A program made the translations under genes and the position numbers. The notes under the pieces are model-generated. The model ran no database searches. It had not been told where the DNA came from and saw only the letters and a program-made list of their open reading frames with translations. 64,000 nt of DNA, from assembly GCF_010993745.1 (NCBI RefSeq), contig NZ_WOTN01000001.1, positions 2,669,235 through 2,733,234 of the forward strand. The letters are read 5' to 3'. Positions 1-64,000 of the stretch are shown one piece after another (within the stretch, counting starts at the first letter, position 1; every line of letters starts with the position of its first letter). The DNA comes from Fodinicola acaciae (GTDB lineage Bacteria; Actinomycetota; Actinomycetes; Mycobacteriales; HKI-0501).

Positions 1-369
1 CGCCGTCTCCAGGCCGCCTACGACCACCTCCGGCGACCAGTCGCCGAGCGCCGAACGAAGCGTCTCCAGGTCGGACAGCCGCTGCAGTTTCGGCAGTACG
101 AGGCCGACGACCTTGCCGGCCAGGCCGAGCGACACGACGGCGGCGATGTCGCCAGCGAACCACCGCGTGTCGATGGCGTTGACGCGTACGACCATCGGCA
201 CCGGCAGGTCCAGCGACGACAGCGCCTCGACCGCCGACGCGCGTGCGGTCTCCTTGTCGGCGGTCACGACGGCGTCTTCCAGGTCAACCACCGCGACGTC
301 CGGCGAGAACCGTGGCACCTTCGCGATCATGTCCGGCCGGCTGCCCGGCACGAAGAACAGGCTGCGCAT
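1..369 (-). CDS. CitE-like CoA ester lyase (HpcH/HpaI aldolase family), 3' end outside window
   Basis: The visible 123 N-terminal residues begin [14 protein letters not shown] and contain VVDLEDAV, the opening pattern of CitE-type lyases (citrate lyase beta, malyl-CoA or citramalyl-CoA lyases) of the HpcH/HpaI superfamily. The acidic pair in DLEDAV belongs to the metal-binding region of that family. The gene starts with an ATG that overlaps the stop codon of the upstream MaoC gene by one base (TGATG), so the two are probably translated together. This pairing suggests hydration plus C-C cleavage of a CoA thioester. The substrate cannot be told from the fragment, and the catalytic C-terminal part is off the window. 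Confidence 0.85.
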   Translation of the reverse strand, partial: MRSLFFVPGSRPDMIAKVPRFSPDVAVVDLEDAVVTADKETARASAVEALSSLDLPVPMVVRVNAIDTRWFAGDIAAVVSLGLAGKVVGLVLPKLQRLSDLETLRSALGDWSPEVVVGGLETA

Positions 370-818
370 CAGGCCGGCCTCCGGCGCATCAGCGCGGCCC
401 GCCGCGCGCGGCAGACCAGCTCGTCGCGTTGGTTGTACGAGCGGTGCTCGAAGGTGACGATGCCGGCGGTCGGCCGCGACGTGGAGGCACGCGCCTCGAC
501 GATCTCGGTTTCCACGCGGAGCGTGTCGCCGTGGAAGACCGGCGCCGGAAACTCGATGCTGCCGAAACCGAGGTTGGCCACCGTGGTGCCGAGGGTCAGC
601 TCCGGTACGGCGATGCCGACCACCAGGCCGACGGTGAACATGCTGTTCACCAGCCGCTGGCCAAACTCCGTACCGGCCGCGAACTCGGCGTCCAGATGCA
701 GCGGCTGCGGGTTCATCGTCAGCGTCGAGAACAGCACGTTGTCGGTCTCGGTGACGGTACGCGTGATGGCGTGACTCACAACCCGGCCGACTTCACATTC
801 CTCGAACCACAGTCCCAT
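369..818 (-). CDS. MaoC-family (R)-hydratase / dehydratase
   Basis: A 149-residue single hot-dog protein. Near the N-terminus it has NPQPLHLD, which matches the D-x-N-P-x-H hydratase signature loosely, and further on a region rich in V and G typical of MaoC folds. The family reversibly hydrates trans-2-enoyl-CoA or related thioesters. I chose the ATG at 818 ([11 protein letters not shown]) because MaoC proteins start close to this block. An upstream in-frame start at 860 would run into the divergent fasR gene. Only 12 bases separate this start from that of fasR, so one or both mRNAs may be leaderless. It is coupled to the CitE-like gene downstream. Its substrate is unknown. Confidence 0.8.
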
Positions 819-830
819 GAGTGAGAGGGT

Positions 831-2018
831 ATGGCTGTGCCCAACCGTCCGCCGCCGCACCCGCTCGAAGCGACCATCCGGAAGCTGGAGCGGTCGTCCG
901 GTGCGCTCGCCACCCAGAGCGTGGCCAGGATGGACGAGACGCTGCCGTGGTTTCGCTCGCTGCCGGCCGACCAGCGGTCCTGGATCACCCTCGTGGCTCA
1001 GGCCGGCGTCGCTGCGCTCACCGAGTGGCTGAGAAGGCCCGGCGACGACCCGCTGGAGACCACCGGCCTGGTGTTCGGCGCGGCACCGCGTTACCTCGCT
1101 CGCGCCGTCACGTTGCAGCAGGTCGTCGCGATGGTGAAGGTCACCGTCGAGGTGGTCGAGGAGCAGGTCCCGTGGATCGCCGCGCCGGGCGAGGAACAGG
1201 CGCTCAAGGAGGCCGTACTCGTCTTCAGCCGCGAGGTCGCCTTCGCCGCCGCGCAGGTGTACGCGCGCGTCGCCGAGACCCGTGGCGCGTGGGACGCGAG
1301 GCTCCAGGCGCTGCTCGTCGACACGCTGTTACGCGGCAGCGACGAGAACGCCGACCTGCTCAACAGCCGCGCCGCGGCGCTCGGCTGGTCGGAGATCACG
1401 CCGGTGGCGGTGGCGATCGGCGCGACCCCGGGCGCGACGGACGCCGACGAGGTGCTCGACTCGGTGACCCGCGCCGGCCGCGGCGCCGGCATCGAGGTGC
1501 TGGCCGGCGTGCACGGCGGCCGGCTGGTGATGGTGATCGGCGGCGCCGACGACGTGACCAAGGCGGCCGGCGCGCTGCTCGCCGAGTTCGGCGACGGACC
1601 GGTCGTCGTCGGTCACCCGGTGGCCGACCTCGGTGGCGCACCGGCCTCCGCGCGCGCGGCGCTCGCCGGCATCCGCGCGGTCGCCGCCTGGCCGGGCGCG
1701 CCGCGGCCGGTCTCCGCGGCCGATCTCCTGCCGGAGCGGGTGTTGTGCGGCGACGAGGACGCGCGGCGACAGCTGGCGACCGCGTACGCGGAGCTGGACG
1801 AGGCCGGCGGCGGCCTGATCGACACGCTGGCCGCGTACCTGGACACCGGCGGTGCGCTGGAGGCGGCCAGCCGCGTTTTGTTCGTACACTCCAACACCGT
1901 CCGCTATCGGCTGCGGCGGATCGGCGAGGTGTGTGGCTTCAGTCCCACCGTGCCTCGGGATGCATTCAGCCTCCGACTCGCGCTGGCGCTCGGCCGCCTG
2001 GACGACGCCGACTTGTAG
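831..2018 (+). CDS. fasR: FasR-type transcriptional activator of the fab operon (PucR/CdaR family)
   Basis: A 395-residue regulator. The C-terminal 65 residues, with [18 protein letters not shown], form the PucR/CdaR helix-turn-helix. The middle is the GGDEF-like domain of this family. In Streptomyces coelicolor the gene in exactly this position, immediately before fabD-fabH-acpP-fabF, encodes FasR, an activator of that operon. The assignment rests on family plus context. It starts with ATG at 831, 12 bases from the divergent maoC gene. Its stop codon lies inside a 17-bp perfect palindrome (2013-2029) that may be part of the fabD control region. The effector, in other systems thought to be lipid-related, is not visible from sequence. 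Confidence 0.9.
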
Positions 2019-2029
2019 GACTCCTACAA
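2013..2029. promoter_or_regulatory. Perfect 17-bp palindrome upstream of fabD, candidate FasR site
   Basis: Arms TTGTAGGA and TCCTACAA are exact reverse complements around a single C. The palindrome straddles the fasR stop codon and lies 68-84 bases before the fabD start, a suitable place for an activator. The palindrome is directly visible. Its assignment to FasR is inference. Confidence 0.5.
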
Positions 2030-2030
2030 A

Positions 2031-2056
2031 GCCGGGGTCGGCCTTTGGTCCCCGGC
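2031..2056. terminator. GC hairpin between fasR and fabD
   Basis: Arms GCCGGGG (2031-2037) and CCCCGGC (2050-2056) enclose a 12-base loop. There is no T tract, so it may be a weak fasR terminator, an mRNA stabilising hairpin, or part of the fabD leader. Confidence 0.35.
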
Positions 2057-2076
2057 GGCATGGAACTGAACGGTCG

Positions 2077-2093
2077 TTGACAGTCATTGTCAA
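2077..2093. promoter_or_regulatory. Second palindrome directly before the fabD start
   Basis: TTGACA and TGTCAA form perfect 6-bp arms around GTCAT, ending three bases before the GTG start of fabD. TTGACA alone would resemble a -35 box, but no -10 fits before the gene. An operator, or a hairpin covering the ribosome binding region, is more likely. Repressor or activator identity is unknown. Confidence 0.4.
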
Positions 2094-2096
2094 AAG

Positions 2097-3266
2097 GTGC
2101 TTGCCATCGTCGCTCCCGGACAAGGGGCTCAGAAGCCCGGCTTCCTGCTTCCCTGGCTCTCCGGTTGGGACGGCGCCGCGCGCGCGACGGCTCAGCTGCG
2201 CTGGATGTCGGCGCTCGCCGGACTCGACCTGATCCAGCTGGGGACCGAGGCGGACGCCGACGCGATCAAGGACACCGCTACGACCCAGCCGCTGCTGACC
2301 GCCGCCGCGCTGGTGGCCGCGAGCGCGCTGCCGGTCTCCGAGGCCGCCGTCGTCGCCGGCCACAGCGTCGGTGAGCTCGGCGCCGCCGCGATGGCCGGAG
2401 TGCTGACGCCGGAGACCGCGATCGCCTTCGCCGGCGTACGCGGCCGCGAGATGGCCGCCGCCTGCGGGCTGGAGCCGACCGGCATGACCGCGCTGCTCGG
2501 CGGTGACGAGGACGACGTGGTCGCCACGATCGAGGCCGCCGGCCTCACCCCGGCCAACCGCAACGGCAGCGGCCAGATCGTCGCTGCCGGCTCGCTGGCC
2601 GGCTTGGAGAAGCTCGCCGCCGCGCCGCCGGAGAAAGCGCGCGTACGTCCACTGGCTGTCGCAGGTGCCTTCCACACGCACTACATGGCACCGGCGCGCG
2701 ACGCGCTCGCGGCGCTGGCCGGCGGCATCACGCCGAGCCAGCCCGAGCGCCTGCTGCTGTCCAATGCCGACGGCAAGGCCGTCACCACCGGCGCGGAGGC
2801 GGTCGCGCGCCTGGTACGCCAGGTCACCTCGCCGGTCCGCTGGGACCTGTGCATGGCGGCCATGGCCGACCTCGGCGTCACCGCGCTGATCGAGCTGCCG
2901 CCCGCCGGCACGCTCGCCGGCCTGGCCAAACGCGCGCTCAAAGGCGTCGAGATCGTCACCGTCAACACCCCGGACGACCTGCCGAAAGCCGCCGACCTGG
3001 CGCGCCGGTACGGCGGTGGTCCGGTCGAGTCGGGCGTACGCTTCCACGTCGCGGTGGCACCGTCGGCCGGCACCTTCACCCGCGCCGACCTGGCCGAAGG
3101 CGACCCGGTCGGCGCCGGCGAGCGGATCGGCGCGGTCGAGACCCGGCAAGGCCCGGTCGAGGTCGCCGGCCACCGCGACGGCGTACTCGTCGAATGGCTC
3201 GCGCACACCGGCGACCCGGTCGCCGCCGGCACCCCGTTGGCCCGCCTGAACCCCGCAGGAGCGTGA
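2097..3266 (+). CDS. fabD: Malonyl-CoA:ACP transacylase with a C-terminal biotinyl/lipoyl-like domain
   Basis: A 389-residue protein that loads malonate from CoA onto ACP. GQGAQKPG opens the protein, the nucleophile Ser90 sits in AGHSVGE, and His193 in GAFHTHY completes the dyad. Typical FabD is about 310 residues. Residues 308-389 are extra and read like a biotin carrier fold, with GDPVAAGTPLARL near the end and a turn before it. The modifiable lysine is missing, because the E-A-M-K-M position reads ETRQG (348-352). The start is GTG, giving the usual LAIVAPGQG beginning. It is the first gene of the fab operon, with fabH following within six bases. The tail may dock the acyl-CoA carboxylase encoded four genes downstream, but that is speculation. 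Confidence 0.95.
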   Translation: MLAIVAPGQGAQKPGFLLPWLSGWDGAARATAQLRWMSALAGLDLIQLGTEADADAIKDTATTQPLLTAAALVAASALPVSEAAVVAGHSVGELGAAAMAGVLTPETAIAFAGVRGREMAAACGLEPTGMTALLGGDEDDVVATIEAAGLTPANRNGSGQIVAAGSLAGLEKLAAAPPEKARVRPLAVAGAFHTHYMAPARDALAALAGGITPSQPERLLLSNADGKAVTTGAEAVARLVRQVTSPVRWDLCMAAMADLGVTALIELPPAGTLAGLAKRALKGVEIVTVNTPDDLPKAADLARRYGGGPVESGVRFHVAVAPSAGTFTRADLAEGDPVGAGERIGAVETRQGPVEVAGHRDGVLVEWLAHTGDPVAAGTPLARLNPAGA

Positions 3267-3271
3267 CTGGC

Positions 3272-4216
3272 ATGAAGATCGCGACGCCGGACAAGTACGG
3301 CAAGATCGTCGCGTTGGGGCACTACCAGCCGTCGCGGGTGGTGACCAACGACGAGCTCTCGCAGCGGGTCGACACCAACGACAAGTGGATCCGCGAACGG
3401 GTCGGCATCGTCAGCCGCCGCGTCGGCGGCCCGGAGGACACCGTGGTCAGCATGGGCGTCGCGGCGTCGCAGAAGGCGCTCGCTGCCGCCGGCCTGGACC
3501 CGAGCGACATCGACACGGTGATCCTGGCCAGCTGCAGCGAGCTGACGGTGATCCCCAACGCCTCCACCCGGATCGCCACCGAGCTCGGCATCCGGCCGGC
3601 CACCATCGACATGAACACCGCCTGCTCCGGCTTCTCGTACGCGTTGGCCGCCGCCGACCACGCGATCCGCGCCGGCGCCAGCCGCAACGCGCTGGTGATC
3701 GGCTCGGAGAAGCTCACCGACATCCTGGACTGGGACGACCGGTCGACCTGCATCATCTTCGCCGACGGTGCCGGCGCGGCGGTGGTCACCGCCAGCGACA
3801 CACCGTCGATCGGCCCGGTGTCATGGGGCAGCGAGCCGAGCACGATGATCGGGATGACCGAGGGCAACCACATCTACCAGGAAGGCCAGTCGGTCTTCCG
3901 GTGGGCCACCACGGCGCTCGCGCCGATCGCGGCGAAGATCTGCGAGGACGCCGGCGTACGGCCGTCCGAGCTCGCGGCTTTCGTCCCACACCAGGCAAAC
4001 CTGCGGATCATCGAGTCGGTCGCCAAGAAGCTGGGCGCGACAGACGCGGTGATCGCGCGTGACATCGTGGAGTCGGGGAACACCTCAAGTGCGTCGATCC
4101 CGATGGCGTTGTCCAAAATGATCGAGCGTGGCGAGGTGCCGTCCGGTGCTCCAGTGCTTTTGCTGGGGTTCGGCGGCGGTCTCACCTACGCCGGCCAGGT
4201 CGTGCTCAGTCCCTGA
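3272..4216 (+). CDS. fabH: 3-oxoacyl-ACP synthase III
   Basis: A 314-residue initiating condensing enzyme. It joins a starter acyl-CoA to malonyl-ACP. The catalytic triad is complete: Cys118 in NTACSGFSY, His240 in PHQANLRI and Asn270 in ESGNTSSASIP. In actinomycetes FabH usually accepts branched starters such as isobutyryl-CoA, which is family knowledge rather than something seen here. I chose the ATG at 3272. An in-frame GTG at 3263 overlaps the fabD stop but leaves almost no room for the AGGAG at 3257-3261 to act as ribosome binding site. It is the second gene of the fab operon. Confidence 0.95.
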   Translation: MKIATPDKYGKIVALGHYQPSRVVTNDELSQRVDTNDKWIRERVGIVSRRVGGPEDTVVSMGVAASQKALAAAGLDPSDIDTVILASCSELTVIPNASTRIATELGIRPATIDMNTACSGFSYALAAADHAIRAGASRNALVIGSEKLTDILDWDDRSTCIIFADGAGAAVVTASDTPSIGPVSWGSEPSTMIGMTEGNHIYQEGQSVFRWATTALAPIAAKICEDAGVRPSELAAFVPHQANLRIIESVAKKLGATDAVIARDIVESGNTSSASIPMALSKMIERGEVPSGAPVLLLGFGGGLTYAGQVVLSP

Positions 4217-4268
4217 TCTGTCCGTACCGTCAACCCAGAAAGCACCACCGCAGAAAGGAACCACCCAC

Positions 4269-4514
4269 GTGGCATCCCGTGACGAGATCCGCTCCGGCCT
4301 GGCCGACATCCTCGAGGAGATCGCGGACGTCTCCCCCGACGACGTGACCGACGACAAGGCCTTCATCGACGACCTGGACGTGGACTCGCTGTCCATGGTC
4401 GAGGTGGTCGTCGCCGCCGAGGAGAAGTTCAGCATCAAGATCCCCGACGACGACGTGCAGAACCTGCGTACGGTCGGCGACGCGGTCAGCTACATCGAAA
4501 AGGCACAGGCCTGA
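4269..4514 (+). CDS. acpP: Acyl carrier protein
   Basis: An 81-residue acidic carrier for the growing acyl chain. The phosphopantetheine attachment site is Ser40 within DLDVDSLSM, the standard D-S-L motif. The start is GTG with AAAGGA upstream. It lies between fabH and fabF as in other actinobacterial fab operons and overlaps fabF by one base (TGATG). The 52-base gap after fabH may give ACP its own translation rate, since it is needed in excess. Confidence 0.97.
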   Translation: MASRDEIRSGLADILEEIADVSPDDVTDDKAFIDDLDVDSLSMVEVVVAAEEKFSIKIPDDDVQNLRTVGDAVSYIEKAQA

Positions 4515-5737
4515 TGGGTTCACCCACCGGCGTGGTCGTCACCGGGCTCGGGGCCACCACCCCGCTCGGTGGCGACGTCGCCACCACCTGGCAGGGCTTG
4601 CTGGAAGGCCGCTCCGGCGTACGCGCGCTGACCCAGGAGTGGGCCGCGCAGCTGCCGGTGCGGATCGCCGCGCCGCTGGCCGTCGAGCCGACCGAGACGC
4701 TCAAGCGCGTCAAGGCCCGCAAGATGGACCGTTCCGAGCAGGTCGCCGTGGTCGCCGCACAGGAGGCCTGGGCCGACGCGGGCACGCCGGAGGTCGACCC
4801 GATCCGCCTCGGCGTCGCCTTCGGCACCGGCATCGGCGGTGCTCTGACGCTGCTCAACCAGGACGACATCCTGGAGCAGAAGGGCGTACGGTCCGTCTCG
4901 CCGTGGACCATCCCGATGCTGATGCCCAACGGTCCGGCCGCGTGGGTCGGTCTGGAGCTCGGCGCGCAGGGCCGCGTGTCCTCGACGGTCAGCGCGTGTG
5001 CGTCCAGCGCGGAGTCGATCGCGCTGGCGCTGGACCTGCTGCGCTCCGGCCGCTACGACGTGGTCGTCGCCGGTGGCTCGGAGGCCGTCATCCATCCGCT
5101 GCCGCTCGCTGGTTTCGCGCAGATGCAGGCGATGTCGACCCGCAACGACGAGCCGGAGCGCGCGTCCCGCCCGTTCGACAAGGGGCGTGACGGCTTCGTG
5201 CTCGGTGAGGGCGGCGGCGCGCTCGTACTGGAGCGCGAGGACTTCGCGAAGGCGCGCGGCGCGCGGATCTACGCGCGGCTGGCCGGTGCCGGTGTCACCG
5301 CCGACGGCCACGACATCGTGCAGCCCGACCCGTCCGGCAAGGGACAGGCGCGAGCCATGTCGCAGGCCATCGAGGACGCCGGGATGACCGGCTCGGACAT
5401 CACGCACGTCAACGTGCACGCGACCAGTACGCCGGTCGGCGACATGCCCGAGACGCTGTCGATCCGCAGCGCGATCGGCGCCGAACCGATCCTGACCGCG
5501 CCGAAGTCGATGCTCGGTCACCTGCTCGGCGGCGCCGGAGCGGTCGAGTCGATCGCGACCGTACTGGCGATCCACCACGGCGTGATCCCGCCGACCGCCA
5601 ACCTGGAGGACCCCGACGACGCGCTGACGCTGGACGTCGTACGCGTCGAGCCGCGCCGGGTGACGGTCAACGCCGCGCTGAACAACTCGTTCGGCTTCGG
5701 CGGACACAACGTGGCATTGGCTTTCACCAGGGCCTGA
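4514..5737 (+). CDS. fabF: 3-oxoacyl-ACP synthase II
   Basis: A 407-residue elongating condensing enzyme that uses malonyl-ACP. The catalytic residues are in place: Cys162 in VSACASSAES, His302 in VNVHATSTPVGD, Lys331 and His336 in KSMLGHLLGG. Its C-terminal FGFGGHN matches the conserved glycine-rich end of this family. The ATG overlaps the acpP stop, and the carboxyltransferase gene follows after two bases, so translation is coupled throughout. The position corresponds to kasA/fabF in mycobacteria and streptomycetes. Confidence 0.96.
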   Translation: MGSPTGVVVTGLGATTPLGGDVATTWQGLLEGRSGVRALTQEWAAQLPVRIAAPLAVEPTETLKRVKARKMDRSEQVAVVAAQEAWADAGTPEVDPIRLGVAFGTGIGGALTLLNQDDILEQKGVRSVSPWTIPMLMPNGPAAWVGLELGAQGRVSSTVSACASSAESIALALDLLRSGRYDVVVAGGSEAVIHPLPLAGFAQMQAMSTRNDEPERASRPFDKGRDGFVLGEGGGALVLEREDFAKARGARIYARLAGAGVTADGHDIVQPDPSGKGQARAMSQAIEDAGMTGSDITHVNVHATSTPVGDMPETLSIRSAIGAEPILTAPKSMLGHLLGGAGAVESIATVLAIHHGVIPPTANLEDPDDALTLDVVRVEPRRVTVNAALNNSFGFGGHNVALAFTRA

Positions 5738-5739
5738 CG

Positions 5740-7113
5740 ATGACGGTGGTGTCGCCGGCCAGGACCGACTACCGCGACCCGGACCTCCGCCTCGCGGCTC
5801 TGTTCGACGCGGGGACGATGGTCGCGGTGTCCGGCCGCGACGCGTCCGGCGCCACCTCCGCGCGTGGCCTGGTCGACGGCAACGCGGTCGTCGCGTACGC
5901 GACCGACGGCACCAAAATGGGCGGTGCGATGGGGACCGAAGGGTGCCGTCACATCGTCGACGCCATCGACCTCGCGGTCCGCGAGCGCATCCCGGTCGTC
6001 GGCCTGTGGCAGTGCGGCGGCGCGCGGCTGCACGAGGGCGTCAGCGCGCTCGACGCGGTCGGCGAGGTGTTCGCGGCGATGATCCGCGCGTCCGGCCGCG
6101 TCCCGCAGATCTCCGTGGTGCTCGGACCGGCCGCCGGTGGTGCCGCGTACGGTCCCGCGCTCACCGACATCGTCATCCTGGGACCGGCTGGCCGCGTCTT
6201 CGTGACCGGTCCGGAGGCCGGTGACCAGGTCGACATGGAGCGGCGCGGCGGCGTCGCCCACCTCGCCGCCCATCTCGTCGCCGCGACTGACCAGGACGCC
6301 ACCGCGAAGGCCCGCGAGGTCACCGCGTTGCTGGCGCGGCCAGGCCGGTTTTCCACCGCCGACCTCCCCGAGCACGGCGCCGACCTCGGCCTTCTGCTGC
6401 CGAAGCAGTCCAACCGCGGCTACGACGTGAGGCCGCTGTGCGACGCGGTGCTCGACGAGCCGATGGTCGAGCTGCACGCGAAGTGGGCTCCGAACCTCGT
6501 CACCGGTCTCGGCCGACTGGCCAGCCGTACGGTCGGCGTGGTCGCCAACAACCCGCTGCGGCTCGGCGGCTGCCTGGACGCCACCTCGGCCGAGAAGGCG
6601 GCGCGGTTCGTCCGGATGTGCGACGCGCTCGGCGTGCCACTCGTGGTGCTCGTCGACGTGCCCGGCTATCTGCCTGGCGTCGGCCAGGAGTGGGACGGCG
6701 TCGTACGGCGTGGCGCCAAGCTGCTGCACGCCTTCGCCGAGGCCGTCGTGCCGCGCGTGACGCTGGTCACGCGGAAGGCGTACGGCGGTGCGTACATCGC
6801 AATGAACTCGCGCGCTCTCGGCGCGACCGCGGTTTTCGCGTGGCCCGGCGTGGAGGTCGCCGTCATGAGCGCGCCCGCCGCGGTCGGCATCCTGCATCGC
6901 CGCAAGCTCGCCGCCACGCCACCGGCCGAGCGCGAGACGCTGCGCGAGAAGCTCGTGGCCGAGCAGGAACGGGCCGCCGGCGGCGTCGAGCGAGCCATCG
7001 AGATCGGCGTCGTGGACGAGATCATCGAGCCGACCGCCACGCGCCGCCGCCTCGCCGACGCGCTCGCCGCCGCACCCGCCGGCCGCGGCGCGCACGGCAA
7101 CATCCCCCTCTGA
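5740..7113 (+). CDS. accD6: Acyl-CoA carboxylase beta (carboxyltransferase) subunit, AccD6-like
   Basis: A 457-residue carboxyltransferase with two crotonase-like halves. The N-terminal half carries QCGGARLHEG and GPAAGGAAYGPALTD. The C-terminal half carries VDVPGYLPGVGQEWDGVVRRGAKLL (split over residues about 307-332) and RKAYGGAYIAMNS. It moves carboxylate from biotin on the alpha subunit to acetyl-CoA, supplying malonyl-CoA to FabD. Placement directly after the condensing enzyme is that of accD6 in mycobacteria. The biotinylated alpha subunit is not in this window. It is the last gene of the fab operon, and no canonical terminator with a T tract follows. Confidence 0.92.
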   Translation: MTVVSPARTDYRDPDLRLAALFDAGTMVAVSGRDASGATSARGLVDGNAVVAYATDGTKMGGAMGTEGCRHIVDAIDLAVRERIPVVGLWQCGGARLHEGVSALDAVGEVFAAMIRASGRVPQISVVLGPAAGGAAYGPALTDIVILGPAGRVFVTGPEAGDQVDMERRGGVAHLAAHLVAATDQDATAKAREVTALLARPGRFSTADLPEHGADLGLLLPKQSNRGYDVRPLCDAVLDEPMVELHAKWAPNLVTGLGRLASRTVGVVANNPLRLGGCLDATSAEKAARFVRMCDALGVPLVVLVDVPGYLPGVGQEWDGVVRRGAKLLHAFAEAVVPRVTLVTRKAYGGAYIAMNSRALGATAVFAWPGVEVAVMSAPAAVGILHRRKLAATPPAERETLREKLVAEQERAAGGVERAIEIGVVDEIIEPTATRRRLADALAAAPAGRGAHGNIPL

Positions 7114-7162
7114 CAACCAACCTTTGAGGGTCAGATATTGGCGACTTCGCCGCGCACTCTCA

Positions 7163-7220
7163 CGAACTCGACGTTTTCGCCCCTCTATATCGTTGTAGAA
7201 CCACCAAAACGTCGAGTTCG
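7163..7220. repeat. 15-bp perfect inverted repeat at the scar beside the nuclease fragment
   Basis: CGAACTCGACGTTTT (7163-7177) is exactly complemented by AAAACGTCGAGTTCG (7206-7220), with a 28-base lower-GC loop. It lies between the end of accD6 and the broken C-terminus of the next minus-strand gene. It could act as a bidirectional terminator or mark the end of a small deleted element. Confidence 0.6.
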
Positions 7221-7228
7221 CGGAAGTC

Positions 7229-7684
7229 TCATGGCGATGCGCCGTAACACTTGGCCTCTATTGAGGTAATTAATTTCGAATGGCGGGGATGGATCCTGCC
7301 TTGCCGACTCCGTTCGGCCTCAACGCTGTCCAGAATCGCAACGTCGCACTCATGCTGCACTCGCGAGCCACTCATCACATAAACGCCGAGATGAATCTCA
7401 AGAGCCCTGCCGGGATTCACAAACGATGCTCGGACATGAGAAAACTGTCCCAACCACAAATTTCCAGGCGAACGACGGAACGTCAACTCCTGTGACGGAT
7501 TCCGTCCATCGTCAGTAAGTAGGCACATGCCGCCAGCCGCTTGCGTTGCACCCACGGCAACAGTCATCAGCGCAGCTTCGTAGAGATCGGATTTGGCTGC
7601 AGACTCTCGATACACAGATGATAGAACAGTCAGCGCCGACTCCACGACCTTTATCAGGTCATCCCTGGTCATGATCAGGTCCAA
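7229..7684 (-). pseudogene. Truncated PD-(D/E)XK nuclease-like hypothetical protein
   Basis: A 151-residue product of unknown family. Its last third reads HECDVAILD and, about 25 residues later, IEAKCYG, an Asp then Glu-x-Lys spacing like the PD-(D/E)XK nuclease core. The protein stops seven residues after the lysine, where such folds need at least one more strand and helix. A 15-bp inverted repeat lies within 10 bases of the stop. I infer a C-terminal truncation. Its base composition is lower in GC than neighbouring genes. The start is the ATG at 7684, though one four codons later (7672) is also possible. A small unknown gene lies just upstream. A naturally short functional protein cannot be excluded. 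Confidence 0.5.
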
Positions 7685-7721
7685 TCTCCTGCCACACCAG
7701 CCTCAGGTCCGCAATTGCGAT

Positions 7722-7967
7722 CTACAAAAGCGCATCCGTCTCACGGGAGTCAAGATCAACGTCAATCGATTCTTCTTGCTCAGCTCCGACAAACCGCACC
7801 CGCATATGAGGTAATCCGTGCGATTCACCAAAGGTTCGGACCGCTTGTCGACTCTCCATCGCCGCCACGGCAACCGTAAACAAGGACCGACAAAGCAAAG
7901 CCAGGCGCTCGTCAGCTGAGCGCGGCACGGCGACCAGCTCGTCTTTGCCGATTCGACCGAGCTTCAT
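7722..7967 (-). CDS. Small hypothetical protein paired with the nuclease fragment
   Basis: An 81-residue product starting MKLGRIGKDEL and ending in an acidic tail. No domain is recognised. It sits 37 bases upstream of the truncated nuclease-like gene on the same strand and shares its lower GC content, so the two were probably acquired together. The reading frame continues open upstream of the chosen ATG without a convincing ribosome binding site, so the true start may differ, or this too may be a remnant. Confidence 0.4.
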   Translation of the reverse strand: MKLGRIGKDELVAVPRSADERLALLCRSLFTVAVAAMESRQAVRTFGESHGLPHMRVRFVGAEQEESIDVDLDSRETDALL

Positions 7968-8267
7968 CTCACGCAGGCGATCTCGTCGCTCCGACCGGTC
8001 TCTTCGGACAGGCGAGAATGGGACACGAGACTCCCTTGAGCGTTCTCTTCACGAATTTGCCGCAGCCAGCGACGGTATCGTTTCACCGCTCCGTCTCATC
8101 AAGTATTCATAGATCTCGGCGCTACCCTGCACCGATACTCTCCCCCGTCACTTATTCCCAACTAGCGGGAACCACTCTATGCAATCAGCCCAATACTCAG
8201 GAAGCCTTCATCCCGGATTACCTCACGTAGGTTGTCAGGTAGGACTGTTCCTACGTAATCTGGCGGG
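7968..8267. other. Non-coding, lower-GC gap
   Basis: I see no supported gene. Codon use in every frame is unlike the neighbours. Inverted or direct repeats worth naming were not found. It probably contains the arsR promoter near its right end and decayed foreign DNA elsewhere. Confidence 0.4.
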
Positions 8268-8615
8268 GTGCCGCACCGCTCGAAGGAGTCCCCCACCGAC
8301 CGCGTTTTCGGCGCGCTCGCCAATCCGACCCGCAGGGACGTGCTCGACCTGCTGCTCGACGGTCCTCGTACGGTCGCCGACATCGCCGCGCGCTTCGACA
8401 TGGCGCGGCCGAGCGTGTCCGAGCACCTGCGCGTGCTCCGCGACAGCGGCCTGGTCGAGGAGACCAAGCAGGGCCGGTTCCGGTTCTACGCGGTGACGCC
8501 TGATCCCCTGCACGAGTTGCAGGAGTGGCTCAGTCCGTACGAGCGGTTCTGGCGCGAGCGGCTGACCGCGATGGGGACCGTGTTGGACGAGGTCGCCGCC
8601 GAGGACGAGGCATGA
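8268..8615 (+). CDS. ArsR-family winged-helix regulator
   Basis: A 115-residue ArsR protein. The N-terminal ALANPTRRDVLDLLL and the recognition helix in MARPSVSEHLRVLRDSGLV are typical. The short metal-binding CxC motif is absent (there are no cysteines), so it is not a metal sensor of the classical type. It overlaps the next gene, an SRPBCC protein, by four bases (ATGA). ArsR-SRPBCC pairs are common in actinomycetes, where the regulator usually controls its own operon. The start is GTG. Confidence 0.88.
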   Translation: MPHRSKESPTDRVFGALANPTRRDVLDLLLDGPRTVADIAARFDMARPSVSEHLRVLRDSGLVEETKQGRFRFYAVTPDPLHELQEWLSPYERFWRERLTAMGTVLDEVAAEDEA

Positions 8616-9067
8616 GCGAGGACCTGACCACCATCACCGTCGACCAGTTCTTCCCGCATCCGGTCGAGCGGGTCTGGCGCGTGCTGACCGAGCCGGAACT
8701 GATCGCGCGCTGGCTGATGCCGAGCGACTTCCGGCCACGGGTCGGACACCGGTTCACCATGCGTGGCAGGCCGATCGACGCGGTCGGTTTCTCCGGGACG
8801 ATCGCCTGCGAGGTGCTGCGGCTGGAGCCGTTGCGATTGCTGAGCATCAGCTGGCAGGACGCCGCCGGCGGCTTCGAGAGCACGGTCACCTGGACACTGC
8901 ACGCGGAAGGACGCGGCACGCGCGTACTGCTCGAGCACGCCGGTTTCGATCCGGACAACCCGACGCACCAGCTGTCCCGTCGGATCATGAACGGCGGCTG
9001 GCGCAGCCAGGTCCAGCGACGTCTCGCCGCCACGTTGGCCGCGAGCTATACCGACCAGTCGGTGTAG
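8612..9067 (+). CDS. SRPBCC (AHSA1-like) ligand-binding protein
   Basis: A 151-residue single-domain protein of the START/Bet v1-like fold. It begins ITVDQFFPHPVERVWRVLTE and continues ARWLMPSDFRPRVG, the usual Aha1-C-terminal-like pattern of SRPBCC proteins. These have a hydrophobic cavity, and their ligand cannot be inferred. It is coupled to the upstream ArsR regulator and followed nine bases after its stop by a TetR regulator. Confidence 0.85.
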   Translation: MSEDLTTITVDQFFPHPVERVWRVLTEPELIARWLMPSDFRPRVGHRFTMRGRPIDAVGFSGTIACEVLRLEPLRLLSISWQDAAGGFESTVTWTLHAEGRGTRVLLEHAGFDPDNPTHQLSRRIMNGGWRSQVQRRLAATLAASYTDQSV

Positions 9068-9076
9068 CTTGGGCGC

Positions 9077-9586
9077 GTGAGGCGATACGACAACGCGTGC
9101 GACAAGATCCTGGCCGCGGCCGTCCGGGTCATCGTCCGCGACGGGGTCGGCAGGCTGAGCGTCGACTCGGTGGCCAGCGAGGCCGGCATCAGCAAAGGCG
9201 GCTTCTTCTATCACTTCGCGACCAAGGCGAGCCTGCTCGCCGCGGTCACCGAGCACCTGCATGACGAGATGGAGCGAGCGGTGTCGCGGGGCGCGGCCAG
9301 CGACGACTGGCGGCGCGCGTACGTCGAGTGGGGTGTCATGGCCGACACCGACCGGATGACGGCTCTGCTGCGGCTGCGGTTACTTGCCGCCGACGACAAT
9401 CCAGGGGGTTCCGGCGATGAGCGGCGTACGCTCGCGCCGGCCCGCGACTGGGACTCCGGCGCCGGTCTGGTCATACGACTCGCTCTCGAAGGGCTGTGGC
9501 TCAACCGGGCCATGGGGACCACGCCGCTGGACGACGACCAGCGCTCGGCCGTACGCGCGACATTGCTCGCGCTGGTGGAGTCCTGA
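9077..9586 (+). CDS. TetR-family regulator upstream of the lanthipeptide locus
   Basis: A 169-residue TetR protein. The DNA-binding helix-turn-helix lies in residues about 10-55, with VASEAGISKGGFFYHFATKASLLAAV. The C-terminal ligand domain is short. The start is GTG. It could belong to the ArsR-SRPBCC group behind it or control the lanthipeptide precursor that starts 95 bases downstream. Position allows either. Confidence 0.88.
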   Translation: MRRYDNACDKILAAAVRVIVRDGVGRLSVDSVASEAGISKGGFFYHFATKASLLAAVTEHLHDEMERAVSRGAASDDWRRAYVEWGVMADTDRMTALLRLRLLAADDNPGGSGDERRTLAPARDWDSGAGLVIRLALEGLWLNRAMGTTPLDDDQRSAVRATLLALVES

Positions 9587-9680
9587 GCCGTCGCGTTTTC
9601 TTGCGAACGCACGATCCTATTGCCAGAGCCAAAACGGTGTGTTTCCATGGCAGCGTTTTCCTACCGACCGAGGAGGGCTC
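9587..9680 (+). promoter_or_regulatory. Leader region of the lanthipeptide precursor with a direct repeat
   Basis: GCGTTTTC occurs at 9593-9600 and again at 9653-9660, sixty bases apart, the only notable pattern in the gap. A strong ribosome binding site (GAGGAGGG at about 9669-9676) precedes the precursor ATG. A promoter is expected here, but I cannot fix -35 and -10 boxes with confidence. Confidence 0.35.
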
Positions 9681-9845
9681 ATGCCACCCGTACCGCACTA
9701 CGACATGCTCGACCTGGATCTGGAGCTCATGCCGCTGACCGAGGTCACCACCGACCGGGTCGCGTCCGAACAGGGCCGCAGCCGCACGACGAACACCTGC
9801 AACAGCTGGGCCACCAGCATCGCGAAGTGTTGCAACTGCAGCTGA
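9681..9845 (+). CDS. lanA: Class I lanthipeptide precursor peptide
   Basis: A 54-residue peptide directly before lanB. The N-terminal leader is acidic and contains MLDLDLEL (residues 9-16), resembling the F-x-L-D recognition box of class I leaders with Leu in place of Phe. The C-terminal segment, roughly residues 35-54, reads TTNTCNSWATSIAKCCNCS. It has four cysteines (40, 50, 51, 53) and seven Ser/Thr (36, 37, 39, 42, 45, 46, 54), a typical substrate for dehydration and thioether ring formation. A GAGGAGGG ribosome binding site supports the ATG at 9681. The leader cleavage site is unknown and no protease is encoded nearby. I believe the assignment from context and composition. Ring pattern is unpredictable. 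Confidence 0.85.
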   Translation: MPPVPHYDMLDLDLELMPLTEVTTDRVASEQGRSRTTNTCNSWATSIAKCCNCS

Positions 9846-9853
9846 TCCACCTT

Positions 9854-9870
9854 CTCCGCTAGCCGCGGAG
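9854..9870 (+). terminator. Hairpin after lanA
   Basis: CTCCGC and GCGGAG pair around TAGCC, nine bases after the lanA stop. Such hairpins often let most transcripts stop after the precursor gene so that precursor exceeds enzyme. Confidence 0.4.
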
Positions 9871-9943
9871 CTCACAGGCACGCCGGAGAGGCGTCGATCC
9901 GGGTCGGCGGATCGAGCGACGGACTCCGCGACACCTGCCGCGA

Positions 9944-9974
9944 ACGCCGTTTCCTTCGGCGTGCCTGCTTTTTT
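9944..9974 (+). terminator. Candidate attenuating terminator between lanA and lanB
   Basis: ACGCCG (9944-9949) and CGGCGT (9957-9962) form a stem with a 7-base loop, followed six bases later by a run of six T (9969-9974). It ends 32 bases before lanB. The gap between stem and T run is longer than ideal, so read-through is likely, as expected for an internal attenuator. Confidence 0.45.
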
Positions 9975-10006
9975 GCCGAGTTTCGCTTCTGAGGCAAGGA
10001 AATCGA

Positions 10007-12868
10007 GTGCAGCAGCCGCTGTTCGCGGCCGGCGAGGTGTTCGTCCTGCGCGCGCCGGCCGTCATGCCGAAGCCGGTGGCCGATCCGGCCGACCGCGTCG
10101 GCGACTTTCTTCGCGAGGCCGCCGCCGACCGGATTTTCCTGGAGGCGCTGGCGATCTCCAGTCCGTCGACGGCGGCCGCCATCGCCGCGGACGATCCGCA
10201 CCGGCGACGCCGGGTGGCGCTCACGACGAGCCGCTACCAACTCCGGATGCGGTCGCGCGCCACCCCCTTCGGCCTGTTGTCCGGCGTCGCCGCCGGCCGT
10301 CCCGGACCGACCTGCTCCGTAGTTTTCGGCTCGGCGCATGAGAAAGCCGCGCGGCCGAGCGGCGAGTGGGTCGCCGCGTACGCGGCAGGGTGCGCCGGCC
10401 GTCCGCAGGACTTTCCAGCCGCGACCGTACGCCTGCATCCGCTGTGCCGTCCGCGCGGCGACCGGTTGACGCTGCCGGACATCCGCGGCACCGGTGCGGA
10501 GTCCATCCGAGAGGCGTCCATCCGGCGTACGCCACCGGTGTGTGCCGTCGAGCAGCTGGCATCCGCGCGGATTTCGTTGGCAGATCTGGTCAACAGCCTC
10601 ACAGAGCGATTCGCCGAGTTGCCCGTCGAGCGGCTGTGGCGGTTTGTCGGCGCATTGATATCGGCCGGATTCCTGGCCTGCGACCTGTGGCCGGAGCAGT
10701 CCGACAGCGCTCCGCTGGAGCATTTCGTCGCACATTGCGGCCCCGACAACGTGTTGCTCACCGAGGCGGTCGACGCACTTTCCGCGTATCGAAAGACGAA
10801 ACTCGGCGACGGTCTGGAGCTGCGCGATCGCGCCGCGGCTGCTATGGGACGACTGACCGGCGAGGAGCCGGCCGGCATCCAGGTCGATCTCGGACTCGAC
10901 GCGCGGCTGACGTTGCCGCCGGTCGTGCTCCAGGAAATAGAGGCCGCGACGACCGCGTTGTGGCGGCTGTCGCCGAGCCGGGAAGCCTTCACCGGCCTTT
11001 CCGACTATCATCAGGAATTCGTGGAACGCTACGGGATCGGCGCTGCCGTGCCGATTCTCGACGTCCTCGATCCGGTGGCCGGTCTTGGTGCGCCAGGCGG
11101 CTACCGGCGACCGGCCGGCCATCGCGAGGCGCCGGACCGGCGCGCGCCGAAGCGGCAGGGAATAGCGGACCTGGCCATGCTCGTACACGCCGGCGCGGAC
11201 GAGATCGAGCTTTCCGCTTCACTGCTGGAAAAGCTGGACGCCGAGCCGGACGGCACGGTGTGGCCGTCGGCGGATGTCAGCTGCCAGTTGCTGGCCGCCA
11301 GCCCGGCCGCGGTGGACGCCGGCGACTTCCGTGTCAACGTCACACCGGTCGCCTGGCAGGCCGGCCAGATGTCCGGCCGATTCGCCGAGCTGACCGGCCT
11401 GACCGCGGATCTGGCCGCGATGCTGGAAAAACGGCTGACCGGCGGCAGGCCGGTGCAGCTGCAGTTCCAACCCGCCGATCCGCGGACCGGCAATGTCGGC
11501 CGGGTGCCGCGGCTGTTGCCCGCGCTGACCTCGATTTCCGGCCTCGGCGGCGATCTTTCCATCGGCGACATCGGCATCGCGGCTGATCTGGACGGCCTCT
11601 ACGCGGTTTCGCTCGTCACCGGCGAGGAAATCGCGCCGACTCCGATGACGATGATCAACCTTGAAGGCCTCACGCCCAACCCGGTGCGGCTGCTCACCGA
11701 GCTGGCCTTTGGCCGGGCGCGGCGCGTGATGCCGTGGTCGTGGGGTCCGCTGGACGAGCTGCCGCGGCTTCCGCGCGTACGCTATGGCCGCGCGATCCTG
11801 ATGCCGGCGCGCTGGCTGCCGGTCGGTCTGACCGGCGCGGACGCGCGGCGACCGGACTGGCCGCAGCGGCTGGCCAGCTGGCGCGAGCAACTGGAGGTGC
11901 CGGACAGAGTGCTGGTCGGCGATGTCGACCAGCGGCTCGGTCTCGATCTTTCCGATTCCTGGCACCGAGAACTATTGCGCACCGAGCTCGAACGCCGGCC
12001 AGAAGCGCTGGTGTCCGAGGACTTTTCCAGCGAGTACGGCTGGATCGCTGGTCGTCCGCACGAGATCATCGTGCCCGTCTTCGCGCGTAGGCAGCGCGAG
12101 CCGGTCACCGGCACGACCGGACCAACCCGGCCACCGGCGTACGCGCCAGGAGGAGATTGGCTCTACGCCAGGATTTCCACCGCACCGGACGCCATCGACG
12201 CCTTGCTGCCGGAGCTCGTACCACAGCTGCCACTGTCCGATGTGGACAGATGGTTTTTCATCCGCTACAACGATCCGCGGCCGCACCTGCGGCTCCGGTT
12301 TCACCGGCCGTCTGCGGAGTTGCTGCCAGCGCTGCACGACGCGGTCAGCAGAGCACGTGACCGCGGCCTGGCCGGCGGCCTGGAGCTTGGCACGTACGAG
12401 CCAGAGACAGCACGTTACGGCAGTGGCCAGGTGCTGGCAGCGGCAGAGCGCGTGTTCTGCGCTGACAGCCACGTCGTGTTCGAACAGCTCGGCCACAAGC
12501 GCGACCGCGAGGTCACAGCGGTGTTGCATTACCTCGACATCCTGTCGGCTTTCTGCCCTGACGGTTGGAAAGACTGGCTGGTGCACGCGATCGACCCGGC
12601 CGGCCGCAAGGAGCTGGATCGCAACCAGCGGCGCCAGGTCTTCCAGTCGCTGGATTCCCTCACGGGCGAGGCCATTTCACAACGCCGGCAGGCGCTGCGC
12701 GATTATGCGTCACTCCTGCGAGAAGCCGGCCAGCCGTCGTGGCAGGTGGTGGCGATGTCGTTGCTGCACATGCATTTCAATCGCGCCTATGGCATCGCGC
12801 CACCAACGGAGCGTCGCTCGCTTTCGTTGCTGCGTGAGGTCACACACGGCCTGCTCGTCCGCCGATGA
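10007..12868 (+). CDS. lanB: Full-length lantibiotic dehydratase LanB
   Basis: A 953-residue class I dehydratase. The N-terminal part (to about residue 650) is the glutamylation domain, with SRYQLRMRSRATPFGLLSG at residues 75-93. The last 240 residues (from DWLYARIS near residue 716, with WFFIRYNDPRPHLRLRFH) are the SpaB_C-type elimination domain. By family knowledge it uses glutamyl-tRNA to activate Ser/Thr and then eliminates glutamate to give dehydroamino acids. Both domains in one chain mark a lanthipeptide enzyme rather than the split form of thiopeptides. The start is GTG with AAGGAA upstream. It overlaps lanC by four bases. Confidence 0.95.
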   Translation: MQQPLFAAGEVFVLRAPAVMPKPVADPADRVGDFLREAAADRIFLEALAISSPSTAAAIAADDPHRRRRVALTTSRYQLRMRSRATPFGLLSGVAAGRPGPTCSVVFGSAHEKAARPSGEWVAAYAAGCAGRPQDFPAATVRLHPLCRPRGDRLTLPDIRGTGAESIREASIRRTPPVCAVEQLASARISLADLVNSLTERFAELPVERLWRFVGALISAGFLACDLWPEQSDSAPLEHFVAHCGPDNVLLTEAVDALSAYRKTKLGDGLELRDRAAAAMGRLTGEEPAGIQVDLGLDARLTLPPVVLQEIEAATTALWRLSPSREAFTGLSDYHQEFVERYGIGAAVPILDVLDPVAGLGAPGGYRRPAGHREAPDRRAPKRQGIADLAMLVHAGADEIELSASLLEKLDAEPDGTVWPSADVSCQLLAASPAAVDAGDFRVNVTPVAWQAGQMSGRFAELTGLTADLAAMLEKRLTGGRPVQLQFQPADPRTGNVGRVPRLLPALTSISGLGGDLSIGDIGIAADLDGLYAVSLVTGEEIAPTPMTMINLEGLTPNPVRLLTELAFGRARRVMPWSWGPLDELPRLPRVRYGRAILMPARWLPVGLTGADARRPDWPQRLASWREQLEVPDRVLVGDVDQRLGLDLSDSWHRELLRTELERRPEALVSEDFSSEYGWIAGRPHEIIVPVFARRQREPVTGTTGPTRPPAYAPGGDWLYARISTAPDAIDALLPELVPQLPLSDVDRWFFIRYNDPRPHLRLRFHRPSAELLPALHDAVSRARDRGLAGGLELGTYEPETARYGSGQVLAAAERVFCADSHVVFEQLGHKRDREVTAVLHYLDILSAFCPDGWKDWLVHAIDPAGRKELDRNQRRQVFQSLDSLTGEAISQRRQALRDYASLLREAGQPSWQVVAMSLLHMHFNRAYGIAPPTERRSLSLLREVTHGLLVRR

Positions 12869-14049
12869 CCGACATCGTCGCCGAAGTCGCCGAGCGACTG
12901 GCCGACCCCGCCGCCGTCCGCCACCTCGCAGAGACAGCAGAGACGGCCGGCCGGTGGGACGATCTTTCGCTGGCCGCCGGGCATCCCGGCATCGCGGTCT
13001 TCTTTGCCGAGCTGGCCGCGACCGACGCACAATGGCGGCCGGCATTGCACGCCTGGCTCACCGCCTGCGCGCCACATGTCGCCGGCAGAGTGCCGCGCGG
13101 CCTTTACGAAGGACCGGCGGCGATGGCCTTCGCGACCCGGATGGCACACATCGCAACCGGTTCGTACGGCCGGTCGCTGGAACGGCTCGACACGCTGATG
13201 GCTCGCTCTTTCACCGTACGACTGCGATCCGAGTGGCCCGGCGAGGTGCGAGTCGGCGACTACGACGTGGTCAACGGCATCACCGGTGCGCTGCGCTATC
13301 TGTTGCTGGCCGGACAAACTGACGCGGTCGCCGAAGGAGTGACGGCGCTGGTCAGTCTCGCCGGACCGTACGACCGGCGGCCCGGCTGGTGGGTCGCCGA
13401 GGCGCCGGGCCGGCAGGATCCGGCCGGTTTTCCGGACGGTCACGCCAATCTCGGCCTGGCGCACGGCATCTCCGGACCGCTGGCCATGCTGGCGATGGCG
13501 GTCGAGGCCGGCATCGTCGTCGACGGCCAGGACGCCGCCATCGTACGAATCGTCGAGTGGCTGCTGGAAAACCTGCACGACGACCACTGGCCGCCGTTCA
13601 TCCGCCGGCCGGCCGAACGGATCGACCGGCGAGAGCGAGCGAGCTGGTGTTACGGCACACCTGGCATCGCGCGCGCATTGTGGCTCGCCGGCCGGGCGCT
13701 CCGGCGTCCACAGTGGACGGTCGTGGCGGAGCGGGCCATCGACGCCGTCTGTGCGCTGCCGACCGGCCTGTCCGACCCGGGACTCTGCCACGGGTGGGCC
13801 GGCCTGGCGCACATCCTGTCGCTCTTTCCTGTCACCCAGGCGCGCGCGGCCGCCTACGAGCGCGCCATCGCCGAGATCGTCGCGAGGTTCGAGCCGGACA
13901 CGGTCTTTGGCTTTCGCCACACCGGATACGCCGGCCAGCTCGACAACCCCGGCCTGCTCGACGGTGCCGCCGGCGCCGCGCTCGTCCTCCAGACGTACGC
14001 GACCGGCCAGCCGGCGACACCGTGGGACGCCGCCTTCATCCTCGGCTGA
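12865..14049 (+). CDS. lanC: Lanthionine cyclase LanC
   Basis: A 394-residue cyclase. The zinc ligands Cys262 (SWCYGTPGI), Cys308 and His309 (GLCHGWAG) are present, and His200 lies in LGLAHGISG, so the enzyme should be active. It adds cysteine thiols to dehydroalanine or dehydrobutyrine to form (methyl)lanthionine rings. The ATG overlaps the lanB stop. No transporter, leader peptidase or immunity gene follows. The next gene is convergent and unrelated, so export and maturation must rely on genes elsewhere. Confidence 0.95.
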   Translation: MTDIVAEVAERLADPAAVRHLAETAETAGRWDDLSLAAGHPGIAVFFAELAATDAQWRPALHAWLTACAPHVAGRVPRGLYEGPAAMAFATRMAHIATGSYGRSLERLDTLMARSFTVRLRSEWPGEVRVGDYDVVNGITGALRYLLLAGQTDAVAEGVTALVSLAGPYDRRPGWWVAEAPGRQDPAGFPDGHANLGLAHGISGPLAMLAMAVEAGIVVDGQDAAIVRIVEWLLENLHDDHWPPFIRRPAERIDRRERASWCYGTPGIARALWLAGRALRRPQWTVVAERAIDAVCALPTGLSDPGLCHGWAGLAHILSLFPVTQARAAAYERAIAEIVARFEPDTVFGFRHTGYAGQLDNPGLLDGAAGAALVLQTYATGQPATPWDAAFILG

Positions 14050-14050
14050 C

Positions 14051-15730
14051 TCAGCGGCAGGCGGTGTCCGGGAGGCCGGCGACAGTCACCGGCGAGCGGC
14101 CGGGAGCGCCTGCCTTGCCAGCCAAAACCGCGGCAAGCGCGCGCATCGACGCGGGTGCGGTGCCATAGGTGGCGATCCGCGTCGGCGAGCTGGCCGAGGC
14201 CAGCAGATACGGCGCGTCAGTTGCGACCGTCACCGCCGCGGATCTCAGGTCGGCCTTCGTGTCGCCATAGCCGGTCAGGAAAATCCTGGTCCTGGCGGAG
14301 GACGAGGTCCTGATTCCCTGTGCGCCCAGAGCCGTACGCAGCGCGTCTCGCGTCTGCGACGAGCCACCGGTCACCGCGACCGGACCGCGTACCAGCGGAC
14401 CGGAACACTGTCCCTTGTAGACGGTCACGGCCGCGGCGGCGGCCTTGTCCACGGTGGACTGGTGGTCAGCGGTGTCCACAGTGGACAGTGCTGGCTGTGG
14501 CGCCGTCGCCTCGCGCAGTTTCAGCGCGATGACACGAGCGACCGAAGCGTTCACCTGTGCTCGGGGCAGCCGGCCGGAGGTGATCGCGGCGAGCAGCGCC
14601 TGTTGGGCGACGCCAAGATTCTGCGGTGTCAACAACATGTCGTTGCCGGCCAGCACGGCCCGTACGGCCGCCTCACCTTCGCCGTATTTCCGTGTCACCG
14701 GCGGCATCGTCATCGAGTCGGTGATGACGACGCCCTTGAAACCGAGCTTGCCGCGCAACAGATCTGTCAGCACCTCGCGGCTCAACGTCGCCGGCGTGCC
14801 GGGGTCGATCGCCTCGGCGTCAAGGTGACCGGACATGACCATCGGCGCGCCGGCCGCTATGCCGGCCTGGAAGGGCGCGATGTCGTTGGCCAGCAACGAC
14901 GCCTCGCTCTGGCGCAGGATCGGCAGGCCCTCGTGGCTGTCCACATTCGTGTGGCCGTGACCGGGGAAGTGCTTGAGCGTGGTCGCGATGCCGGCCGAGG
15001 CATAGCCGCGTACGGCCGCCGCCACCTGGTCACCGACGAGTTTCGGGTCGCTGCCGAAAGAACGCGAGCCGATGACGGTGTTGTCGGCCCCCTCGGTCAC
15101 GTCGGCATCCGGCGCGAAGTCGGCGTTGAGGCCGAGCGCACGCAACTCCTGGCCAGAAACCGCGGCAGCGCTCTCGGTCAGCGCCGGCTGCCGCGCCGCG
15201 CCGAAGGCCATCTGCGCCGGCAGCAACGTGACGTCGTTGCGGATGCGCGTGACCGAGCCGTGCTCCTGGTCGGTGGCGATCAGCAGCGGTACGCCGGCCG
15301 GCAGCTTCCTCGCCGCCGTCTGCAGGCCGCCGGTCAGCCGGCGGATCTGCGCAGGCGAGCTGACGTTGGAGGTCGGGTTGGTGTCGGCGGTCGGGTCGTC
15401 GCTGGCCTGCCGCACCAGCATCAGGCCGCCGAGCCGGAACTTCGCGATCACCGCGGCCGGCGTCGCGACACCGTACTTCGCGGTGTTCTCGCTGGCCGCC
15501 GCCGCCGAGACGTTCGTCGCGTCCTGCCCGTACACGAACGGCACCAGCATCTGGCCGACCGCGTCGACGTCCGAGAGCTTCGCCGCGATCGCGGCCGCCT
15601 GCGCGTCGACATCCGGTGCCGTCGGACTCGCGCTGACGGTCGCGGCCGGCCGCGGCTTGGTCTGCGCGCATCCGGTCACAGTCAGCACGACGACGAGTAG
15701 CGCTGTCCAGATTTGTAACGATAGGCGCAT
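14051..15730 (-). CDS. Lipoprotein glycoside hydrolase family 3, NagZ-like beta-N-acetylhexosaminidase
   Basis: A 559-residue exported protein. A signal peptide ends in a lipobox with Cys21 (VTGC). The GH3 N-terminal domain has KHFPGHGHTNVDSHEGLP near residue 252, which supplies the His/Asp general acid pair of NagZ-type enzymes, and VITDSMTM near residue 336, which supplies the nucleophile Asp. A C-terminal GH3-like domain follows. It should remove N-acetylglucosamine from peptidoglycan fragments at the cell surface. It is convergent with lanC and ends one base away from it, with no space for a shared terminator. Confidence 0.9.
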   Translation of the reverse strand: MRLSLQIWTALLVVVLTVTGCAQTKPRPAATVSASPTAPDVDAQAAAIAAKLSDVDAVGQMLVPFVYGQDATNVSAAAASENTAKYGVATPAAVIAKFRLGGLMLVRQASDDPTADTNPTSNVSSPAQIRRLTGGLQTAARKLPAGVPLLIATDQEHGSVTRIRNDVTLLPAQMAFGAARQPALTESAAAVSGQELRALGLNADFAPDADVTEGADNTVIGSRSFGSDPKLVGDQVAAAVRGYASAGIATTLKHFPGHGHTNVDSHEGLPILRQSEASLLANDIAPFQAGIAAGAPMVMSGHLDAEAIDPGTPATLSREVLTDLLRGKLGFKGVVITDSMTMPPVTRKYGEGEAAVRAVLAGNDMLLTPQNLGVAQQALLAAITSGRLPRAQVNASVARVIALKLREATAPQPALSTVDTADHQSTVDKAAAAAVTVYKGQCSGPLVRGPVAVTGGSSQTRDALRTALGAQGIRTSSSARTRIFLTGYGDTKADLRSAAVTVATDAPYLLASASSPTRIATYGTAPASMRALAAVLAGKAGAPGRSPVTVAGLPDTACR

Positions 15731-15807
15731 CCCCCCAGTGTGGAACAGCCGCGCACCCCCACCGCCAGCGGCCCGCGACGACCACTGCGGACAGCAGATG
15801 CTCTGGC

Positions 15808-15937
15808 GTTGTTTCTTGCGTCCGGCGCTAGTAACTCGACATTCACACCATCCGCGAACTTCATAAGGCGGACATTTAGCGCTACAGGTCTCTTGTCATC
15901 CCATATAGCGGACCTTCCCGCCGCTTACCGGGACGAC
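15808..15937 (-). repeat. Dispersed 130-bp repeat, copy 1
   Basis: Read on the minus strand this aligns without gaps to the copies at 37925-38037 and 43827-43956. All begin with a GTCCCGGTA block. The 17-base core GTAGCGCTAAATGTCCG is identical in copies 1 and 3, and ends converge on GTTACTAGCGC and GCAAGAAACAA. Nothing else in the gap between the glycosidase and the PucR gene looks coding. Confidence 0.75.
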
Positions 15938-15967
15938 AGGGCACCTCAGCGGCGCCAGCCATGCGTC

Positions 15968-17434
15968 TCAGGTGAGGCCGGCGGCGGTCAGCGCGAGCCA
16001 GAACTGCACGCGGTCGGACGTGTGCGCGAGCGACCGGCCGGTGAGCTTTTCGATCTGCGCGATCCGATAGCGCACCGTGTTGCGATGCAGGATGAGCCGT
16101 TGCGCCACCACACCGACAGAGCCGTTGGCGTCCAGGTACGCGCGTAGGGTCGCGATCAACGCACCGTCGTGCGCGGCATCGAAGTCGACCAGTGGACGCA
16201 GCAGGTCGGTGGCGAGGTCACGCAGCGGTATGTCCTCGCTGGCCAGGATCAGGCCCGACAGGCTCATCGGCTCGCGCTCGTTGACGCCGAGGCCACGGCT
16301 GGCCGCCTCGCGTGCCTCGTAATAGCTCCATCGCAGGCCGCTCACGCCGGCATACCAGCCGCCGATGCCGATCCGGGCCTGGCCGCCGAGCTGCCGCACC
16401 TGCGTGTGCAGCAGGTGCGCGGCCTCGTGCGCCGGCTGACCGGCCGGCAACACCGCCACCAGGCTGTCGTCGACGACCGCGGTCACCACGTCCGGCAACG
16501 GCAGCGGACTGTACGTGAGCCGCCGGATCAACGAGCCGGTCGAGACCGGGATGGCGATGACCACCGCGTGACTGCCGGTGGCGTCGATGCCGCACGGCGT
16601 CAGCCGCCGCTCGGCGTCCGCGGCCGTGACGCTTCCGCGTACGACGTCGGCCAGCACCTGACCGGCCAGTTGCCGCTGGCCGGACAACACGGCCTGGCGA
16701 CGCGCCAGCTCCAGGCCGACCAGCGACACCGCATACGGCAGCACGTCCGCGGACCGCCGCGGCCGGCGCGTACACAGGTAGGCGACGACGAAGTCCTCCA
16801 CCTCGACCGGCAACACCCGCAGGCCTTCCGGCTGCACCGCCGAGCGGCTCAGCGAGCCCAGCTGCTCAACCGGCCAAGCGGCCTTCGACGGCGCCGACGC
16901 CAGTACGGTCCCCTGCTGGTCGGCGACCATCACCGGCGCGTCGACCATCTGCCGCAGCGCCGCCACCAGCGCACCGAGACCCTGGCCGCTGAGCAGCGCG
17001 CGAGCCAGGACGTCGTGCTGGTCCAGCAGCTCGCGGACCCGGCCGAAGTGCTCACCGAGGACCCAGTCGGCGACATAGCGGTCCACCGCGATGAACGGCG
17101 TCTCGTACGGGATGTCGAGCACGAGCATCCCGACCGCCTCAGCGGCCGCCAGCGTCCCGTCGGGCACGTCCGGGTGGCTCAGACCGGTGCCGAAGCCGAG
17201 CGCGGCGATGTCGCGCTCGGCCAGCCGGCGGACGAACTCGCGCTGGCTGCCGGGACCGCGCTGGCGCAGGCCGGTGGTCAGCACCAGCTCGCCGCCGGTG
17301 AGAAACGGACGCGGATCGGCCAGCTCGGTGACCGCGACCCAGCGCACCGGACGCAGCAGTTCGGCATCCGCGCCATTGACCAGCGTGATGCCGAGGCTCG
17401 GTGCCTCAAGCAGGTCGCGCACGGTCAGTGTCAT
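15968..17434 (-). CDS. PucR-family regulator divergent from the polyamine-type operon
   Basis: A 488-residue three-part regulator: an N-terminal PucR domain (VRDLLEAPSLGITLVNGAD, with FLTGGELVLTTG), a central GGDEF-like domain, and a C-terminal helix-turn-helix (LILHRNTVRYRIAQIEKLTG). It is transcribed away from an aldehyde dehydrogenase/ABC importer operon. A comparable PucR-type regulator next to polyamine catabolic genes has been described in Streptomyces coelicolor (EpuRI). Equivalence here is inferred from arrangement. It probably senses an amine or aldehyde and controls the operon through the shared 119-base gap. Confidence 0.88.
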   Translation of the reverse strand: MTLTVRDLLEAPSLGITLVNGADAELLRPVRWVAVTELADPRPFLTGGELVLTTGLRQRGPGSQREFVRRLAERDIAALGFGTGLSHPDVPDGTLAAAEAVGMLVLDIPYETPFIAVDRYVADWVLGEHFGRVRELLDQHDVLARALLSGQGLGALVAALRQMVDAPVMVADQQGTVLASAPSKAAWPVEQLGSLSRSAVQPEGLRVLPVEVEDFVVAYLCTRRPRRSADVLPYAVSLVGLELARRQAVLSGQRQLAGQVLADVVRGSVTAADAERRLTPCGIDATGSHAVVIAIPVSTGSLIRRLTYSPLPLPDVVTAVVDDSLVAVLPAGQPAHEAAHLLHTQVRQLGGQARIGIGGWYAGVSGLRWSYYEAREAASRGLGVNEREPMSLSGLILASEDIPLRDLATDLLRPLVDFDAAHDGALIATLRAYLDANGSVGVVAQRLILHRNTVRYRIAQIEKLTGRSLAHTSDRVQFWLALTAAGLT

Positions 17435-17476
17435 GGCCGGTAACTGTACGGATGCACAAAGGATTTCGGCAATCGT

Positions 17477-17490
17477 GGTGCATGTGCACC
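17477..17490. promoter_or_regulatory. Palindrome between pucR and the divergent operon
   Basis: GGTGCA and TGCACC are perfect arms around TG. The site is central in the divergent control region, and TGCAC occurs again at 17454-17458. It is a candidate operator for the PucR-type regulator. Confidence 0.4.
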
Positions 17491-17553
17491 TTTACCCTGA
17501 ATGTCGGGATTCCCTACTCTCTCCGACACACACGGATTGCCGGAGGTGACGCT

Positions 17554-18858
17554 GTGCAGCAGGTGCCTGCCAGGATCGCCGGCCGTCCGGTGACCGCGGA
17601 CCGCTGGCTGTCCGTACACAATCCGTACGACGGCACCGAGGTCGCGCGCGTGCCGGCGTTGGGGGCCGAGCACGTCGACCAGGCCGGCCGGGCCGCGGCC
17701 GCGCTGGTCGCCGCCGGTCCGCCGCTCGACGCTGAGGAACGTGCGGTCGTGCTGGAAAGCGCCGCCGCGCTGCTCACCGACCGCACCGGCGAGTTCGCCT
17801 ACACGATCGTCGCCGAGGCAGGAAAACCAGCCGCTGCCGCGCGCCGCGAGGTCGATCAGGCAGCGCGCGCGTTGCGTACGGCCGCCGCCGAAGGACGCCA
17901 CCTGGCCAGCGCCGTGCCGCCGCTGCCGAGCTCGGCGAGCGTACGGTTCACACTGCACGATCCGGTCGGTCCGGTCGCCGCGGTGACCGGCTATCAGCTG
18001 CCGCTGGCGCTGGCCGCGGCGCGCATCGGTCCAGCCGTCGCAGCCGGCTGTCCGGTGCTGCTCAAGCCGTCGGCGAAGGCGCCGGTGTCGGCCGTACGGC
18101 TGGTCGACCTGCTGGTCGAGGCCGGCCTGCCGGACGCGTGGGTGTCGGTGCTGACCGGCGACTCGTGCACAGGCGCGGCGCTGGTCAAACATCAGGCCGT
18201 ACGGCTGGTCACCTTCGCCGGCGGCACCACGATCTCGGCCGCCGGCCGCGTGCTGCTCGACCACACGGCCGTCTGTCCGGTGATCGTGGAGCCCGACGCC
18301 GACCTGGCCGAGGCCACCGAGGCGATCACCGCCGGTGCGTTCGGCTTCGCCGGTCAGCTCTGGTCGGCCAGCCGGCGCGTCATCGTGCACCGGGACGTAC
18401 AGCTCGACCTGGCCGACCGGCTGGCCAGCAGCGCGGCGGCGCTGGTCGTCGGCGACCCGGCCGATCCGGCCACCGACCTCGGGCCGGTGATCTCGACCGG
18501 CCACGCACAACGGCTCACTGAGCTGCTGCCCGACCTGGACGTACGGTCACGCCCGCCGGCTCCGGCGGTGCCGCTGATCGCGCCGCGGCTCACCGACCAT
18601 GTCGTGGACGCGCCGGGGCCGGTGCTGAGCATCGAGCCATACGCCGACCTCGATGAGGCCTTCGCACTCGCCAGCGGCGGACGCGCCGCGATCTTCACGC
18701 GTGACGTACGCACCGCCGTGTGGGCCGCTCGTGCCCTGCCGGCGCGGTCGGTGCTGGTCAACGCCGTACCCGATGTCGGACCGCTGGCCAGCGACAGTCC
18801 ACAGGCGCCGGCGGCGGCGCTGCACACCGACCGAAGAACCGTCCTGCTCGCCGGCTGA
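17554..18858 (+). CDS. Aldehyde dehydrogenase homologue lacking the catalytic cysteine
   Basis: A 434-residue member of the ALDH superfamily by overall layout (VLLKPSAKAPVSA cofactor block, GDSCTGAALVKHQAVRLVTFAGG Rossmann part). The active site is not conserved. The usual GQ-x-C-x-A stretch reads GQLWSASRR, putting Trp270 at the nucleophile. The E-L-G-G-K stretch holding the general base is absent. PWNYPL is replaced by GYQLPL. It is therefore probably a pseudoenzyme, perhaps regulatory or a subunit partner of the intact dehydrogenase at 22880. The GTG start has GGAGG seven bases upstream. It is the first gene of the operon, and the ABC ATPase starts 40 bases after it. Confidence 0.85.
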   Translation: MQQVPARIAGRPVTADRWLSVHNPYDGTEVARVPALGAEHVDQAGRAAAALVAAGPPLDAEERAVVLESAAALLTDRTGEFAYTIVAEAGKPAAAARREVDQAARALRTAAAEGRHLASAVPPLPSSASVRFTLHDPVGPVAAVTGYQLPLALAAARIGPAVAAGCPVLLKPSAKAPVSAVRLVDLLVEAGLPDAWVSVLTGDSCTGAALVKHQAVRLVTFAGGTTISAAGRVLLDHTAVCPVIVEPDADLAEATEAITAGAFGFAGQLWSASRRVIVHRDVQLDLADRLASSAAALVVGDPADPATDLGPVISTGHAQRLTELLPDLDVRSRPPAPAVPLIAPRLTDHVVDAPGPVLSIEPYADLDEAFALASGGRAAIFTRDVRTAVWAARALPARSVLVNAVPDVGPLASDSPQAPAAALHTDRRTVLLAG

Positions 18859-18898
18859 GCTGTGTCCTTTCTGGTTGCCGACCCCCGACGGAGCCCCG

Positions 18899-19999
18899 AT
18901 GGCTGAGAAACAGACCGCACCGCTGGAAAAACCGGCCGCGACGCCGTCGATCAGCCTGCGCGCGCTGCGGAAGTCGTTCGACCGCACCGAAGCCGTCCGC
19001 GGCGTCGACCTGGACATCGCCGACGGCGAGTTCTTCTCGCTGCTGGGTCCGTCCGGCTCCGGGAAGACGACCGTGTTGCGGATGATCGCCGGCTTCGAGC
19101 TGCCGACCGCCGGCCAGATCCTGTTGGCCGGCAGGGACGTCAGCCAGACCGCGCCGTTCGACCGCGACGTCAACACGGTTTTCCAGGACTACGCACTGTT
19201 TCCGCACATGACCGTGCTGGCCAACATCGAGTACGGCCTGAAGGTCAAAGGCGTCCGCAGGCCGGAACGCCGCCGGCGTGCGTTGCAGGCATTGGAAAGC
19301 GTACGGCTGCCGGATGTCGGTGGTCGCAAACCGGCGCAGCTGTCCGGTGGTCAGCGCCAGCGGATCGCGCTGGCGCGTGCTTTGGTCAATCGGCCGAAAG
19401 TGCTGCTGCTGGACGAGCCGCTCGGCGCGCTCGACCTGAAGCTGCGGCAGGAAATGCAGATAGAGCTGAAAAAGATCCAGCGCGAGGTCGGCATCACCTT
19501 CGTTTTCGTGACGCACGACCAGGAGGAGGCGCTGACCATGAGCGACCGGATCGCCGTGCTGGCCGACGGCAGGATCGAGCAGGTCGGCACGCCGGTTGAG
19601 GTGTACGAGCATCCGGCGACCGACTTCGTGGCCGGTTTCGTGGGCACCGCCAACCTCACGACCGGCCAGGAATCCGTTGCCGTGCACGGATTCGACGGCA
19701 CGGTCAGCCTGCGGCCCGAGCGTATCCGCATCGAGGACACGACCACCGCGGCCGCCGACGACGAACGCCGCGCGGACGGCATCGTCTCCGACATCGCTTA
19801 TGTCGGCTCGCAAATCCGCTTCTCGGTCGAGCTCGACGCCGGCGTGACGATGACCGTACTCGTGCCGAACACCGCGATCCGGCGGCCGCCGGCGGCCGCC
19901 GAGCGCGTCCGGCTGGTCTGGAAGTCCGCGCACGCTCTGCGTGTCGGCGTCACCCAAGCAGCAGAGAAAGAGTCCGTTTCCACCGAGGGGGAATCATGA
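18899..19999 (+). CDS. Polyamine-type ABC importer ATPase (PotA-like)
   Basis: A 366-residue ATPase. Walker A GPSGSGKT is at 50-57, the signature LSGGQRQR, Walker B VLLLDEP and the H-loop VTHDQEEA are intact. A TOBE-like C-terminal region (from about residue 265) is typical of spermidine/putrescine and iron-type importers. It overlaps the binding protein gene by four bases. The membership in the PotA subfamily comes from sequence pattern and from the binding protein and permeases that follow. Confidence 0.9.
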   Translation: MAEKQTAPLEKPAATPSISLRALRKSFDRTEAVRGVDLDIADGEFFSLLGPSGSGKTTVLRMIAGFELPTAGQILLAGRDVSQTAPFDRDVNTVFQDYALFPHMTVLANIEYGLKVKGVRRPERRRRALQALESVRLPDVGGRKPAQLSGGQRQRIALARALVNRPKVLLLDEPLGALDLKLRQEMQIELKKIQREVGITFVFVTHDQEEALTMSDRIAVLADGRIEQVGTPVEVYEHPATDFVAGFVGTANLTTGQESVAVHGFDGTVSLRPERIRIEDTTTAAADDERRADGIVSDIAYVGSQIRFSVELDAGVTMTVLVPNTAIRRPPAAAERVRLVWKSAHALRVGVTQAAEKESVSTEGES

Positions 20000-21189
20000 A
20001 AGGCCGGAAGATCGTCGCGATCGCGGCATGTGTTGGCCTGGCGGTGGCCGGCGCCGGTTGCGGGTCAGGCTCGACCAGCACCGGAAGTGGCGGCGCGCCA
20101 CCGAAAGTCGCGATGCTGGACAAGCTCGGCACGCCGGAGGGCCAGGTCAACGTGATCGCCTGGGCCGGCTATGCCGAGGACGGCTCCACCGACCCGAAGG
20201 TCGACTGGGTCCATCCGTTCACCAAGGCCACCGGCTGCAAGGTCAACGTCAAGGTCGCCGGCACGTCCGACGAGATGGTGACGCTGATGAAGACCAACCA
20301 GTACGACGTGGTGTCGGCGTCCGGCGACGCGAGCCTGCGGCTGGTCTACAGCGGCACGGCCGCGCCGGTGAACACGAAGCTGGTGCCGAACTACGCGACG
20401 ATCTTCCCGTTCCTGAAAAACCGCGCGTGGAACTCGGTCGACGGCCAGGCGTACGGCATCCCGCACGGCTGGGGCGCCAACCTGTTGCAGTACAACACCG
20501 ACGTGGTCAAGCCGGCACCGACCTCGTGGGGTGTGGTGTTCCAGGCTTGGTCGCCGTACAAGGGAAAGATCACCGCATACGACTCGCCGATCTACATCGC
20601 CGACGCGGCGCTCTACCTGATGAAGACCAAGCCGGAGCTCGGCATCAAGAACCCGTACGCGCTGGACGACAAGCAGTTCCAGGCGGCGGTCGCGCTTTTG
20701 AAGCAACAGAAGGCAAACGTCGGCGAATACTGGTCTGACTACACGAAATCGGTGCAGTCCTTCGAATCCGGCGGCTCGGTGGTCGGCACCACCTGGCAGG
20801 TCATCAACAACCTGATCACCAGCGACAAGAAGGTCAAGGTCAACGCGATCCTGCCGGCGGAGGGCTCGACCGGCTGGTCGGACACCTGGATGGTGGCCGC
20901 GAAGGCGCCGCATCCGACCTGCTCGTACAAATGGCTGGACTGGATCGTCTCTCCGTCGGTGAACGCTCAGGTCGCCACCTACTTCGGCGAGGCCCCGGCA
21001 CAGTCCAAGTCGTGCCAGGAAAAGGACATGACCGAGCAGTGCGCGACCTTCCACGCCGCGGACAAGCCGTACTCGGACAAGATCTGGTACTGGACCACGC
21101 CGACCGCCAAGTGCCTGGACGGCCGGACCGACGCGACCTGCACCGACTACACCAAGTGGACGCAGGCCTGGACCGAAATCAAGGGATAG
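19996..21189 (+). CDS. PotD-like polyamine-binding lipoprotein
   Basis: A 397-residue solute-binding protein with a signal peptide and a lipobox at Cys22 (AGAGC). The mature part has INVIAWAGYAEDG-like and YGIPHGWGANLLQYN segments, as in spermidine/putrescine binding proteins. It is anchored outside the membrane and delivers substrate to the two permeases encoded next. Exact ligand unknown. Putrescine, spermidine or a related amine is likely because the operon ends with a gamma-aminobutyraldehyde-type dehydrogenase. Confidence 0.88.
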   Translation: MKGRKIVAIAACVGLAVAGAGCGSGSTSTGSGGAPPKVAMLDKLGTPEGQVNVIAWAGYAEDGSTDPKVDWVHPFTKATGCKVNVKVAGTSDEMVTLMKTNQYDVVSASGDASLRLVYSGTAAPVNTKLVPNYATIFPFLKNRAWNSVDGQAYGIPHGWGANLLQYNTDVVKPAPTSWGVVFQAWSPYKGKITAYDSPIYIADAALYLMKTKPELGIKNPYALDDKQFQAAVALLKQQKANVGEYWSDYTKSVQSFESGGSVVGTTWQVINNLITSDKKVKVNAILPAEGSTGWSDTWMVAAKAPHPTCSYKWLDWIVSPSVNAQVATYFGEAPAQSKSCQEKDMTEQCATFHAADKPYSDKIWYWTTPTAKCLDGRTDATCTDYTKWTQAWTEIKG

Positions 21190-21193
21190 CCCG

Positions 21194-22051
21194 ATGACCG
21201 CCGCGCTTTCCCGGCTGCTGTATCGCAAACCGCTGGTCCGGCTCGGATCCCTGCTGTCGCTGCCATTGCTGTGGCTGGTGGTCGCCTACCTCGGCTCGCT
21301 GGCCGCGATGTTCCTGACCGCCTTCTGGACGGTGGACTCCTTCACCGGCAACCTGGTCCCCGGCTTCTCGCTGGGAAACTTCGCCGGCCTGGTGTCCGAT
21401 GCCATCTATCGTACGGTCGCGGCGCGCAGCCTCGGAGTCGCCGTGCTGGTGACCATGATCGACGCGGTCATCGCGCTGCCGTTGGCTTTCTTCATGGCAA
21501 AAGTGGCGTCGCCGCGGGCGCAGCGGTTTCTGGTGGCGGCGGTGCTGACGCCGTTGTGGGCCAGCTATCTGGTGAAAGCGTACGCGTGGCGGGTCATGCT
21601 CGGCGGTTCCGGTGTTTTCGACTGGATGATCGGTGGTGGCGGCCAGTCCTACTATGGCCTCAGCGCCACCACCATCACGTTGGCGTACCTGTGGCTGCCG
21701 TACATGATCCTGCCGGTCTACGCCGGCCTGGAAAGGATCCCGGACTCGCTGCTGGAGGCTTCCAGCGACCTCGGTGCGAGCGCCTGGCGCACCTTCCGGT
21801 CGGTCGTGCTGCCGCTGCTGTTTCCGGCCGTCGTCGCCGGCTCGATCTTCACGTTTTCGTTGACGCTAGGCGACTACATCACGGTGAAGATCGTCGGCGG
21901 CAAGTCGCAGCTGTTCGCGAACATCATCTATGACAACGTGGTGACCGCGGACAACCTGCCGTTCGCGGCCGCCGCCGGCCTCTTTCCGGTCGTCGTCATG
22001 TTGGTCTATCTCGCCGCCGTCCGGCGGTCCGGCGCATTGGACAACCTCTGA
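21194..22051 (+). CDS. ABC importer permease, PotB-like
   Basis: A 285-residue inner membrane protein with about six hydrophobic segments. The ATPase contact (EAA) loop reads LLEASSDLGASAWRTFRSVVLP, matching the E-A-A---G consensus. The start ATG lies four bases after the binding protein stop. It overlaps the second permease by one base. Confidence 0.92.
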   Translation: MTAALSRLLYRKPLVRLGSLLSLPLLWLVVAYLGSLAAMFLTAFWTVDSFTGNLVPGFSLGNFAGLVSDAIYRTVAARSLGVAVLVTMIDAVIALPLAFFMAKVASPRAQRFLVAAVLTPLWASYLVKAYAWRVMLGGSGVFDWMIGGGGQSYYGLSATTITLAYLWLPYMILPVYAGLERIPDSLLEASSDLGASAWRTFRSVVLPLLFPAVVAGSIFTFSLTLGDYITVKIVGGKSQLFANIIYDNVVTADNLPFAAAAGLFPVVVMLVYLAAVRRSGALDNL

Positions 22052-22863
22052 TGATCCTGTCCCGACGCGCGCGCGTCCTGCTGTATGTGGCGATGGTCGT
22101 CGGCCTCGCGGTGATTTACCTGCCGTTGCTGGTCGTCGTGGTCAACTCCTTCAACTCGTCGCGTACTTTTGGCTGGCCACCGACCGGATTCACGCTGGAG
22201 TGGTGGGGCCGTACGATCGGCAACGCCGGCATGTTGCAGGCGTTGCTCACCAGCGTCGAGGCCGGCATCGGCGCGACCGTCGTGGCGTTGGTCCTCGGCA
22301 CGATGGCCGCTTTCGCCGTACAACGCTATCGATTTTTCGGCCGCGACACGATCTCGCTGCTGGTCGTGTTGCCGCTGGCATTGCCCGGCGTGGTCACCGG
22401 CATCGCGCTGAACAACGCTTTTCGCGCTGCGCTGGAGCCTTTCGGTATTTCGCTCGGATTGTTCACGGTTGTCGTCGGCCACGCCACCTTCTGCATCGTC
22501 ATCGTCTACAACAACGTGCTGGCGCGGCTGCGGCGGCTTGGTGGATCGCTGGAGGAGGCGTCGATGGACCTCGGCGCCAACGTCTTCCAGACCTTCCGCT
22601 ATGTGACTTTTCCGTTGATCCGTACGGCATTGCTGTCCGGCGGCCTGCTCGCCTTCGCGTTGTCGTTCGACGAGATCATCGTGACGACGTTCACCGCGGG
22701 ACCGGGTGTGACGACGTTGCCGATCTGGATTTTCTCCAACCTTTTCCGGCCCAACCAGGCACCGGTGGTCAACGTGGTCGCGGCCGCGCTCGTGCTGTTG
22801 TCGGTGCTGCCGGTGTGGTTGGCTACCCGAGTCGGCGGCGAGAGCGCCGGCGGACGTCTGTGA
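22051..22863 (+). CDS. ABC importer permease, PotC-like
   Basis: A 270-residue partner permease with about six membrane segments and an EAA loop reading [22 protein letters not shown]. The ATG overlaps the stop of the first permease (TGATG), which fits equimolar production of the heterodimeric channel. Confidence 0.92.
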
Positions 22864-22879
22864 CAGGAAGGAAGCCCTC

Positions 22880-24304
22880 TTGAGCGAGCTGCGTAACTTC
22901 GTCAACGGCGAGTATGTCGAGGCGGCGTCCGGAAAACGCGCGGACGTGATCGACCCGTCCACCGGTGAGGCGTACGCGTCGGCTCCGCTGTCGGACGGCG
23001 AGGACGTCGACCGCGCCATGAAAGCGGCCGACAAGGCCTTCCAGACCTGGGGTGACACGACACCGGCCGAGCGGCAGCTGGCGATGCTGAAACTGGCCGA
23101 CGCCATCGAAAAACGCGCTGGCGACTTCGTCGACACCGAGGTGCGCAACACCGGCAAGCCGCGCGCTTTGACGCTGGAGGAGGAAATGCCGCCGGCGATC
23201 GACGCGATCCGGTTTTTCGCCGGTGCGGCACGGGTGCTGGAGGGGCGCGCGGCCGGTGAGTACATGGCCGGTCACACGTCGTTCATCCGGCGCGAGCCGA
23301 TCGGTGTCGTCGCGCAGGTGACGCCGTGGAACTACCCGTTGATGATGGCGATCTGGAAGATCGGCCCGGCGCTGGCGGCCGGCAACACGATCGTGCTGAA
23401 GCCGTCGGACACGACCCCCGCCAGCACGCTGCTGCTCGCCGAGGTCGCGTCGGAGTTCCTGCCGCCCGGCGTACTCAACGTCATCACCGGCGACCGCGAC
23501 ACCGGCCGCGCGCTGGTCTCGCATCCGACTCCGCAGCTCGTCGCGATCACCGGGTCCGTACGGGCCGGCATCGAGGTCGCCACGGAGGCGGCGAAGGACC
23601 TCAAGCGCGCGCATCTGGAGCTCGGCGGCAAGGCGCCGGTGGTCGTCTTCGACGACGCCGACCTGGATGCCGCCGCCGAAGGCATCGCCACCGCCGGCTA
23701 TTTCAACGCCGGCCAGGACTGCACGGCCGCGACGCGCGTACTCGCCGGACCCGGCGTACACGACGATTTCGTCGCCGCGCTCGCCGAACAGGCCCGGTCG
23801 ACGCGTACCGGTCCACCGAGCGACGAGGAGGTGCTCTATGGGCCATTGAACAACGCCAATCAGCTCTCGCGCGTGTCCGGTTTCGTCGACGGTCTGCCGG
23901 ACCATGCCGAGGTGATGGCCGGCGGCCACCGGGTCGGCACGACCGGCTATTTCTACGAGCCGACCGTGCTGTCCGGCCTGCGGCAGGACGACGAGGCGAT
24001 CCAGCAGGAGATCTTCGGGCCGGTCATCACCGTGCAGCGGTTCACCGACGAGGACGAGGCCGTACGCTGGGCCAACGGCGTCGAGTACGGGCTCGCGTCG
24101 AGTGTGTGGACGCGCGACCACGGGCGTGCGATGCGGATGGCGAAGCGGCTCGCCTTCGGCTGCGTGTGGATCAACACGCACATTCCGCTGGTCAACGAGA
24201 TGCCACACGGCGGCTTCCGACACTCCGGCTATGGCAAGGACCTGTCGATGTACGCCTTGGAGGACTACACGCGGATCAAGCACGTAATGAGCGCGATCTC
24301 CTGA
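22880..24304 (+). CDS. Gamma-aminobutyraldehyde-type dehydrogenase
   Basis: A 474-residue NAD-dependent aldehyde dehydrogenase with a full active site: Glu247 in [13 protein letters not shown], nucleophile Cys281 in [11 protein letters not shown], and PWNYPL. Within the superfamily, the wording is closest to PatD/YdcW enzymes that oxidise 4-aminobutanal to GABA. The start is TTG with AAGGAAG upstream. As the last gene of the importer operon it would convert the aldehyde from an imported polyamine. No aminotransferase or glutamyl-polyamine synthetase lies in the window. A related substrate such as betaine aldehyde is possible. Confidence 0.85.
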
Positions 24305-24369
24305 CCCGCCGGCGGCCCCCGACTGTCGGTGGCCGCTGGAAGAATCGGCGTCGGGGGCCTCGGGCTTGG

Positions 24370-24715
24370 CCCGAGTGCCGCCAGAAACGCGGCGCCCGCC
24401 GAACGCCACCAAAACCCCGTCGCTCACCGAGCGACGCCAAAATCCCGTCGCTCACCGAGCGACGCCAAAAACACCCCAACAAACGGCCGCCAACGCACAA
24501 AACGCGACACTCACCGACCGCCACCCAAAACCCGTCACTCACCCAGCGCCACCCAAAACCCGGCGCTCACCCAGCGACGCCAAAACACCCCAACAAACGA
24601 CCGCCAACGCACAAAACGCGGCAGTGAGCGAGTGCCACCAGAAACGCGGCAGTCAGCGAACGCCATCAATAAGGCGGCAGTCGGCGAGCGCCACCGGAAT
24701 GACGGCGCTCGCCAG
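24370..24715. repeat. Degenerate 28-bp tandem repeat, about 12 units
   Basis: Units begin about every 28 bases with GCCACCAAAAAC or GCCAGAAACGC and continue with GGCGCTCACCGAG or variants. Adjacent units differ by 10-40 percent. A two-unit block (CGCCAAAACACCCCAAC then CGCACAAAACGCG) occurs twice, near 24464 and 24578, pointing to segmental duplication. The tract is C/A-rich on this strand. A related single unit lies at about 49194-49232. No coding role is likely. Confidence 0.75.
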
Positions 24716-24821
24716 GCGGCGGGCCCAGCCGCTGTACGACCAGCCGCGCAACTCGCTCCGCGAGGGTGACAACCGCGCCGGACCGGCGAGTTACCGGCGC
24801 GACCGTCACCCTCGCGGCGTA

Positions 24822-25316
24822 TCAGGAGACGCTCTGCGTCAGCCAGGTCACCGGCGCGCCGTCGCCGGCGTGCCGGTATGGCTCCAGGTCGAGGTCCCAG
24901 TCGGTGCCGAGCAGCTTCTCCAGGCCGTGCGCGAGCGCGTCCGAGTTGGTGGCGGTGGCCAGCAGCGCGCGCAGCCGATCCTCCCCCACCAGGATGTCGC
25001 CGGTCGCGCTCATCGTCGACCGGAAGACCCCGCGCCCCGGCACGTACGCGATCCGCTCGCCGTCGACGCCGGGGGTCGCCTCCTCGGTGACCTCGAAGCG
25101 GATCATCGGCCATTGCCGCAGCGCGGTCGCCAGCATGCCGGCGGTGCCGGTGCGCGCGCTCCACTGGCACTCGGCTCGCTGTGTGCTGGGGTCCGCTGGT
25201 TGCGCGGTCCACTCCAGGCGCACAGGCACGCCAAGGACACGCGAAATCGCCCACTCGACGTGCGGGCACACAGCCGACGGCGACGAGTGGACGTACAACA
25301 CGCCACGTGCAGGCAC
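24822..25316 (-). CDS. DUF3145 family protein
   Basis: A 164-residue actinobacterial protein. RGVLYVHSSPSAVCPHVEWAI near the N-terminus, RFEVTEE in the middle and LEPYRHAGDGAPVTWLTQ at the end match the DUF3145 pattern, whose function is unknown. I chose the GTG at 25316, preceded by GGGAGG, rather than the ATG at 25367, because family members begin just before the RGVLYVHS block. It stands alone between the tandem repeat tract and the MFS gene. Confidence 0.88.
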   Translation of the reverse strand: MPARGVLYVHSSPSAVCPHVEWAISRVLGVPVRLEWTAQPADPSTQRAECQWSARTGTAGMLATALRQWPMIRFEVTEEATPGVDGERIAYVPGRGVFRSTMSATGDILVGEDRLRALLATATNSDALAHGLEKLLGTDWDLDLEPYRHAGDGAPVTWLTQSVS

Positions 25317-25424
25317 GGTGACCTCCCGGTTGGTCGAGATGCGCCTTCCCCTGCGACCCTCGTCCACCCGCGGCCAGATGCCTGTGAGGCGAATGGTACG
25401 GCAGTGCCGTCTGTTATGTGAAGC

Positions 25425-26822
25425 TCAGGTCGCGTTTTGCGCGCGGAGGCGGTTTCCCATGAGGAGCGCGTCGACCAGCAGGAGCGCGCCGATCACCGCG
25501 ACGAGCGCGCCAAGGCGGTGCAGACCGCCGTCGGTGGCCGGTCCGGCGAAGACCAGTGCGATCGCGGCGGCGGCGAAGTTGGCGCCGACGTACTGGGACG
25601 TACGGAACAGGCCGGCCGCCGCGCCGGTCGCGTCGGCAGGTGCGGCGCTGTAGACGGACAGCTGGTTGCCGAGGCTGTTGAACCCGTTCGGCAACCCAAG
25701 CACCGCGCTGATCAGGAACAACACCACCAACGGCGTGGCGGAGTGTACGGCGAGGGCCAGCGCGGCGCCGCCGATCGCGAGCGCCAGAGACCCGATCGCC
25801 AGCAACGGCCGAGGCCCGCGCCACCTGGCGAGCCGTGTGGCGGCCACGATCGTCAGCGCACCGAGCGCGGCGATCGGCAGTACGACGAGGCCGACCAGGT
25901 CAGGTGGCAGGTGCCGGGCCTGCTCAAGCCAGCCTGGCACGCCATAGAAGATCGCATAGAAGGCTGTGTAGGTGAGCATGGTCCGCGCGTACGTCAGCGA
26001 CAGCGCCCGGCTGCGGACGAGCAGGCGCACGTCCACGAACGGACTGGCCGCGCGCAGCTCCCACCACACGAAGCCGGCGAGCAGCGGCAGCGCCACCGCG
26101 ACCAGCCACCACTCCGGCCGGTCGGCCAGCGACAACAGGAGCAGCATGACCGTGGTCATGCCGGCGCTGAACACCAGGAGCCCCGGCAGGTCGACGACGC
26201 GCATGACCTGGCGCCAGCCACGCCGCTCCAGCGGTGGATCGGCGGGCACGAGCCGCAGGACGCAGAGCGCCGCGGCGATCGTCATCGGCACGTTGACGAA
26301 GAAGATCGACTGCCAGCCGAAGCCGCCGACCAGGAAGCCGCCGAGGCTCGGCCCCAGCGCCGCCGAGGTCTGCGCGAAGATCGACAGGATGCCGAGCGCG
26401 CCGACCGCCGACGCCTTTCGCCGGTCGGCGATCCGCCGGATCATCGCCACCCCGGACGGAAACTGCGCGCCGGTGCCGATCCCGAGCAGGATCCGCGCGG
26501 CGACCAGCCAGCCGAGCGTCGGCGCGAACCGTGCCAGCAGCGATACGGCGAAGACCAGCGCCAGACCGGCGAGAAACACGCGGCGCGCGCCGAACAGATC
26601 GGCCAGCCGGCCGGCGGTCGGCGCCGACACCGCGGTCGCCAGGTAGAGCGCGGAGACCAGCCACTGCGTCTGCGTACCAGCGTGAAAAGCCGCACCGATC
26701 TGCACGAGCGCGACCGCGATCATCGACGAGTTGAGCGGCTGCAGCAGCGTGCCGAGGCCGACCGCGGCGCTGAACCGTATCGGCAGGCCCCGGCGCTGGT
26801 CGGTGGTCGCGGCCTGGGTCAC
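25425..26822 (-). CDS. MFS drug efflux transporter (DHA2 type)
   Basis: A 465-residue multispanning protein with the MFS loop GRLADLFGARRVFLAG after the second span and the R-x-x-x-G-x-G-x-A-like RILLGIGTGAQFPSG motif typical of drug:proton antiporters. It is cotranscribed with a MarR repressor whose stop overlaps its start by four bases. A MarR-efflux pair of this kind usually responds to a phenolic or drug-like compound. Substrate is unknown. Confidence 0.88.
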   Translation of the reverse strand: MTQAATTDQRRGLPIRFSAAVGLGTLLQPLNSSMIAVALVQIGAAFHAGTQTQWLVSALYLATAVSAPTAGRLADLFGARRVFLAGLALVFAVSLLARFAPTLGWLVAARILLGIGTGAQFPSGVAMIRRIADRRKASAVGALGILSIFAQTSAALGPSLGGFLVGGFGWQSIFFVNVPMTIAAALCVLRLVPADPPLERRGWRQVMRVVDLPGLLVFSAGMTTVMLLLLSLADRPEWWLVAVALPLLAGFVWWELRAASPFVDVRLLVRSRALSLTYARTMLTYTAFYAIFYGVPGWLEQARHLPPDLVGLVVLPIAALGALTIVAATRLARWRGPRPLLAIGSLALAIGGAALALAVHSATPLVVLFLISAVLGLPNGFNSLGNQLSVYSAAPADATGAAAGLFRTSQYVGANFAAAAIALVFAGPATDGGLHRLGALVAVIGALLLVDALLMGNRLRAQNAT

Positions 26823-27259
26823 CTGGCCGCCTCGGCGAGCTTGTCCAGCAGGCCGGCGGCGAGCCGCAGCAGCTCCCGCTCGGTCGGCGTCAGCTCGGTC
26901 GCCATCGCGGTCGCCAGGAACGTGTCGCGCCGCCGCCGGTCCTCCTCCAGCAGCTGCCGGCCGCGCTCATTGACTGCCAGCAGGACCTGCCGCCGGTCGG
27001 TCGGGTCTTCAGCTCTGCTGATCAATCCTTCGGCGACCAGCTCGGCCGTCGTACGCGCCATCGTCTGCGGCGTGACCCGCTCCACCGCGGCCAGCCGGGT
27101 GTTGGTCATCGGACCGTCGCGATCCAGCCAGCCGAGCACGGCGAGCTGCGGATATGGCGGTACGAGCGCGGTCTTTTCCTGACGCAGCCGGCGGACCAGC
27201 CGCATCATGCTCAAGCGCAGCTCGTGTGCGGTGTCAGCCAGCTGCCGGTCGGATCGCAT
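26819..27259 (-). CDS. MarR-family repressor of the adjacent efflux pump
   Basis: A 146-residue MarR protein. The winged helix spans about residues 40-105, with RLAAVERVTPQTMARTTAELV as recognition helix and DPTDRRQVLLAVNERG as wing. A 25-bp perfect palindrome overlaps its own start codon (27258-27282). This indicates autoregulation and, since the operator includes the ATG, a leaderless or very short 5' mRNA end. It overlaps the MFS gene downstream. Confidence 0.9.
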   Translation of the reverse strand: MRSDRQLADTAHELRLSMMRLVRRLRQEKTALVPPYPQLAVLGWLDRDGPMTNTRLAAVERVTPQTMARTTAELVAEGLISRAEDPTDRRQVLLAVNERGRQLLEEDRRRRDTFLATAMATELTPTERELLRLAAGLLDKLAEAAR

Positions 27260-27282
27260 GTCTTCAGTTTAGCTGAAGACAT
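27258..27282. promoter_or_regulatory. MarR operator covering the marR start codon
   Basis: ATGTCTTCAG (27258-27267) and CTGAAGACAT (27273-27282) are perfect 10-bp arms around TTTAG. The first two bases of the left arm lie within the marR start codon. Size and symmetry fit a MarR dimer. Confidence 0.7.
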
Positions 27283-27324
27283 GCCCAGCTGAGTCGTGTG
27301 CACATCTAGCGCTCCACCGCAGCG

Positions 27325-27351
27325 ATGCACGCATGGTGGCCATGCGTGCAT
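27325..27351. repeat. Single-unit nested palindrome (GCATGG/CCATGC family)
   Basis: ATGCACGCATGG and CCATGCGTGCAT are perfect 12-bp arms around TGG. The central 17 bases are the same unit found in double form at 32541-32587 and 53793-53839. It lies between marR and the end of the YceI gene. Confidence 0.75.
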
Positions 27352-27391
27352 CTCGACCAAGATCGTCTACTTATGTAAGTTTCCACGCGAA

Positions 27392-27418
27392 CCCACCCCC
27401 CGCCCGTTCTTGGGTGGG
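27392..27418 (-). terminator. Hairpin downstream of the YceI gene
   Basis: CCCACCC and GGGTGGG form a 7-bp stem with a 13-base loop, 58 bases after the minus-strand YceI stop. There is no T run on either side, so its action as a terminator is uncertain. Confidence 0.35.
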
Positions 27419-27475
27419 GGCCAGATTGTCACCTGGGTACGACAATTACGTGCCGTAGCAGGTATTCGGCGGCGG

Positions 27476-28327
27476 TCAGCCTTCCAGGCTTGGCAGCTGG
27501 TCGCCGTGGACGGCCTGGATGTCCATCTCGACGCGCAGGGTCGTCCCGACCGCGTCGATGCCGGCGGCCAGGACCTGGTGGTAGGTGATGGAGAAGTCAC
27601 CCCGCCGCAGCTCGCCGGTCGCCTTCAGGCCGAGGCGCGTGTTTCCCCACGGGTCGACGCGCAGGCCGAGGTAGGTGAGCTCCAGGCTGACCGGCTTGGT
27701 CACGTCCTTGATGGTCAGATCGCCGGACAGCGTCCACTGGTCCGGACCGCGCGGCACAATGCCGACCCCGCTGTAGGTGATGGTCGGAAACTGGTCGACG
27801 GCAAGGAAATCCGCCGAGCGCAGGTGATCGTCGCGCATCTTGTTGGCGGTGTCGATGCTGTCCGCCTCGATCACCGCGGTCACCGACGAGCGTTCGACCG
27901 GGTCGGCGATCTGGATCCGGCCGGAAAACGTGGTGAACCGGCCGCTGACCGTGGTCAGGCCCATGTGCCGGGCGGCGACCACGATGCTGGTGTGCGCCGG
28001 GTCGATGGTCCACCGGCCGGTGGCCGGCAGGTCCGAGCCGGGCAGCCGGGACAACCGCAGCGTGCCGAGCTCGGCGGAGCCGCTGGCGGTGACGATGGCC
28101 GTACGCGCCGACGGTGTGTAACCCGCCGCGGTGAGGATCGCCGTGTAGGTCCCCGGCGCCAGCCGGCCGGTCGACACGACGCCGTCGCCGTCGGCCATGG
28201 CCCGGCCGACCTGCCGGCCGGACGCGTCGGTGACGGTCAGGATCGCGCTGGTGATGGCCCAGCCGTCGCTCGTCTGGACCGTCGCGCGCACTCCACCAGC
28301 CTCAGCCGTGGCCGGCTCCGTCGTCAT
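27476..28327 (-). CDS. YceI-family protein with an N-terminal carboxypeptidase-regulatory-like domain
   Basis: A 283-residue protein. Residues about 12-95 ([42 protein letters not shown]) form a beta-sandwich of the carboxypeptidase regulatory type. Residues 103-283 ([20 protein letters not shown] to the end) are YceI, a lipocalin-like barrel that binds isoprenoid-like lipids in known members. No signal peptide is visible. It overlaps the preceding MFS fusion gene by four bases, and that protein carries three copies of the same beta-sandwich, which suggests the two act together. Confidence 0.88.
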
Positions 28328-30984
28328 CGGCTCTCCTCATGCGTCAACAGCACGTCGTGTTGGTGTTCCTTGCCACCGTCCAGGCTGACGGTGCTGACCG
28401 CCGGCGGATAGCCGGTCGCGACGACCGTGTAGCTGCCTTCCGGCAGCTCCGGGAAGGCGTACACGCCGTCCGCGTCGGTCGTGGTCGCGGCGACCACGTT
28501 GCCGGCGTCGTCGACCAGCGTCACGCGCGCGTCGGCGAGCGGGCTGTGCGCCGAGCCGCCGAAGGCGCGGCCGCGCAACCTCGCCGCGCCTGCGAAGTCG
28601 ACGTCATAGCGGGTCATGCCGCCCTCGGCGACCTCCACCAGCGCCGCCACCGGGTGATAGCGCGGCGCGCTCACCGCGACCGTGTACGTGCCGGCGACCA
28701 TCTCGGAGAAGGTGTACGACCCGGTCTCGTCGGTCGGCTGCGAGGCGACCACCTCGCCGCGACCGTCGGCGAGGGTGACGATCGCGCCGGCCAAGGCACC
28801 GCCGCCGCTGACCCGTACGGTGCCGGTCAGCCCGCTCGTACCGATCAGCACGACCTCGAGGCTGGCCGGCGTGTCGCCGACCGAGATCATCGTCGCCTGC
28901 GGCTGGTGCGAGGCCGCCCGCGCGATCAGCACGTAGTTGCCGCGACCCGGCGTGGCCAGCTCGAAGCGGCCGTCCGGACCGCTGCGGCCGCGGCCGAGCT
29001 GCTGGCCGCCCGAGTCGATCAGCGTCAGCACCGCGTCGCCGATCGGCGGCTGGCCGCTGCCGCCACCCCGTACGTATCCACGCAGCGGCACGTGGCCGTT
29101 TGGCGTGGTCATCTGCGGATAGGTGGGCACGACCTGCCGCTGCGGCCGCATCGGCTGCGTCCCGTTCTGGCTCTGTACGACCGCGGCGACCGGTAACGCG
29201 GCGGCGGTCTCGGGCTGGCCGGCCGGCACCGCGGCGAGCGGACGCTGGGTCGGATAGCCGGATTGACCGTTCGGCGGCGGTGGCGTCCCGCCTGGACCGA
29301 CGCCTGCTGTCTCAGCCACGGCACCCACCATAGAGCCGGCCGCCGCGCCGGCCGCGTCCGCAGGTGCCTGCTGGCCGCCGGAGGCCACCGGCACCTGCGG
29401 CGGCTCGCTGGCGATCGACTCGCCGGGAGCCGCGTGCGAGCGCAGCGGGATCTGCTTGAGGAAGAACGAAAGCACGAAGGCGACGCCGATGATCGGCACC
29501 AGGTAGAGGAAAATCGGCGGCAGCACGTCGTTGTACGCCTTGATGATGCCGTTGCCGATCTCGGCCGGCAGCGCGCGTACGAGCGTCGGTGTGAGGCTGT
29601 TGGTGTCCGGCAGCCGGCTGGCCGCCGCGGCCGGCACGTACTGCGGGATCTTGTCGGTCAGCTGCGTCGCCAGGATCGTGCCGACCAGGGACGCGCCGAG
29701 CGATCCGCCGATCTGCCGGAAATAGTTCGAGGCCGAGGTCGCGGCCCCCATCTCGTGGAACGGCACCGAATTCTGCACGATCAGGACCAACGTCGGCATC
29801 ACCATGCCCAGGCCCAGGCCGACCACCGCGAAATAGATGCTGTTCTCCCAGATCGGGTTGCTTTGGTCCAGCCGCGACAAAAGAAAGAGGCCGACGCCAA
29901 GCACGGCGGTGCCGACGATCGGAAAAGTCTTGTAGTGCCCCAAACGGCTGATCAGCTGACCGGAGCCGAGCGAGGCGACCAGCATTCCGGCGACCATCGG
30001 CAACATCAGCAGACCCGAGACGGTGGCACTGCGGCCGTCGACCATCTGCAGGAAGGTCGGCACGTAACTCAGTGCGCCGAACATGCAGATGCCCAGCGCG
30101 ATCCCCATCAGGCTGGTCAGCGCGAACAGGCTGTTCTTGAACAGCTTGAGCGGCAGCATCGGCTCTTTGACGAAGATCTCGGCCACGACGAACAGCACCA
30201 GCAGTACGCCGGACCCGATGCTCAGGCCGACGATCTGCGGCGACCCCCAGTCGTACTTGGTGCCACCCCAGCTGGTGATCAGCACGATGCAGGTGCTGAA
30301 ACCGGCCAGCAGCGCGGCACCGAAGTAGTCGAGGCTGAATTTCGCTTTACGGCGCGGAAGTTTCAGCGCGAGCGCGGTGACGATCATCGCGACGACACCG
30401 AGCGGAAGGTTGATGTAGAAACACCAGCGCCACGTGCTGTCGCCGATGTCGGTGAGCGCGCCGCCGACCAGCGGACCGGCCACCGACGCGATGCCGAAGG
30501 CGCCACCAATCAGGCCCTGATATTTACCACGTTCTCGTGGTGGTACGAGATCGCCGATGATGGCCTGCGCGCCGATCATCAGGCCACCGCCACCGATTCC
30601 CTGCAGAGCGCGGAAAGCGATCAGCTGGCCGATGTCCTGCGCCGCGCCGGACAGCGCCGAACCGACCAGGAAGATCACGATGGCCAGCTGGAAAAGCCAT
30701 TTCCGGCCGATCAGGTCGCCGAGTTTTCCATAGATCGGCAACACGATCGTCGACGACAGCAGATACGCCGTGATGACCCAGGACAGGTCGGTCAGGCCGT
30801 GCAGCTGACCGACGATCTTCGGCAGCGCGGTCGACACGATCGTCTGGTCGAGCGCGGCGAGCAGCACGACCAGCATCAGGGCCCCGACGACGGCCAGGAT
30901 CTGCCGCCGGCTCAGCGGCTGGGGGCCTTGCTGCACGGTCTGCTGCGCCGTTGCGGCAGCACCGGCGTGGTTGGTCGAACTCAA
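28324..30984 (-). CDS. DHA2 efflux MFS with three C-terminal carboxypeptidase-regulatory-like domains
   Basis: An 886-residue fusion. Residues 1-515 form a 14-span EmrB/QacA-type transporter ([14 protein letters not shown] in span 1, [14 protein letters not shown] loop, [14 protein letters not shown]). A proline/glutamine-rich linker (about 520-640) leads to three beta-sandwich repeats, each ending in a G-x-Y-x-F or G-x-Y-T-V turn (for example [16 protein letters not shown] and [14 protein letters not shown]). Ordinary members stop near residue 520. The tail would be on the cytoplasmic side if topology is standard. A TetR gene 28 bases upstream probably controls it. Overlap with the YceI gene couples the two. 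Confidence 0.88.
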
Positions 30985-31012
30985 CTGTTCTCTCCCATGA
31001 TCAGGAGCCGCA

Positions 31013-31627
31013 TCATGCCAGCTCCTTATGAAATACGGCGAAAACCTGGGCCGTATATTCGGCTAGTGGCCGATCCTGGCCGTACGTGCTCCACCTCTTG
31101 CCGGCCACCCGCATCGCCGTCACCGCGGTGGCGGCGACCAGGTCCGGATAGAAGTCGGGCAGCTGGCGGTCGCCCAGGTTGCGGGCCACCGCGGCCGCCA
31201 GGCTCCGCTCGAAGGCGGCGAACCGGGCCAGCACCGCCGGCACCAGCGTCGGAAACCGCTCGAACATCAACGCCTTGTGGCGTACGTCCGGCTGCGTCCC
31301 GGTGTCGGCCATGAGCTGCAGCACCGCGGTGGCGCCGGCCAGCGGACCGCGCTCGGCGTGCTCGGCGAAGATCCGGTCGACGACGTCGTCCGGCGGCAGC
31401 GTGGGGCCGTCGCCGACGAGCGCTTCCTCCTTGGACCGGAAGTAGTTGAAGAACGTACGCGTGGACACACCGACCTCGGCGCACACGGCCTCGACGGTCA
31501 GTCCGTCCAGCCCATGCTCCTCGGCCAACCGCAGCGCGGTGTCGCGGAGTGCGCGCCGGGTCGCTTGCTTCTTGCGTTCGCGCAGGCCCGGCGCCTCCAT
31601 CAGCCCCTCGCGTGCCACGCCAGCCAT
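31013..31627 (-). CDS. TetR-family regulator of the MFS-YceI unit
   Basis: A 204-residue TetR protein with the helix-turn-helix [30 protein letters not shown] at residues about 43-72. The long C-terminal domain is MftR-like in pattern, with an aromatic-rich ligand region. It is the first gene of the tetR-MFS-yceI operon. An imperfect palindrome lies 20-34 bases before its start. Confidence 0.88.
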
Positions 31628-31646
31628 GATTGCACGGAGCGCAACT

Positions 31647-31661
31647 TTTCACTAGTTGAAA
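31647..31661. promoter_or_regulatory. Short palindrome upstream of tetR
   Basis: TTTCA and TGAAA flank CTAGT, a 15-bp site between the divergent tetR and spo0M genes. Arms are only five bases, so the assignment as the TetR operator is tentative. Confidence 0.35.
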
Positions 31662-31743
31662 GATCCTCTTGGCCGGTTCCTTACCGGCTCTTGGCGCCGT
31701 ACGGCAGACTGGCGTTCTCCACACGGTCGACAGGAAGTACGAC

Positions 31744-32538
31744 ATGGGTTTCAAGCGGTTTCTGGCCGGGTTCAACGCCGGCGGCGCCAAGATCGACGCG
31801 GTCCTGAACCATCCGGTCGCCACGCCTGGCGGCGCGGTCACCGGTGTGCTGAACATCATCGGCGGCAGCATCGACCTGGACATCCAGGGGATCCGGCTGG
31901 ATCTGGAGGCCGAGGTCGAGTACGAGACCGACAACGGCGAGCACCGCCGCGACGTGAAGTTCGGCGGGCTGGAGGCGACGCCGCCGATGCGGGTGGCCGC
32001 CGGCCAGAACGCGCAGATCCCGTTCCAGCTGCCGGTACCGTGGGAGGCGCCGATCACCTACGTCTACGGCCGGCACCTGGACGGCATGAAGGTCGGCGTG
32101 CGTACGCAGCTGCGGGTCGCCAAGTCGGTCGACCCCGGCGACCTCGACCCGCTGGAGATCGCGCCGCTGCCGTCACAGCAGGGCATCCTGGACGCGATGG
32201 GGCTGCTCGGCTTCCAGTTCAAGTCGGCCGACCTGGAGGCCGGCACGGTCAACCGCTTCGGCGCCGGCCAGGACCTGCCGTTCTACCAGGAGATCGAGTT
32301 CCATCCGGCGCCGCAGTTCCGCGGGAAGGTCAAGGAGGTCGAGCTGACCTTCCTGACCAACCCGCACGAGATCACCGTGGTGATCGAGGTCGACCGGCGC
32401 GGCGGCCTGCTGCGCTCTGGCCACGACGCGATCGTCAAGTTCTCCATCCCGCACGCGCAGGCGATGGCGACCGACTTCCGCGGCGTACTGGAGCACCACA
32501 TCAACGAGAAGGCCAGCGGCCTCGGCTGGTTCGGATAG
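31744..32538 (+). CDS. Spo0M (sporulation control) family protein
   Basis: A 264-residue arrestin-like protein. MGFKRFLAGFNAGGAKIDAVL at the start and the two-sandwich layout with LPVPWEAPITYVYGRHL in the middle match SpoOM family members. In Bacillus, Spo0M affects sporulation. In actinomycetes the role is unknown. It is monocistronic, divergent from the tetR operon, and followed three bases after its stop by a nested palindrome that separates it from the convergent next gene. Confidence 0.88.
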   Translation: MGFKRFLAGFNAGGAKIDAVLNHPVATPGGAVTGVLNIIGGSIDLDIQGIRLDLEAEVEYETDNGEHRRDVKFGGLEATPPMRVAAGQNAQIPFQLPVPWEAPITYVYGRHLDGMKVGVRTQLRVAKSVDPGDLDPLEIAPLPSQQGILDAMGLLGFQFKSADLEAGTVNRFGAGQDLPFYQEIEFHPAPQFRGKVKEVELTFLTNPHEITVVIEVDRRGGLLRSGHDAIVKFSIPHAQAMATDFRGVLEHHINEKASGLGWFG

Positions 32539-32540
32539 GT

Positions 32541-32587
32541 CGCATGGCCACCATGCGTGCGTTGGTCGCACGCATGGTGGCCATGCG
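32541..32587. repeat. Double nested palindrome, likely bidirectional terminator
   Basis: The unit CGCATGG-CCA-CCATGCG (32541-32557) is itself a hairpin. Thirteen bases later its exact reverse complement occurs at 32571-32587, so the 47-bp block can fold as two small hairpins or one large one. It fills the 53-base gap between convergent spo0M and the SH3 protein. The same block recurs at 53793-53839. Confidence 0.8.
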
Positions 32588-32591
32588 GACC

Positions 32592-33350
32592 TCAGTGGTT
32601 GACCTTGAACCAGGGCTGGGCCCAGCCGAGGTAGGTCTGGCCCCAGCTGCTCTTGATCTCGGCGATCGTCGTCTGCGTGTACGTGCCGTTGCCGTGGATG
32701 TCGTTGGACAGGAAGTTGCCGCCACCGATGGAGATCATCGTGTGGCCGGAGCCGCCGTTGCTGAAGAACGCCAGTCCACCCGCCGGCACCGAGGTGTCGC
32801 CGGGATGCTTGTACGAGGACGGGATCTGCGTCCAGTGGACGTACGCCGTCTCCGAGCCGCTGGCGCTCCAGCCGTAGGCCCACGCGTTGATCCGGTCGCA
32901 CCAACGGTAGTAGTTCGCGTCGTAGTTGGTGTGCACGTGTGCCTTGGCCCAGCTGACCGCCTGGCTGCAGCTGTTGGGGTCACCGGTGCCGGAGGTCGAG
33001 CACGACAGCGTGCTGCCGGAGCAGTCCGGCGCGACCCGGCCGTCGCTGCCGGTGTAGACGTACGCGTCGCTGACGTAGCCACCCTTGGACGGCACGTGGT
33101 CCCAGATGTCGGTGGTGCCGTACTTGCCGGTCACCGCGTCGCCGTTGAGCTGGCAGTCGATGGTGACCGAGGTGCCGTCGGCGATGCTGCCGACCGCGGT
33201 CGAGCTGGTGTGTGGGCCCGACCGTACGGTCAGCGCGACACCGGAGTCGGTGTGTACGGTGCCGGTCGCCGCGTACGCCGGCGCGGCCGCCACCAACACG
33301 ACCGCCGCGACGGCGGCGACCAGGGATAACGCGCGCTTGACAGTCTTCAT
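32592..33350 (-). CDS. Secreted SH3-domain protein with NlpC/P60-like C-terminal domain
   Basis: A 252-residue exported protein. A signal peptide ends near residue 27 (APAYA). Residues 30-102 are a bacterial SH3 domain (LTVRSGPHTSSTAVGSIADG). The C-terminal part has ANYYRWCDRINAWAYGW with Cys151 and GHTMISIGGGNFLSND with His203, in the order of NlpC/P60-like cysteine hydrolases. The Cys/His pair is my reading and would make it a cell-wall peptidase or amidase. Several other cysteines may form disulfides. The start at 33350 was chosen because the extension to 33401 lacks signal peptide character. Confidence 0.8.
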   Translation of the reverse strand: MKTVKRALSLVAAVAAVVLVAAAPAYAATGTVHTDSGVALTVRSGPHTSSTAVGSIADGTSVTIDCQLNGDAVTGKYGTTDIWDHVPSKGGYVSDAYVYTGSDGRVAPDCSGSTLSCSTSGTGDPNSCSQAVSWAKAHVHTNYDANYYRWCDRINAWAYGWSASGSETAYVHWTQIPSSYKHPGDTSVPAGGLAFFSNGGSGHTMISIGGGNFLSNDIHGNGTYTQTTIAEIKSSWGQTYLGWAQPWFKVNH

Positions 33351-33427
33351 GTCCGTCCTCACTCTCCCTCTCCGAACATGGCGCAGGGACAGCATGGACA
33401 AGCCTCATACAGGCGACATACAAATCC

Positions 33428-34384
33428 TCAGCCGACGAGTTCACGGGCCGGCTCGGGGCTGACCGCCGGCTTGGCGCTGGACCGCTCGTGCCAGCCGAGC
33501 GCGGTCACCGAGCCGACCACCAGTGCTGCGCCGATCCACTGGCTCACGGTGAACTGGCCGTGCAGGAAGACGACGCCGATCACCGCCGCGGTCAACGGAA
33601 AAGCCAGCTCCGCGAGGGTCGCGCGAGCGGCCGGCGTACGCGACAGACCGCGGTAGTAGAGGCTCAGCGCCAGCAGCCCGGGGATCAGCGCCAGGCCGAC
33701 CAGGCCGAGCAGGTCGGACCAGAGATGGCCGACCGAGAAGCCGACCGACAGGCCGACCGGACCACCGACGACCAACGCGATCACCAGACTCGCCGGCAGG
33801 CCGAAGGCATAGCGCAGCGACGTGACGGTCGTCGGCGCGTACGCGACGCTGACCCGCCGGCCGAGCACGGTGCCGGCGGCCCACAACGCGGCCGCGCCGA
33901 CCGCCAACAGCGCGGCCTGCGCACCTTTGAGCTGGATGTGCAGCGGATCGGCGAAGGCGACCAGCCACGTACCGGCCAGCGCCGGCACCGCGAACAGCCA
34001 GAACCGGCCGCGGATCCGCTCGCCGAGGAACAGCCGCGCGGCCAGGATCGCGATCAATGGCTGCAGCTTCTGCAGCACGAGCGGGGTCAGCGGATCGCCG
34101 CCGGCGAAGGCCAGCGTGAACAGCCACGTCGCCAAGGCGGACGAGCCGGCGCCGATGGCGACCACGCACCACCGCTCGATCGCGCTCATCGAGCGGAACG
34201 CACGTACGGCCGCCGGCATCCATGGCAGCAACACAACGACGACAATCAGGTGCTCGGCGACCACGATCGCGGTCGCCGGCAACGACTCGGCCAGCGGCAG
34301 CCGCAGCAGCGCGTCGGTCCCCCACAATGCCGCGCCGAGCGCGACGAGCCAGATCAGGTCCCGGCCGGTTTTCGGTTCTGCCAT
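33428..34384 (-). CDS. EamA-family membrane transporter
   Basis: A 318-residue protein with ten hydrophobic segments in two EamA repeats (ALGAALWGTDALLRLPL in the first, VGAAALWAAGTVLGRRVS opening the second). The family exports metabolites or nucleotide sugars, and the substrate is unknown. Its ATG overlaps the stop of the upstream MFS gene by one base (TGATG). It is the last gene of the rhaM-oxidase-MFS operon. Confidence 0.85.
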   Translation of the reverse strand: MAEPKTGRDLIWLVALGAALWGTDALLRLPLAESLPATAIVVAEHLIVVVVLLPWMPAAVRAFRSMSAIERWCVVAIGAGSSALATWLFTLAFAGGDPLTPLVLQKLQPLIAILAARLFLGERIRGRFWLFAVPALAGTWLVAFADPLHIQLKGAQAALLAVGAAALWAAGTVLGRRVSVAYAPTTVTSLRYAFGLPASLVIALVVGGPVGLSVGFSVGHLWSDLLGLVGLALIPGLLALSLYYRGLSRTPAARATLAELAFPLTAAVIGVVFLHGQFTVSQWIGAALVVGSVTALGWHERSSAKPAVSPEPARELVG

Positions 34385-35685
34385 CACACTCTTGTCTCTA
34401 CGGTCCTTACGCGCGGCGCGTTGCCAAGCGCGACGGTCGCGACAGCTCCGGCCACCATCACCACACCGATGCTCACCAGGCCCCACTGGTCGGAGCCGAG
34501 CAGGCCCTTCAGGAAACCGACCCAGTACGGCCCCACGAAGCCGGACAGGTTGCCGATCGTGTTGACGGTGGCGATCCCGGCGGCCGCGGCCGCTCCGGTC
34601 AGGAACGCGCCAGGCAGCCCCCAGAAACCGGGGAACGACATGAGCACGCCGACCGTGCAGACGCACAGTCCGGCATAGCCGAGCCAGGGCAGGCCGGTGA
34701 GGAACGCCGACGCGGCGAGGGTGGCCCCGCCGATCAGCATCGGCACCGCCGTACCGACCGCATAGCGGCCCGTACGGTCGCACCATCGACCCCACGTCAC
34801 CATCGCCACGACTCCCAACGCGTACGGAACAGCCGTCAGCAGCGACACCTGCAGGTTGCTGGAAATTCCCAGGCTCGACTTGATGATCTGCGGCAGCCAG
34901 AAGCCGATGCCGTACAGGCCGAACACGGTTGCGAAGTAGATCAACGAAAGTGCCAGCACACGCGGCTTCACGATGGCGCCGAGCGCGGAGATGTGATGCC
35001 GCGCACTGGTGGTCTGCGCCTCGGCGGTGAGCCGGCTGGTGAGCCAGCCGCGCTGCTCGGTCGACAACCAGCCGGCGTCGGCCGGTTTGCTTGGGAGCAG
35101 CCAGAAAACGAGGACACCGACGACCACCGTCGGCACGCCCTCCAGGATGAACAGCCAGCGCCAGCCATCCAGGCCGAACAAGCCGTCCATGCCCAGCAGC
35201 AGGCCGCCGATCGGTGCGCCGACCGCGGTGGAGATCGCGACCGCCGACATGAACAGGCCGACCGCGCGCCCGCGATAGCTGGCCGGGAACCAGTAGGTCA
35301 GATAAAGAATGATTCCCGGGAAAAAGCCGGCTTCGGCGATGCCGAGGACGATTCGTACGACATAGAGGCTCACCGGTCCCTGCACGGCGGCCAGCAGCGC
35401 GGCCACGATCCCCCAGCTGATCATGATCCGGGCGATCCAGATCCGGGCGCCGACCCGGTGCATGATCATGTTGCTGGGGACCTCGAAGATGAAATAGCCG
35501 ATGAAGAACAGGCCGGCGCCGAGGCCGAACTGCGTGGCGGTGAGGCCGAGGTCCTTGTTCATGGTGAGGGCGGCGATGCTGATGTTCGTACGGTCCAGAT
35601 AGGACAGGAAATAGCAGACCATCAGAAACGGGATCAGCCGCGCACTGACCACGCGCATGGTGGACCGCTCAAGCTCGTCCGGCAT
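34384..35685 (-). CDS. MFS transporter of the anion:cation symporter family
   Basis: A 433-residue 12-span protein. CYFLSYLDRTNISIAALTMN in span 1, the loop GARIWIARIMISWG and RIVLGIAEAGFFPGIILYLTYWFPASYRGRAVG are characteristic of the ACS family, whose members import sugar acids or other carboxylates. It overlaps the oxidase upstream and the EamA gene downstream by one base each. In context it could import a hexonate, deoxy sugar acid or hydroxy acid for the FAD oxidase. Confidence 0.88.
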   Translation of the reverse strand: MPDELERSTMRVVSARLIPFLMVCYFLSYLDRTNISIAALTMNKDLGLTATQFGLGAGLFFIGYFIFEVPSNMIMHRVGARIWIARIMISWGIVAALLAAVQGPVSLYVVRIVLGIAEAGFFPGIILYLTYWFPASYRGRAVGLFMSAVAISTAVGAPIGGLLLGMDGLFGLDGWRWLFILEGVPTVVVGVLVFWLLPSKPADAGWLSTEQRGWLTSRLTAEAQTTSARHHISALGAIVKPRVLALSLIYFATVFGLYGIGFWLPQIIKSSLGISSNLQVSLLTAVPYALGVVAMVTWGRWCDRTGRYAVGTAVPMLIGGATLAASAFLTGLPWLGYAGLCVCTVGVLMSFPGFWGLPGAFLTGAAAAAGIATVNTIGNLSGFVGPYWVGFLKGLLGSDQWGLVSIGVVMVAGAVATVALGNAPRVRTVETRV

Positions 35686-37055
35686 CAGAACACCTTTCCC
35701 GGGTTGAGGATCCCCGCCGGGTCGAGAGCTTTCTTGATCGCCCGGTGCATGTCCAGCACCGCCGCGCCGAGCTCGGCGGCCATGCCGCGGCGCTTCAGCA
35801 GGCCGACGCCGTGCTCGCCGGTCACCGTGCCGCCGAGCGCGATCGCGTCGTCGACGATCTGGTCGAAAGCTTTCAACGCGCGGTTTTTCGCTTGCTCGTC
35901 ACCGGGTTGGGTGATGATGAGCGGATGCAGGTTGCCGTCGCCGGCATGCGCGATGTTGGCGATCTGGGTGTCAAACTCGCGTGCGGTGGCTTGGATCCTG
36001 GCCAGCATCTCGGGGACTTTGCGGCGCGGCACGCACACGTCCTCGGTCAGCACCGGCCCGAGCCGCTCCAGCGCCGGATATGCCAGCCGCCGCGCGGAAA
36101 ACAGCGCGTCCGCCTCGACCGCGTCGGTCGACCGTACGGCCCAGCTGGCGCCGGCCTCCTGGAAACATCGCAACATCGCGTCCACCTCGGCCTCGCCGGC
36201 ATCGCCAGGCGCGTCGCTGCGGCCGAGGAGCAGGACGTTGCCTTCTTCGGTCAGGCCCATGTGCCTCCAGTCGTCGACCGCCCGCAGACAGTGGCGGTCG
36301 ACCAACTCCAGAGCGGACGGGACGACACCTTCTGCGGACACTTTCGCGACCGCCTCACCGGCTTGGACGAGGTCGTCGAAATAGCCGACGACCGTACGCT
36401 CGGCGTCGTCGCGAGCCGGCAGCAGCCGTACGGTGATCTCGGTGATCACCGCGAGGGTGCCCTCCGATCCAACCAGCAGGCCGCAAAGGTCATAGCCGAC
36501 GACACCTTTGGCCGTACGCCGGCCGACCCTGATCACCTCGCCGGTGGCCGTCACCGCCTCCAGCGCCAGCACGTAATCGCGCGTGACGCCGTACTTGACG
36601 CAGCACACCCCACCGGCGTTCGTCGCCACGTTGCCGCCGATCGTCGACCACGGCGAGCTGGCCGGATCCGGTGGATACCAGAGGCCCTGTTTCAGGCATT
36701 CCGCGCGAAGGTCGTCGTTGACCACTCCCGGCTGCACGACCGCGAGATGCTCGGCGGCGTCGATCTCCACGATCGCCGCCATCGCCTCCATGCTGACAAC
36801 CACGCAACCATCGATCGCATTGGCGCCGCCCGACAGCCCCGTACCAGCACCACGCGGCACGATCGGCATTCTGTGTTTGGCACAGACCCGGACGAGGTCG
36901 CGCACCTCGTCGGCGCTCCGCGGCCGTACGACCGCCGCCGGCTGACCGTACGACGCCCACTCCGCCTCGTCGTGCACATACCGTGCGACCAGGTCGGCCT
37001 CGGTCAACACGCGACCGTCAGGCAGCGCCGCGCGGAGCTCGTCGATCGGCGTCAC
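35685..37055 (-). CDS. FAD-linked 2-hydroxy acid oxidase (GlcD-type)
   Basis: A 456-residue flavoprotein. The FAD-binding PP-loop VPRGAGTGLSGGANAIDG is near residue 64. VATNAGGVCCVKYGVTRDYV and GSEGTLAVITE follow. The C-terminal cap domain has AHAGDGNLHPL and GTVTGEHGVGLLKRRG, as in glycolate oxidase GlcD and D-lactate dehydrogenases. It oxidises a 2-hydroxy acid to the keto acid. I chose GTG at 37055, which overlaps the rhaM stop (GTGA). The longer frame to 37148 lies inside rhaM and is unlikely. Confidence 0.88.
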   Translation of the reverse strand: MTPIDELRAALPDGRVLTEADLVARYVHDEAEWASYGQPAAVVRPRSADEVRDLVRVCAKHRMPIVPRGAGTGLSGGANAIDGCVVVSMEAMAAIVEIDAAEHLAVVQPGVVNDDLRAECLKQGLWYPPDPASSPWSTIGGNVATNAGGVCCVKYGVTRDYVLALEAVTATGEVIRVGRRTAKGVVGYDLCGLLVGSEGTLAVITEITVRLLPARDDAERTVVGYFDDLVQAGEAVAKVSAEGVVPSALELVDRHCLRAVDDWRHMGLTEEGNVLLLGRSDAPGDAGEAEVDAMLRCFQEAGASWAVRSTDAVEADALFSARRLAYPALERLGPVLTEDVCVPRRKVPEMLARIQATAREFDTQIANIAHAGDGNLHPLIITQPGDEQAKNRALKAFDQIVDDAIALGGTVTGEHGVGLLKRRGMAAELGAAVLDMHRAIKKALDPAGILNPGKVF

Positions 37056-37384
37056 GGAAGGTGGAAATATTCCGACAGGACGTGCATCCCCTCGTCCGGC
37101 CGCCGGCCGTCCAGGCCGACGAAGAACTCCGCCATCTCCGCCTGCCACCGCGCGTTCACGTCCGTACGCTCCATCGCCGCCAACGCCGCATCGAAGTCGC
37201 CCGTCTCGACGTATCCGACGACCAGCCCGTCGTCATCGATGAACAGCGAGTAGTTTGACCACCCCGCCGCCCGCAACGCCTCCAGCATCTCCGGCCACAC
37301 GTTCTCGTGCCGCCGCCGGTATTCGTCCATCCGGTCCGGCCGCACCCGCAACAGGAAACACACCCGACCCGTACCCTGTCCCAC
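37052..37384 (-). CDS. rhaM: L-rhamnose mutarotase
   Basis: A 110-residue dimeric alpha/beta barrel protein. FLLRVRPDRMDEYRRRHENVWPEMLEALRAAG matches RhaM (shown here in two parts: residues 10-25 and 26-41), with His26 as the expected catalytic base. It interconverts alpha and beta anomers of L-rhamnose or a similar deoxysugar. I chose the GTG at 37384, which has AGGAG seven bases upstream, over the GTG at 37399. It heads the operon with the FAD oxidase and two transporters. No rhamnose isomerase or kinase is nearby, so an oxidative route is possible. Confidence 0.85.
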   Translation of the reverse strand: MGQGTGRVCFLLRVRPDRMDEYRRRHENVWPEMLEALRAAGWSNYSLFIDDDGLVVGYVETGDFDAALAAMERTDVNARWQAEMAEFFVGLDGRRPDEGMHVLSEYFHLP

Positions 37385-37466
37385 CACCTGGCTCCTCACC
37401 TGATCCCGCCGCGTACGATGTCACAGGCTCGGCTCGCTGTCACCGGCGTCGGCCAGGGCCGGTCGA

Positions 37467-37540
37467 GGGGCGGTAGCTCAGACGGTTAGAGCAGCAGACT
37501 CATAATCTGTCGGTCGTGGGTTCGAGCCCCACCCGCCCCA
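37467..37540 (+). tRNA. tRNA-Met (anticodon CAT)
   Basis: A 74-base cloverleaf. Acceptor arms GGGGCGG (37467-37473) and CCGCCCC (37533-37539) pair fully. The D arm contains GCTC/GAGC. The anticodon loop CTCATAA places CAT at 37501-37503. The T arm GTGGG-TTCGAGC-CCCAC is canonical. CCA is not encoded. An elongator methionine tRNA is most likely. An isoleucine tRNA with modified CAT anticodon cannot be fully excluded. Confidence 0.93.
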
Positions 37541-37595
37541 CTCGTCCCTTGGCTCGGCGGGCACGCCTTCGGGGTGGCGGAACATCGTCGTCTCT

Positions 37596-37638
37596 CTGGG
37601 GCGGAGCCCCAGACCCCGCCCCGGGGGCGAGCCCCCGG
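37596..37638 (+). terminator. Tandem GC hairpins after tRNA-Met
   Basis: CTGGGGC-GGA-GCCCCAG (37596-37612) and CCGGGGGC-GA-GCCCCCGG (37621-37638) are two perfect stem-loops, 55-100 bases after the tRNA. They lack T tracts but are strong enough to end or process the transcript. Confidence 0.5.
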
Positions 37639-37924
37639 CCCCCACCCGTGTGGTCCAGTCGGGTTTCTGCGTCGCGCTTCGTATGGTCCAAACATTAGGT
37701 CCACTCGTCCGCTGGCCGGAGTCTGCCTGGCTCGACTTGAGTTTTAACCTCCAGGTTGGTGACTGGTTCCGCCTCACTGGACGCCCGACGGCTGGCAACG
37801 CGAGGATCCCGGCTGGCCACCCTGCTCCGAGAGCCGCCTATCCGGGTCATCGGCCGGCAGCGCAGCGACCGGGTGATGTCCATCCAGCCATCGGCTGCGC
37901 GGACCGGCTCGGAAGGTGTCATGG

Positions 37925-38037
37925 CGTCCCGGTACGTGGCGAAAGGGTCCACTTTATGGGATCCACAGGCGCGTGTAACGCTACATGTCCGTCTTGTGAG
38001 GTTTGTTGGTGACATGAATGTCGAGTTACTGCCGTTG
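37925..38037 (+). repeat. Dispersed 130-bp repeat, copy 2
   Basis: It aligns without gaps to copies 1 (15808-15937, minus) and 3 (43827-43956). The core here reads GTAACGCTACATGTCCG, two bases different. AATGTCGAGTTACT near the end is shared exactly with copy 1. The copy ends earlier than the others, at GCCGTTG. One reading frame is open throughout and ends with TGA at 38040, but there is no sign of a real gene. Confidence 0.7.
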
Positions 38038-38040
38038 TGA

Positions 38041-38355
38041 CCACTCGCCGGGCCGGCTCAATGTCCGGGCGCGCCAATTGCCCGATTTGATGTCTTGTTA
38101 ACCAAGTATTACCCGGTCAGGCCGTCACACCTGCACGGTCGGCCACAGCAGTCACACCAGCACCTCTATCTCCGGCCGAAAACCACTCCCCAGCCAGCGC
38201 ACGACAACCCACCCAACCCCAACCAGGATCACCCAACACCCGACGCACCCTGCGCGAAAACCCCAAGGTCAACGACAAACGCCACATTGACGTTCATCCT
38301 TGCGGGCCAACCGATGGCGGCGGCAGGGAACCGGTGCGCGCCACTCCGATGCCGC
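38041..38355. other. C/A-rich non-coding tract
   Basis: From about 38140 to 38290 this strand is rich in C and A and poor in T, similar to the tracts at 24464-24620 and 44090-44340. Short CCCAACCC- and CAACCCAC-like runs recur irregularly. I see no gene, terminator or clear operator. Confidence 0.5.
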
Positions 38356-39447
38356 TCATCGGCCGGTAGCAGTGAAGACGATGTCGTTGTTCGTGACGGT
38401 GGCGGTGATCGTCAGGTCGGCGGTGCCGGTGGGGCGGGTTCTGACAATTTCGGCGGCAGCTGGGCTGGCGATCATGGTGCGTACGGCGCGAGCGATGCCT
38501 CTGGCGCCGTAGACCGGATCGAAACCGGCCTTCGTCACGGTGGCGATAACGGAGTCGTCGATTTCCAGCTGGATGGATCGACGGGCCAGCCGGGCGCGAA
38601 GGAGATCGGTTTCCCGCCGGGTGATCAGCTTGGCCTGAGCCGGAGTCAGCTCGTGGAATCTGACGGTTTCGTCGATGCGGTTGAGGAATTCCGGATCGAA
38701 GAAGGTTCGTACGGCGGCCAGCACTGCCTCCTGGTCGCCGTGCGCGGCCATTCGAGCCAGGGCAGTGGGACGACGTCCGCCCAGTCTGTCGAGGAGGCGA
38801 CGCCACCGGGTGGTCCGGCGGCGGGCGTGTTCTGCGGTGCCGAGGTTCGAGGTGAGGAAGACCAGGCTGTTACGGAAGGAGATCGTGCGTTGGCCGTTGG
38901 CCAGCCGTAGGCGTCCGGTGTCCAGCACCTGCAGGAGCGCCCGGAGCACCGTCGGGTGCGCCTTTTCGACTTCGTCGAAGAGAACGATGCCCGGCGTGTA
39001 CGGATCACCCTCCACAGTGGACGGATCGAAGACACTGAAGGATTCCTTGCTGCCGGCGTATCCGGGCGGCGCGCCGCTGAAGGAGGCGGCGTAGTGCTCC
39101 TGGGCGAACGAGTTCATGTCCACCCGGCACAGGTCGTCCGGCCCGGACCGCAGGCGCGCGGCCAACTGGCGCACCAGTTCGGTCTTTCCCACTCCGGTCG
39201 GCCCGACCAGCAGGAGTGTCGACAGTGGACGGTCCGGTCGCCCGGCGCCGACGTGGGCGATGAGCACCGCGCGTACGACGGCTTCGATCGCCTCGTCCTG
39301 GCCGAGAACACCGGCGGAGAGCCATGTCGACAGCGATTCCGGCGAGAAAGCGGGGCCGGACTCGGGTGCCGCCGAGGAATCGGCGCCGGACTCCTGTTCG
39401 GCCCGGCGCCGGTTCTGCTCGTGATACATGTCGGTGAGAAAAGGCAT
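38356..39447 (-). CDS. amiB: AmiB-like AAA+ ATPase of the amide operon
   Basis: A 363-residue single AAA+ module related to the second ATPase of ClpA/ClpB. Walker A GPTGVGKT is at 82-89, Walker B GIVLFDEVEKA at 153-163, sensor 1 FLTSN ends at 201, an arginine-finger-like FLNRIDE and sensor 2 YGARGIARAV follow, then a ClpB-type small domain. It lacks Clp N-domains and a ClpP-binding loop. In Pseudomonas aeruginosa the amidase operon encodes amiB, a protein of similar size and type with unclear function. Here it follows amiE by 28 bases, so I name it on context. Confidence 0.82.
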   Translation of the reverse strand: MPFLTDMYHEQNRRRAEQESGADSSAAPESGPAFSPESLSTWLSAGVLGQDEAIEAVVRAVLIAHVGAGRPDRPLSTLLLVGPTGVGKTELVRQLAARLRSGPDDLCRVDMNSFAQEHYAASFSGAPPGYAGSKESFSVFDPSTVEGDPYTPGIVLFDEVEKAHPTVLRALLQVLDTGRLRLANGQRTISFRNSLVFLTSNLGTAEHARRRTTRWRRLLDRLGGRRPTALARMAAHGDQEAVLAAVRTFFDPEFLNRIDETVRFHELTPAQAKLITRRETDLLRARLARRSIQLEIDDSVIATVTKAGFDPVYGARGIARAVRTMIASPAAAEIVRTRPTGTADLTITATVTNNDIVFTATGR

Positions 39448-39475
39448 GATCCGCTCTCTGGGCCGGTAAGAAGCC

Positions 39476-40513
39476 CTACGCCTCCATCGATTCTTCGACC
39501 GGAAGGTTGCCGACCCGGCAGTCGGCGACGCCGACGGTGTCCCTGGTGATGGCCTCCACGCGTTCCTGCGCTTTCTGCGCGTCGGTCACCCAAAGCTGGT
39601 AGAACTCGAACGGGCAGTCCGCCACGCCCTTGTCACCGTCGCCGGCCGCGTGCACGCCGGAATATCCCCGGTGCAGGAGCTTGAACAGGTGGTTCTGCGA
39701 CTGGTCGAAGCTGCGGGCGTCACGGATCGCCGACAGCGACAGCTGGGCATACTGGATGCCGTTCTCTTCCTCGCCGGTCTCGCCGAGCGTACGGCCGTCG
39801 AAGCCGATCACCGAAGAATGCCCGAAATAGGAATAGACGCCGTCGAAGCCGGCCGCGTTGGCGACCGCCACATAGCAGTTGTTCGCCCACGCCATCGCCT
39901 TGGCCATCAGCACCTGCTGGTCCTTGGCCGGATACATGTAGCCCTGACAGCGGACGATCAGCTCGGCGCCCTTCATCGCGCAGTCCCGCCAGATTTCCGG
40001 ATAGTTCCCGTCGTCGCAGATGATCAGCGAGATCTTCAGGCCTTTCGGGCCGTCCGTGACATACGTCGAATCGCCCGGATACCAGCCCTCGATCGGGCAC
40101 CAGGGCAGGATCTTGCGATACTTCTGCTTGATTTCCCCGGTGTTGTCGATCAGGACGAGCGTGTTGTACGGCGGCTTGTTCGGGTGGTCCTCGTGCTGCT
40201 CACCGGTGATCGAGAAGACGCCCCAGGTGTTGGCTTCCCGGCAGGCAGCGGCGAAAATGTCGGTCTCCTGGCCGGGAACGGTCGCGGCCGTCTCGTACAT
40301 CTCCCGTTCGTCGTACATGATGCCCTGGGTCGAATACTCCGGGAACACCACCAGGTCCATGCCTGGCAGCCCGGTTTTCATGCCGACCACCATGTCCGCG
40401 ATGTTCCGCGCGTTGGCCAGCACCTCCGCTCTGGTGTGCAGGCGCGGCATCTTGTAGTTGACGACCGCCACGCCGACCGTGTCCGGGCTCGACGAGATGT
40501 CACCGTGTCGCAT
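39476..40513 (-). CDS. amiE: Aliphatic amidase
   Basis: A 345-residue nitrilase-superfamily amidase. The catalytic triad falls at Glu59 (VVFPEYS), Lys134 (KYRKILPW) and Cys166 ([12 protein letters not shown]), the same numbers as in Pseudomonas AmiE. It hydrolyses short aliphatic amides such as acetamide to acid and ammonia. The ATG has GAGGAG upstream and lies 12 bases after amiS. It functions in the cytoplasm as a hexamer in known members. Confidence 0.95.
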
Positions 40514-40525
40514 CGAAACTCCTCG

Positions 40526-41185
40526 TTAGGTCGAGGCACCGTCGACGACGGCACCAGTTTCGCTTCTGGTTTCACTTCTGGCTTCACTTCTGGCTTCGAC
40601 TCCTCGGAATCCGAGGAGGGCGGCGACCGCGACCAGCAGAACGGCCAGCGCGGCCGCGATCATCGCGATGGTCGCGTTCGAGCGATATCCACCGGTCAGG
40701 GAGAAGAACGCCGGCACCGTGCAGGTCGGCTGGCTCAACAACACCACCGCCCAGCCGGTGAACCGGGTCAGGCGTTCGCGGCCCAGACCCAACACCAGGA
40801 AGAACAGGAACCACAGCAGTGCCCAGGCCAGCCAGATCACGCCGAACACCGGATCGGCCGTGTGCCAGAACGAGAGCCCCGCATAGATCACCGCGGCACC
40901 GGAAACGAACAGCGAGAACCAGCCGATGCCCTGCGGCTCGAGGCCGGCCAGGTTCGCGATGCCCACGTACAGGTACGTGAAGCCGAACAGGAACAGGCCG
41001 GAGGCGGCGAGAATCGCCTCGCGGTCGTGGCCCGCCTGCACGATCAGTACGACCGGCGTCACGCACTGGAGGGCGCCGACGAACAGGTTGATCCCGGCCG
41101 CCGACCGCGGCGGCACCAGGCCGAGCAGCATCAGGCCGTTGACCAGCAGCACCGCACCGACGTACAGGAGTCCGACATTGCTCAT
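40526..41185 (-). CDS. amiS: AmiS/UreI-type amide or urea channel
   Basis: A 219-residue membrane protein with six hydrophobic segments. NVGLLYVGAVLLVNGLMLLG at the start and LFLFGFTYLYVGIANL in the middle match the AmiS/UreI family, which conducts amides, urea or their products. I chose the ATG at 41185 with GGAGG five bases before. The C-terminus carries a charged (RSEA)(RSET)(RSET) run coded by a 12-bp tandem repeat at 40564-40599, probably variable between strains. It is followed by amiE. Confidence 0.92.
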   Translation of the reverse strand: MSNVGLLYVGAVLLVNGLMLLGLVPPRSAAGINLFVGALQCVTPVVLIVQAGHDREAILAASGLFLFGFTYLYVGIANLAGLEPQGIGWFSLFVSGAAVIYAGLSFWHTADPVFGVIWLAWALLWFLFFLVLGLGRERLTRFTGWAVVLLSQPTCTVPAFFSLTGGYRSNATIAMIAAALAVLLVAVAALLGFRGVEARSEARSETRSETGAVVDGAST

Positions 41186-41207
41186 CTGAGCCTCCGCGTT
41201 CGCCGAC

Positions 41208-41238
41208 AGTTTCACTTGAAATGAATTCAGATGAAACT
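41208..41238. promoter_or_regulatory. 31-bp imperfect palindrome upstream of amiS
   Basis: Outer arms AGTTTCA and TGAAACT and inner arms TGAA and TTCA pair, 12 of 15 positions, around 41223. It lies in the 94-base gap between amiC and amiS, 23 bases before the amiS start, and is a likely operator for a second promoter driving amiS-amiE-amiB. Confidence 0.5.
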
Positions 41239-41279
41239 AAAGGCACCAGCGAGTGCTGTCAAGAGTGCCGGACCGAGCG

Positions 41280-42356
41280 TCAGAGGCGGGTGACGATCTC
41301 GAAGTCGTACCCGTCGGCGAGGGCCAGGTGTACGGACTGGGTCGCCTGCTGACCGTGGAACTCCACGGTGCCCCGCGGCCCGTGGAAGGCCACGCCGTCG
41401 ATGGCCGCGTTCATCGCGCGCCAGTCCGGCGTACCAGCGCGGTTGACCAGCTCGCCGAGCGCGTGCAGGCCTTCGTAACAGGATTCGGCCATGTTGTTCA
41501 GCGGTGGCGCCGACGGACCGTGCAGATCCAGATAACCACCGAGCAGGTCCATCGCGTCGGTGGTCACCAGAGACCGGAAGTACGACGCCGACGAGAACAG
41601 GTTCACGGTCGCGCCGAGGCCGCTGGCCAGCAGCATGTTCTCCTCCATCAGCGGACTGAACCGCACCAGCCGCTCGTGCAGTCCCCTGGCCGCGAAATGG
41701 CGGTTGAACTCCACCGCGTCCTGGCCGACCAACAACATCAGCACCCCGTCGGACGGAGCATGCGCCACCTTTTCCACCAATCCCGGCACATCACCGCAGC
41801 CCAACCGTACGAACGACTCGCCGTCGATCCGCAGATCCAGCTCACGGGCAAACCGGCGGACGGCTGCATTGGACGCGTGCGGCCACACGTAGTCATCGCC
41901 GACGACGAACCACCGACGGACCCCGAGATTGTCGCGCAACCACCGCAACGCCGGGCGGATCTGGAGCGCCGGCGTCTCCCCCGAGCAGAAGATCCCGTCC
42001 CGACGCTCGCCGCCCTCGTAAAGGGAGGTGTACACGTATGGCACACGCCGCGACACCACGGGAGCAAGCGCGTTCCGTACGGACGACAGATGCCAGCCAC
42101 TGACCGCGTCCACGCTTCCGTCGGTCACCAGCCGGTCGACCCTGCCGGCCACCACCTCGGGCTCGGCACCGCCGTCGACCACCTCGACACTGACTTCCCG
42201 GCCGAGAATCCCGCCTTCTGCGTTCAGCTCGCGCACGGCAAGCTCGGTGATCGCCTCGCAGGACGGGCCGAACAGGCCGGCCGGCCCCTGCAGCGGGATG
42301 ACCATCGCCACCCGCCAGTCCTGCCGCCGCGTCGGTGCCACCGTGCCGAACACCAT
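41280..42356 (-). CDS. amiC: AmiC-like amide-binding periplasmic-type protein
   Basis: A 358-residue member of the branched-chain amino acid binding protein/AmiC group. VAMVIPLQGPAGLFGPSCEAITELAV opens the fold (residues about 16-41), with LNAEGGILGREV and AESCYEGLHALGELVNRAG later. There is no signal peptide or lipobox, so it stays in the cytoplasm, as AmiC does in Pseudomonas, where it senses amides and restrains the antiterminator AmiR. No AmiR is found here. The ATG at 42356 has GGAG five bases upstream. It is the first gene of the amide operon, divergent from a MarR gene. Confidence 0.88.
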   Translation of the reverse strand: MVFGTVAPTRRQDWRVAMVIPLQGPAGLFGPSCEAITELAVRELNAEGGILGREVSVEVVDGGAEPEVVAGRVDRLVTDGSVDAVSGWHLSSVRNALAPVVSRRVPYVYTSLYEGGERRDGIFCSGETPALQIRPALRWLRDNLGVRRWFVVGDDYVWPHASNAAVRRFARELDLRIDGESFVRLGCGDVPGLVEKVAHAPSDGVLMLLVGQDAVEFNRHFAARGLHERLVRFSPLMEENMLLASGLGATVNLFSSASYFRSLVTTDAMDLLGGYLDLHGPSAPPLNNMAESCYEGLHALGELVNRAGTPDWRAMNAAIDGVAFHGPRGTVEFHGQQATQSVHLALADGYDFEIVTRL

Positions 42357-42382
42357 ACCTGCTCCGTGCGGTGGAGTTGACT

Positions 42383-42400
42383 TACTTCGCGTTGGAAGTA
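42383..42400. promoter_or_regulatory. Operator between -35 and -10 in the amiC/marR divergent region
   Basis: TACTTC and GAAGTA are perfect arms around GCGTTG. On the plus strand TTGACT (42377-42382) precedes and TACGAT (42402-42407) follows, a 19-base spacer, so a bound MarR dimer would block this promoter. It also lies 27-44 bases before amiC on the other strand. Confidence 0.5.
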
Positions 42401-42457
42401 TTACGATCAGGATCGGTTTCGGCAAGGGCGCGGCTGGCGCGGAAGGGCGGGTTGGGC

Positions 42458-42907
42458 GTGACGACCGACGATCCGTCCACCGTACGCCCATCGGTGAGCC
42501 TCGAAGGATCGCTGACCGGGCTGCTCACCCGGGCCGCGCGGCTGACCGCCGTACGAGTCGAGGAGATCCTGAAAGCCGACGGCCTGTCGCTGGACCAGTG
42601 GCTGGTCGTGGAAGCCCTGGTCACCGAGGGCGCGTTGACGATGGCCGAAATCGCCGCGCGGACCATGATCACCGGACCGACCCTGACCAGGGTGGTGGAC
42701 CGCCTGGTCACGACCGCCGCCGTCTATCGCGAGGTGGACCTGGCCGACCGTCGGCGCGTACGAGTGCACCTCGCCCCTCGCGGCCGATCGGCGCACCGTC
42801 GCCTGGCGCCCAAGGTCGAGATGGCCGAGCGGCAGCTGCTTGACCGAGTCGGCGATGCGGCCGCGACCGTGACCGGCCTGCGCGCTCTCGCTGATCCAGG
42901 TGAATGA
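42458..42907 (+). CDS. MarR-family regulator divergent from the amide operon
   Basis: A 149-residue MarR protein. The recognition helix is in MAEIAARTMITGPTLTRVVDRLV, and the wing has DLADRRRVRVHLAPRG. I chose GTG at 42458, preceded by GGAAGGGCGGG, because the earlier frame lies in the divergent promoter. It probably takes the control role that AmiR has in pseudomonads, alone or with AmiC. Its effector is unknown. It is convergent with DUF72. Confidence 0.85.
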   Translation: MTTDDPSTVRPSVSLEGSLTGLLTRAARLTAVRVEEILKADGLSLDQWLVVEALVTEGALTMAEIAARTMITGPTLTRVVDRLVTTAAVYREVDLADRRRVRVHLAPRGRSAHRRLAPKVEMAERQLLDRVGDAAATVTGLRALADPGE

Positions 42908-42926
42908 GTTCGGGCCGCCCCGTCGC

Positions 42927-43793
42927 TCAGAACAGGGTTGCGGCGTCGAGCGGTCCCGGCTCGGGGAGCGCGGCGAGGTCGGGCACGAGAGCTCGTACGT
43001 CCTGGTGGAAGCGGCGCGCGAGTGCTGGCGCGTTGTCGTTGTCGGGAGTGTGCAAGAAAAACGTCGGCGACCGGCCCTCGCGCAGCCAGCCGGCGACCAC
43101 CGCGGTCCACGGCCGCCAGCCCGCGACCGTATCCGCCACTGAGTCTCGGCCCAGGTAGCGGACAATTGGCCGGTCGGTGAGGGCTCGGGTCCGCCTCGGC
43201 AGCCGCGGCTTCTTGCCCCAAGCGTCCCGCTCGGCCTCGCTGGTCGGTGGAAGTTGGAAGAAAACGGTGGTGTCGAAGGGCACCCACTCGGCATCCGCGT
43301 CGGCCAACGCCTTCTCCAACAACGACGTGGTGCCGGCGTCGGCAAGAAACCCGGGGTGACGCACCTCTACGGCGCGCCGGCGGTCGGCCGGGAGCCGGCG
43401 CAGAAAGCGGCGGAGGACATCGACCTCCGACGGACTGAACGAGGCAGGCAACTGGGTCCACAGCACAGCCCGTTCGCCGAGCGGTTCAATCGCATCCAGG
43501 AACGTCCGCATCTCGGACTCGACCCCGAGCAACCGGCGCTCGTGTGTGACGATCTTTGGCAACTTGACCAAGAACCGGAAGCCGGAGTCGGTCTGCTCCG
43601 ACCAGGTCTCGACGGTGCTTCGAGACGGAGTCGCGTAGAAGGTGGTGTTACCTTCGACCGCGTTGCACCAGCCGGCGTACGCCCGCAGGCGCTCCTTGGC
43701 CGGCAGCGATGGCGCCAGGAACCGCCCAGGCCACGCTTTGTGGTTCCACATCGCGCAACCGACATGAAGACGCGTCACCCCGTCAGCTCTCAT
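42927..43793 (-). CDS. DUF72 family protein
   Basis: A 288-residue TIM-barrel-like protein of the YecE/DUF72 family. LHVGCAMWNHKAWPGRFL near the N-terminus, AVEGNTTFYATPS and AVEVRHPGFLADAG match family landmarks. The function is unknown. The ATG at 43793 lacks a clear ribosome binding site. An in-frame GTG six codons later also fits family length. A dispersed repeat copy starts 33 bases beyond its start. Confidence 0.88.
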   Translation of the reverse strand: MRADGVTRLHVGCAMWNHKAWPGRFLAPSLPAKERLRAYAGWCNAVEGNTTFYATPSRSTVETWSEQTDSGFRFLVKLPKIVTHERRLLGVESEMRTFLDAIEPLGERAVLWTQLPASFSPSEVDVLRRFLRRLPADRRRAVEVRHPGFLADAGTTSLLEKALADADAEWVPFDTTVFFQLPPTSEAERDAWGKKPRLPRRTRALTDRPIVRYLGRDSVADTVAGWRPWTAVVAGWLREGRSPTFFLHTPDNDNAPALARRFHQDVRALVPDLAALPEPGPLDAATLF

Positions 43794-43826
43794 CGATCCG
43801 ATGAAACCATGCCTGCGGCAAGGGGT

Positions 43827-43956
43827 GTCGTCCCGGTAGGTGGCGCAAAGGTCCATTATGTGGGACCGGAGAGCGGGCGTAGCGCTAAATGTCCGAGTTG
43901 CGAGATTCGGAGATGCCCTGAAAGCCGAATTACTAGCGCTTGATGCAAGAAACAAG
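43827..43956 (+). repeat. Dispersed 130-bp repeat, copy 3
   Basis: It is the same length as copy 1 and aligned without gaps. The core GTAGCGCTAAATGTCCG (17 bases) and the end GCAAGAAACAA are exact matches. AGCGCTA and TAGCGCT within the copy form a spaced inverted repeat. It is followed, as copy 2 is, by a C/A-rich tract on the same strand. Confidence 0.75.
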
Positions 43957-44417
43957 GCTTTCACACCCACCCGATCACCAGAGGCTGTGACTGGTGCGAC
44001 CAACGAGGCGAACAATACTGTTGTTACTAATGTGGCTGGCTTGCGCGTTCTCCCCGTCGGCGGGCACAGCCAACCACATTTTCGGGATAGGCCGCCGCCC
44101 ACCAAACGCAACCACGTACGCAAGCCAGGCAAACCCAGCCCCGCGCGAAACCGCCGCCCGCACCCCCCAAGGCACACCGATTGGCGTTCCGCGCCCCCTC
44201 CCTTGAGGTCGCTCGCCGCGCAGGCGCGGCCGCCGCGCAGGCGAAAAACCCACCACCCACGCACGCAACAACCAGAAAACCCAACCACCTCCCCAACGCA
44301 CATCAGAAATCCCAACACATACCCAAAAGCGGAACCGCAACCGACTTGGCGGCCACCGTAGACCGCCCGATTTACGCCGATTATCCTTCCAAACTCGCTG
44401 TCCCGAACAAGTGCCGA
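43957..44417. other. C/A-rich non-coding region
   Basis: No gene is supported. From about 44090 to 44340 the plus strand is C/A-rich with little T, with CGCCGCGCAGGCG repeated imperfectly near 44217 and 44236. The HNH-like gene ends at 44418, and nothing in the gap resembles its promoter, which lies at the far side. Confidence 0.5.
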
Positions 44418-44942
44418 TCAGCCGATGCCGAGTACGGACTCGGCGGTGGTCCAGTTGGTGAGCATCGCGTGCTGCGCGTCGGCGAGACTGGCTTTGCCTG
44501 CACATACCGCCTTTTTCACGGCGTTTTCGACGCTGTCCTTGCTGTATGAGTTCTGGTCGCCGGAATGCGGCTCGGGCCAGAGGTTGGCCGGGTCTTTCGG
44601 CGCGCCACCGAGTTCGAGCGGGAGGAAGTGGTCTTCCTCGTAGTCGGACATTTTGCTGTCGCTGTAGCCATAGTCGACGATCCCCTGCTGCTTCAGCGGA
44701 TTCGTGTAGCTGGTCGGCGGACGGATCGTGGACGTCCAGCCGGACACGCAGATGGTGCTGCCGATCGTCGACTGCGTCACGTCCGGGTTGGTCGCACCTG
44801 GCGTGCAGGCCGGGTCTGGCAGTGGCAGGTACGACTGCGAACACTTCGCTGCCAACGAAACTCGGTTGTGCGGGCTCGCGGCGGCCGGTGCTGCGGCAGC
44901 GACCACCAATGCCAGCGCTACGAGGACTCCAACAGCTCTCAT
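44418..44942 (-). CDS. Secreted HNH-like protein
   Basis: A 174-residue product with a signal peptide (cleavage near residue 22, AAA|SPH). DYEEDHFLPLELGGAPKDPANLWPEP (Asp104-His105 and Asn120) has the order D-H, L-x-x-G-G, N-L-W-P seen in beta-beta-alpha-metal (HNH) nucleases. Mature cysteines could form disulfides. I infer an exported nuclease or nuclease-like protein, although no activity is proven. The second half (YSKDSVENAVKKAVCAGK) is shared by a set of actinobacterial secreted proteins, as I recall it. The 279 bases upstream are lower in GC and hold no gene. Confidence 0.65.
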   Translation of the reverse strand: MRAVGVLVALALVVAAAAPAAASPHNRVSLAAKCSQSYLPLPDPACTPGATNPDVTQSTIGSTICVSGWTSTIRPPTSYTNPLKQQGIVDYGYSDSKMSDYEEDHFLPLELGGAPKDPANLWPEPHSGDQNSYSKDSVENAVKKAVCAGKASLADAQHAMLTNWTTAESVLGIG

Positions 44943-45221
44943 CGCGACTCCCTCAGGTCAGCGGGCGGGGGCCCTCACGGAGGCAGCACGCAGAAGCCGT
45001 CGCCGCATCGCGCGGGACGACTGCTGCCATCAGGAGGGACCGCGGTCAGGCTGACACACGGCGTACGCGGCTACCAGGCGCCGACGGTGAATTTTCCTAC
45101 CCAATTAATGAATAAGCGCGACCTACCTACTACAACGCGCTAATTCTTCAATAAATGCAAGCAAACTCTTGGCGCACGATCTATCGGCGACAGTAAATCG
45201 CCCGCCAAGACACGACAATTT

Positions 45222-45704
45222 TCATGGAGGCAAGCCAAAATCGAGCGGCACCGTGGTGCGGATCCGCCAGCCGGAACCGGTCGCCTCGACGAGGTGTACG
45301 GCGTCGGCGCGCGTACGCATCGGCAGCAGTGGTCGCACCGCATCGGCGACCACGGCCAGTTCGACCGGATCCGATCCCATGGCGAGCGTGAGATGAGCCG
45401 GCGGATTCGCGCCGAATCGTCCGTCGTACGGCAGAATCTCCGGCCACCGTGCCCGCAATGCGTCGACGTACGGTTGCAGTGCCGGCACCGGCACGGCCGC
45501 CATCGCACCGATCACAACGGCATCGGCCAACACCGCCGGCGGCACCACAGACGGCAATCCGGTGAGATCTGCCGCGGGAAGAAACGGATAAAGCACCGTC
45601 ACGTGCGCCGGCAGGCCCGGCCGGACCAGCTCAGGACGTACGCGCCGAGCCGCCTCCATCAGCGGCTCGGCGCCGGGAAGAGTCAACACCAGGGCCGTCG
45701 TCAT
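45222..45704 (-). CDS. 2H phosphoesterase (2'-5' RNA ligase-like)
   Basis: A 160-residue protein with two H-x-T motifs: His34-Val-Thr36 in LPAHVTVLYPF and His104-Leu-Thr106 in PPAHLTLAMG. This pair is the catalytic signature of 2H phosphoesterases, which open 2',3'-cyclic phosphates or related linkages in RNA or nucleotides. Its ATG overlaps the stop of the receptor gene by one base (TGATG), so production is tied to the receptor. It may act on a nucleotide signal, which is my inference. The gene is the last of the pair. Confidence 0.85.
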   Translation of the reverse strand: MTTALVLTLPGAEPLMEAARRVRPELVRPGLPAHVTVLYPFLPAADLTGLPSVVPPAVLADAVVIGAMAAVPVPALQPYVDALRARWPEILPYDGRFGANPPAHLTLAMGSDPVELAVVADAVRPLLPMRTRADAVHLVEATGSGWRIRTTVPLDFGLPP

Positions 45705-48511
45705 CAGTGCACCGGACAGCCGTTGGCGCCGCGGCGCTGGCCCTGCTCGTAAAGATCTCCGATGAGATAAAGACAGGTTGGCGTCGCGGAGATGTCGCGC
45801 AGGTCGGCCAGCCGCAGGATCGCGATGTTGCGGTTGTCTCCCGACCGCGACCTGCCGAAGTCGATCGTCCCCGTCGCACCAAGGAAAACCGTCTCGCGGA
45901 GTTGCTGCGCGAGCGCGCCGGGGTTGGGTTCGTACGGTTGACCGGACCTCCGGCCGCGTCGCTGCATTTCGGTGACGGCGTCGACGAAAAGACCGGACGC
46001 GTCATAGGCCTGACCGATCCGTTCGCCTGGCCACGGCAGCGATGGCGCGTCTTTTCCGGTCAGCTCTCGCGCCAATTCCTGGCGCAGTGTGTGATAGCCG
46101 GCGCAAAACGCGGCGAGCGGCGTGCCACCGCCGTCGGCCGGCAGCGGCATGCCGTTGACGCAGGAAGGTCCGGAAAGCACCGCGAGGCTGGCCAGCGTCA
46201 CGTACGACACCGGGACGCCGGCGAGAGCGTCCTGCGTGCGGTCCTGTTCGTGCTCGACGAAACGCGACACCGCGTCGTCGCCGAGGATCAGCGGCAGCTG
46301 GTCGCGGCGATAGCAGCCTCTGGTCACCGTACGGATGAAATCGCCGAAATCATCGTCGCGGCCAGCGAAAAACACGATCTCGTCGCTGCGGTCACCTGGC
46401 GACCGACACAGCGACGACAGGTCCGACACCGCGCCCTGCCAGCCGATGTCGGCGGTGGGAACACCGGTTGACCGCAGGCTGGCCGTCACCAGCTCCACGA
46501 GGCTCCGCACGTACGTGTCGCCGCTGGTCAGCGGCGGATGGTAGGTCGTGACCCGACGAGCGTGCACGTGTTTGGCGTACGCGGCGACCAGCTCCGCCTC
46601 ACGAGCGTTTCCCGGCGACAGCTGGAAATACAGCGGCGAGAGGTCGGTGAGCTGCGGACCGGTGAGGGTCGTGCCGACCGCCGGCATGCCGAGGACGCCG
46701 AGCTCGCCGATCGCCTCCTCGGTCTCGGTGACCGTGCGATCCAGTCCGATGACCCCGACAATCGTTGGATCGGAACGAAAAAGCGGCGCGAGCATGTCGC
46801 GTACGACGGCCGGCGAATCCTTCATCGCGTTGCCACCGTTGGCGACGATCACCCGCAACAGCGGCTCCGACCGGGACATCACATTTTGCAACCGCTGCCG
46901 CAACAGGACGCCTTCCAGCTCCTCGGCCCAGGACTGGTCGGTGTTGGGGTCCACGTCGCGGTGGGTCAGGCCGGCGAAGTAGACGACGCTGACGAACGGC
47001 CGGTCGGGGTCCTCGTCGTGCAGCCGTTCGGCCGTACGGTTCTGGTCGAAGACCCCGAGCTCGGCGCGCCGCAGCCGTGGGTCGGTGCCAAACAGCTGCG
47101 CACTGTTGTCGCTGTAGCCGACACATTGGCTGTCGCCCGCCTCGACCTGCGCCGGCCGTACGGACACACCGGGGATCGCCGAGCCGAACAGCGAGCATCC
47201 CGCGCTGTCATAGCGCTCCGCGCGGATCGCGGCCGGCACCAAGGCGGCCGTCACCAGCACGACCGCGACCGACTCCACGATGCCGCGGCGCGCGAGCAGC
47301 GGTGGCCGCCGGCTGCGGAAGGCGTCGCCGGTCGACCAGGCACCGGAGTCGTTGCCGTCGAGCGTCGCCGGCTCGCTGGGCGCCGGCACGGTGACCACCA
47401 GATATCTGGCGTCGCTGGTGAGCAGCTGCCGCCGGACCGGCAGGCGTTGCCGCCACATCCGCAACGCGGTGATCGCCTCCGCCGGTGGGACCGCGCCGAC
47501 CTGCACATACGGCGGCGGCGGCTCGACGCTCGCGGCGACGACGAGCATCGGGTCGAGCTCGCCGGTCTCGTTGCGTACGTCGTTGATCAGCCGCAGCAGG
47601 TCCCAACCGCCGTTGGTGGCGGTGACGTTGTCGAGCAGCACGATCACGTACGACGTGCGCCGCCAGCCGCGCCGGCGCGGGAAGATCTTGAAATGCCGTC
47701 GCCGGTAGGCGATCCGCAGATCTTCCAGGAAGGCGTGTACGAGCAGGCGGTCGAGCTGCTCCTTGTTTTCCGAGTCGCGCCGGCCGGCGGTGAGTCGCTC
47801 GGCGAAGCCGAGGAAGCCGACCGAGTGCCGCGGCACCATGAACTGCTGCCGCATGAACCAGCGCGTCTCGCGGCCGAGACCCGGTACGCGGTCGGAAAAC
47901 CAGCGATAGCCGACCCGCCGGCCGAGCCACAGCGCGATCCGCAGGCCGAGCTTGGCCGGCCACCCCGGCGCGATGTCGACGATCTCGTTGTCCGGCACCA
48001 GCTCCGGCCGCTTGCGCTGGCCGATCCAGCCGCGCAGCAGCTGGATCACGCCGGCACGGTCGTCGCGGCCGTGCGCCGGCGGCAGGTTCTGGCCGGTCAG
48101 CCAGTCGGCCAGCCGGTAGTGGTCGAAGCGCGTCACGCGCGCGCCGCCAAAGGAGGTCGCGGCGAGCTTGACGCTCAGCTCGTCGAGCAACGGCAGCAGC
48201 GGCACCTGCCGCGACGGCGTCGCCGGGTCGGTGGAGGCCCAACGCGACGCCGACTGGGCCGCCGCTGTCGCTGCGTCGACGCGTACGTGCGGCGCTTCGA
48301 CCTCGCTCAGCTCCGCGTCCAGCGCGTTGAGGAACGCCGACGAGCCGGGCTCGCCCCGCAGGCAGACCAGCGGCAACGGCTGGTCACCCCAGATCCGCTT
48401 CTCCGCGCCGCGGCTGAAGAAAGCCGGCCGCCGGCAAAGATCCTGGATCATCGTCAAAAGCGCGTGCGCGCCAGCGAAAACCGGCTTCGGCCGACCCTCC
48501 ATCCGGTTCAT
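45704..48511 (-). CDS. Membrane receptor: degenerate P-loop domain, one span, extracellular binding-protein domain
   Basis: A 935-residue protein of unusual layout. Residues 46-380 resemble a P-loop NTPase fold, but the Walker A position reads RGEPGSSAF (52-60) without the lysine. A hydrophobic strand VIVLLDN (289-295) looks like Walker B. Residues 411-430 (VESVAVVLVTAALVPAAIRA, starting at 412) are the only clear membrane span. Residues about 470-900 look like a branched-chain amino acid binding protein (type I periplasmic fold): RVIVANGGNAMKDSP, VVGVIGLDRT-like, FQLSPGNAREAELVAAYAK. ATG at 48511 was chosen. Longer frames lack codon support. No transporter partner is nearby. I infer a ligand-sensing receptor. 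Confidence 0.75.
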   Translation of the reverse strand: MNRMEGRPKPVFAGAHALLTMIQDLCRRPAFFSRGAEKRIWGDQPLPLVCLRGEPGSSAFLNALDAELSEVEAPHVRVDAATAAAQSASRWASTDPATPSRQVPLLPLLDELSVKLAATSFGGARVTRFDHYRLADWLTGQNLPPAHGRDDRAGVIQLLRGWIGQRKRPELVPDNEIVDIAPGWPAKLGLRIALWLGRRVGYRWFSDRVPGLGRETRWFMRQQFMVPRHSVGFLGFAERLTAGRRDSENKEQLDRLLVHAFLEDLRIAYRRRHFKIFPRRRGWRRTSYVIVLLDNVTATNGGWDLLRLINDVRNETGELDPMLVVAASVEPPPPYVQVGAVPPAEAITALRMWRQRLPVRRQLLTSDARYLVVTVPAPSEPATLDGNDSGAWSTGDAFRSRRPPLLARRGIVESVAVVLVTAALVPAAIRAERYDSAGCSLFGSAIPGVSVRPAQVEAGDSQCVGYSDNSAQLFGTDPRLRRAELGVFDQNRTAERLHDEDPDRPFVSVVYFAGLTHRDVDPNTDQSWAEELEGVLLRQRLQNVMSRSEPLLRVIVANGGNAMKDSPAVVRDMLAPLFRSDPTIVGVIGLDRTVTETEEAIGELGVLGMPAVGTTLTGPQLTDLSPLYFQLSPGNAREAELVAAYAKHVHARRVTTYHPPLTSGDTYVRSLVELVTASLRSTGVPTADIGWQGAVSDLSSLCRSPGDRSDEIVFFAGRDDDFGDFIRTVTRGCYRRDQLPLILGDDAVSRFVEHEQDRTQDALAGVPVSYVTLASLAVLSGPSCVNGMPLPADGGGTPLAAFCAGYHTLRQELARELTGKDAPSLPWPGERIGQAYDASGLFVDAVTEMQRRGRRSGQPYEPNPGALAQQLRETVFLGATGTIDFGRSRSGDNRNIAILRLADLRDISATPTCLYLIGDLYEQGQRRGANGCPVH

Positions 48512-48601
48512 ACTGCCGCAGTCGCGCCACCACCCGGATCGGTTCAGCAAAATTGTTCGGCGGCGATGTCGATTCGCGCGCGGCTCGTCCGACGCACGGG
48601 T

Positions 48602-49138
48602 ATGACAACCAACATGAGCGAACCCACCTCGACCCGCAACCTCGACCAGTATGGCAACGCCGAGCTGCCGTGGAGCCGCGTACGCGACGTGCTCGTCGCC
48701 GACACTCCGACGACCGACCTCACGTTTTTCGTGACGACCGTACGACCGGACGGCCGGCCGCATTCCGCCGGCGTCGGCGCGATCTGGGTCGACGACACAC
48801 TGTATTTCGTCGGCGGTCCGGCGACGCGCCGATCCCGCAACCTGGCGGAAAATCCGGTGTGTACGGTCTCGGTGCGGCTGCGCGGCGTCGACGTGACGAT
48901 GGAAGGCGAGGCGCACCGGGTCACCGACGCGTCCACATTGGACAGAGTGGCGGCCGTCTTCCGCGACGGCGGCTGGCCGGCGACGGTCGACGGCGACGCC
49001 CTGACCGCGCCGTACAGCGCGCCGAGCGCCGGACCGGCACCGTGGCAGCTGTGGCGCTTCGACCTGCGGCGCGCCGTCGGCGTCGCCAGCGCCGAGCCGT
49101 ACGGCGCGACCAGGTGGGACTTCACCGACCAAGCCTGA
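48602..49138 (+). CDS. Pyridoxamine 5'-phosphate oxidase-like split-barrel protein
   Basis: A 178-residue flavin- or F420-binding split barrel. TFFVTTVRPDGRPHSAGVGAIWVDDTLYFVGGP covers the core (residues about 41-73), with TRRSRNLAENPVCTVSV after it, typical of PPOX-family proteins. Cofactor and substrate are unknown. It is divergent from the receptor gene, separated by 90 bases. Confidence 0.85.
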   Translation: MTTNMSEPTSTRNLDQYGNAELPWSRVRDVLVADTPTTDLTFFVTTVRPDGRPHSAGVGAIWVDDTLYFVGGPATRRSRNLAENPVCTVSVRLRGVDVTMEGEAHRVTDASTLDRVAAVFRDGGWPATVDGDALTAPYSAPSAGPAPWQLWRFDLRRAVGVASAEPYGATRWDFTDQA

Positions 49139-49193
49139 ATCCACCGATTTGCTGACGTGTCAGGTAGATGCGGCCGGCCAGGGGCGTACGCCC

Positions 49194-49232
49194 GTGGCCG
49201 CCGCCAGAAAAGCGGCGCCACTCGGCGAATGC
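49194..49232. repeat. Solo unit related to the 24.4-kb tandem repeat
   Basis: CCGCCGCCAGAAAAGCGGCG followed by CCACTCGGCGAATGCC resembles the first unit of the tandem array (GCCGCCAGAAACGCGGCG, then CCCGCCGAACGCC). It lies between the two split-barrel genes and was probably seeded by the same process. Confidence 0.45.
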
Positions 49233-49395
49233 CGGAGTTTGTCGCCCACACGTTGGGTAAACTGTGCTGCTGAGACTCGCCTGACCAATGCGCTGCGGTC
49301 CGGCCGGCTGAGCCGCCGACCGCGATCCATGGCCCCGACACGTCGAACAATCGGTGGATCGAGGCTAAGAGGCCGCGCCCTCTAATGTTGAGGGC

Positions 49396-49785
49396 ATGAG
49401 CAAGATTCCAGACGGATACGAAGAGCTGCTCGTGCAACCCAACTTCGGCCACCTGGCGACGGTGAAACCCGACGGCGAGCCGTCGGTCACGCCGATGTGG
49501 TTCGACTGGGACGGCGAGCTGCTCCGCTTCACCCACACCACGCGCCGCACCAAGCTGCGCAACATCGAGACCAACCCGCACGTCGCGCTCTCGGTGCTCG
49601 ACCCGGAGCGACCGTATCGCTATCTGCAGGCGCAAGGCGTGGTCGAGAGCGTCACGCCGGACCCGACCGGCGCGTTCTACGTGCAGCTGGCCAAGCGCTA
49701 TGGCCGGCCGGATCCGGCGCCTCCGCCGGACGCCGCCGACCGCGTGGTCATCGCCGTACGTCCGACGGCGTATTCGAAGCAATAG
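49396..49785 (+). CDS. PPOX-class F420-dependent enzyme
   Basis: A 129-residue split-barrel protein. NFGHLATVKPDGEPSVTPMWFDWDGELLRF near the start (residues 16-45), TTRRTKLRNIETNPHVALSV and YRYLQAQGVVE follow the pattern of actinobacterial F420-binding PPOX proteins. Substrate unknown. A strong hairpin follows six bases after the stop. Confidence 0.88.
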   Translation: MSKIPDGYEELLVQPNFGHLATVKPDGEPSVTPMWFDWDGELLRFTHTTRRTKLRNIETNPHVALSVLDPERPYRYLQAQGVVESVTPDPTGAFYVQLAKRYGRPDPAPPPDAADRVVIAVRPTAYSKQ

Positions 49786-49790
49786 CAGAC

Positions 49791-49815
49791 CGGGCAATCG
49801 GGGCCCGATTGCCCG
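49791..49815 (+). terminator. CAATCGG-type hairpin after the F420 gene
   Basis: CGGGCAATCGGG and CCCGATTGCCCG are perfect 12-bp arms around one G. ACTTT follows. The CAATCGG core is shared with the hairpins at 57734-57793 and 57858-57882. Confidence 0.65.
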
Positions 49816-49911
49816 ACTTTACGGTTGTGGACGCGACCCAGCGCGCGTCCACTCCCCTCTCCTGATCCGGACGCGACTGTTGCGTACGCCACACCTGTTG
49901 CCCTATAACGG

Positions 49912-49929
49912 CGAGACAACGTTGTCTCG
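49912..49929. promoter_or_regulatory. LacI operator before the sugar importer
   Basis: CGAGACAAC and GTTGTCTCG form a perfect 18-bp palindrome with the central CG typical of LacI-family sites. It overlaps the ribosome binding region and ends 12 bases before the binding protein ATG. The operon encodes its own LacI regulator. Confidence 0.75.
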
Positions 49930-49941
49930 GAGGGACGACAG

Positions 49942-51021
49942 ATGGACAAATCTCGCAATCTGCCGCGCCGTACGGCTTTCGCCATGGCCGCGGCGCTCGC
50001 CGGCTCGCTGATCCTGACGGCGTGCGGCTCAGGCGCGTCCGACACGGTCGGCGTGTCGCTGATCCTCAAGACCCTGTCCAACCCGTACTTCGTCTCGATG
50101 CAGAGCGACGCTCAGAAGGCCGCGACCGCCCAGAAAGTCAACCTCACGGTGGCCGCCGGCAAGACCGACGGCGACACGCAGACGCAGATCACCGCGATCG
50201 ACAACGCCATCTCGCGTGGCGACCAGGGCATCCTGATCACCACCAACGGCGACGCGGTCAACACCGAGCTGCAGAAGGCCCGCAAGGCCGGCATCTTCGT
50301 GATCGCGCTCGACACGGTGCCGACGCCGCCGAGCACTGTCGACGTCACGTACGCGACCGACAACGAGCAGGCGGGCAAGCTGATCGGCCAGTACGCGGCG
50401 ACCAAGCTCAACGGCGCCAAGGCGGTGATCGCGATGCTCGACCTGTTCAACAACCAGGTCGTCTCGGTGGACACCTCGCGCGACCACGGTTTCCTGGAAG
50501 GCATGGGGATCGACCCCGGCAACAAGACGCAGAACGGCCAGGAAGCCAAGGCCGGCCGCTACACCGGCGGAAAAGGCGGTGACTACACGATCGCCTGCCA
50601 CCAGCCGACCACCGGCGCGATCCCCGGTGGCAAGACGGCGATGGAAAACTGCCTGTCGGCCAACGGCGACATCAACGTCGTCTACACGATCAACGAGCCG
50701 GCCGCCGACGGCGCGCTGCAGGCTTTGAAGGCCGCCAACAAAAAGAACGTGCTCGTGCTGACCATCGACGGCAGCTGCAAATATGTCAACGGACTGGTCA
50801 AGTCGGGCGACATCGCCGCGGATTCCGCGCAGTATCCCGGGAAGATGGCCAGCGTCGGCGTACAGGCCATCGCCGCCCTGGCGCGTGGCGGCAAGAAGCC
50901 GGCGCTGCCGGCCGGCAGGAACTTCATCGACACCGGTACGGCACTGGTGACCGCCAACCCGCTGCCGGGCGTCACCAGCCAGACGCCGGCGGACGCGGCC
51001 AAGGCCTGCTGGGGCAGCTGA
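49942..51021 (+). CDS. Sugar-binding lipoprotein (FrcB/RbsB-like)
   Basis: A 359-residue periplasmic-type binding protein with a lipobox at Cys28 (ILTAC). The mature domain has SLILKTLSNPYFVSMQSDAQKAA-like opening (residues 39-60) and TYATDNEQAGKLIGQYAA, as in ribose/fructose binding proteins. It is anchored outside the membrane and feeds the permease encoded two bases downstream. The sugar is unknown. ATG with GGAGGGA upstream. Expression is likely repressed by the LacI protein of the same operon. Confidence 0.9.
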   Translation: MDKSRNLPRRTAFAMAAALAGSLILTACGSGASDTVGVSLILKTLSNPYFVSMQSDAQKAATAQKVNLTVAAGKTDGDTQTQITAIDNAISRGDQGILITTNGDAVNTELQKARKAGIFVIALDTVPTPPSTVDVTYATDNEQAGKLIGQYAATKLNGAKAVIAMLDLFNNQVVSVDTSRDHGFLEGMGIDPGNKTQNGQEAKAGRYTGGKGGDYTIACHQPTTGAIPGGKTAMENCLSANGDINVVYTINEPAADGALQALKAANKKNVLVLTIDGSCKYVNGLVKSGDIAADSAQYPGKMASVGVQAIAALARGGKKPALPAGRNFIDTGTALVTANPLPGVTSQTPADAAKACWGS

Positions 51022-51022
51022 G

Positions 51023-52017
51023 ATGGCCGTCGAGGAAATCCTGCGGCCGCGGCCGACCATCGGCCGCCAGGTGCACGGCGTGCTGCACCGGATGCCGGCG
51101 CTCAGTCCGCTGGTCATCCTGGTCGTCGCGTGCGTGGTCTTCACCGTCGCCAACCCGCGGTTCGTACGACCGGAAAACCTGTCGATCCTGCTGCAGCAGG
51201 CCGCCGTGGTCGGCTCGCTCGCGGTCGGCCAGACACTGGTCATCCTGACCGCCGGCATCGACCTGTCGGTCGGCGCCATCATGGTGATGGCCACGCTGGT
51301 GATGGGAAAACTGGCCACCAGCGGCACGCCGAGCGCGCTGGCCTTCGGCATCGGCTTCGTGCTGGCGGTGTTCGCCGCGCTGGTCAACGGGTTGCTGGTG
51401 ACCAGGATCAAGCTGCCACCGTTCATCGTCACGCTCGGCACGCTGAGCATTTTCACCGCCATCACGCTGATCTACGCGCACGGCCAGACGATGTCGTTGC
51501 CATCAGGCACATTCCTGACCTGGACCGGCGCGACGATCTCGTTCGGCCGGTTTGAGCTGACCATCGGCGTCATCATGATGTTGTTGCTCTATGCGGGTTT
51601 CGCGTACGCACTGCGGCAGACCGCGTGGGGCCGCCACCTCTACGCGACCGGTGACGATCCGGAGGCGGCACGGCTGGCCGGCGTACGCACCGGCCGGGTG
51701 TTGTTGTCGGCGTACGTCGTCGCCGGCGCGGTTTTCGGGATAGCCGCCTGGATCCTGGTCGGCCGGATCAACGGCGCCGACCCCAACGCCGGCCTCAATG
51801 CCAACCTGGAGAGCATCACCGCTGTCGTCATCGGCGGCACCAGCCTGTTCGGCGGCCGCGGCGCGGTCGTCGGCTCGCTGATCGGCGCGCTCATCGTGCA
51901 GGTCTTCGAAAACGGCCTCGCGCTGATGCGGATCGACCCCAACTACCAGGTGCTCGCGGTCGGCGTACTGGTGATCGCGGCGGTGGCCGCCGACCAGTGG
52001 ATCCGGCGGGTGAAGAC

Positions 52018-52021
<4 letters not shown>
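51023..52021 (+). CDS. Sugar ABC permease (FrcC/RbsC-like)
   Basis: A 332-residue membrane protein with eight to ten hydrophobic segments. ILTAGIDLSVGAIMVMATLV and VIGGTSLFGGRGAVVGSLIGALIV (split here across residues 75-94 and 272-295) are hallmark segments of carbohydrate permeases of the RbsC type. It works as a homodimer with the ATPase that overlaps its end by four bases. Confidence 0.92.
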
Positions 52022-52778
<757 letters not shown>

Positions 52779-52782
<4 letters not shown>

Positions 52783-53789
52783 GCGCGCGTCCGACGATGC
52801 GCGAGGTGGCGGCGTTGGCCGGCGTCGGCATCAAGACCGTGTCGCGCGTGGTCAACGGCGTGCCGACGGTGGCGCCGGAGCTGGTCGAGCGGGTACGCGC
52901 CGCGGCCGACCAGCTCGGCTATCGGCCCAACCTGACCGCGGCGAACCTCCGGCGTACGGGCGGCCGTACGAACACCATCGGCCTGCTGCTGGACGACGTG
53001 AGCAACCCGTACTCCGGTGTCGTGCTGCGCGCGGTGGAGGACTTCGCGCGCGAACACAACGTCGTCGTACTCGCCGCCAGCCTCGACGAGGACCCGCAGC
53101 GCGAGCGTGAGCTGACGCGCGCGCTGGTCAACCGGCGTGTGGACGGCCTGATCGTGCAGCCGGCCGGCGGCGACCAGCGGCACGTGCTGACCGAGCAGCA
53201 GGCCGGCATGTCCTTTGTCCTCATCGACCGGCTGCCCGAGCCGCTGCTGGCCGACGCGATCGTCTCGGACAACCGCGGCGGCGCGCGGCTCGCCGTGGAA
53301 CATTTGCTGCGTACGCGGCGGCGTACGGTCGCCTATCTCGGCGACGACCTGGCCATCCAGACCGCCCGCGACCGGTATGCCGGCTTCACCGACGCGTTGT
53401 CGGCAGCCGGCCTGCGGCCGGATGAGCGGTTGGTGCGGCACGGGTTGCGTACGGCCGAGCAGGCGCGTGCCGTGGCGCGCGAGCTGTTCGCGGCGCATGC
53501 GCCGGAAGCCGTTTTCACAAGCCAAAACCTGGTCACCATCGGCGCGGTCGAGGCGCTGCATGAGCTCGGCATGGAGAGCCGAGTCGCCTTGGTCGGCTTC
53601 GACGACATCCCACTGGCGGCGATCGTACGGCCCGGCGTGTCGGTGATGGCACAGGATCCGGCGGCGGTCGGCCGGCTGGCGGTCGGCCGGCTGTTCGCAC
53701 GTATGGCCGGCGACACGTCCGCGCCGGCCGCGCACACCGTGCCGACCCGCCTCATCCCCCGCGGCTCCGGCGAGCTTCCGCGGCTCTGA
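52779..53789 (+). CDS. LacI-family repressor of the sugar importer
   Basis: A 336-residue regulator. The N-terminal helix-turn-helix REVAALAGVGIKTVSRVVNG and the hinge PNLTAANLRRTGGRTNTIGLLL precede a periplasmic-binding-like sugar domain. Start GTG overlaps the ATPase stop. It most likely binds the 18-bp palindrome at 49912-49929 and releases it in the presence of the imported sugar. Confidence 0.92.
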
Positions 53790-53792
53790 GTT

Positions 53793-53839
53793 CGCATGGC
53801 CACCATGCGTGCGTTGGACGCACGCATGGTGGCCATGCG
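53793..53839. repeat. Double nested palindrome, second block
   Basis: CGCATGG-CCA-CCATGCG (53793-53809) and its reverse complement (53823-53839) are separated by TGCGTTGGACGCA. It matches the block at 32541-32587 with one base changed, and again fills the gap between two convergent genes (lacI and the siderophore-binding protein). Confidence 0.8.
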
Positions 53840-53844
53840 TGCAT

Positions 53845-54831
53845 TCAGCTCAGCGCGGGGTCGACGCCGTACTGCTTGGCCAGGTCGGTGAGCATCGCCT
53901 GCGCGCCCTGGATGCTGACCGAGGTGAACCAGGTGGTGTCGCTCACGCTGACCACCTTGCCGGTGAGCTTCTTCCACAGCGGGTTGGCCTCGAACTGGCC
54001 GATCGGCGCGTCGCCGGGCTTGGCCGGATCCGTGTACGTGGACACGAAAATCGTGCTGGCGTCGAGCTTGAGGATGTCCTCCTGGCTCAGGTTGTCCGAG
54101 ATCGCCGTGGTCGAGTTGGGCTGGCCGGCCGGACGGGTCAGGCCCGCGTCGGCCATCACCGTGCCGGGGAAGGAGCGGCTGCTGTAGAGCCGTACGGTCG
54201 GCTCACCTTCCACGAAACGGACCACCGACACGGTCGCCGGCTTGCCGAGTTTTGCCTTGATCTCGGCGCCGATCTTGCGCGCGCGTGCCTCGTACGCGGC
54301 GATTTTCTTGTCCGCCAAAGCTTCCTTGCCGAGCGCCTTGGCGACCAGCCGCATGTTGGTCTTCCACGCGGCCGCCGTCGTGTCGGTGAAGACGGTCGGC
54401 GCGATTTTGGAGAACTCGTTGTAGAACTTCTCGTGCCGCACCTTCGCCGACACGATCAGATCCGGCTTGATGTCGTAGAGCTGCTCGACGTCAGGACTTT
54501 CCAGCTCGCCGATCGCCTTGGCGTTTTTGCCATATTTGCGGTCATCGCCGAGATAGTCCGGAAGGCTGTTGTAGGACCGGTATTTCGTGTACGCGACGAC
54601 CTCGGTCTCCAGGGACAGCACCGCTCCGACGAAACTCGCGTCGAGCGCGGCAACCCGTTGCGGTTGTTTCGGGATCGTGGTTTGCCCCATCGCGTGCTGG
54701 ATCGTACGAGGAAATCCGTTCTGCGATGTTCCGGACGCGGCACCGCTTCCGGATCCGGACCCACACGCGGTCAGGGCGAGGCAGCCGGCGAGCATGGCGG
54801 CAACCAGTCGGTACGGTCGTGAACGAGACAT
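53845..54831 (-). CDS. Iron-siderophore-binding lipoprotein
   Basis: A 328-residue binding protein of the FecB/FepB type with lipobox Cys23 (LALTAC). PQRVAALDASFVGAVLSLETEVVAYTKY (residues about 57-84) and DIKPDLIVSAKVRHEKFYNEFSKIAPTV are typical of helical-backbone iron-chelate receptors. It is transcribed away from the permease genes across an iron box, so both units respond to iron. The siderophore is not known, and no biosynthesis genes are in the window. Confidence 0.9.
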   Translation of the reverse strand: MSRSRPYRLVAAMLAGCLALTACGSGSGSGAASGTSQNGFPRTIQHAMGQTTIPKQPQRVAALDASFVGAVLSLETEVVAYTKYRSYNSLPDYLGDDRKYGKNAKAIGELESPDVEQLYDIKPDLIVSAKVRHEKFYNEFSKIAPTVFTDTTAAAWKTNMRLVAKALGKEALADKKIAAYEARARKIGAEIKAKLGKPATVSVVRFVEGEPTVRLYSSRSFPGTVMADAGLTRPAGQPNSTTAISDNLSQEDILKLDASTIFVSTYTDPAKPGDAPIGQFEANPLWKKLTGKVVSVSDTTWFTSVSIQGAQAMLTDLAKQYGVDPALS

Positions 54832-54850
54832 CGAGGATCCTTTGTGTACG

Positions 54851-54866
54851 GTTAGGCTTCCCTAAC
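54851..54866. promoter_or_regulatory. Iron box (DtxR/IdeR-type operator)
   Basis: GTTAGG-CTTC-CCTAAC matches the symmetric TTAGG...CCTAA core of DtxR-family sites. It is centred in the 70-base divergent region, 20-35 bases from one gene start and 36-51 from the other. Confidence 0.7.
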
Positions 54867-54901
54867 GAGCAGCTAGCAGCATAAGCGGAAAGGCCTGGCG
54901 G

Positions 54902-55906
54902 ATGGCAATGCGGCCCCAACAGCGGCGGCTGCTCGGGCTTCTCGCTCTGCTGGTCGTGCTCGCCGTGGTCTGCCTGGCCAGCTTGGCGTTGGGATCGCGA
55001 TTCATCCCGTTCGACGTGCAGTGGTCGGCGCTGACCACGCATCTCGACACTCCTGACGCGATCGTCGTCCGGTCGCTGCGTGTCCCCCGTACGCTCCTCG
55101 GCGTGCTGGTCGGCCTGGCGCTCGGCGCCGCCGGTGCGCTGATCCAGGGCCACACGCGCAATCCGCTCGCCGATCCAGGGCTGCTCGGCGTGACGCAAGG
55201 CGCCGCGCTGGCGGTCGTCATCGCGGTCGTCACGCTCGGCATCAACACGCTCTATGGCTTCATCTGGTTTGCCTTCGCCGGCGCGCTGATCGCCAGCGTC
55301 ACGGTCTACGTGCTCGGTGGCGTCGGCGGCAACGCGGTCACGCCGGTGACGCTCGCGTTGGCCGGCGCGGTCGTGTCGGCGCTGCTCGGCGGCCTGGTCT
55401 CGGCGATCGTGCTGCTGGACGGCCGCGGCATGGAGGTGTTCCGGTTCTGGCGGGTCGGGTCGATCGCGGCTCGCGACTATTCGGTCGTCTGGCAGACCGC
55501 GCCGTTTTTGTTGGCTGGCCTCGTGCTCGCGGTGGCCTGCGCGCCAGGCCTCAACCTGCTCGCGCTCGGCGACGACGTGGCGGCGGCGCTCGGTCACCGT
55601 ATCCGGCGTACGCGCGTGCTCGGCGTCGTCACGGTCACGTTGCTGGCCGGAGCGGCGGTGGCGGCCAGCGGACCGATCGCCTTCGTCGGCCTGGTCGTGC
55701 CGCACCTGGCACGGATGATCGCCGGTCCGGACTATCGCTGGCTGGTGCCGTTTGCCGCGTTGCTCGGCGCGGATGTGTTGCTGGTGGCCGACATTCTCGG
55801 CCGGGTGCTGTCCGGCGACGCCTTCGACGTCGGCATCATGCTGGCGCTGGTCGGTGCGCCGGTCTTCATCGCTTTGGTACGCAGGAAGGCTTTGGTGCGG
55901 CTGTGA
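54902..55906 (+). CDS. Iron-siderophore ABC permease, FepD-like
   Basis: A 334-residue FecCD-family permease with about nine to ten membrane segments. RSLRVPRTLLGVLVGLALGAAGALIQG (residues about 58-84) and SGPIAFVGLVVPHLARMI are the usual FecCD landmarks. It overlaps the second permease by four bases. Confidence 0.93.
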   Translation: MAMRPQQRRLLGLLALLVVLAVVCLASLALGSRFIPFDVQWSALTTHLDTPDAIVVRSLRVPRTLLGVLVGLALGAAGALIQGHTRNPLADPGLLGVTQGAALAVVIAVVTLGINTLYGFIWFAFAGALIASVTVYVLGGVGGNAVTPVTLALAGAVVSALLGGLVSAIVLLDGRGMEVFRFWRVGSIAARDYSVVWQTAPFLLAGLVLAVACAPGLNLLALGDDVAAALGHRIRRTRVLGVVTVTLLAGAAVAASGPIAFVGLVVPHLARMIAGPDYRWLVPFAALLGADVLLVADILGRVLSGDAFDVGIMLALVGAPVFIALVRRKALVRL

Positions 55907-56946
55907 GCGTCTTCCGGCTGGGGCCGGTCGCGTGGCCAGTGCGGCTGCGCGGCCTGCTCGTCCCCCTGGTCGCCGGTGCCTTGCTGCTGACCGTCGCCGG
56001 CATCAACCTCGGCATCGGCAGCTCGCACATCGCGTTGCCAGACGTTTTGTGGACGTTGCTGGGCGGCGGTGACGACCGGATGCGCGGCATCATCTTCGAC
56101 CTGCGGATGCCGCGTACGCTCACCGGCGCGCTGGTCGGCGTCGCGCTCGGCCTGTCCGGCGCGATTTTCCAGTCGATCTCCCGAAACCCGCTGGCCAGTC
56201 CGGACGTGCTCGGCATCAGCTGGGGTGCCGCGGTCGGCGCCGTCGGCGTGCTGTTGCTCAGTGGATATCGCGGCCAGGCAAGCGGTTTGGCCAGCGGCGT
56301 CGGCGTACCGATCGCCGGCCTCGCCGGCGGAGTTTTGGCCGGTGCGCTGCTTTATCTGCTGTCGTGGCGGCGCGGCATCGACGGCTTCCGGATGGTGCTG
56401 GTCGGCATCGGAATCGCCGCCATGGCGGCAAACCTCGTCTACTGGATGTTGACCGTCGGCGACGTGGACGACGCCGCGCGCGCCACCACCTGGCTGGTCG
56501 GCAACCTCGGCGACGTCGGCTGGGAATCGGTGTGGCCGACCGCGTTGGCGCTGGTCGTGCTGGCGCCGGTCGCGCTGGTTTTCGGCCGCACGACTGGTGC
56601 TTTGCAGTTCGGCGACGACACGGCCCGCGGTCTGGGCGTACGCGTCGACGCCGCGCGTGGCGGATTGTTGTTGCTGGCGGCCGCCTTGGCGTCGATCGCG
56701 GCGGCGGCCGCCGGACCGATCAGTTTCGTCGCGCTGGCGACACCGCAGTTGGCCGCACGGCTGACGCGGTCGGTGCAGCCACCGCTCGCGGCGTCGATGG
56801 TGTTCGGCGGTTTGTTGACGGTGGCCGCGGATCTGGCCGTACGCCTGCTGCCCGGCGGCCTGCCGGTCGGTGCGCTGACCGCCGTACTCGGTGCGCCGTA
56901 TCTGCTTTATCTGTTCGTCCGCAAGCGTCGGGAGGTCCAAGCGTGA
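55903..56946 (+). CDS. Iron-siderophore ABC permease, FepG-like
   Basis: A 347-residue FecCD-family permease. FDLRMPRTLTGALVGVALGLSGAIFQS (about 65-91) and AGPISFVALATPQLAARLT match the family. The start is GTG within the overlap with the first permease. It forms the heterodimeric channel with that partner and overlaps the ATPase by four bases. Confidence 0.93.
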   Translation: MSVFRLGPVAWPVRLRGLLVPLVAGALLLTVAGINLGIGSSHIALPDVLWTLLGGGDDRMRGIIFDLRMPRTLTGALVGVALGLSGAIFQSISRNPLASPDVLGISWGAAVGAVGVLLLSGYRGQASGLASGVGVPIAGLAGGVLAGALLYLLSWRRGIDGFRMVLVGIGIAAMAANLVYWMLTVGDVDDAARATTWLVGNLGDVGWESVWPTALALVVLAPVALVFGRTTGALQFGDDTARGLGVRVDAARGGLLLLAAALASIAAAAAGPISFVALATPQLAARLTRSVQPPLAASMVFGGLLTVAADLAVRLLPGGLPVGALTAVLGAPYLLYLFVRKRREVQA

Positions 56947-57725
56947 GGCTGCGCGCCGAACAACTGCGGCTCGGCTACGGCGAGCTGGTGGTCGTGGACG
57001 GCCTCGACCTGACCGTCGCCGACGGCGAGATCACCGTCATCATCGGTCCGAACGGCTGCGGCAAGTCCACCCTGTTGCGCGCTCTCGGCCGGCTGCTGGC
57101 GCCGCGGTCAGGCGCGGTTTTGCTTGACGGCAAACAGATCCACCGGATGTCCACCCGGGAGGTCGCGAAAACCGTCGGCATCCTGCCGCAAACTCCGCTG
57201 GCGCCGGCCGGCCTGTCGGTGGCCGACCTGGTCTCGCGCGGCCGGCATCCGCACCAGAGCTGGATAAAGCAGTGGTCCAGCGCCGACGACTCGAAGATCA
57301 CCGAGGCGCTGCGGCTCACCGGCATGGCCGAGCACGCCAACCGCGTGGTCGACGAGTTGTCCGGCGGTCAGCGGCAGCGGGCGTGGATCTCGATGACTTT
57401 GGCGCAGGACACCGATCTGCTGCTGCTCGACGAGCCGATCACATACCTGGACCTAGCTCACCAGCTCGACGTGCTCAACCTCGTACGCGAGCTGCACGCC
57501 TCGCGCGGCACCACCGTCGTCATGGTCCTCCACGACCTGAACCTGGCCGCGCGTTACGCGGACACCCTGGTCGCCATGAGATCCGGCCGCATCGTCACCG
57601 CCGGGCCACCGCGGAAGGTGCTCACCCAGGCTCTGCTGCGCGAGGTTTTCGACGTGGACGCCAAAATTCTGCCCGACCCGGTCACCGACACCCCCATGAT
57701 CGTCCCGGTCTCCACCCGCCGCTGA
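56943..57725 (+). CDS. Iron-siderophore ABC ATPase, FepC-like
   Basis: A 260-residue ATPase. Walker A GPNGCGKST is at 35-43, the signature LSGGQRQR, Walker B LLLLDEPITYLD and H-loop VLHDLN are intact. The GTG start lies in the overlap with fepG. The operon ends here at a long hairpin. Confidence 0.93.
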   Translation: MRLRAEQLRLGYGELVVVDGLDLTVADGEITVIIGPNGCGKSTLLRALGRLLAPRSGAVLLDGKQIHRMSTREVAKTVGILPQTPLAPAGLSVADLVSRGRHPHQSWIKQWSSADDSKITEALRLTGMAEHANRVVDELSGGQRQRAWISMTLAQDTDLLLLDEPITYLDLAHQLDVLNLVRELHASRGTTVVMVLHDLNLAARYADTLVAMRSGRIVTAGPPRKVLTQALLREVFDVDAKILPDPVTDTPMIVPVSTRR

Positions 57726-57733
57726 CGATATGT

Positions 57734-57793
57734 CCGATTGTTGCTTTGTTGACCACTACTCACTGGTAGGCGGTCAACAAAAGTCACAATCGG
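57734..57793 (+). terminator. Long imperfect hairpin after the siderophore importer
   Basis: CCGATTGTTGCTTTGTTGACC (57734-57754, given as two parts: CCGATTGTTG and CTTTGTTGACC) pairs with GGTCAACAAAAG and TCACAATCGG (57772-57793), with a small bulge and a 17-base loop. Its outer ends carry the CAATCGG core seen at 49791 and 57858. Confidence 0.6.
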
Positions 57794-57857
57794 GCCGTCA
57801 ATCGCGTGTCCGAATGGGAGCGGGGAGGGAACAGGGGCTGGTCAGGGCCGGGGCAAA

Positions 57858-57882
57858 GACGCAATCGGAATCCGATTGCGTC
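57858..57882 (-). terminator. CAATCGG hairpin at the end of cysG
   Basis: GACGCAATCGGA and TCCGATTGCGTC form perfect 12-bp arms around one A, one base from the cysG stop on the minus strand. It is the likely cysG terminator. Confidence 0.65.
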
Positions 57883-57883
57883 G

Positions 57884-59119
57884 TCAGATGCGCAGGGCGG
57901 GCAGGAGGCGGTCGGCTACCGCGACCACGTCGCCGATGACGACGACGGCCGGTGGCTTGAGGCCGGCGGCCGACACGTCGTCGGCGATGGTCTCCAGGGT
58001 CCCCTTGACGACCAGTTGACTGCCGAGCGTCCCCTCCTGTACGGCGGCGGCCGGCGTAGCCGGCGCTCGGCCGTTGTCTATCAGCGCGGCGGCGATGGCC
58101 GGCAGCCGCTCGATCGCCATCATCAGCACCAAAGTCCCCCGCAGCCGCCCCAAAGCCGCCCAGTCGACCAGGGATCGCGGATCGTCCGGCGCCACGTGTC
58201 CACTGAGGACGGTGAACTCGTGCGCGATCCCGCGATGGGTGACCGGGATGCCGGCGGCGCCAGGTGCGGCGATCGGACTGGTGACACCGGGGACGATCTG
58301 TACGGGGACACCGGCGGCGACACACGCCTCGATCTCCTCGCCGCCGCGGCCGAAGACGAACGGGTCGCCGCCTTTCAGCCGCACGACGAACTTTCCCGCC
58401 AGCGCACGGGAAACCAGCGCCTCGTTGATCGCCTCCTGCGCCACGTAGCGGCCATACGGGATCTTCGCGGCATCGATGACCTCCACGTCACCGCGCAGCT
58501 CGTCCAGCAGCAGATGCGGCGCGAGCCGGTCGACGACGACCACGTCGGCGCGGGCGAGCAGCCGGCGACCGCGTACGGTGATCAGCTCCGGATCGCCGGG
58601 GCCGGCACCGACGAGAGCGACACCGGGGATGCCGGTGCCGGACGGGCGTACGGCTGGCGCGTCCAGCGAGCCGTCGGCGAGCCGCTCGACGATCGCGCTG
58701 CGGATGGCCGCGGCCCGCACCGGATCACGGCCGGCGTGTACGGCGACGGTCACGTTGTCGTGCCGGCCGACCGCCGGCGTCCACGCGCTGCCGTCGGAGG
58801 CTTCATCCGCGCGTACGCAGAAAATCCGCTGCGCCTCGGCATCCACCGCAACCAGCGCGTTGACCGCTGGATCGTCGGTGGCGGCCAGCACGAACCAGGC
58901 ACCGTCCACATCGGACGACACGTACGGCCGCAGCTCGATGCGTACGCCCAGCGACTCGATGCCAGCGGTCACGGCGGGCGCGACCACGGTGACCTCGGCG
59001 CCGGCGTCGAGCAGCGCCGGCAGCCGGCGCTGCGCCACGGTGCCACCGCCGACGACGAGCACCCTGCGTCCGGCGAAGCGGAGGCCGAGCAGATATGGAG
59101 CTACGATCTTTCCCCCCAC
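57884..59119 (-). CDS. cysG: Siroheme synthase-type fusion: precorrin-2 dehydrogenase plus uroporphyrinogen-III methyltransferase
   Basis: A 411-residue bifunctional enzyme. Residues 8-160 are the NAD-binding siroheme synthase N-domain (YLLGLRFAGRRVLVVGGGTVAQRR). From about residue 168 the methyltransferase follows, with VALVGAGPGDPELITVRGRRLL and VVRLKGGDPFVFGRGGEE (residues about 246-263). It makes precorrin-2 and oxidises it towards sirohydrochlorin, for siroheme and cobalamin. The GTG start overlaps the end of cobL by 19 bases, and no in-frame start after the overlap fits better. It is coupled to cobL. Confidence 0.9.
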   Translation of the reverse strand: MGGKIVAPYLLGLRFAGRRVLVVGGGTVAQRRLPALLDAGAEVTVVAPAVTAGIESLGVRIELRPYVSSDVDGAWFVLAATDDPAVNALVAVDAEAQRIFCVRADEASDGSAWTPAVGRHDNVTVAVHAGRDPVRAAAIRSAIVERLADGSLDAPAVRPSGTGIPGVALVGAGPGDPELITVRGRRLLARADVVVVDRLAPHLLLDELRGDVEVIDAAKIPYGRYVAQEAINEALVSRALAGKFVVRLKGGDPFVFGRGGEEIEACVAAGVPVQIVPGVTSPIAAPGAAGIPVTHRGIAHEFTVLSGHVAPDDPRSLVDWAALGRLRGTLVLMMAIERLPAIAAALIDNGRAPATPAAAVQEGTLGSQLVVKGTLETIADDVSAAGLKPPAVVVIGDVVAVADRLLPALRI

Positions 59120-60396
59120 AGCAGGAATGTCGGCCTGGCCGTCGCCAGCCGCTCACCGGACCCGAGCCCGGCCAATCCTGAAGCCTGCTGCAGGACCCCG
59201 TCAACGGCAAGCCCGGCCGACGTAAGCGCAGCTCGGCAGGCTGTGACCTGGTCCACAGTGGACACCGCGACCACCACGCACCGGCGGGCCCGCGCCGCGC
59301 AGGCGGCCACCACCTCCGGGCCGCCACCGCCGACGAACACCGCGTCGGGGTCCGGCAGCTCGGCCAACGCGGCCGGCGCGCGGCCGGTGACGATGTCGAC
59401 CTCGACCGAGTGCGCGCTGGCGTTGGTCTCGATGCGTACGCACGCGGCCCGGTCCGGCTCGACGGCCAGCACCGCCGCGCCAAACCGGCCGCATTCGACC
59501 GCGACCGAGCCCTCCCCCGACCCGATGTCCCACACCAGGTCACCAGGGCCCGGTCCCAGCCGCCCCAACGCGATCGCCCGCACCTCGGCAGGTGTGATCG
59601 TCGCGTCCTCATGTGCGAACTCCTCGTCGGCCAACCCCCAGATGTGCGGCGTACGCGGTGCTCCGGCGGCCACGTGTACGCCGGCGACCGGCGCGACGCC
59701 GAGGCCGACCGGTCTCCACACGACCGTCACCGTCGTCGGCGCGAACCGCTGCGCTCCGGCCGCGGCCGGGCTCAGCTCGACGACCTGCTCGTCCGGCGTA
59801 CCGACGCCGGAGGCCACCGCCATCATCCGGTCGCGGTGTTTCAGGCCACCGCCGATCCGGCCGGGCAGGTCGCCGTCCGTGCTGATCACCGCGACCTTCG
59901 GATAGGCCAGACAGGCGTTGAGCGCTCGCCTGCTGCCCTCCGGACCACCGCCGTTGGCATTGATCACGATCGCGTCATCCCAGCTCATCCCGAGCTGGCC
60001 AAACATCTGCGAGAGCGTCGAGGCGGCCGGCCAGACGCGCACCGACGACCGGCCGAAACGGTCGGACAACGCGCGTACGACGCCGAAGAAGGTCGGATCG
60101 CCGGAGGCCAGCACCACCACCTGTGCCTGCCCCTTGCCGGTCGAGATGACCTCGGTCGGCTCCGCCTCCGTACGCGGCATCTTCTCGGCCGCGATGGTCA
60201 TCGCGACCTCGTCCAGACGCAGCTTCTCGATGGCCTCCAGCGCGTCCTCGACCGGCCCCAGCTCGACCACCGGCACGTCGTTGGGCACCGCGGCCAGGTG
60301 TGGCAGCGCACCGACGACGAGGTCAGCCTGGTCGAGCAGCTCCGGAAGCTGCGGATGGTCACCCGGGATGCCGACGACGTTGACGATCACCCGCAC
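59101..60396 (-). CDS. cobL: Precorrin-6Y C5,15-methyltransferase (CbiE-CbiT fusion)
   Basis: A 431-residue fused enzyme. Residues 1-210 (VNVVGIPGDHPQLPELLDQADLVVG, VVVLASGDPTFFGVVRALSD) are CbiE-type methyltransferase. Residues about 225-431, with ITPAEVRAIALGRLGPGPGDLVWDIGSGEGSVAVE (two parts, around residues 276-310), are CbiT with its SAM-binding motif. Together they methylate C5 and C15 and remove carbon dioxide from the corrin ring precursor. No cobalamin riboswitch is visible in the 189 bases upstream. Confidence 0.92.
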   Translation of the reverse strand: MRVIVNVVGIPGDHPQLPELLDQADLVVGALPHLAAVPNDVPVVELGPVEDALEAIEKLRLDEVAMTIAAEKMPRTEAEPTEVISTGKGQAQVVVLASGDPTFFGVVRALSDRFGRSSVRVWPAASTLSQMFGQLGMSWDDAIVINANGGGPEGSRRALNACLAYPKVAVISTDGDLPGRIGGGLKHRDRMMAVASGVGTPDEQVVELSPAAAGAQRFAPTTVTVVWRPVGLGVAPVAGVHVAAGAPRTPHIWGLADEEFAHEDATITPAEVRAIALGRLGPGPGDLVWDIGSGEGSVAVECGRFGAAVLAVEPDRAACVRIETNASAHSVEVDIVTGRAPAALAELPDPDAVFVGGGGPEVVAACAARARRCVVVAVSTVDQVTACRAALTSAGLAVDGVLQQASGLAGLGSGERLATARPTFLLWGERS

Positions 60397-60585
60397 AGGC
60401 TATGCGTAACTCTTCGACTGCAGCGCGTTATGCGCAAAAGCAGAAAAGATCGGTGACCAGATGGCGACAAATCGGCCACTTTTATGCGCCGCCGACATCG
60501 AACCTGCTGGCCACGGACATTATCGGGCAGTCAAGCGGACGGCTGCGAGCGCGAATCGTCGGCCGCGCCGCGTACGGTTGAGAGC

Positions 60586-61578
60586 GTGCCGAGGACAGCA
60601 GAACGCACCTGGACGACCGACCTGCTCGGCGAGCCGTACGAGCAGACGACGCTGGAGTTTGCGCCGGACGAGGAAGGCCCGGTCGTCGCCACCGTCGTAC
60701 GCCGCCGCGCCGAGTTTCCGACCACGCGCGCGGTGCTCTACGTGCACGGCTACGCCGACTATTTCTTCCAGACCCACCTGGCCGACTTCTGGATCGACCA
60801 GGGTTATCACTTCTACGCGATCGACCTGCGCAAAAACGGCCGCAGCCTGCGTGACCACCAGACCATCGCGTTCTGCCGCAACCTCGGTGAGTACGCGGCC
60901 GACCTGGACGCCGCGCAGCGGCTGATCGCCGAGGACGGCCTGGACACGCTGGTGATCAACGCGCACTCCACCGGCGGGCTGATCGCGCCGCTGTGGGCTC
61001 ATGCGCGACGCGAGCGCCGCGGCGGCCGCGGACTGGTGGACGCGTTGATCCTCAACTCGCCGTTCCTCGACCTGCCGGTGCCGGCGGCGATGCGTACGGT
61101 CAGCGACAGCGCGATCGGCGTGATCGGCCAGCGGCGGCCGATGACGATCATCCCGTCGCTCTATCGCACGCCATACATGGAGTCGATCAGCAGCGCGCAC
61201 TATGGCGAGTGGGACCACGATCAGGTGTGGAAGCCGATCGTCGGCGTGCCGCTGCGGGCCGGCTGGCTGCGCGCGATCCTCGCGGCGCAGCGTCGCGTAC
61301 ACGCCGGCCTGGACGTGCCGTGCCCGGTGCTGGTCGCCTCGTCGGCCGCGTCGATCGTCACGCGTGGCTGGGACGAGGCGCTGTTCGCCGCCGACGCCGT
61401 GCTGGACGTGCGGCAGATGAACCGCTGGGCCGCCGGCCTCGGCCGGCTGGTGACGGTCCAGCGGATCACCGGCGGCATGCACGACCTCGCGCTGTCGAAG
61501 AAGCCGGCACGCGACGCGTACTTCGAAGCGATGCAACGCTGGATCTGGGCGTACGGGCCAAAGGAGGAAAACCTGTGA
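60586..61578 (+). CDS. Alpha/beta hydrolase (serine hydrolase S33-like)
   Basis: A 330-residue hydrolase. YVHGYADYFF (oxyanion loop, residues about 52-61), nucleophile Ser128 in NAHSTGG, and a C-terminal GGMHDLAL histidine complete the fold's catalytic features. The lipase/lysophospholipase-like family acts on esters, and the substrate is unknown. Start GTG at 60586. It overlaps the PanE-like gene by four bases, so the two may share a pathway. Confidence 0.87.
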   Translation: MPRTAERTWTTDLLGEPYEQTTLEFAPDEEGPVVATVVRRRAEFPTTRAVLYVHGYADYFFQTHLADFWIDQGYHFYAIDLRKNGRSLRDHQTIAFCRNLGEYAADLDAAQRLIAEDGLDTLVINAHSTGGLIAPLWAHARRERRGGRGLVDALILNSPFLDLPVPAAMRTVSDSAIGVIGQRRPMTIIPSLYRTPYMESISSAHYGEWDHDQVWKPIVGVPLRAGWLRAILAAQRRVHAGLDVPCPVLVASSAASIVTRGWDEALFAADAVLDVRQMNRWAAGLGRLVTVQRITGGMHDLALSKKPARDAYFEAMQRWIWAYGPKEENL

Positions 61579-62477
61579 CCTCGGTCGCGATCGTCGGAGC
61601 CGGCGCGATCGGCAGTGCGATCGGCTGGGCCTTCACCGAGGCCGGCGGCACGCCGACGCTCTGCGTACGCACCGGCTTCGACCGGATCAGGATCACCAAG
61701 AACGGCACGGTGTCCGAGGTGCCGGCGCACACCGTCACCGATCCGGTCGAGGTGACCGCACACGACTGGGTGGTGGTCACCACCAAGGCACAGGACACCG
61801 CCGGCGCGCGGCCGTGGCTGGACCGGCTGGTGGGGCCGCAGACCGTCGTTGTCGTGGTGCAGAACGGCATCCGCGTCGACGAGCGCGTACGCCCACTGGT
61901 CGAGGCCAAGGTGCTGCCGGCGATGATCTTCCAGGCCTCCGAGCGCACGGCGCCAGGTGAGGTGTCGCTGCACTCGGACGGACGGATCAGCCTGCCGGCC
62001 GGACCGTCCGCGGCCCGGTTCACCAAGCTGCTGGCCGGTTCGCAGATCCCGGCCGTCGAGGACGCCGACTTCCACACGGTCGCCTGGCGCAAGCTGCTCG
62101 GCAACGCCGCCGCCAACCCGATCACCGCGCTCACCCTGCGCCGGCTGGACGTGATGGCCGAGCCGGACATCGTACGGCTGACCCGTGACCTGATCACCGA
62201 AGCCGTCGCGGTGGGCAAGGCCGACGGCGCGAACTTCCGGGACGACGAGGTCGACGCGGCGACACAGCAATATCGCGCGTACGTCGGCAGCAACGGCGGC
62301 GGCAGCTCGATGCTCTACGACCGGCTCGCCGGCCGGCCCACCGAGCACGAGTTCATCACCGGCGCGGTGGTCGAGCTGGGGGCCAGGCACGGCGTGCCGA
62401 CACCGACCAACCAGGTGATCCTGGCCCTGATGCGCGCCTTGTCGTCAGAGCTGCCTGGTGGCCACGACCGCCGATAG
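61575..62477 (+). CDS. 2-dehydropantoate 2-reductase family (PanE-like)
   Basis: A 300-residue NADPH oxidoreductase. GAGAIG (8-13) is the dinucleotide motif, and Lys173, Asn177 and Asn181 in WRKLLGNAAANP agree with the catalytic Lys and Asn residues of PanE. A second ketopantoate reductase homologue is common in actinomycetes, so pantothenate synthesis is likely but not certain. The start is GTG in the overlap with the hydrolase, with AAGGAGG upstream. Confidence 0.85.
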   Translation: MTSVAIVGAGAIGSAIGWAFTEAGGTPTLCVRTGFDRIRITKNGTVSEVPAHTVTDPVEVTAHDWVVVTTKAQDTAGARPWLDRLVGPQTVVVVVQNGIRVDERVRPLVEAKVLPAMIFQASERTAPGEVSLHSDGRISLPAGPSAARFTKLLAGSQIPAVEDADFHTVAWRKLLGNAAANPITALTLRRLDVMAEPDIVRLTRDLITEAVAVGKADGANFRDDEVDAATQQYRAYVGSNGGGSSMLYDRLAGRPTEHEFITGAVVELGARHGVPTPTNQVILALMRALSSELPGGHDRR

Positions 62478-62545
62478 GTCGGTGGCGCCGGTAGCGTCGA
62501 TGAGCCGGCACCGGAGCGCCGGTCGCGCTGGCGTACCGTGACAGT

Positions 62546-63330
62546 GTGTTGGCGTTTCTCCGCAAGCCGAAGTGGCTGCTGCTCGGCGCACTCGTCGTCG
62601 TCATGGTCGTCGCGTTCATCAGCCTCGGTTTCTGGCAGCTCGGCAGACTGCAGCAGGTACGCGACGAAAACCAGCACATCCTGGCGACCCGGGCGGCGGT
62701 CAGCACGCCGGTCCAGCAGCTGATGCGAGTCGGCGCGCCACCTGCCGCGGCAAACGAATATCGCAAGGTCACCGCGACCGGCCGGTGGGACACCGCACAC
62801 CAGATCCTGGTCCGCTATCGCCAGATCGCCGACGACAACGGCCTGTACGTGCTCACCCCGCTGGTGCTGGCCGACGGCAACCGCGTGCTGATCGCCCGCG
62901 GCTGGATCCCGCCGGGTCCCCGCGCGTCGATCGAGCAGCCGGTGCCGGCACCGGTCGCCGGCGCCGACGGCACGGTGACCGTCACCGGCCGGGTCCGGCT
63001 GCCGGAAGGCGGCGACCCGCACCAGACCACGGTCGGCAAGCTCGTGTCGGTGACCCGCATCGACCCGGCGACACTGCCGGCCGGCGGACCGGTCTACGAC
63101 GGATATGTCGAGCTGGTGAGCCAAAATCCACCGGTCACCGGCCAGCTGCCGCAGCTCATCCCGCAGGGCACGCTCAGCGAAGGAAACCACGAGTCGTACG
63201 CCTACCAGTGGTTCACCTTCGGCGTGATGGCGGTGGCCGGATACGTTTTGCTGGCGATGCTGGAAGTCCGGAAAAGGCGCCGGGAGCGCGCCAACCAGCC
63301 GGAGTCGCCAGAGCATGTCACAGTGGACGT

Positions 63331-63334
<4 letters not shown>
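62546..63334 (+). CDS. SURF1-family cytochrome oxidase assembly protein
   Basis: A 262-residue membrane protein with a span at each end (LLLGALVVVMVVAFISLGFW at 11-30, FTFGVMAVAGYVLLAML near 224-240) and an extracytoplasmic SURF1 domain. RGWIPPGPRA and SYAYQWFTFG are family landmarks. It is thought to help haem insertion into aa3-type oxidase. The start is GTG, followed by TTG. It overlaps the next small gene by four bases. Confidence 0.88.

Positions 63335-64000
<666 letters not shown>

What the first reader, a model, noticed from the sequence alone, without database searches (positions are those of the whole stretch)
9681..14049. Minimal class I lanthipeptide locus with an unusual Cys-rich precursor
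A 54-residue precursor with a leader box MLDLDLEL and four cysteines (residues 40, 50, 51, 53) lies directly before intact LanB and LanC. Two adjacent cysteines at 50-51 plus Cys53 leave only Ser54 after them, so most rings must close backwards onto Ser/Thr 36-46. There is no transporter, protease or immunity gene. The core TTNTCNSWATSIAKCCNCS does not resemble any named lanthipeptide I know.
Basis: partly seen in the sequence, partly recalled or inferred. Interest (0 to 1): 0.75.

Follow-up and report, generated by a model that had tools for sequence, protein, structure and literature searches.

The report
Small class I lanthipeptide gene set
An actinobacterium carries a compact three-gene set that very probably makes a small ring-bearing (lanthionine) peptide; the gene set is of a well-known kind, but the peptide sequence itself matches no family model that was tried.

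Summary
A 54-residue precursor (9681-9845) with Cys 40, 50, 51, 53 and leader box DMLDLDLEL lies before an intact full-length LanB (10007-12868) and LanC (12865-14049); family matches are unambiguous and the published motifs tested are present. It is a class I lanthipeptide locus of a common actinobacterial type: 84 of 98 other LanB genes checked have a short boxed ORF near their 5' end. Two claims of oddness weaken. Lack of a nearby exporter is common (18 of 33 other loci have no ABC ATPase-like ORF within 5 kb), and published clusters also lack a protease. Cysteines closing onto upstream Ser/Thr is the normal direction. The core fits no lanthipeptide model in Pfam or NCBIfam, but is not unique: a genome of another family of the class (L151/L153) has a homologous core, TPTTVNTYAAGIAMCIPCC (8 of 18 identical, ungapped; best z over 93 C-termini reached by 0 of 400 shuffles; weaker by raw score). 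The window LanB is an isolated lineage. Verdict: new member of a known kind with an orphan-like core; product, rings and activity are inferred.

The parts
9671..9676 (+). AGGAGG ribosome-binding site of lanA
   Evidence: read directly
9681..9845 (+). lanA: 54-aa precursor, leader box DMLDLDLEL (residues 8-16), Cys 40/50/51/53
   Evidence: homologous core in L151/L153; leader resembles L162/L163 leaders
9875..9974 (+). predicted hairpin with 14-pair outer stem (9875-9888 with 9954-9967) and T run 9969-9974 between lanA and lanB; possible partial terminator
   Evidence: MFE -65.9 kcal/mol for 9846-9985, z -2.7, 2 of 200 shuffles as good; the simple scan found one site here (inner stem 9944-9962), 0.5 expected; not shown to be conserved
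10007..12868 (+). lanB: full-length lantibiotic dehydratase, glutamylation and elimination domains
   Evidence: PDB best match 5ehk, 332 bits
12865..14049 (+). lanC: lanthionine cyclase with WCYG and CHG zinc-ligand motifs
9077..9586 (+). TetR-family regulator just upstream; possibly unrelated (conservation beside relatives not tested)
   Evidence: TetR_N 2.4e-13

Best explanation
The locus is a compact lanABC set for one class I lanthipeptide. LanA is translated; its LDLD-type leader box is bound by LanB, which glutamylates Ser/Thr in the core (residues 36-46, perhaps S54) from Glu-tRNA and eliminates glutamate; LanC then adds the cysteines onto the dehydro residues, giving up to four thioether rings. 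Cys50 and Cys53, conserved in L151 and aligned with the CxxC end of SCO0268-type peptides, probably make the old C-terminal rings; Cys40 and Cys51 are extra in this peptide. Leader removal and export are done by proteins encoded elsewhere. Shown: genes, domains, catalytic motifs, a homologous precursor. Inferred: expression, modification, ring pattern, cleavage site (perhaps after Arg35), export and activity.
For: LanB/LanC families and E-values; TIGR03891 on the LanB C-terminus; residues aligned with NisB R83, R87, T89, R784, R786, E823, R826 and motifs YxxR, RxTPFG, FxxxYG, GxG, GRF, PxxxRxxNV, RYG, HxxxNR; NisC motifs WCYG, CHG, GLAHG, DYDV. Boxed short ORFs near lanB in 84 of 98 other LanB genes, about 77 on the same strand and 7 divergent. 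Homologous core in L151/L153: z 7.1, 0 of 1000 pairwise shuffles, 0 of 400 by maximum z over 93 C-termini. lanC overlaps lanB by 4 bases.
Against: No product or transcript seen. By raw score over a 28-peptide panel 56 of 1000 shuffles reach the L151 score somewhere. The L153 lanB reads in two frames in that draft, so the one relative with a like core may be decayed or misassembled. The other genome of the genus (G001, 74% complete) shows no close LanB (best 33%) and no precursor. The window LanB groups with no clade with confidence.
Confidence: 0.85

Rival explanations
1. The set is a silent or decaying remnant: enzymes are still intact but exporter and other genes were lost, and no peptide is released.
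For: No exporter-like or subtilisin-like gene nearby by motif; isolated LanB lineage with the longest end branch of the tree; no close LanB in G001.
Against: All three ORFs are intact with the tested motifs kept and lanA has a strong ribosome-binding site; 18 of 33 other loci have no nearby ABC ATPase-like ORF.
Confidence: 0.12
2. LanB and LanC here mainly act on another precursor encoded elsewhere in the genome; 9681-9845 is not the true substrate.
For: The genome has 8 LanB genes with several different precursors, so cross-talk is possible.
Against: Position, box, ribosome-binding site, and a homologous precursor directly before a lanB in L153.
Confidence: 0.03
3. A reading of the role, not of the chemistry: the mature peptide is not an antibiotic but a signalling or morphogenetic (surface-active) peptide, which would explain the lack of nearby immunity and export genes.
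For: A title in the listing (PMC9011353) calls SapT a morphogenetic lanthipeptide; that SapT is class I is recalled. Dmxorosin, with no protease in its cluster but a split LanB, showed no inhibition zones (passages of PMC11855644).
Against: No direct evidence; embleporicin, of the LDLD type and without a cluster LanP, inhibits Micrococcus luteus once the leader is cut (passages and section 2.1 of PMC11672506).
Confidence: 0.35

Closest known systems
   Same: 54-aa precursor, FELDVEL box, core TPTTVNTYAAGIAMCIPCC aligned without gaps to the window core; lanB and lanC follow; no ABC ATPase-like ORF within 5 kb
   Different: three core Cys (C50 and C53 equivalents plus a last Cys where the window has Ser54); lacks Cys40 and Cys51; its lanB reads in two frames in the draft
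SCO0268 family (TIGR04451) and embleporicin (Embleya; PMC11672506)
   Same: LDLD box, [ST][YW] and CxxC near the C-terminus in L127, L138, L174 and the Embleya ORF of L227; lanABC core, no LanP in the embleporicin cluster
   Different: window precursor does not match TIGR04451, has four Cys in another spacing and no final CC; the embleporicin cluster has a P450 and a permease
FxLD family lanthipeptides (TIGR04363) with FxlM methyltransferase
   Same: class I, LanB + LanC, box in leader
   Different: no TIGR04363 match (positive control L010 at 65 bits); next gene after lanC is a glycoside hydrolase on the other strand, not fxlM (annotated controls); LanB outside the clade that holds the FxLD-looking loci
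Microbisporicin/planosporicin and nisin
   Same: LanB best solved match is 5ehk (MibB, name recalled), NisB further down; same chemistry expected
   Different: no CTPGC in the core, unlike L009 and L199; no TIGR03731 match

Membership tests
Class I lanthipeptide locus | full-length LanB with dehydratase N and C domains | tested here: met
   PF04738 2e-150, PF14028 3.9e-45; motifs
Class I lanthipeptide locus | separate LanC with zinc ligands | tested here: met
   WCYG at 261, CHG at 308
Class I lanthipeptide locus | precursor with FxLD/LDLD-type leader box and Cys plus Ser/Thr in the core | tested here: met
   84 of 98 other LanB genes have a boxed short ORF nearby
Class I lanthipeptide locus | thioether rings in the product | not testable with these tools
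   needs mass spectrometry
FxLD family (TIGR04363, with FxlM) | precursor matches the family model | tested here: not met
   not listed at E up to 10 (filters drop most matches above about 0.1; the only line was an unrelated kinase model, E 0.12); positive control L010
FxLD family (TIGR04363, with FxlM) | FxlM methyltransferase next to lanC | tested here: not met
   next gene is a glycoside hydrolase family 3 on the other strand; controls
SCO0268 family (TIGR04451) | precursor matches the family model | tested here: not met
   L138 matches at 89.5 bits, L127 at 33.7 (cut-off 40)
FDLD family class I lanthipeptide (NF038155) and gallidermin/nisin family (TIGR03731) | precursor matches the family model | tested here: not met
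   L009 matches both above cut-off
L151-like precursor group (proposed here) | homologous core beyond composition | tested here: met
   0 of 400 shuffles by maximum z over 93 C-termini; by raw score 56 of 1000; one relative only

The most novel reading that the evidence does not exclude
The window peptide and L151 founded a separate small subfamily of class I lanthipeptides, in which C-terminal cysteines at CCxC/CxxCC close onto Thr/Ser 8-14 residues upstream to make interlocked rings unlike nisin or SCO0268 peptides, produced and exported without any dedicated exporter or protease.
Probability: 0.3. Interest if true: 0.5.

Novelty: new member of a known kind. Interest (0 to 1): 0.3.

Why it matters
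It is a tidy, complete set (one precursor, two enzymes) that could be tested quickly by co-expression, with a core outside the family models tried here and a LanB of a deep, poorly sampled lineage. The comparison also shows that lanABC sets without a nearby exporter are common in this group, so how such peptides leave the cell and lose their leader is an open general question.

Tried and rejected
Precursor searches: in 394 genomes of the class, 26 match at E 0.1, one being itself and the other 25 weak (best E 0.0027, with a stop inside); in 3 genomes of the family, itself and one match at E 0.22. Judged chance. The genome-contig scan with LanB kept 80 of 180 loci, by their titles Bacteroidota, at 20-34% identity: off target and dropped. 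The precursor has no match in plasmids; a DNA search of plasmids gave 5 records with short matches, 4 in lanC and 1 in the upstream TetR region. Strings of these cores: 0 papers hold any of the four. FxLD, SCO0268, FDLD and gallidermin families considered and rejected for the precursor. The hairpin after lanA as a conserved feature: not supported; 4 of 15 other gaps tested gave any terminator-like site, and the script tried only even hairpin lengths, so it missed the window's own 14-pair stem. The exporter/protease census goes by sequence motifs, not profiles, on loci chosen by me from the stronger LanB matches. Trees: one search left out L016 and used only the C-terminal piece of L153; one search kept 39 relatives, few of them FxLD-type. 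In the earlier ORF lists the filter missed some precursors (for example L199) and passed some spurious ORFs, and the 93-member panel holds spurious ORFs too; one search recounts, and there the same-strand hits in L162 and L163 are spurious, their true precursors being divergent.

Full report
Observation. lanA is 9681-9845, 54 codons, MPPVPHYDMLDLDLELMPLTEVTTDRVASEQGRSRTTNTCNSWATSIAKCCNCS, Cys 40, 50, 51, 53, with AGGAGG at 9671-9676. lanB is 10007-12868 and lanC 12865-14049. A frame with this kind of box and at least four Cys in the last 16 residues is found once in the window and 0 times in 60 Markov windows.

Enzymes. LanB matches Lant_dehydr_N (2e-150, residues 41-657) and Lant_dehydr_C (3.9e-45); LanC matches LANC_like (3.8e-49). 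Among solved structures LanB is closest to 5ehk (332 bits; MibB, name recalled), then 9g04 (145) and NisB (100); LanC to 8byk (112 bits) and NisC (71). The alignment keeps the residues at NisB R83, R87, T89, R784, R786, E823 and R826 (numbered by counting along the alignment with an offset of 3; that these are catalytic is recalled). Of the motifs listed for LanB and LanC in PMC3091789 (section 32 read), YxxR, RxTPFG, FxxxYG, GxG, GRF, PxxxRxxNV, RYG, HxxxNR, WCYG and CHG are present. RFL, LxxG, GxxxGxxGxxLxL and the listed single residues were not tested.

Relatives. The genome holds 8 LanB genes counting the window (9 match rows, two of one gene). LanB matches: 8 of 61 genomes (own and relatives) at E 0.001, 55 of 394 of the class at 1e-60, 45 of 250 of family f31 at 1e-85, 2 of 35 of family f32 at 1e-95, 0 of 22 of family f34 at 1e-80, 28 of 298 of the order at 1e-80. 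No match that spans most of LanB passes 42% identity (L126, residues 38-824); those spanning nearly all of it reach 38-40%; short pieces reach 43% and 47%. Apart from the window's, 84 of 98 LanB genes have a boxed short ORF with Cys near their 5' end, about 77 on the same strand and 7 divergent (after setting aside one duplicate and correcting two spurious hits); 14 have none by this filter (L006, L008, L014, L015, L126, L142, L166, L168, L175, L180, L181, L190, L192, L240), some of which do have one by an earlier filter or a longer stretch (L142; L166, as L219). In a tree of 43 LanBs one clade of 29 rows (100/100) holds the FxLD-looking loci (only L010 was tested by model) and the window LanB lies outside it. 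In a second tree of 40 rows it has the longest end branch (1.32), at most 37% identity to any row, and no well-supported set holds it.

Core. No Pfam family takes the precursor; NCBIfam lists only an unrelated kinase model at E 0.12, while the same library recognises FxLD (L010), SCO0268 (L138; L127 below cut-off) and planosporicin-like (L009) peptides. Against 93 C-termini from the relatives one stands out: L151, whose last residues align without gaps over 18 positions, 8 identical, z 7.1; 0 of 400 shuffles of the window core reach that maximum z, the best being 5.8. In an earlier run on 28 peptides 0 of 1000 shuffles reach it pairwise, but 56 of 1000 reach the raw score somewhere in the panel. 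The leader is closest to those of L162/L163 (0 of 1000 each; 3 of 1000 over the panel by raw score). An alignment with L151, L127, L138 and L174 leaves M1, L12, D13, C50 and C53 invariant, suggesting a distant tie to the SCO0268/embleporicin ending, but five rows are few. L227, an Embleya plasmid record, has an ORF ending GVQSRCPLCCA, which fits the description of EmpA in PMC11672506 (section 2.1 read); its letters were not compared with EmpA.

Missing genes. In 34 loci examined (window included), an ABC ATPase-like ORF lies within 5 kb in 16, none in 18. Of the 33 others, 18 have none; twelve have an exporter-type ORF (ATPase motifs plus membrane spans, about 630-880 residues as called) beside lanB/lanC (L215-L222, L224, L225, L228, L231), L155 and L158 have one further off, and L239 has ATPase-like ORFs without spans. 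One (L220) has a subtilisin-like motif hit. The window's own match is the importer-like ATPase 4.6 kb away. The test is by motif, and 7 of the 33 have under 5 kb on one side (L156, both loci of L160, L219, L227, L228, L231). Papers agree that actinobacterial clusters often lack a protease (PMC11672506; PMC11855644 passages).

Mechanism. LanB and LanC chemistry follows from the families. Ring closure from Cys to an upstream dehydro residue is the usual direction, so it is not an oddity. The comparison with L151 suggests T36, T39 and S42 as old ring partners and C50/C53 as old cysteines, with C40 and C51 (and T37, T45, S46) added in the window peptide; this is inference from one relative. A predicted 14-pair hairpin with six T after it lies between lanA and lanB and may let lanA be made in excess; the simple terminator scan found 1 site where 0.5 is expected, and conservation is not shown.

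Verdict. An ordinary kind of locus with an orphan-like core and an isolated LanB lineage.

Noticed in passing
G000 (window's genome), L002-L008: The genome has 8 LanB genes including the window's, with quite different precursors (two FxLD-looking, L005 and L007; none found by the filter for L006 and L008).
   Followed up: partly
L160 (G000:C1:400000-419500): Two LanB loci lie about 5 kb apart; one has a boxed precursor ending GETCGGVTGHPCAC, two LanC genes in a row and an ORF that looks like a sigma factor (not tested) beside it.
   Followed up: partly
L162-L165, L167 (L215-L218, L220): A family of precursors of about 72 residues (FDLD box; core with TCGTQVSWSGTC and an APGMC end) divergent from lanB, with an ABC exporter-like ORF nearby and in some a second LanC; no NCBIfam match for the two tested, no Pfam match for the one tested.
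   Followed up: partly
L153 7654-10786: The lanB of the only relative with a homologous core reads in two overlapping frames: either a broken gene or a draft error.
   Followed up: partly
L171 703-1285; L219 4909-5387: Loci with two tandem, similar precursor genes.
   Followed up: no
   Followed up: no
window 18653-22863: ABC ATPase with TOBE_2 domain, a lipoprotein that looks like a binding protein, and two membrane ORFs (one matched to PF00528): looks like a polyamine-type importer.
   Followed up: partly
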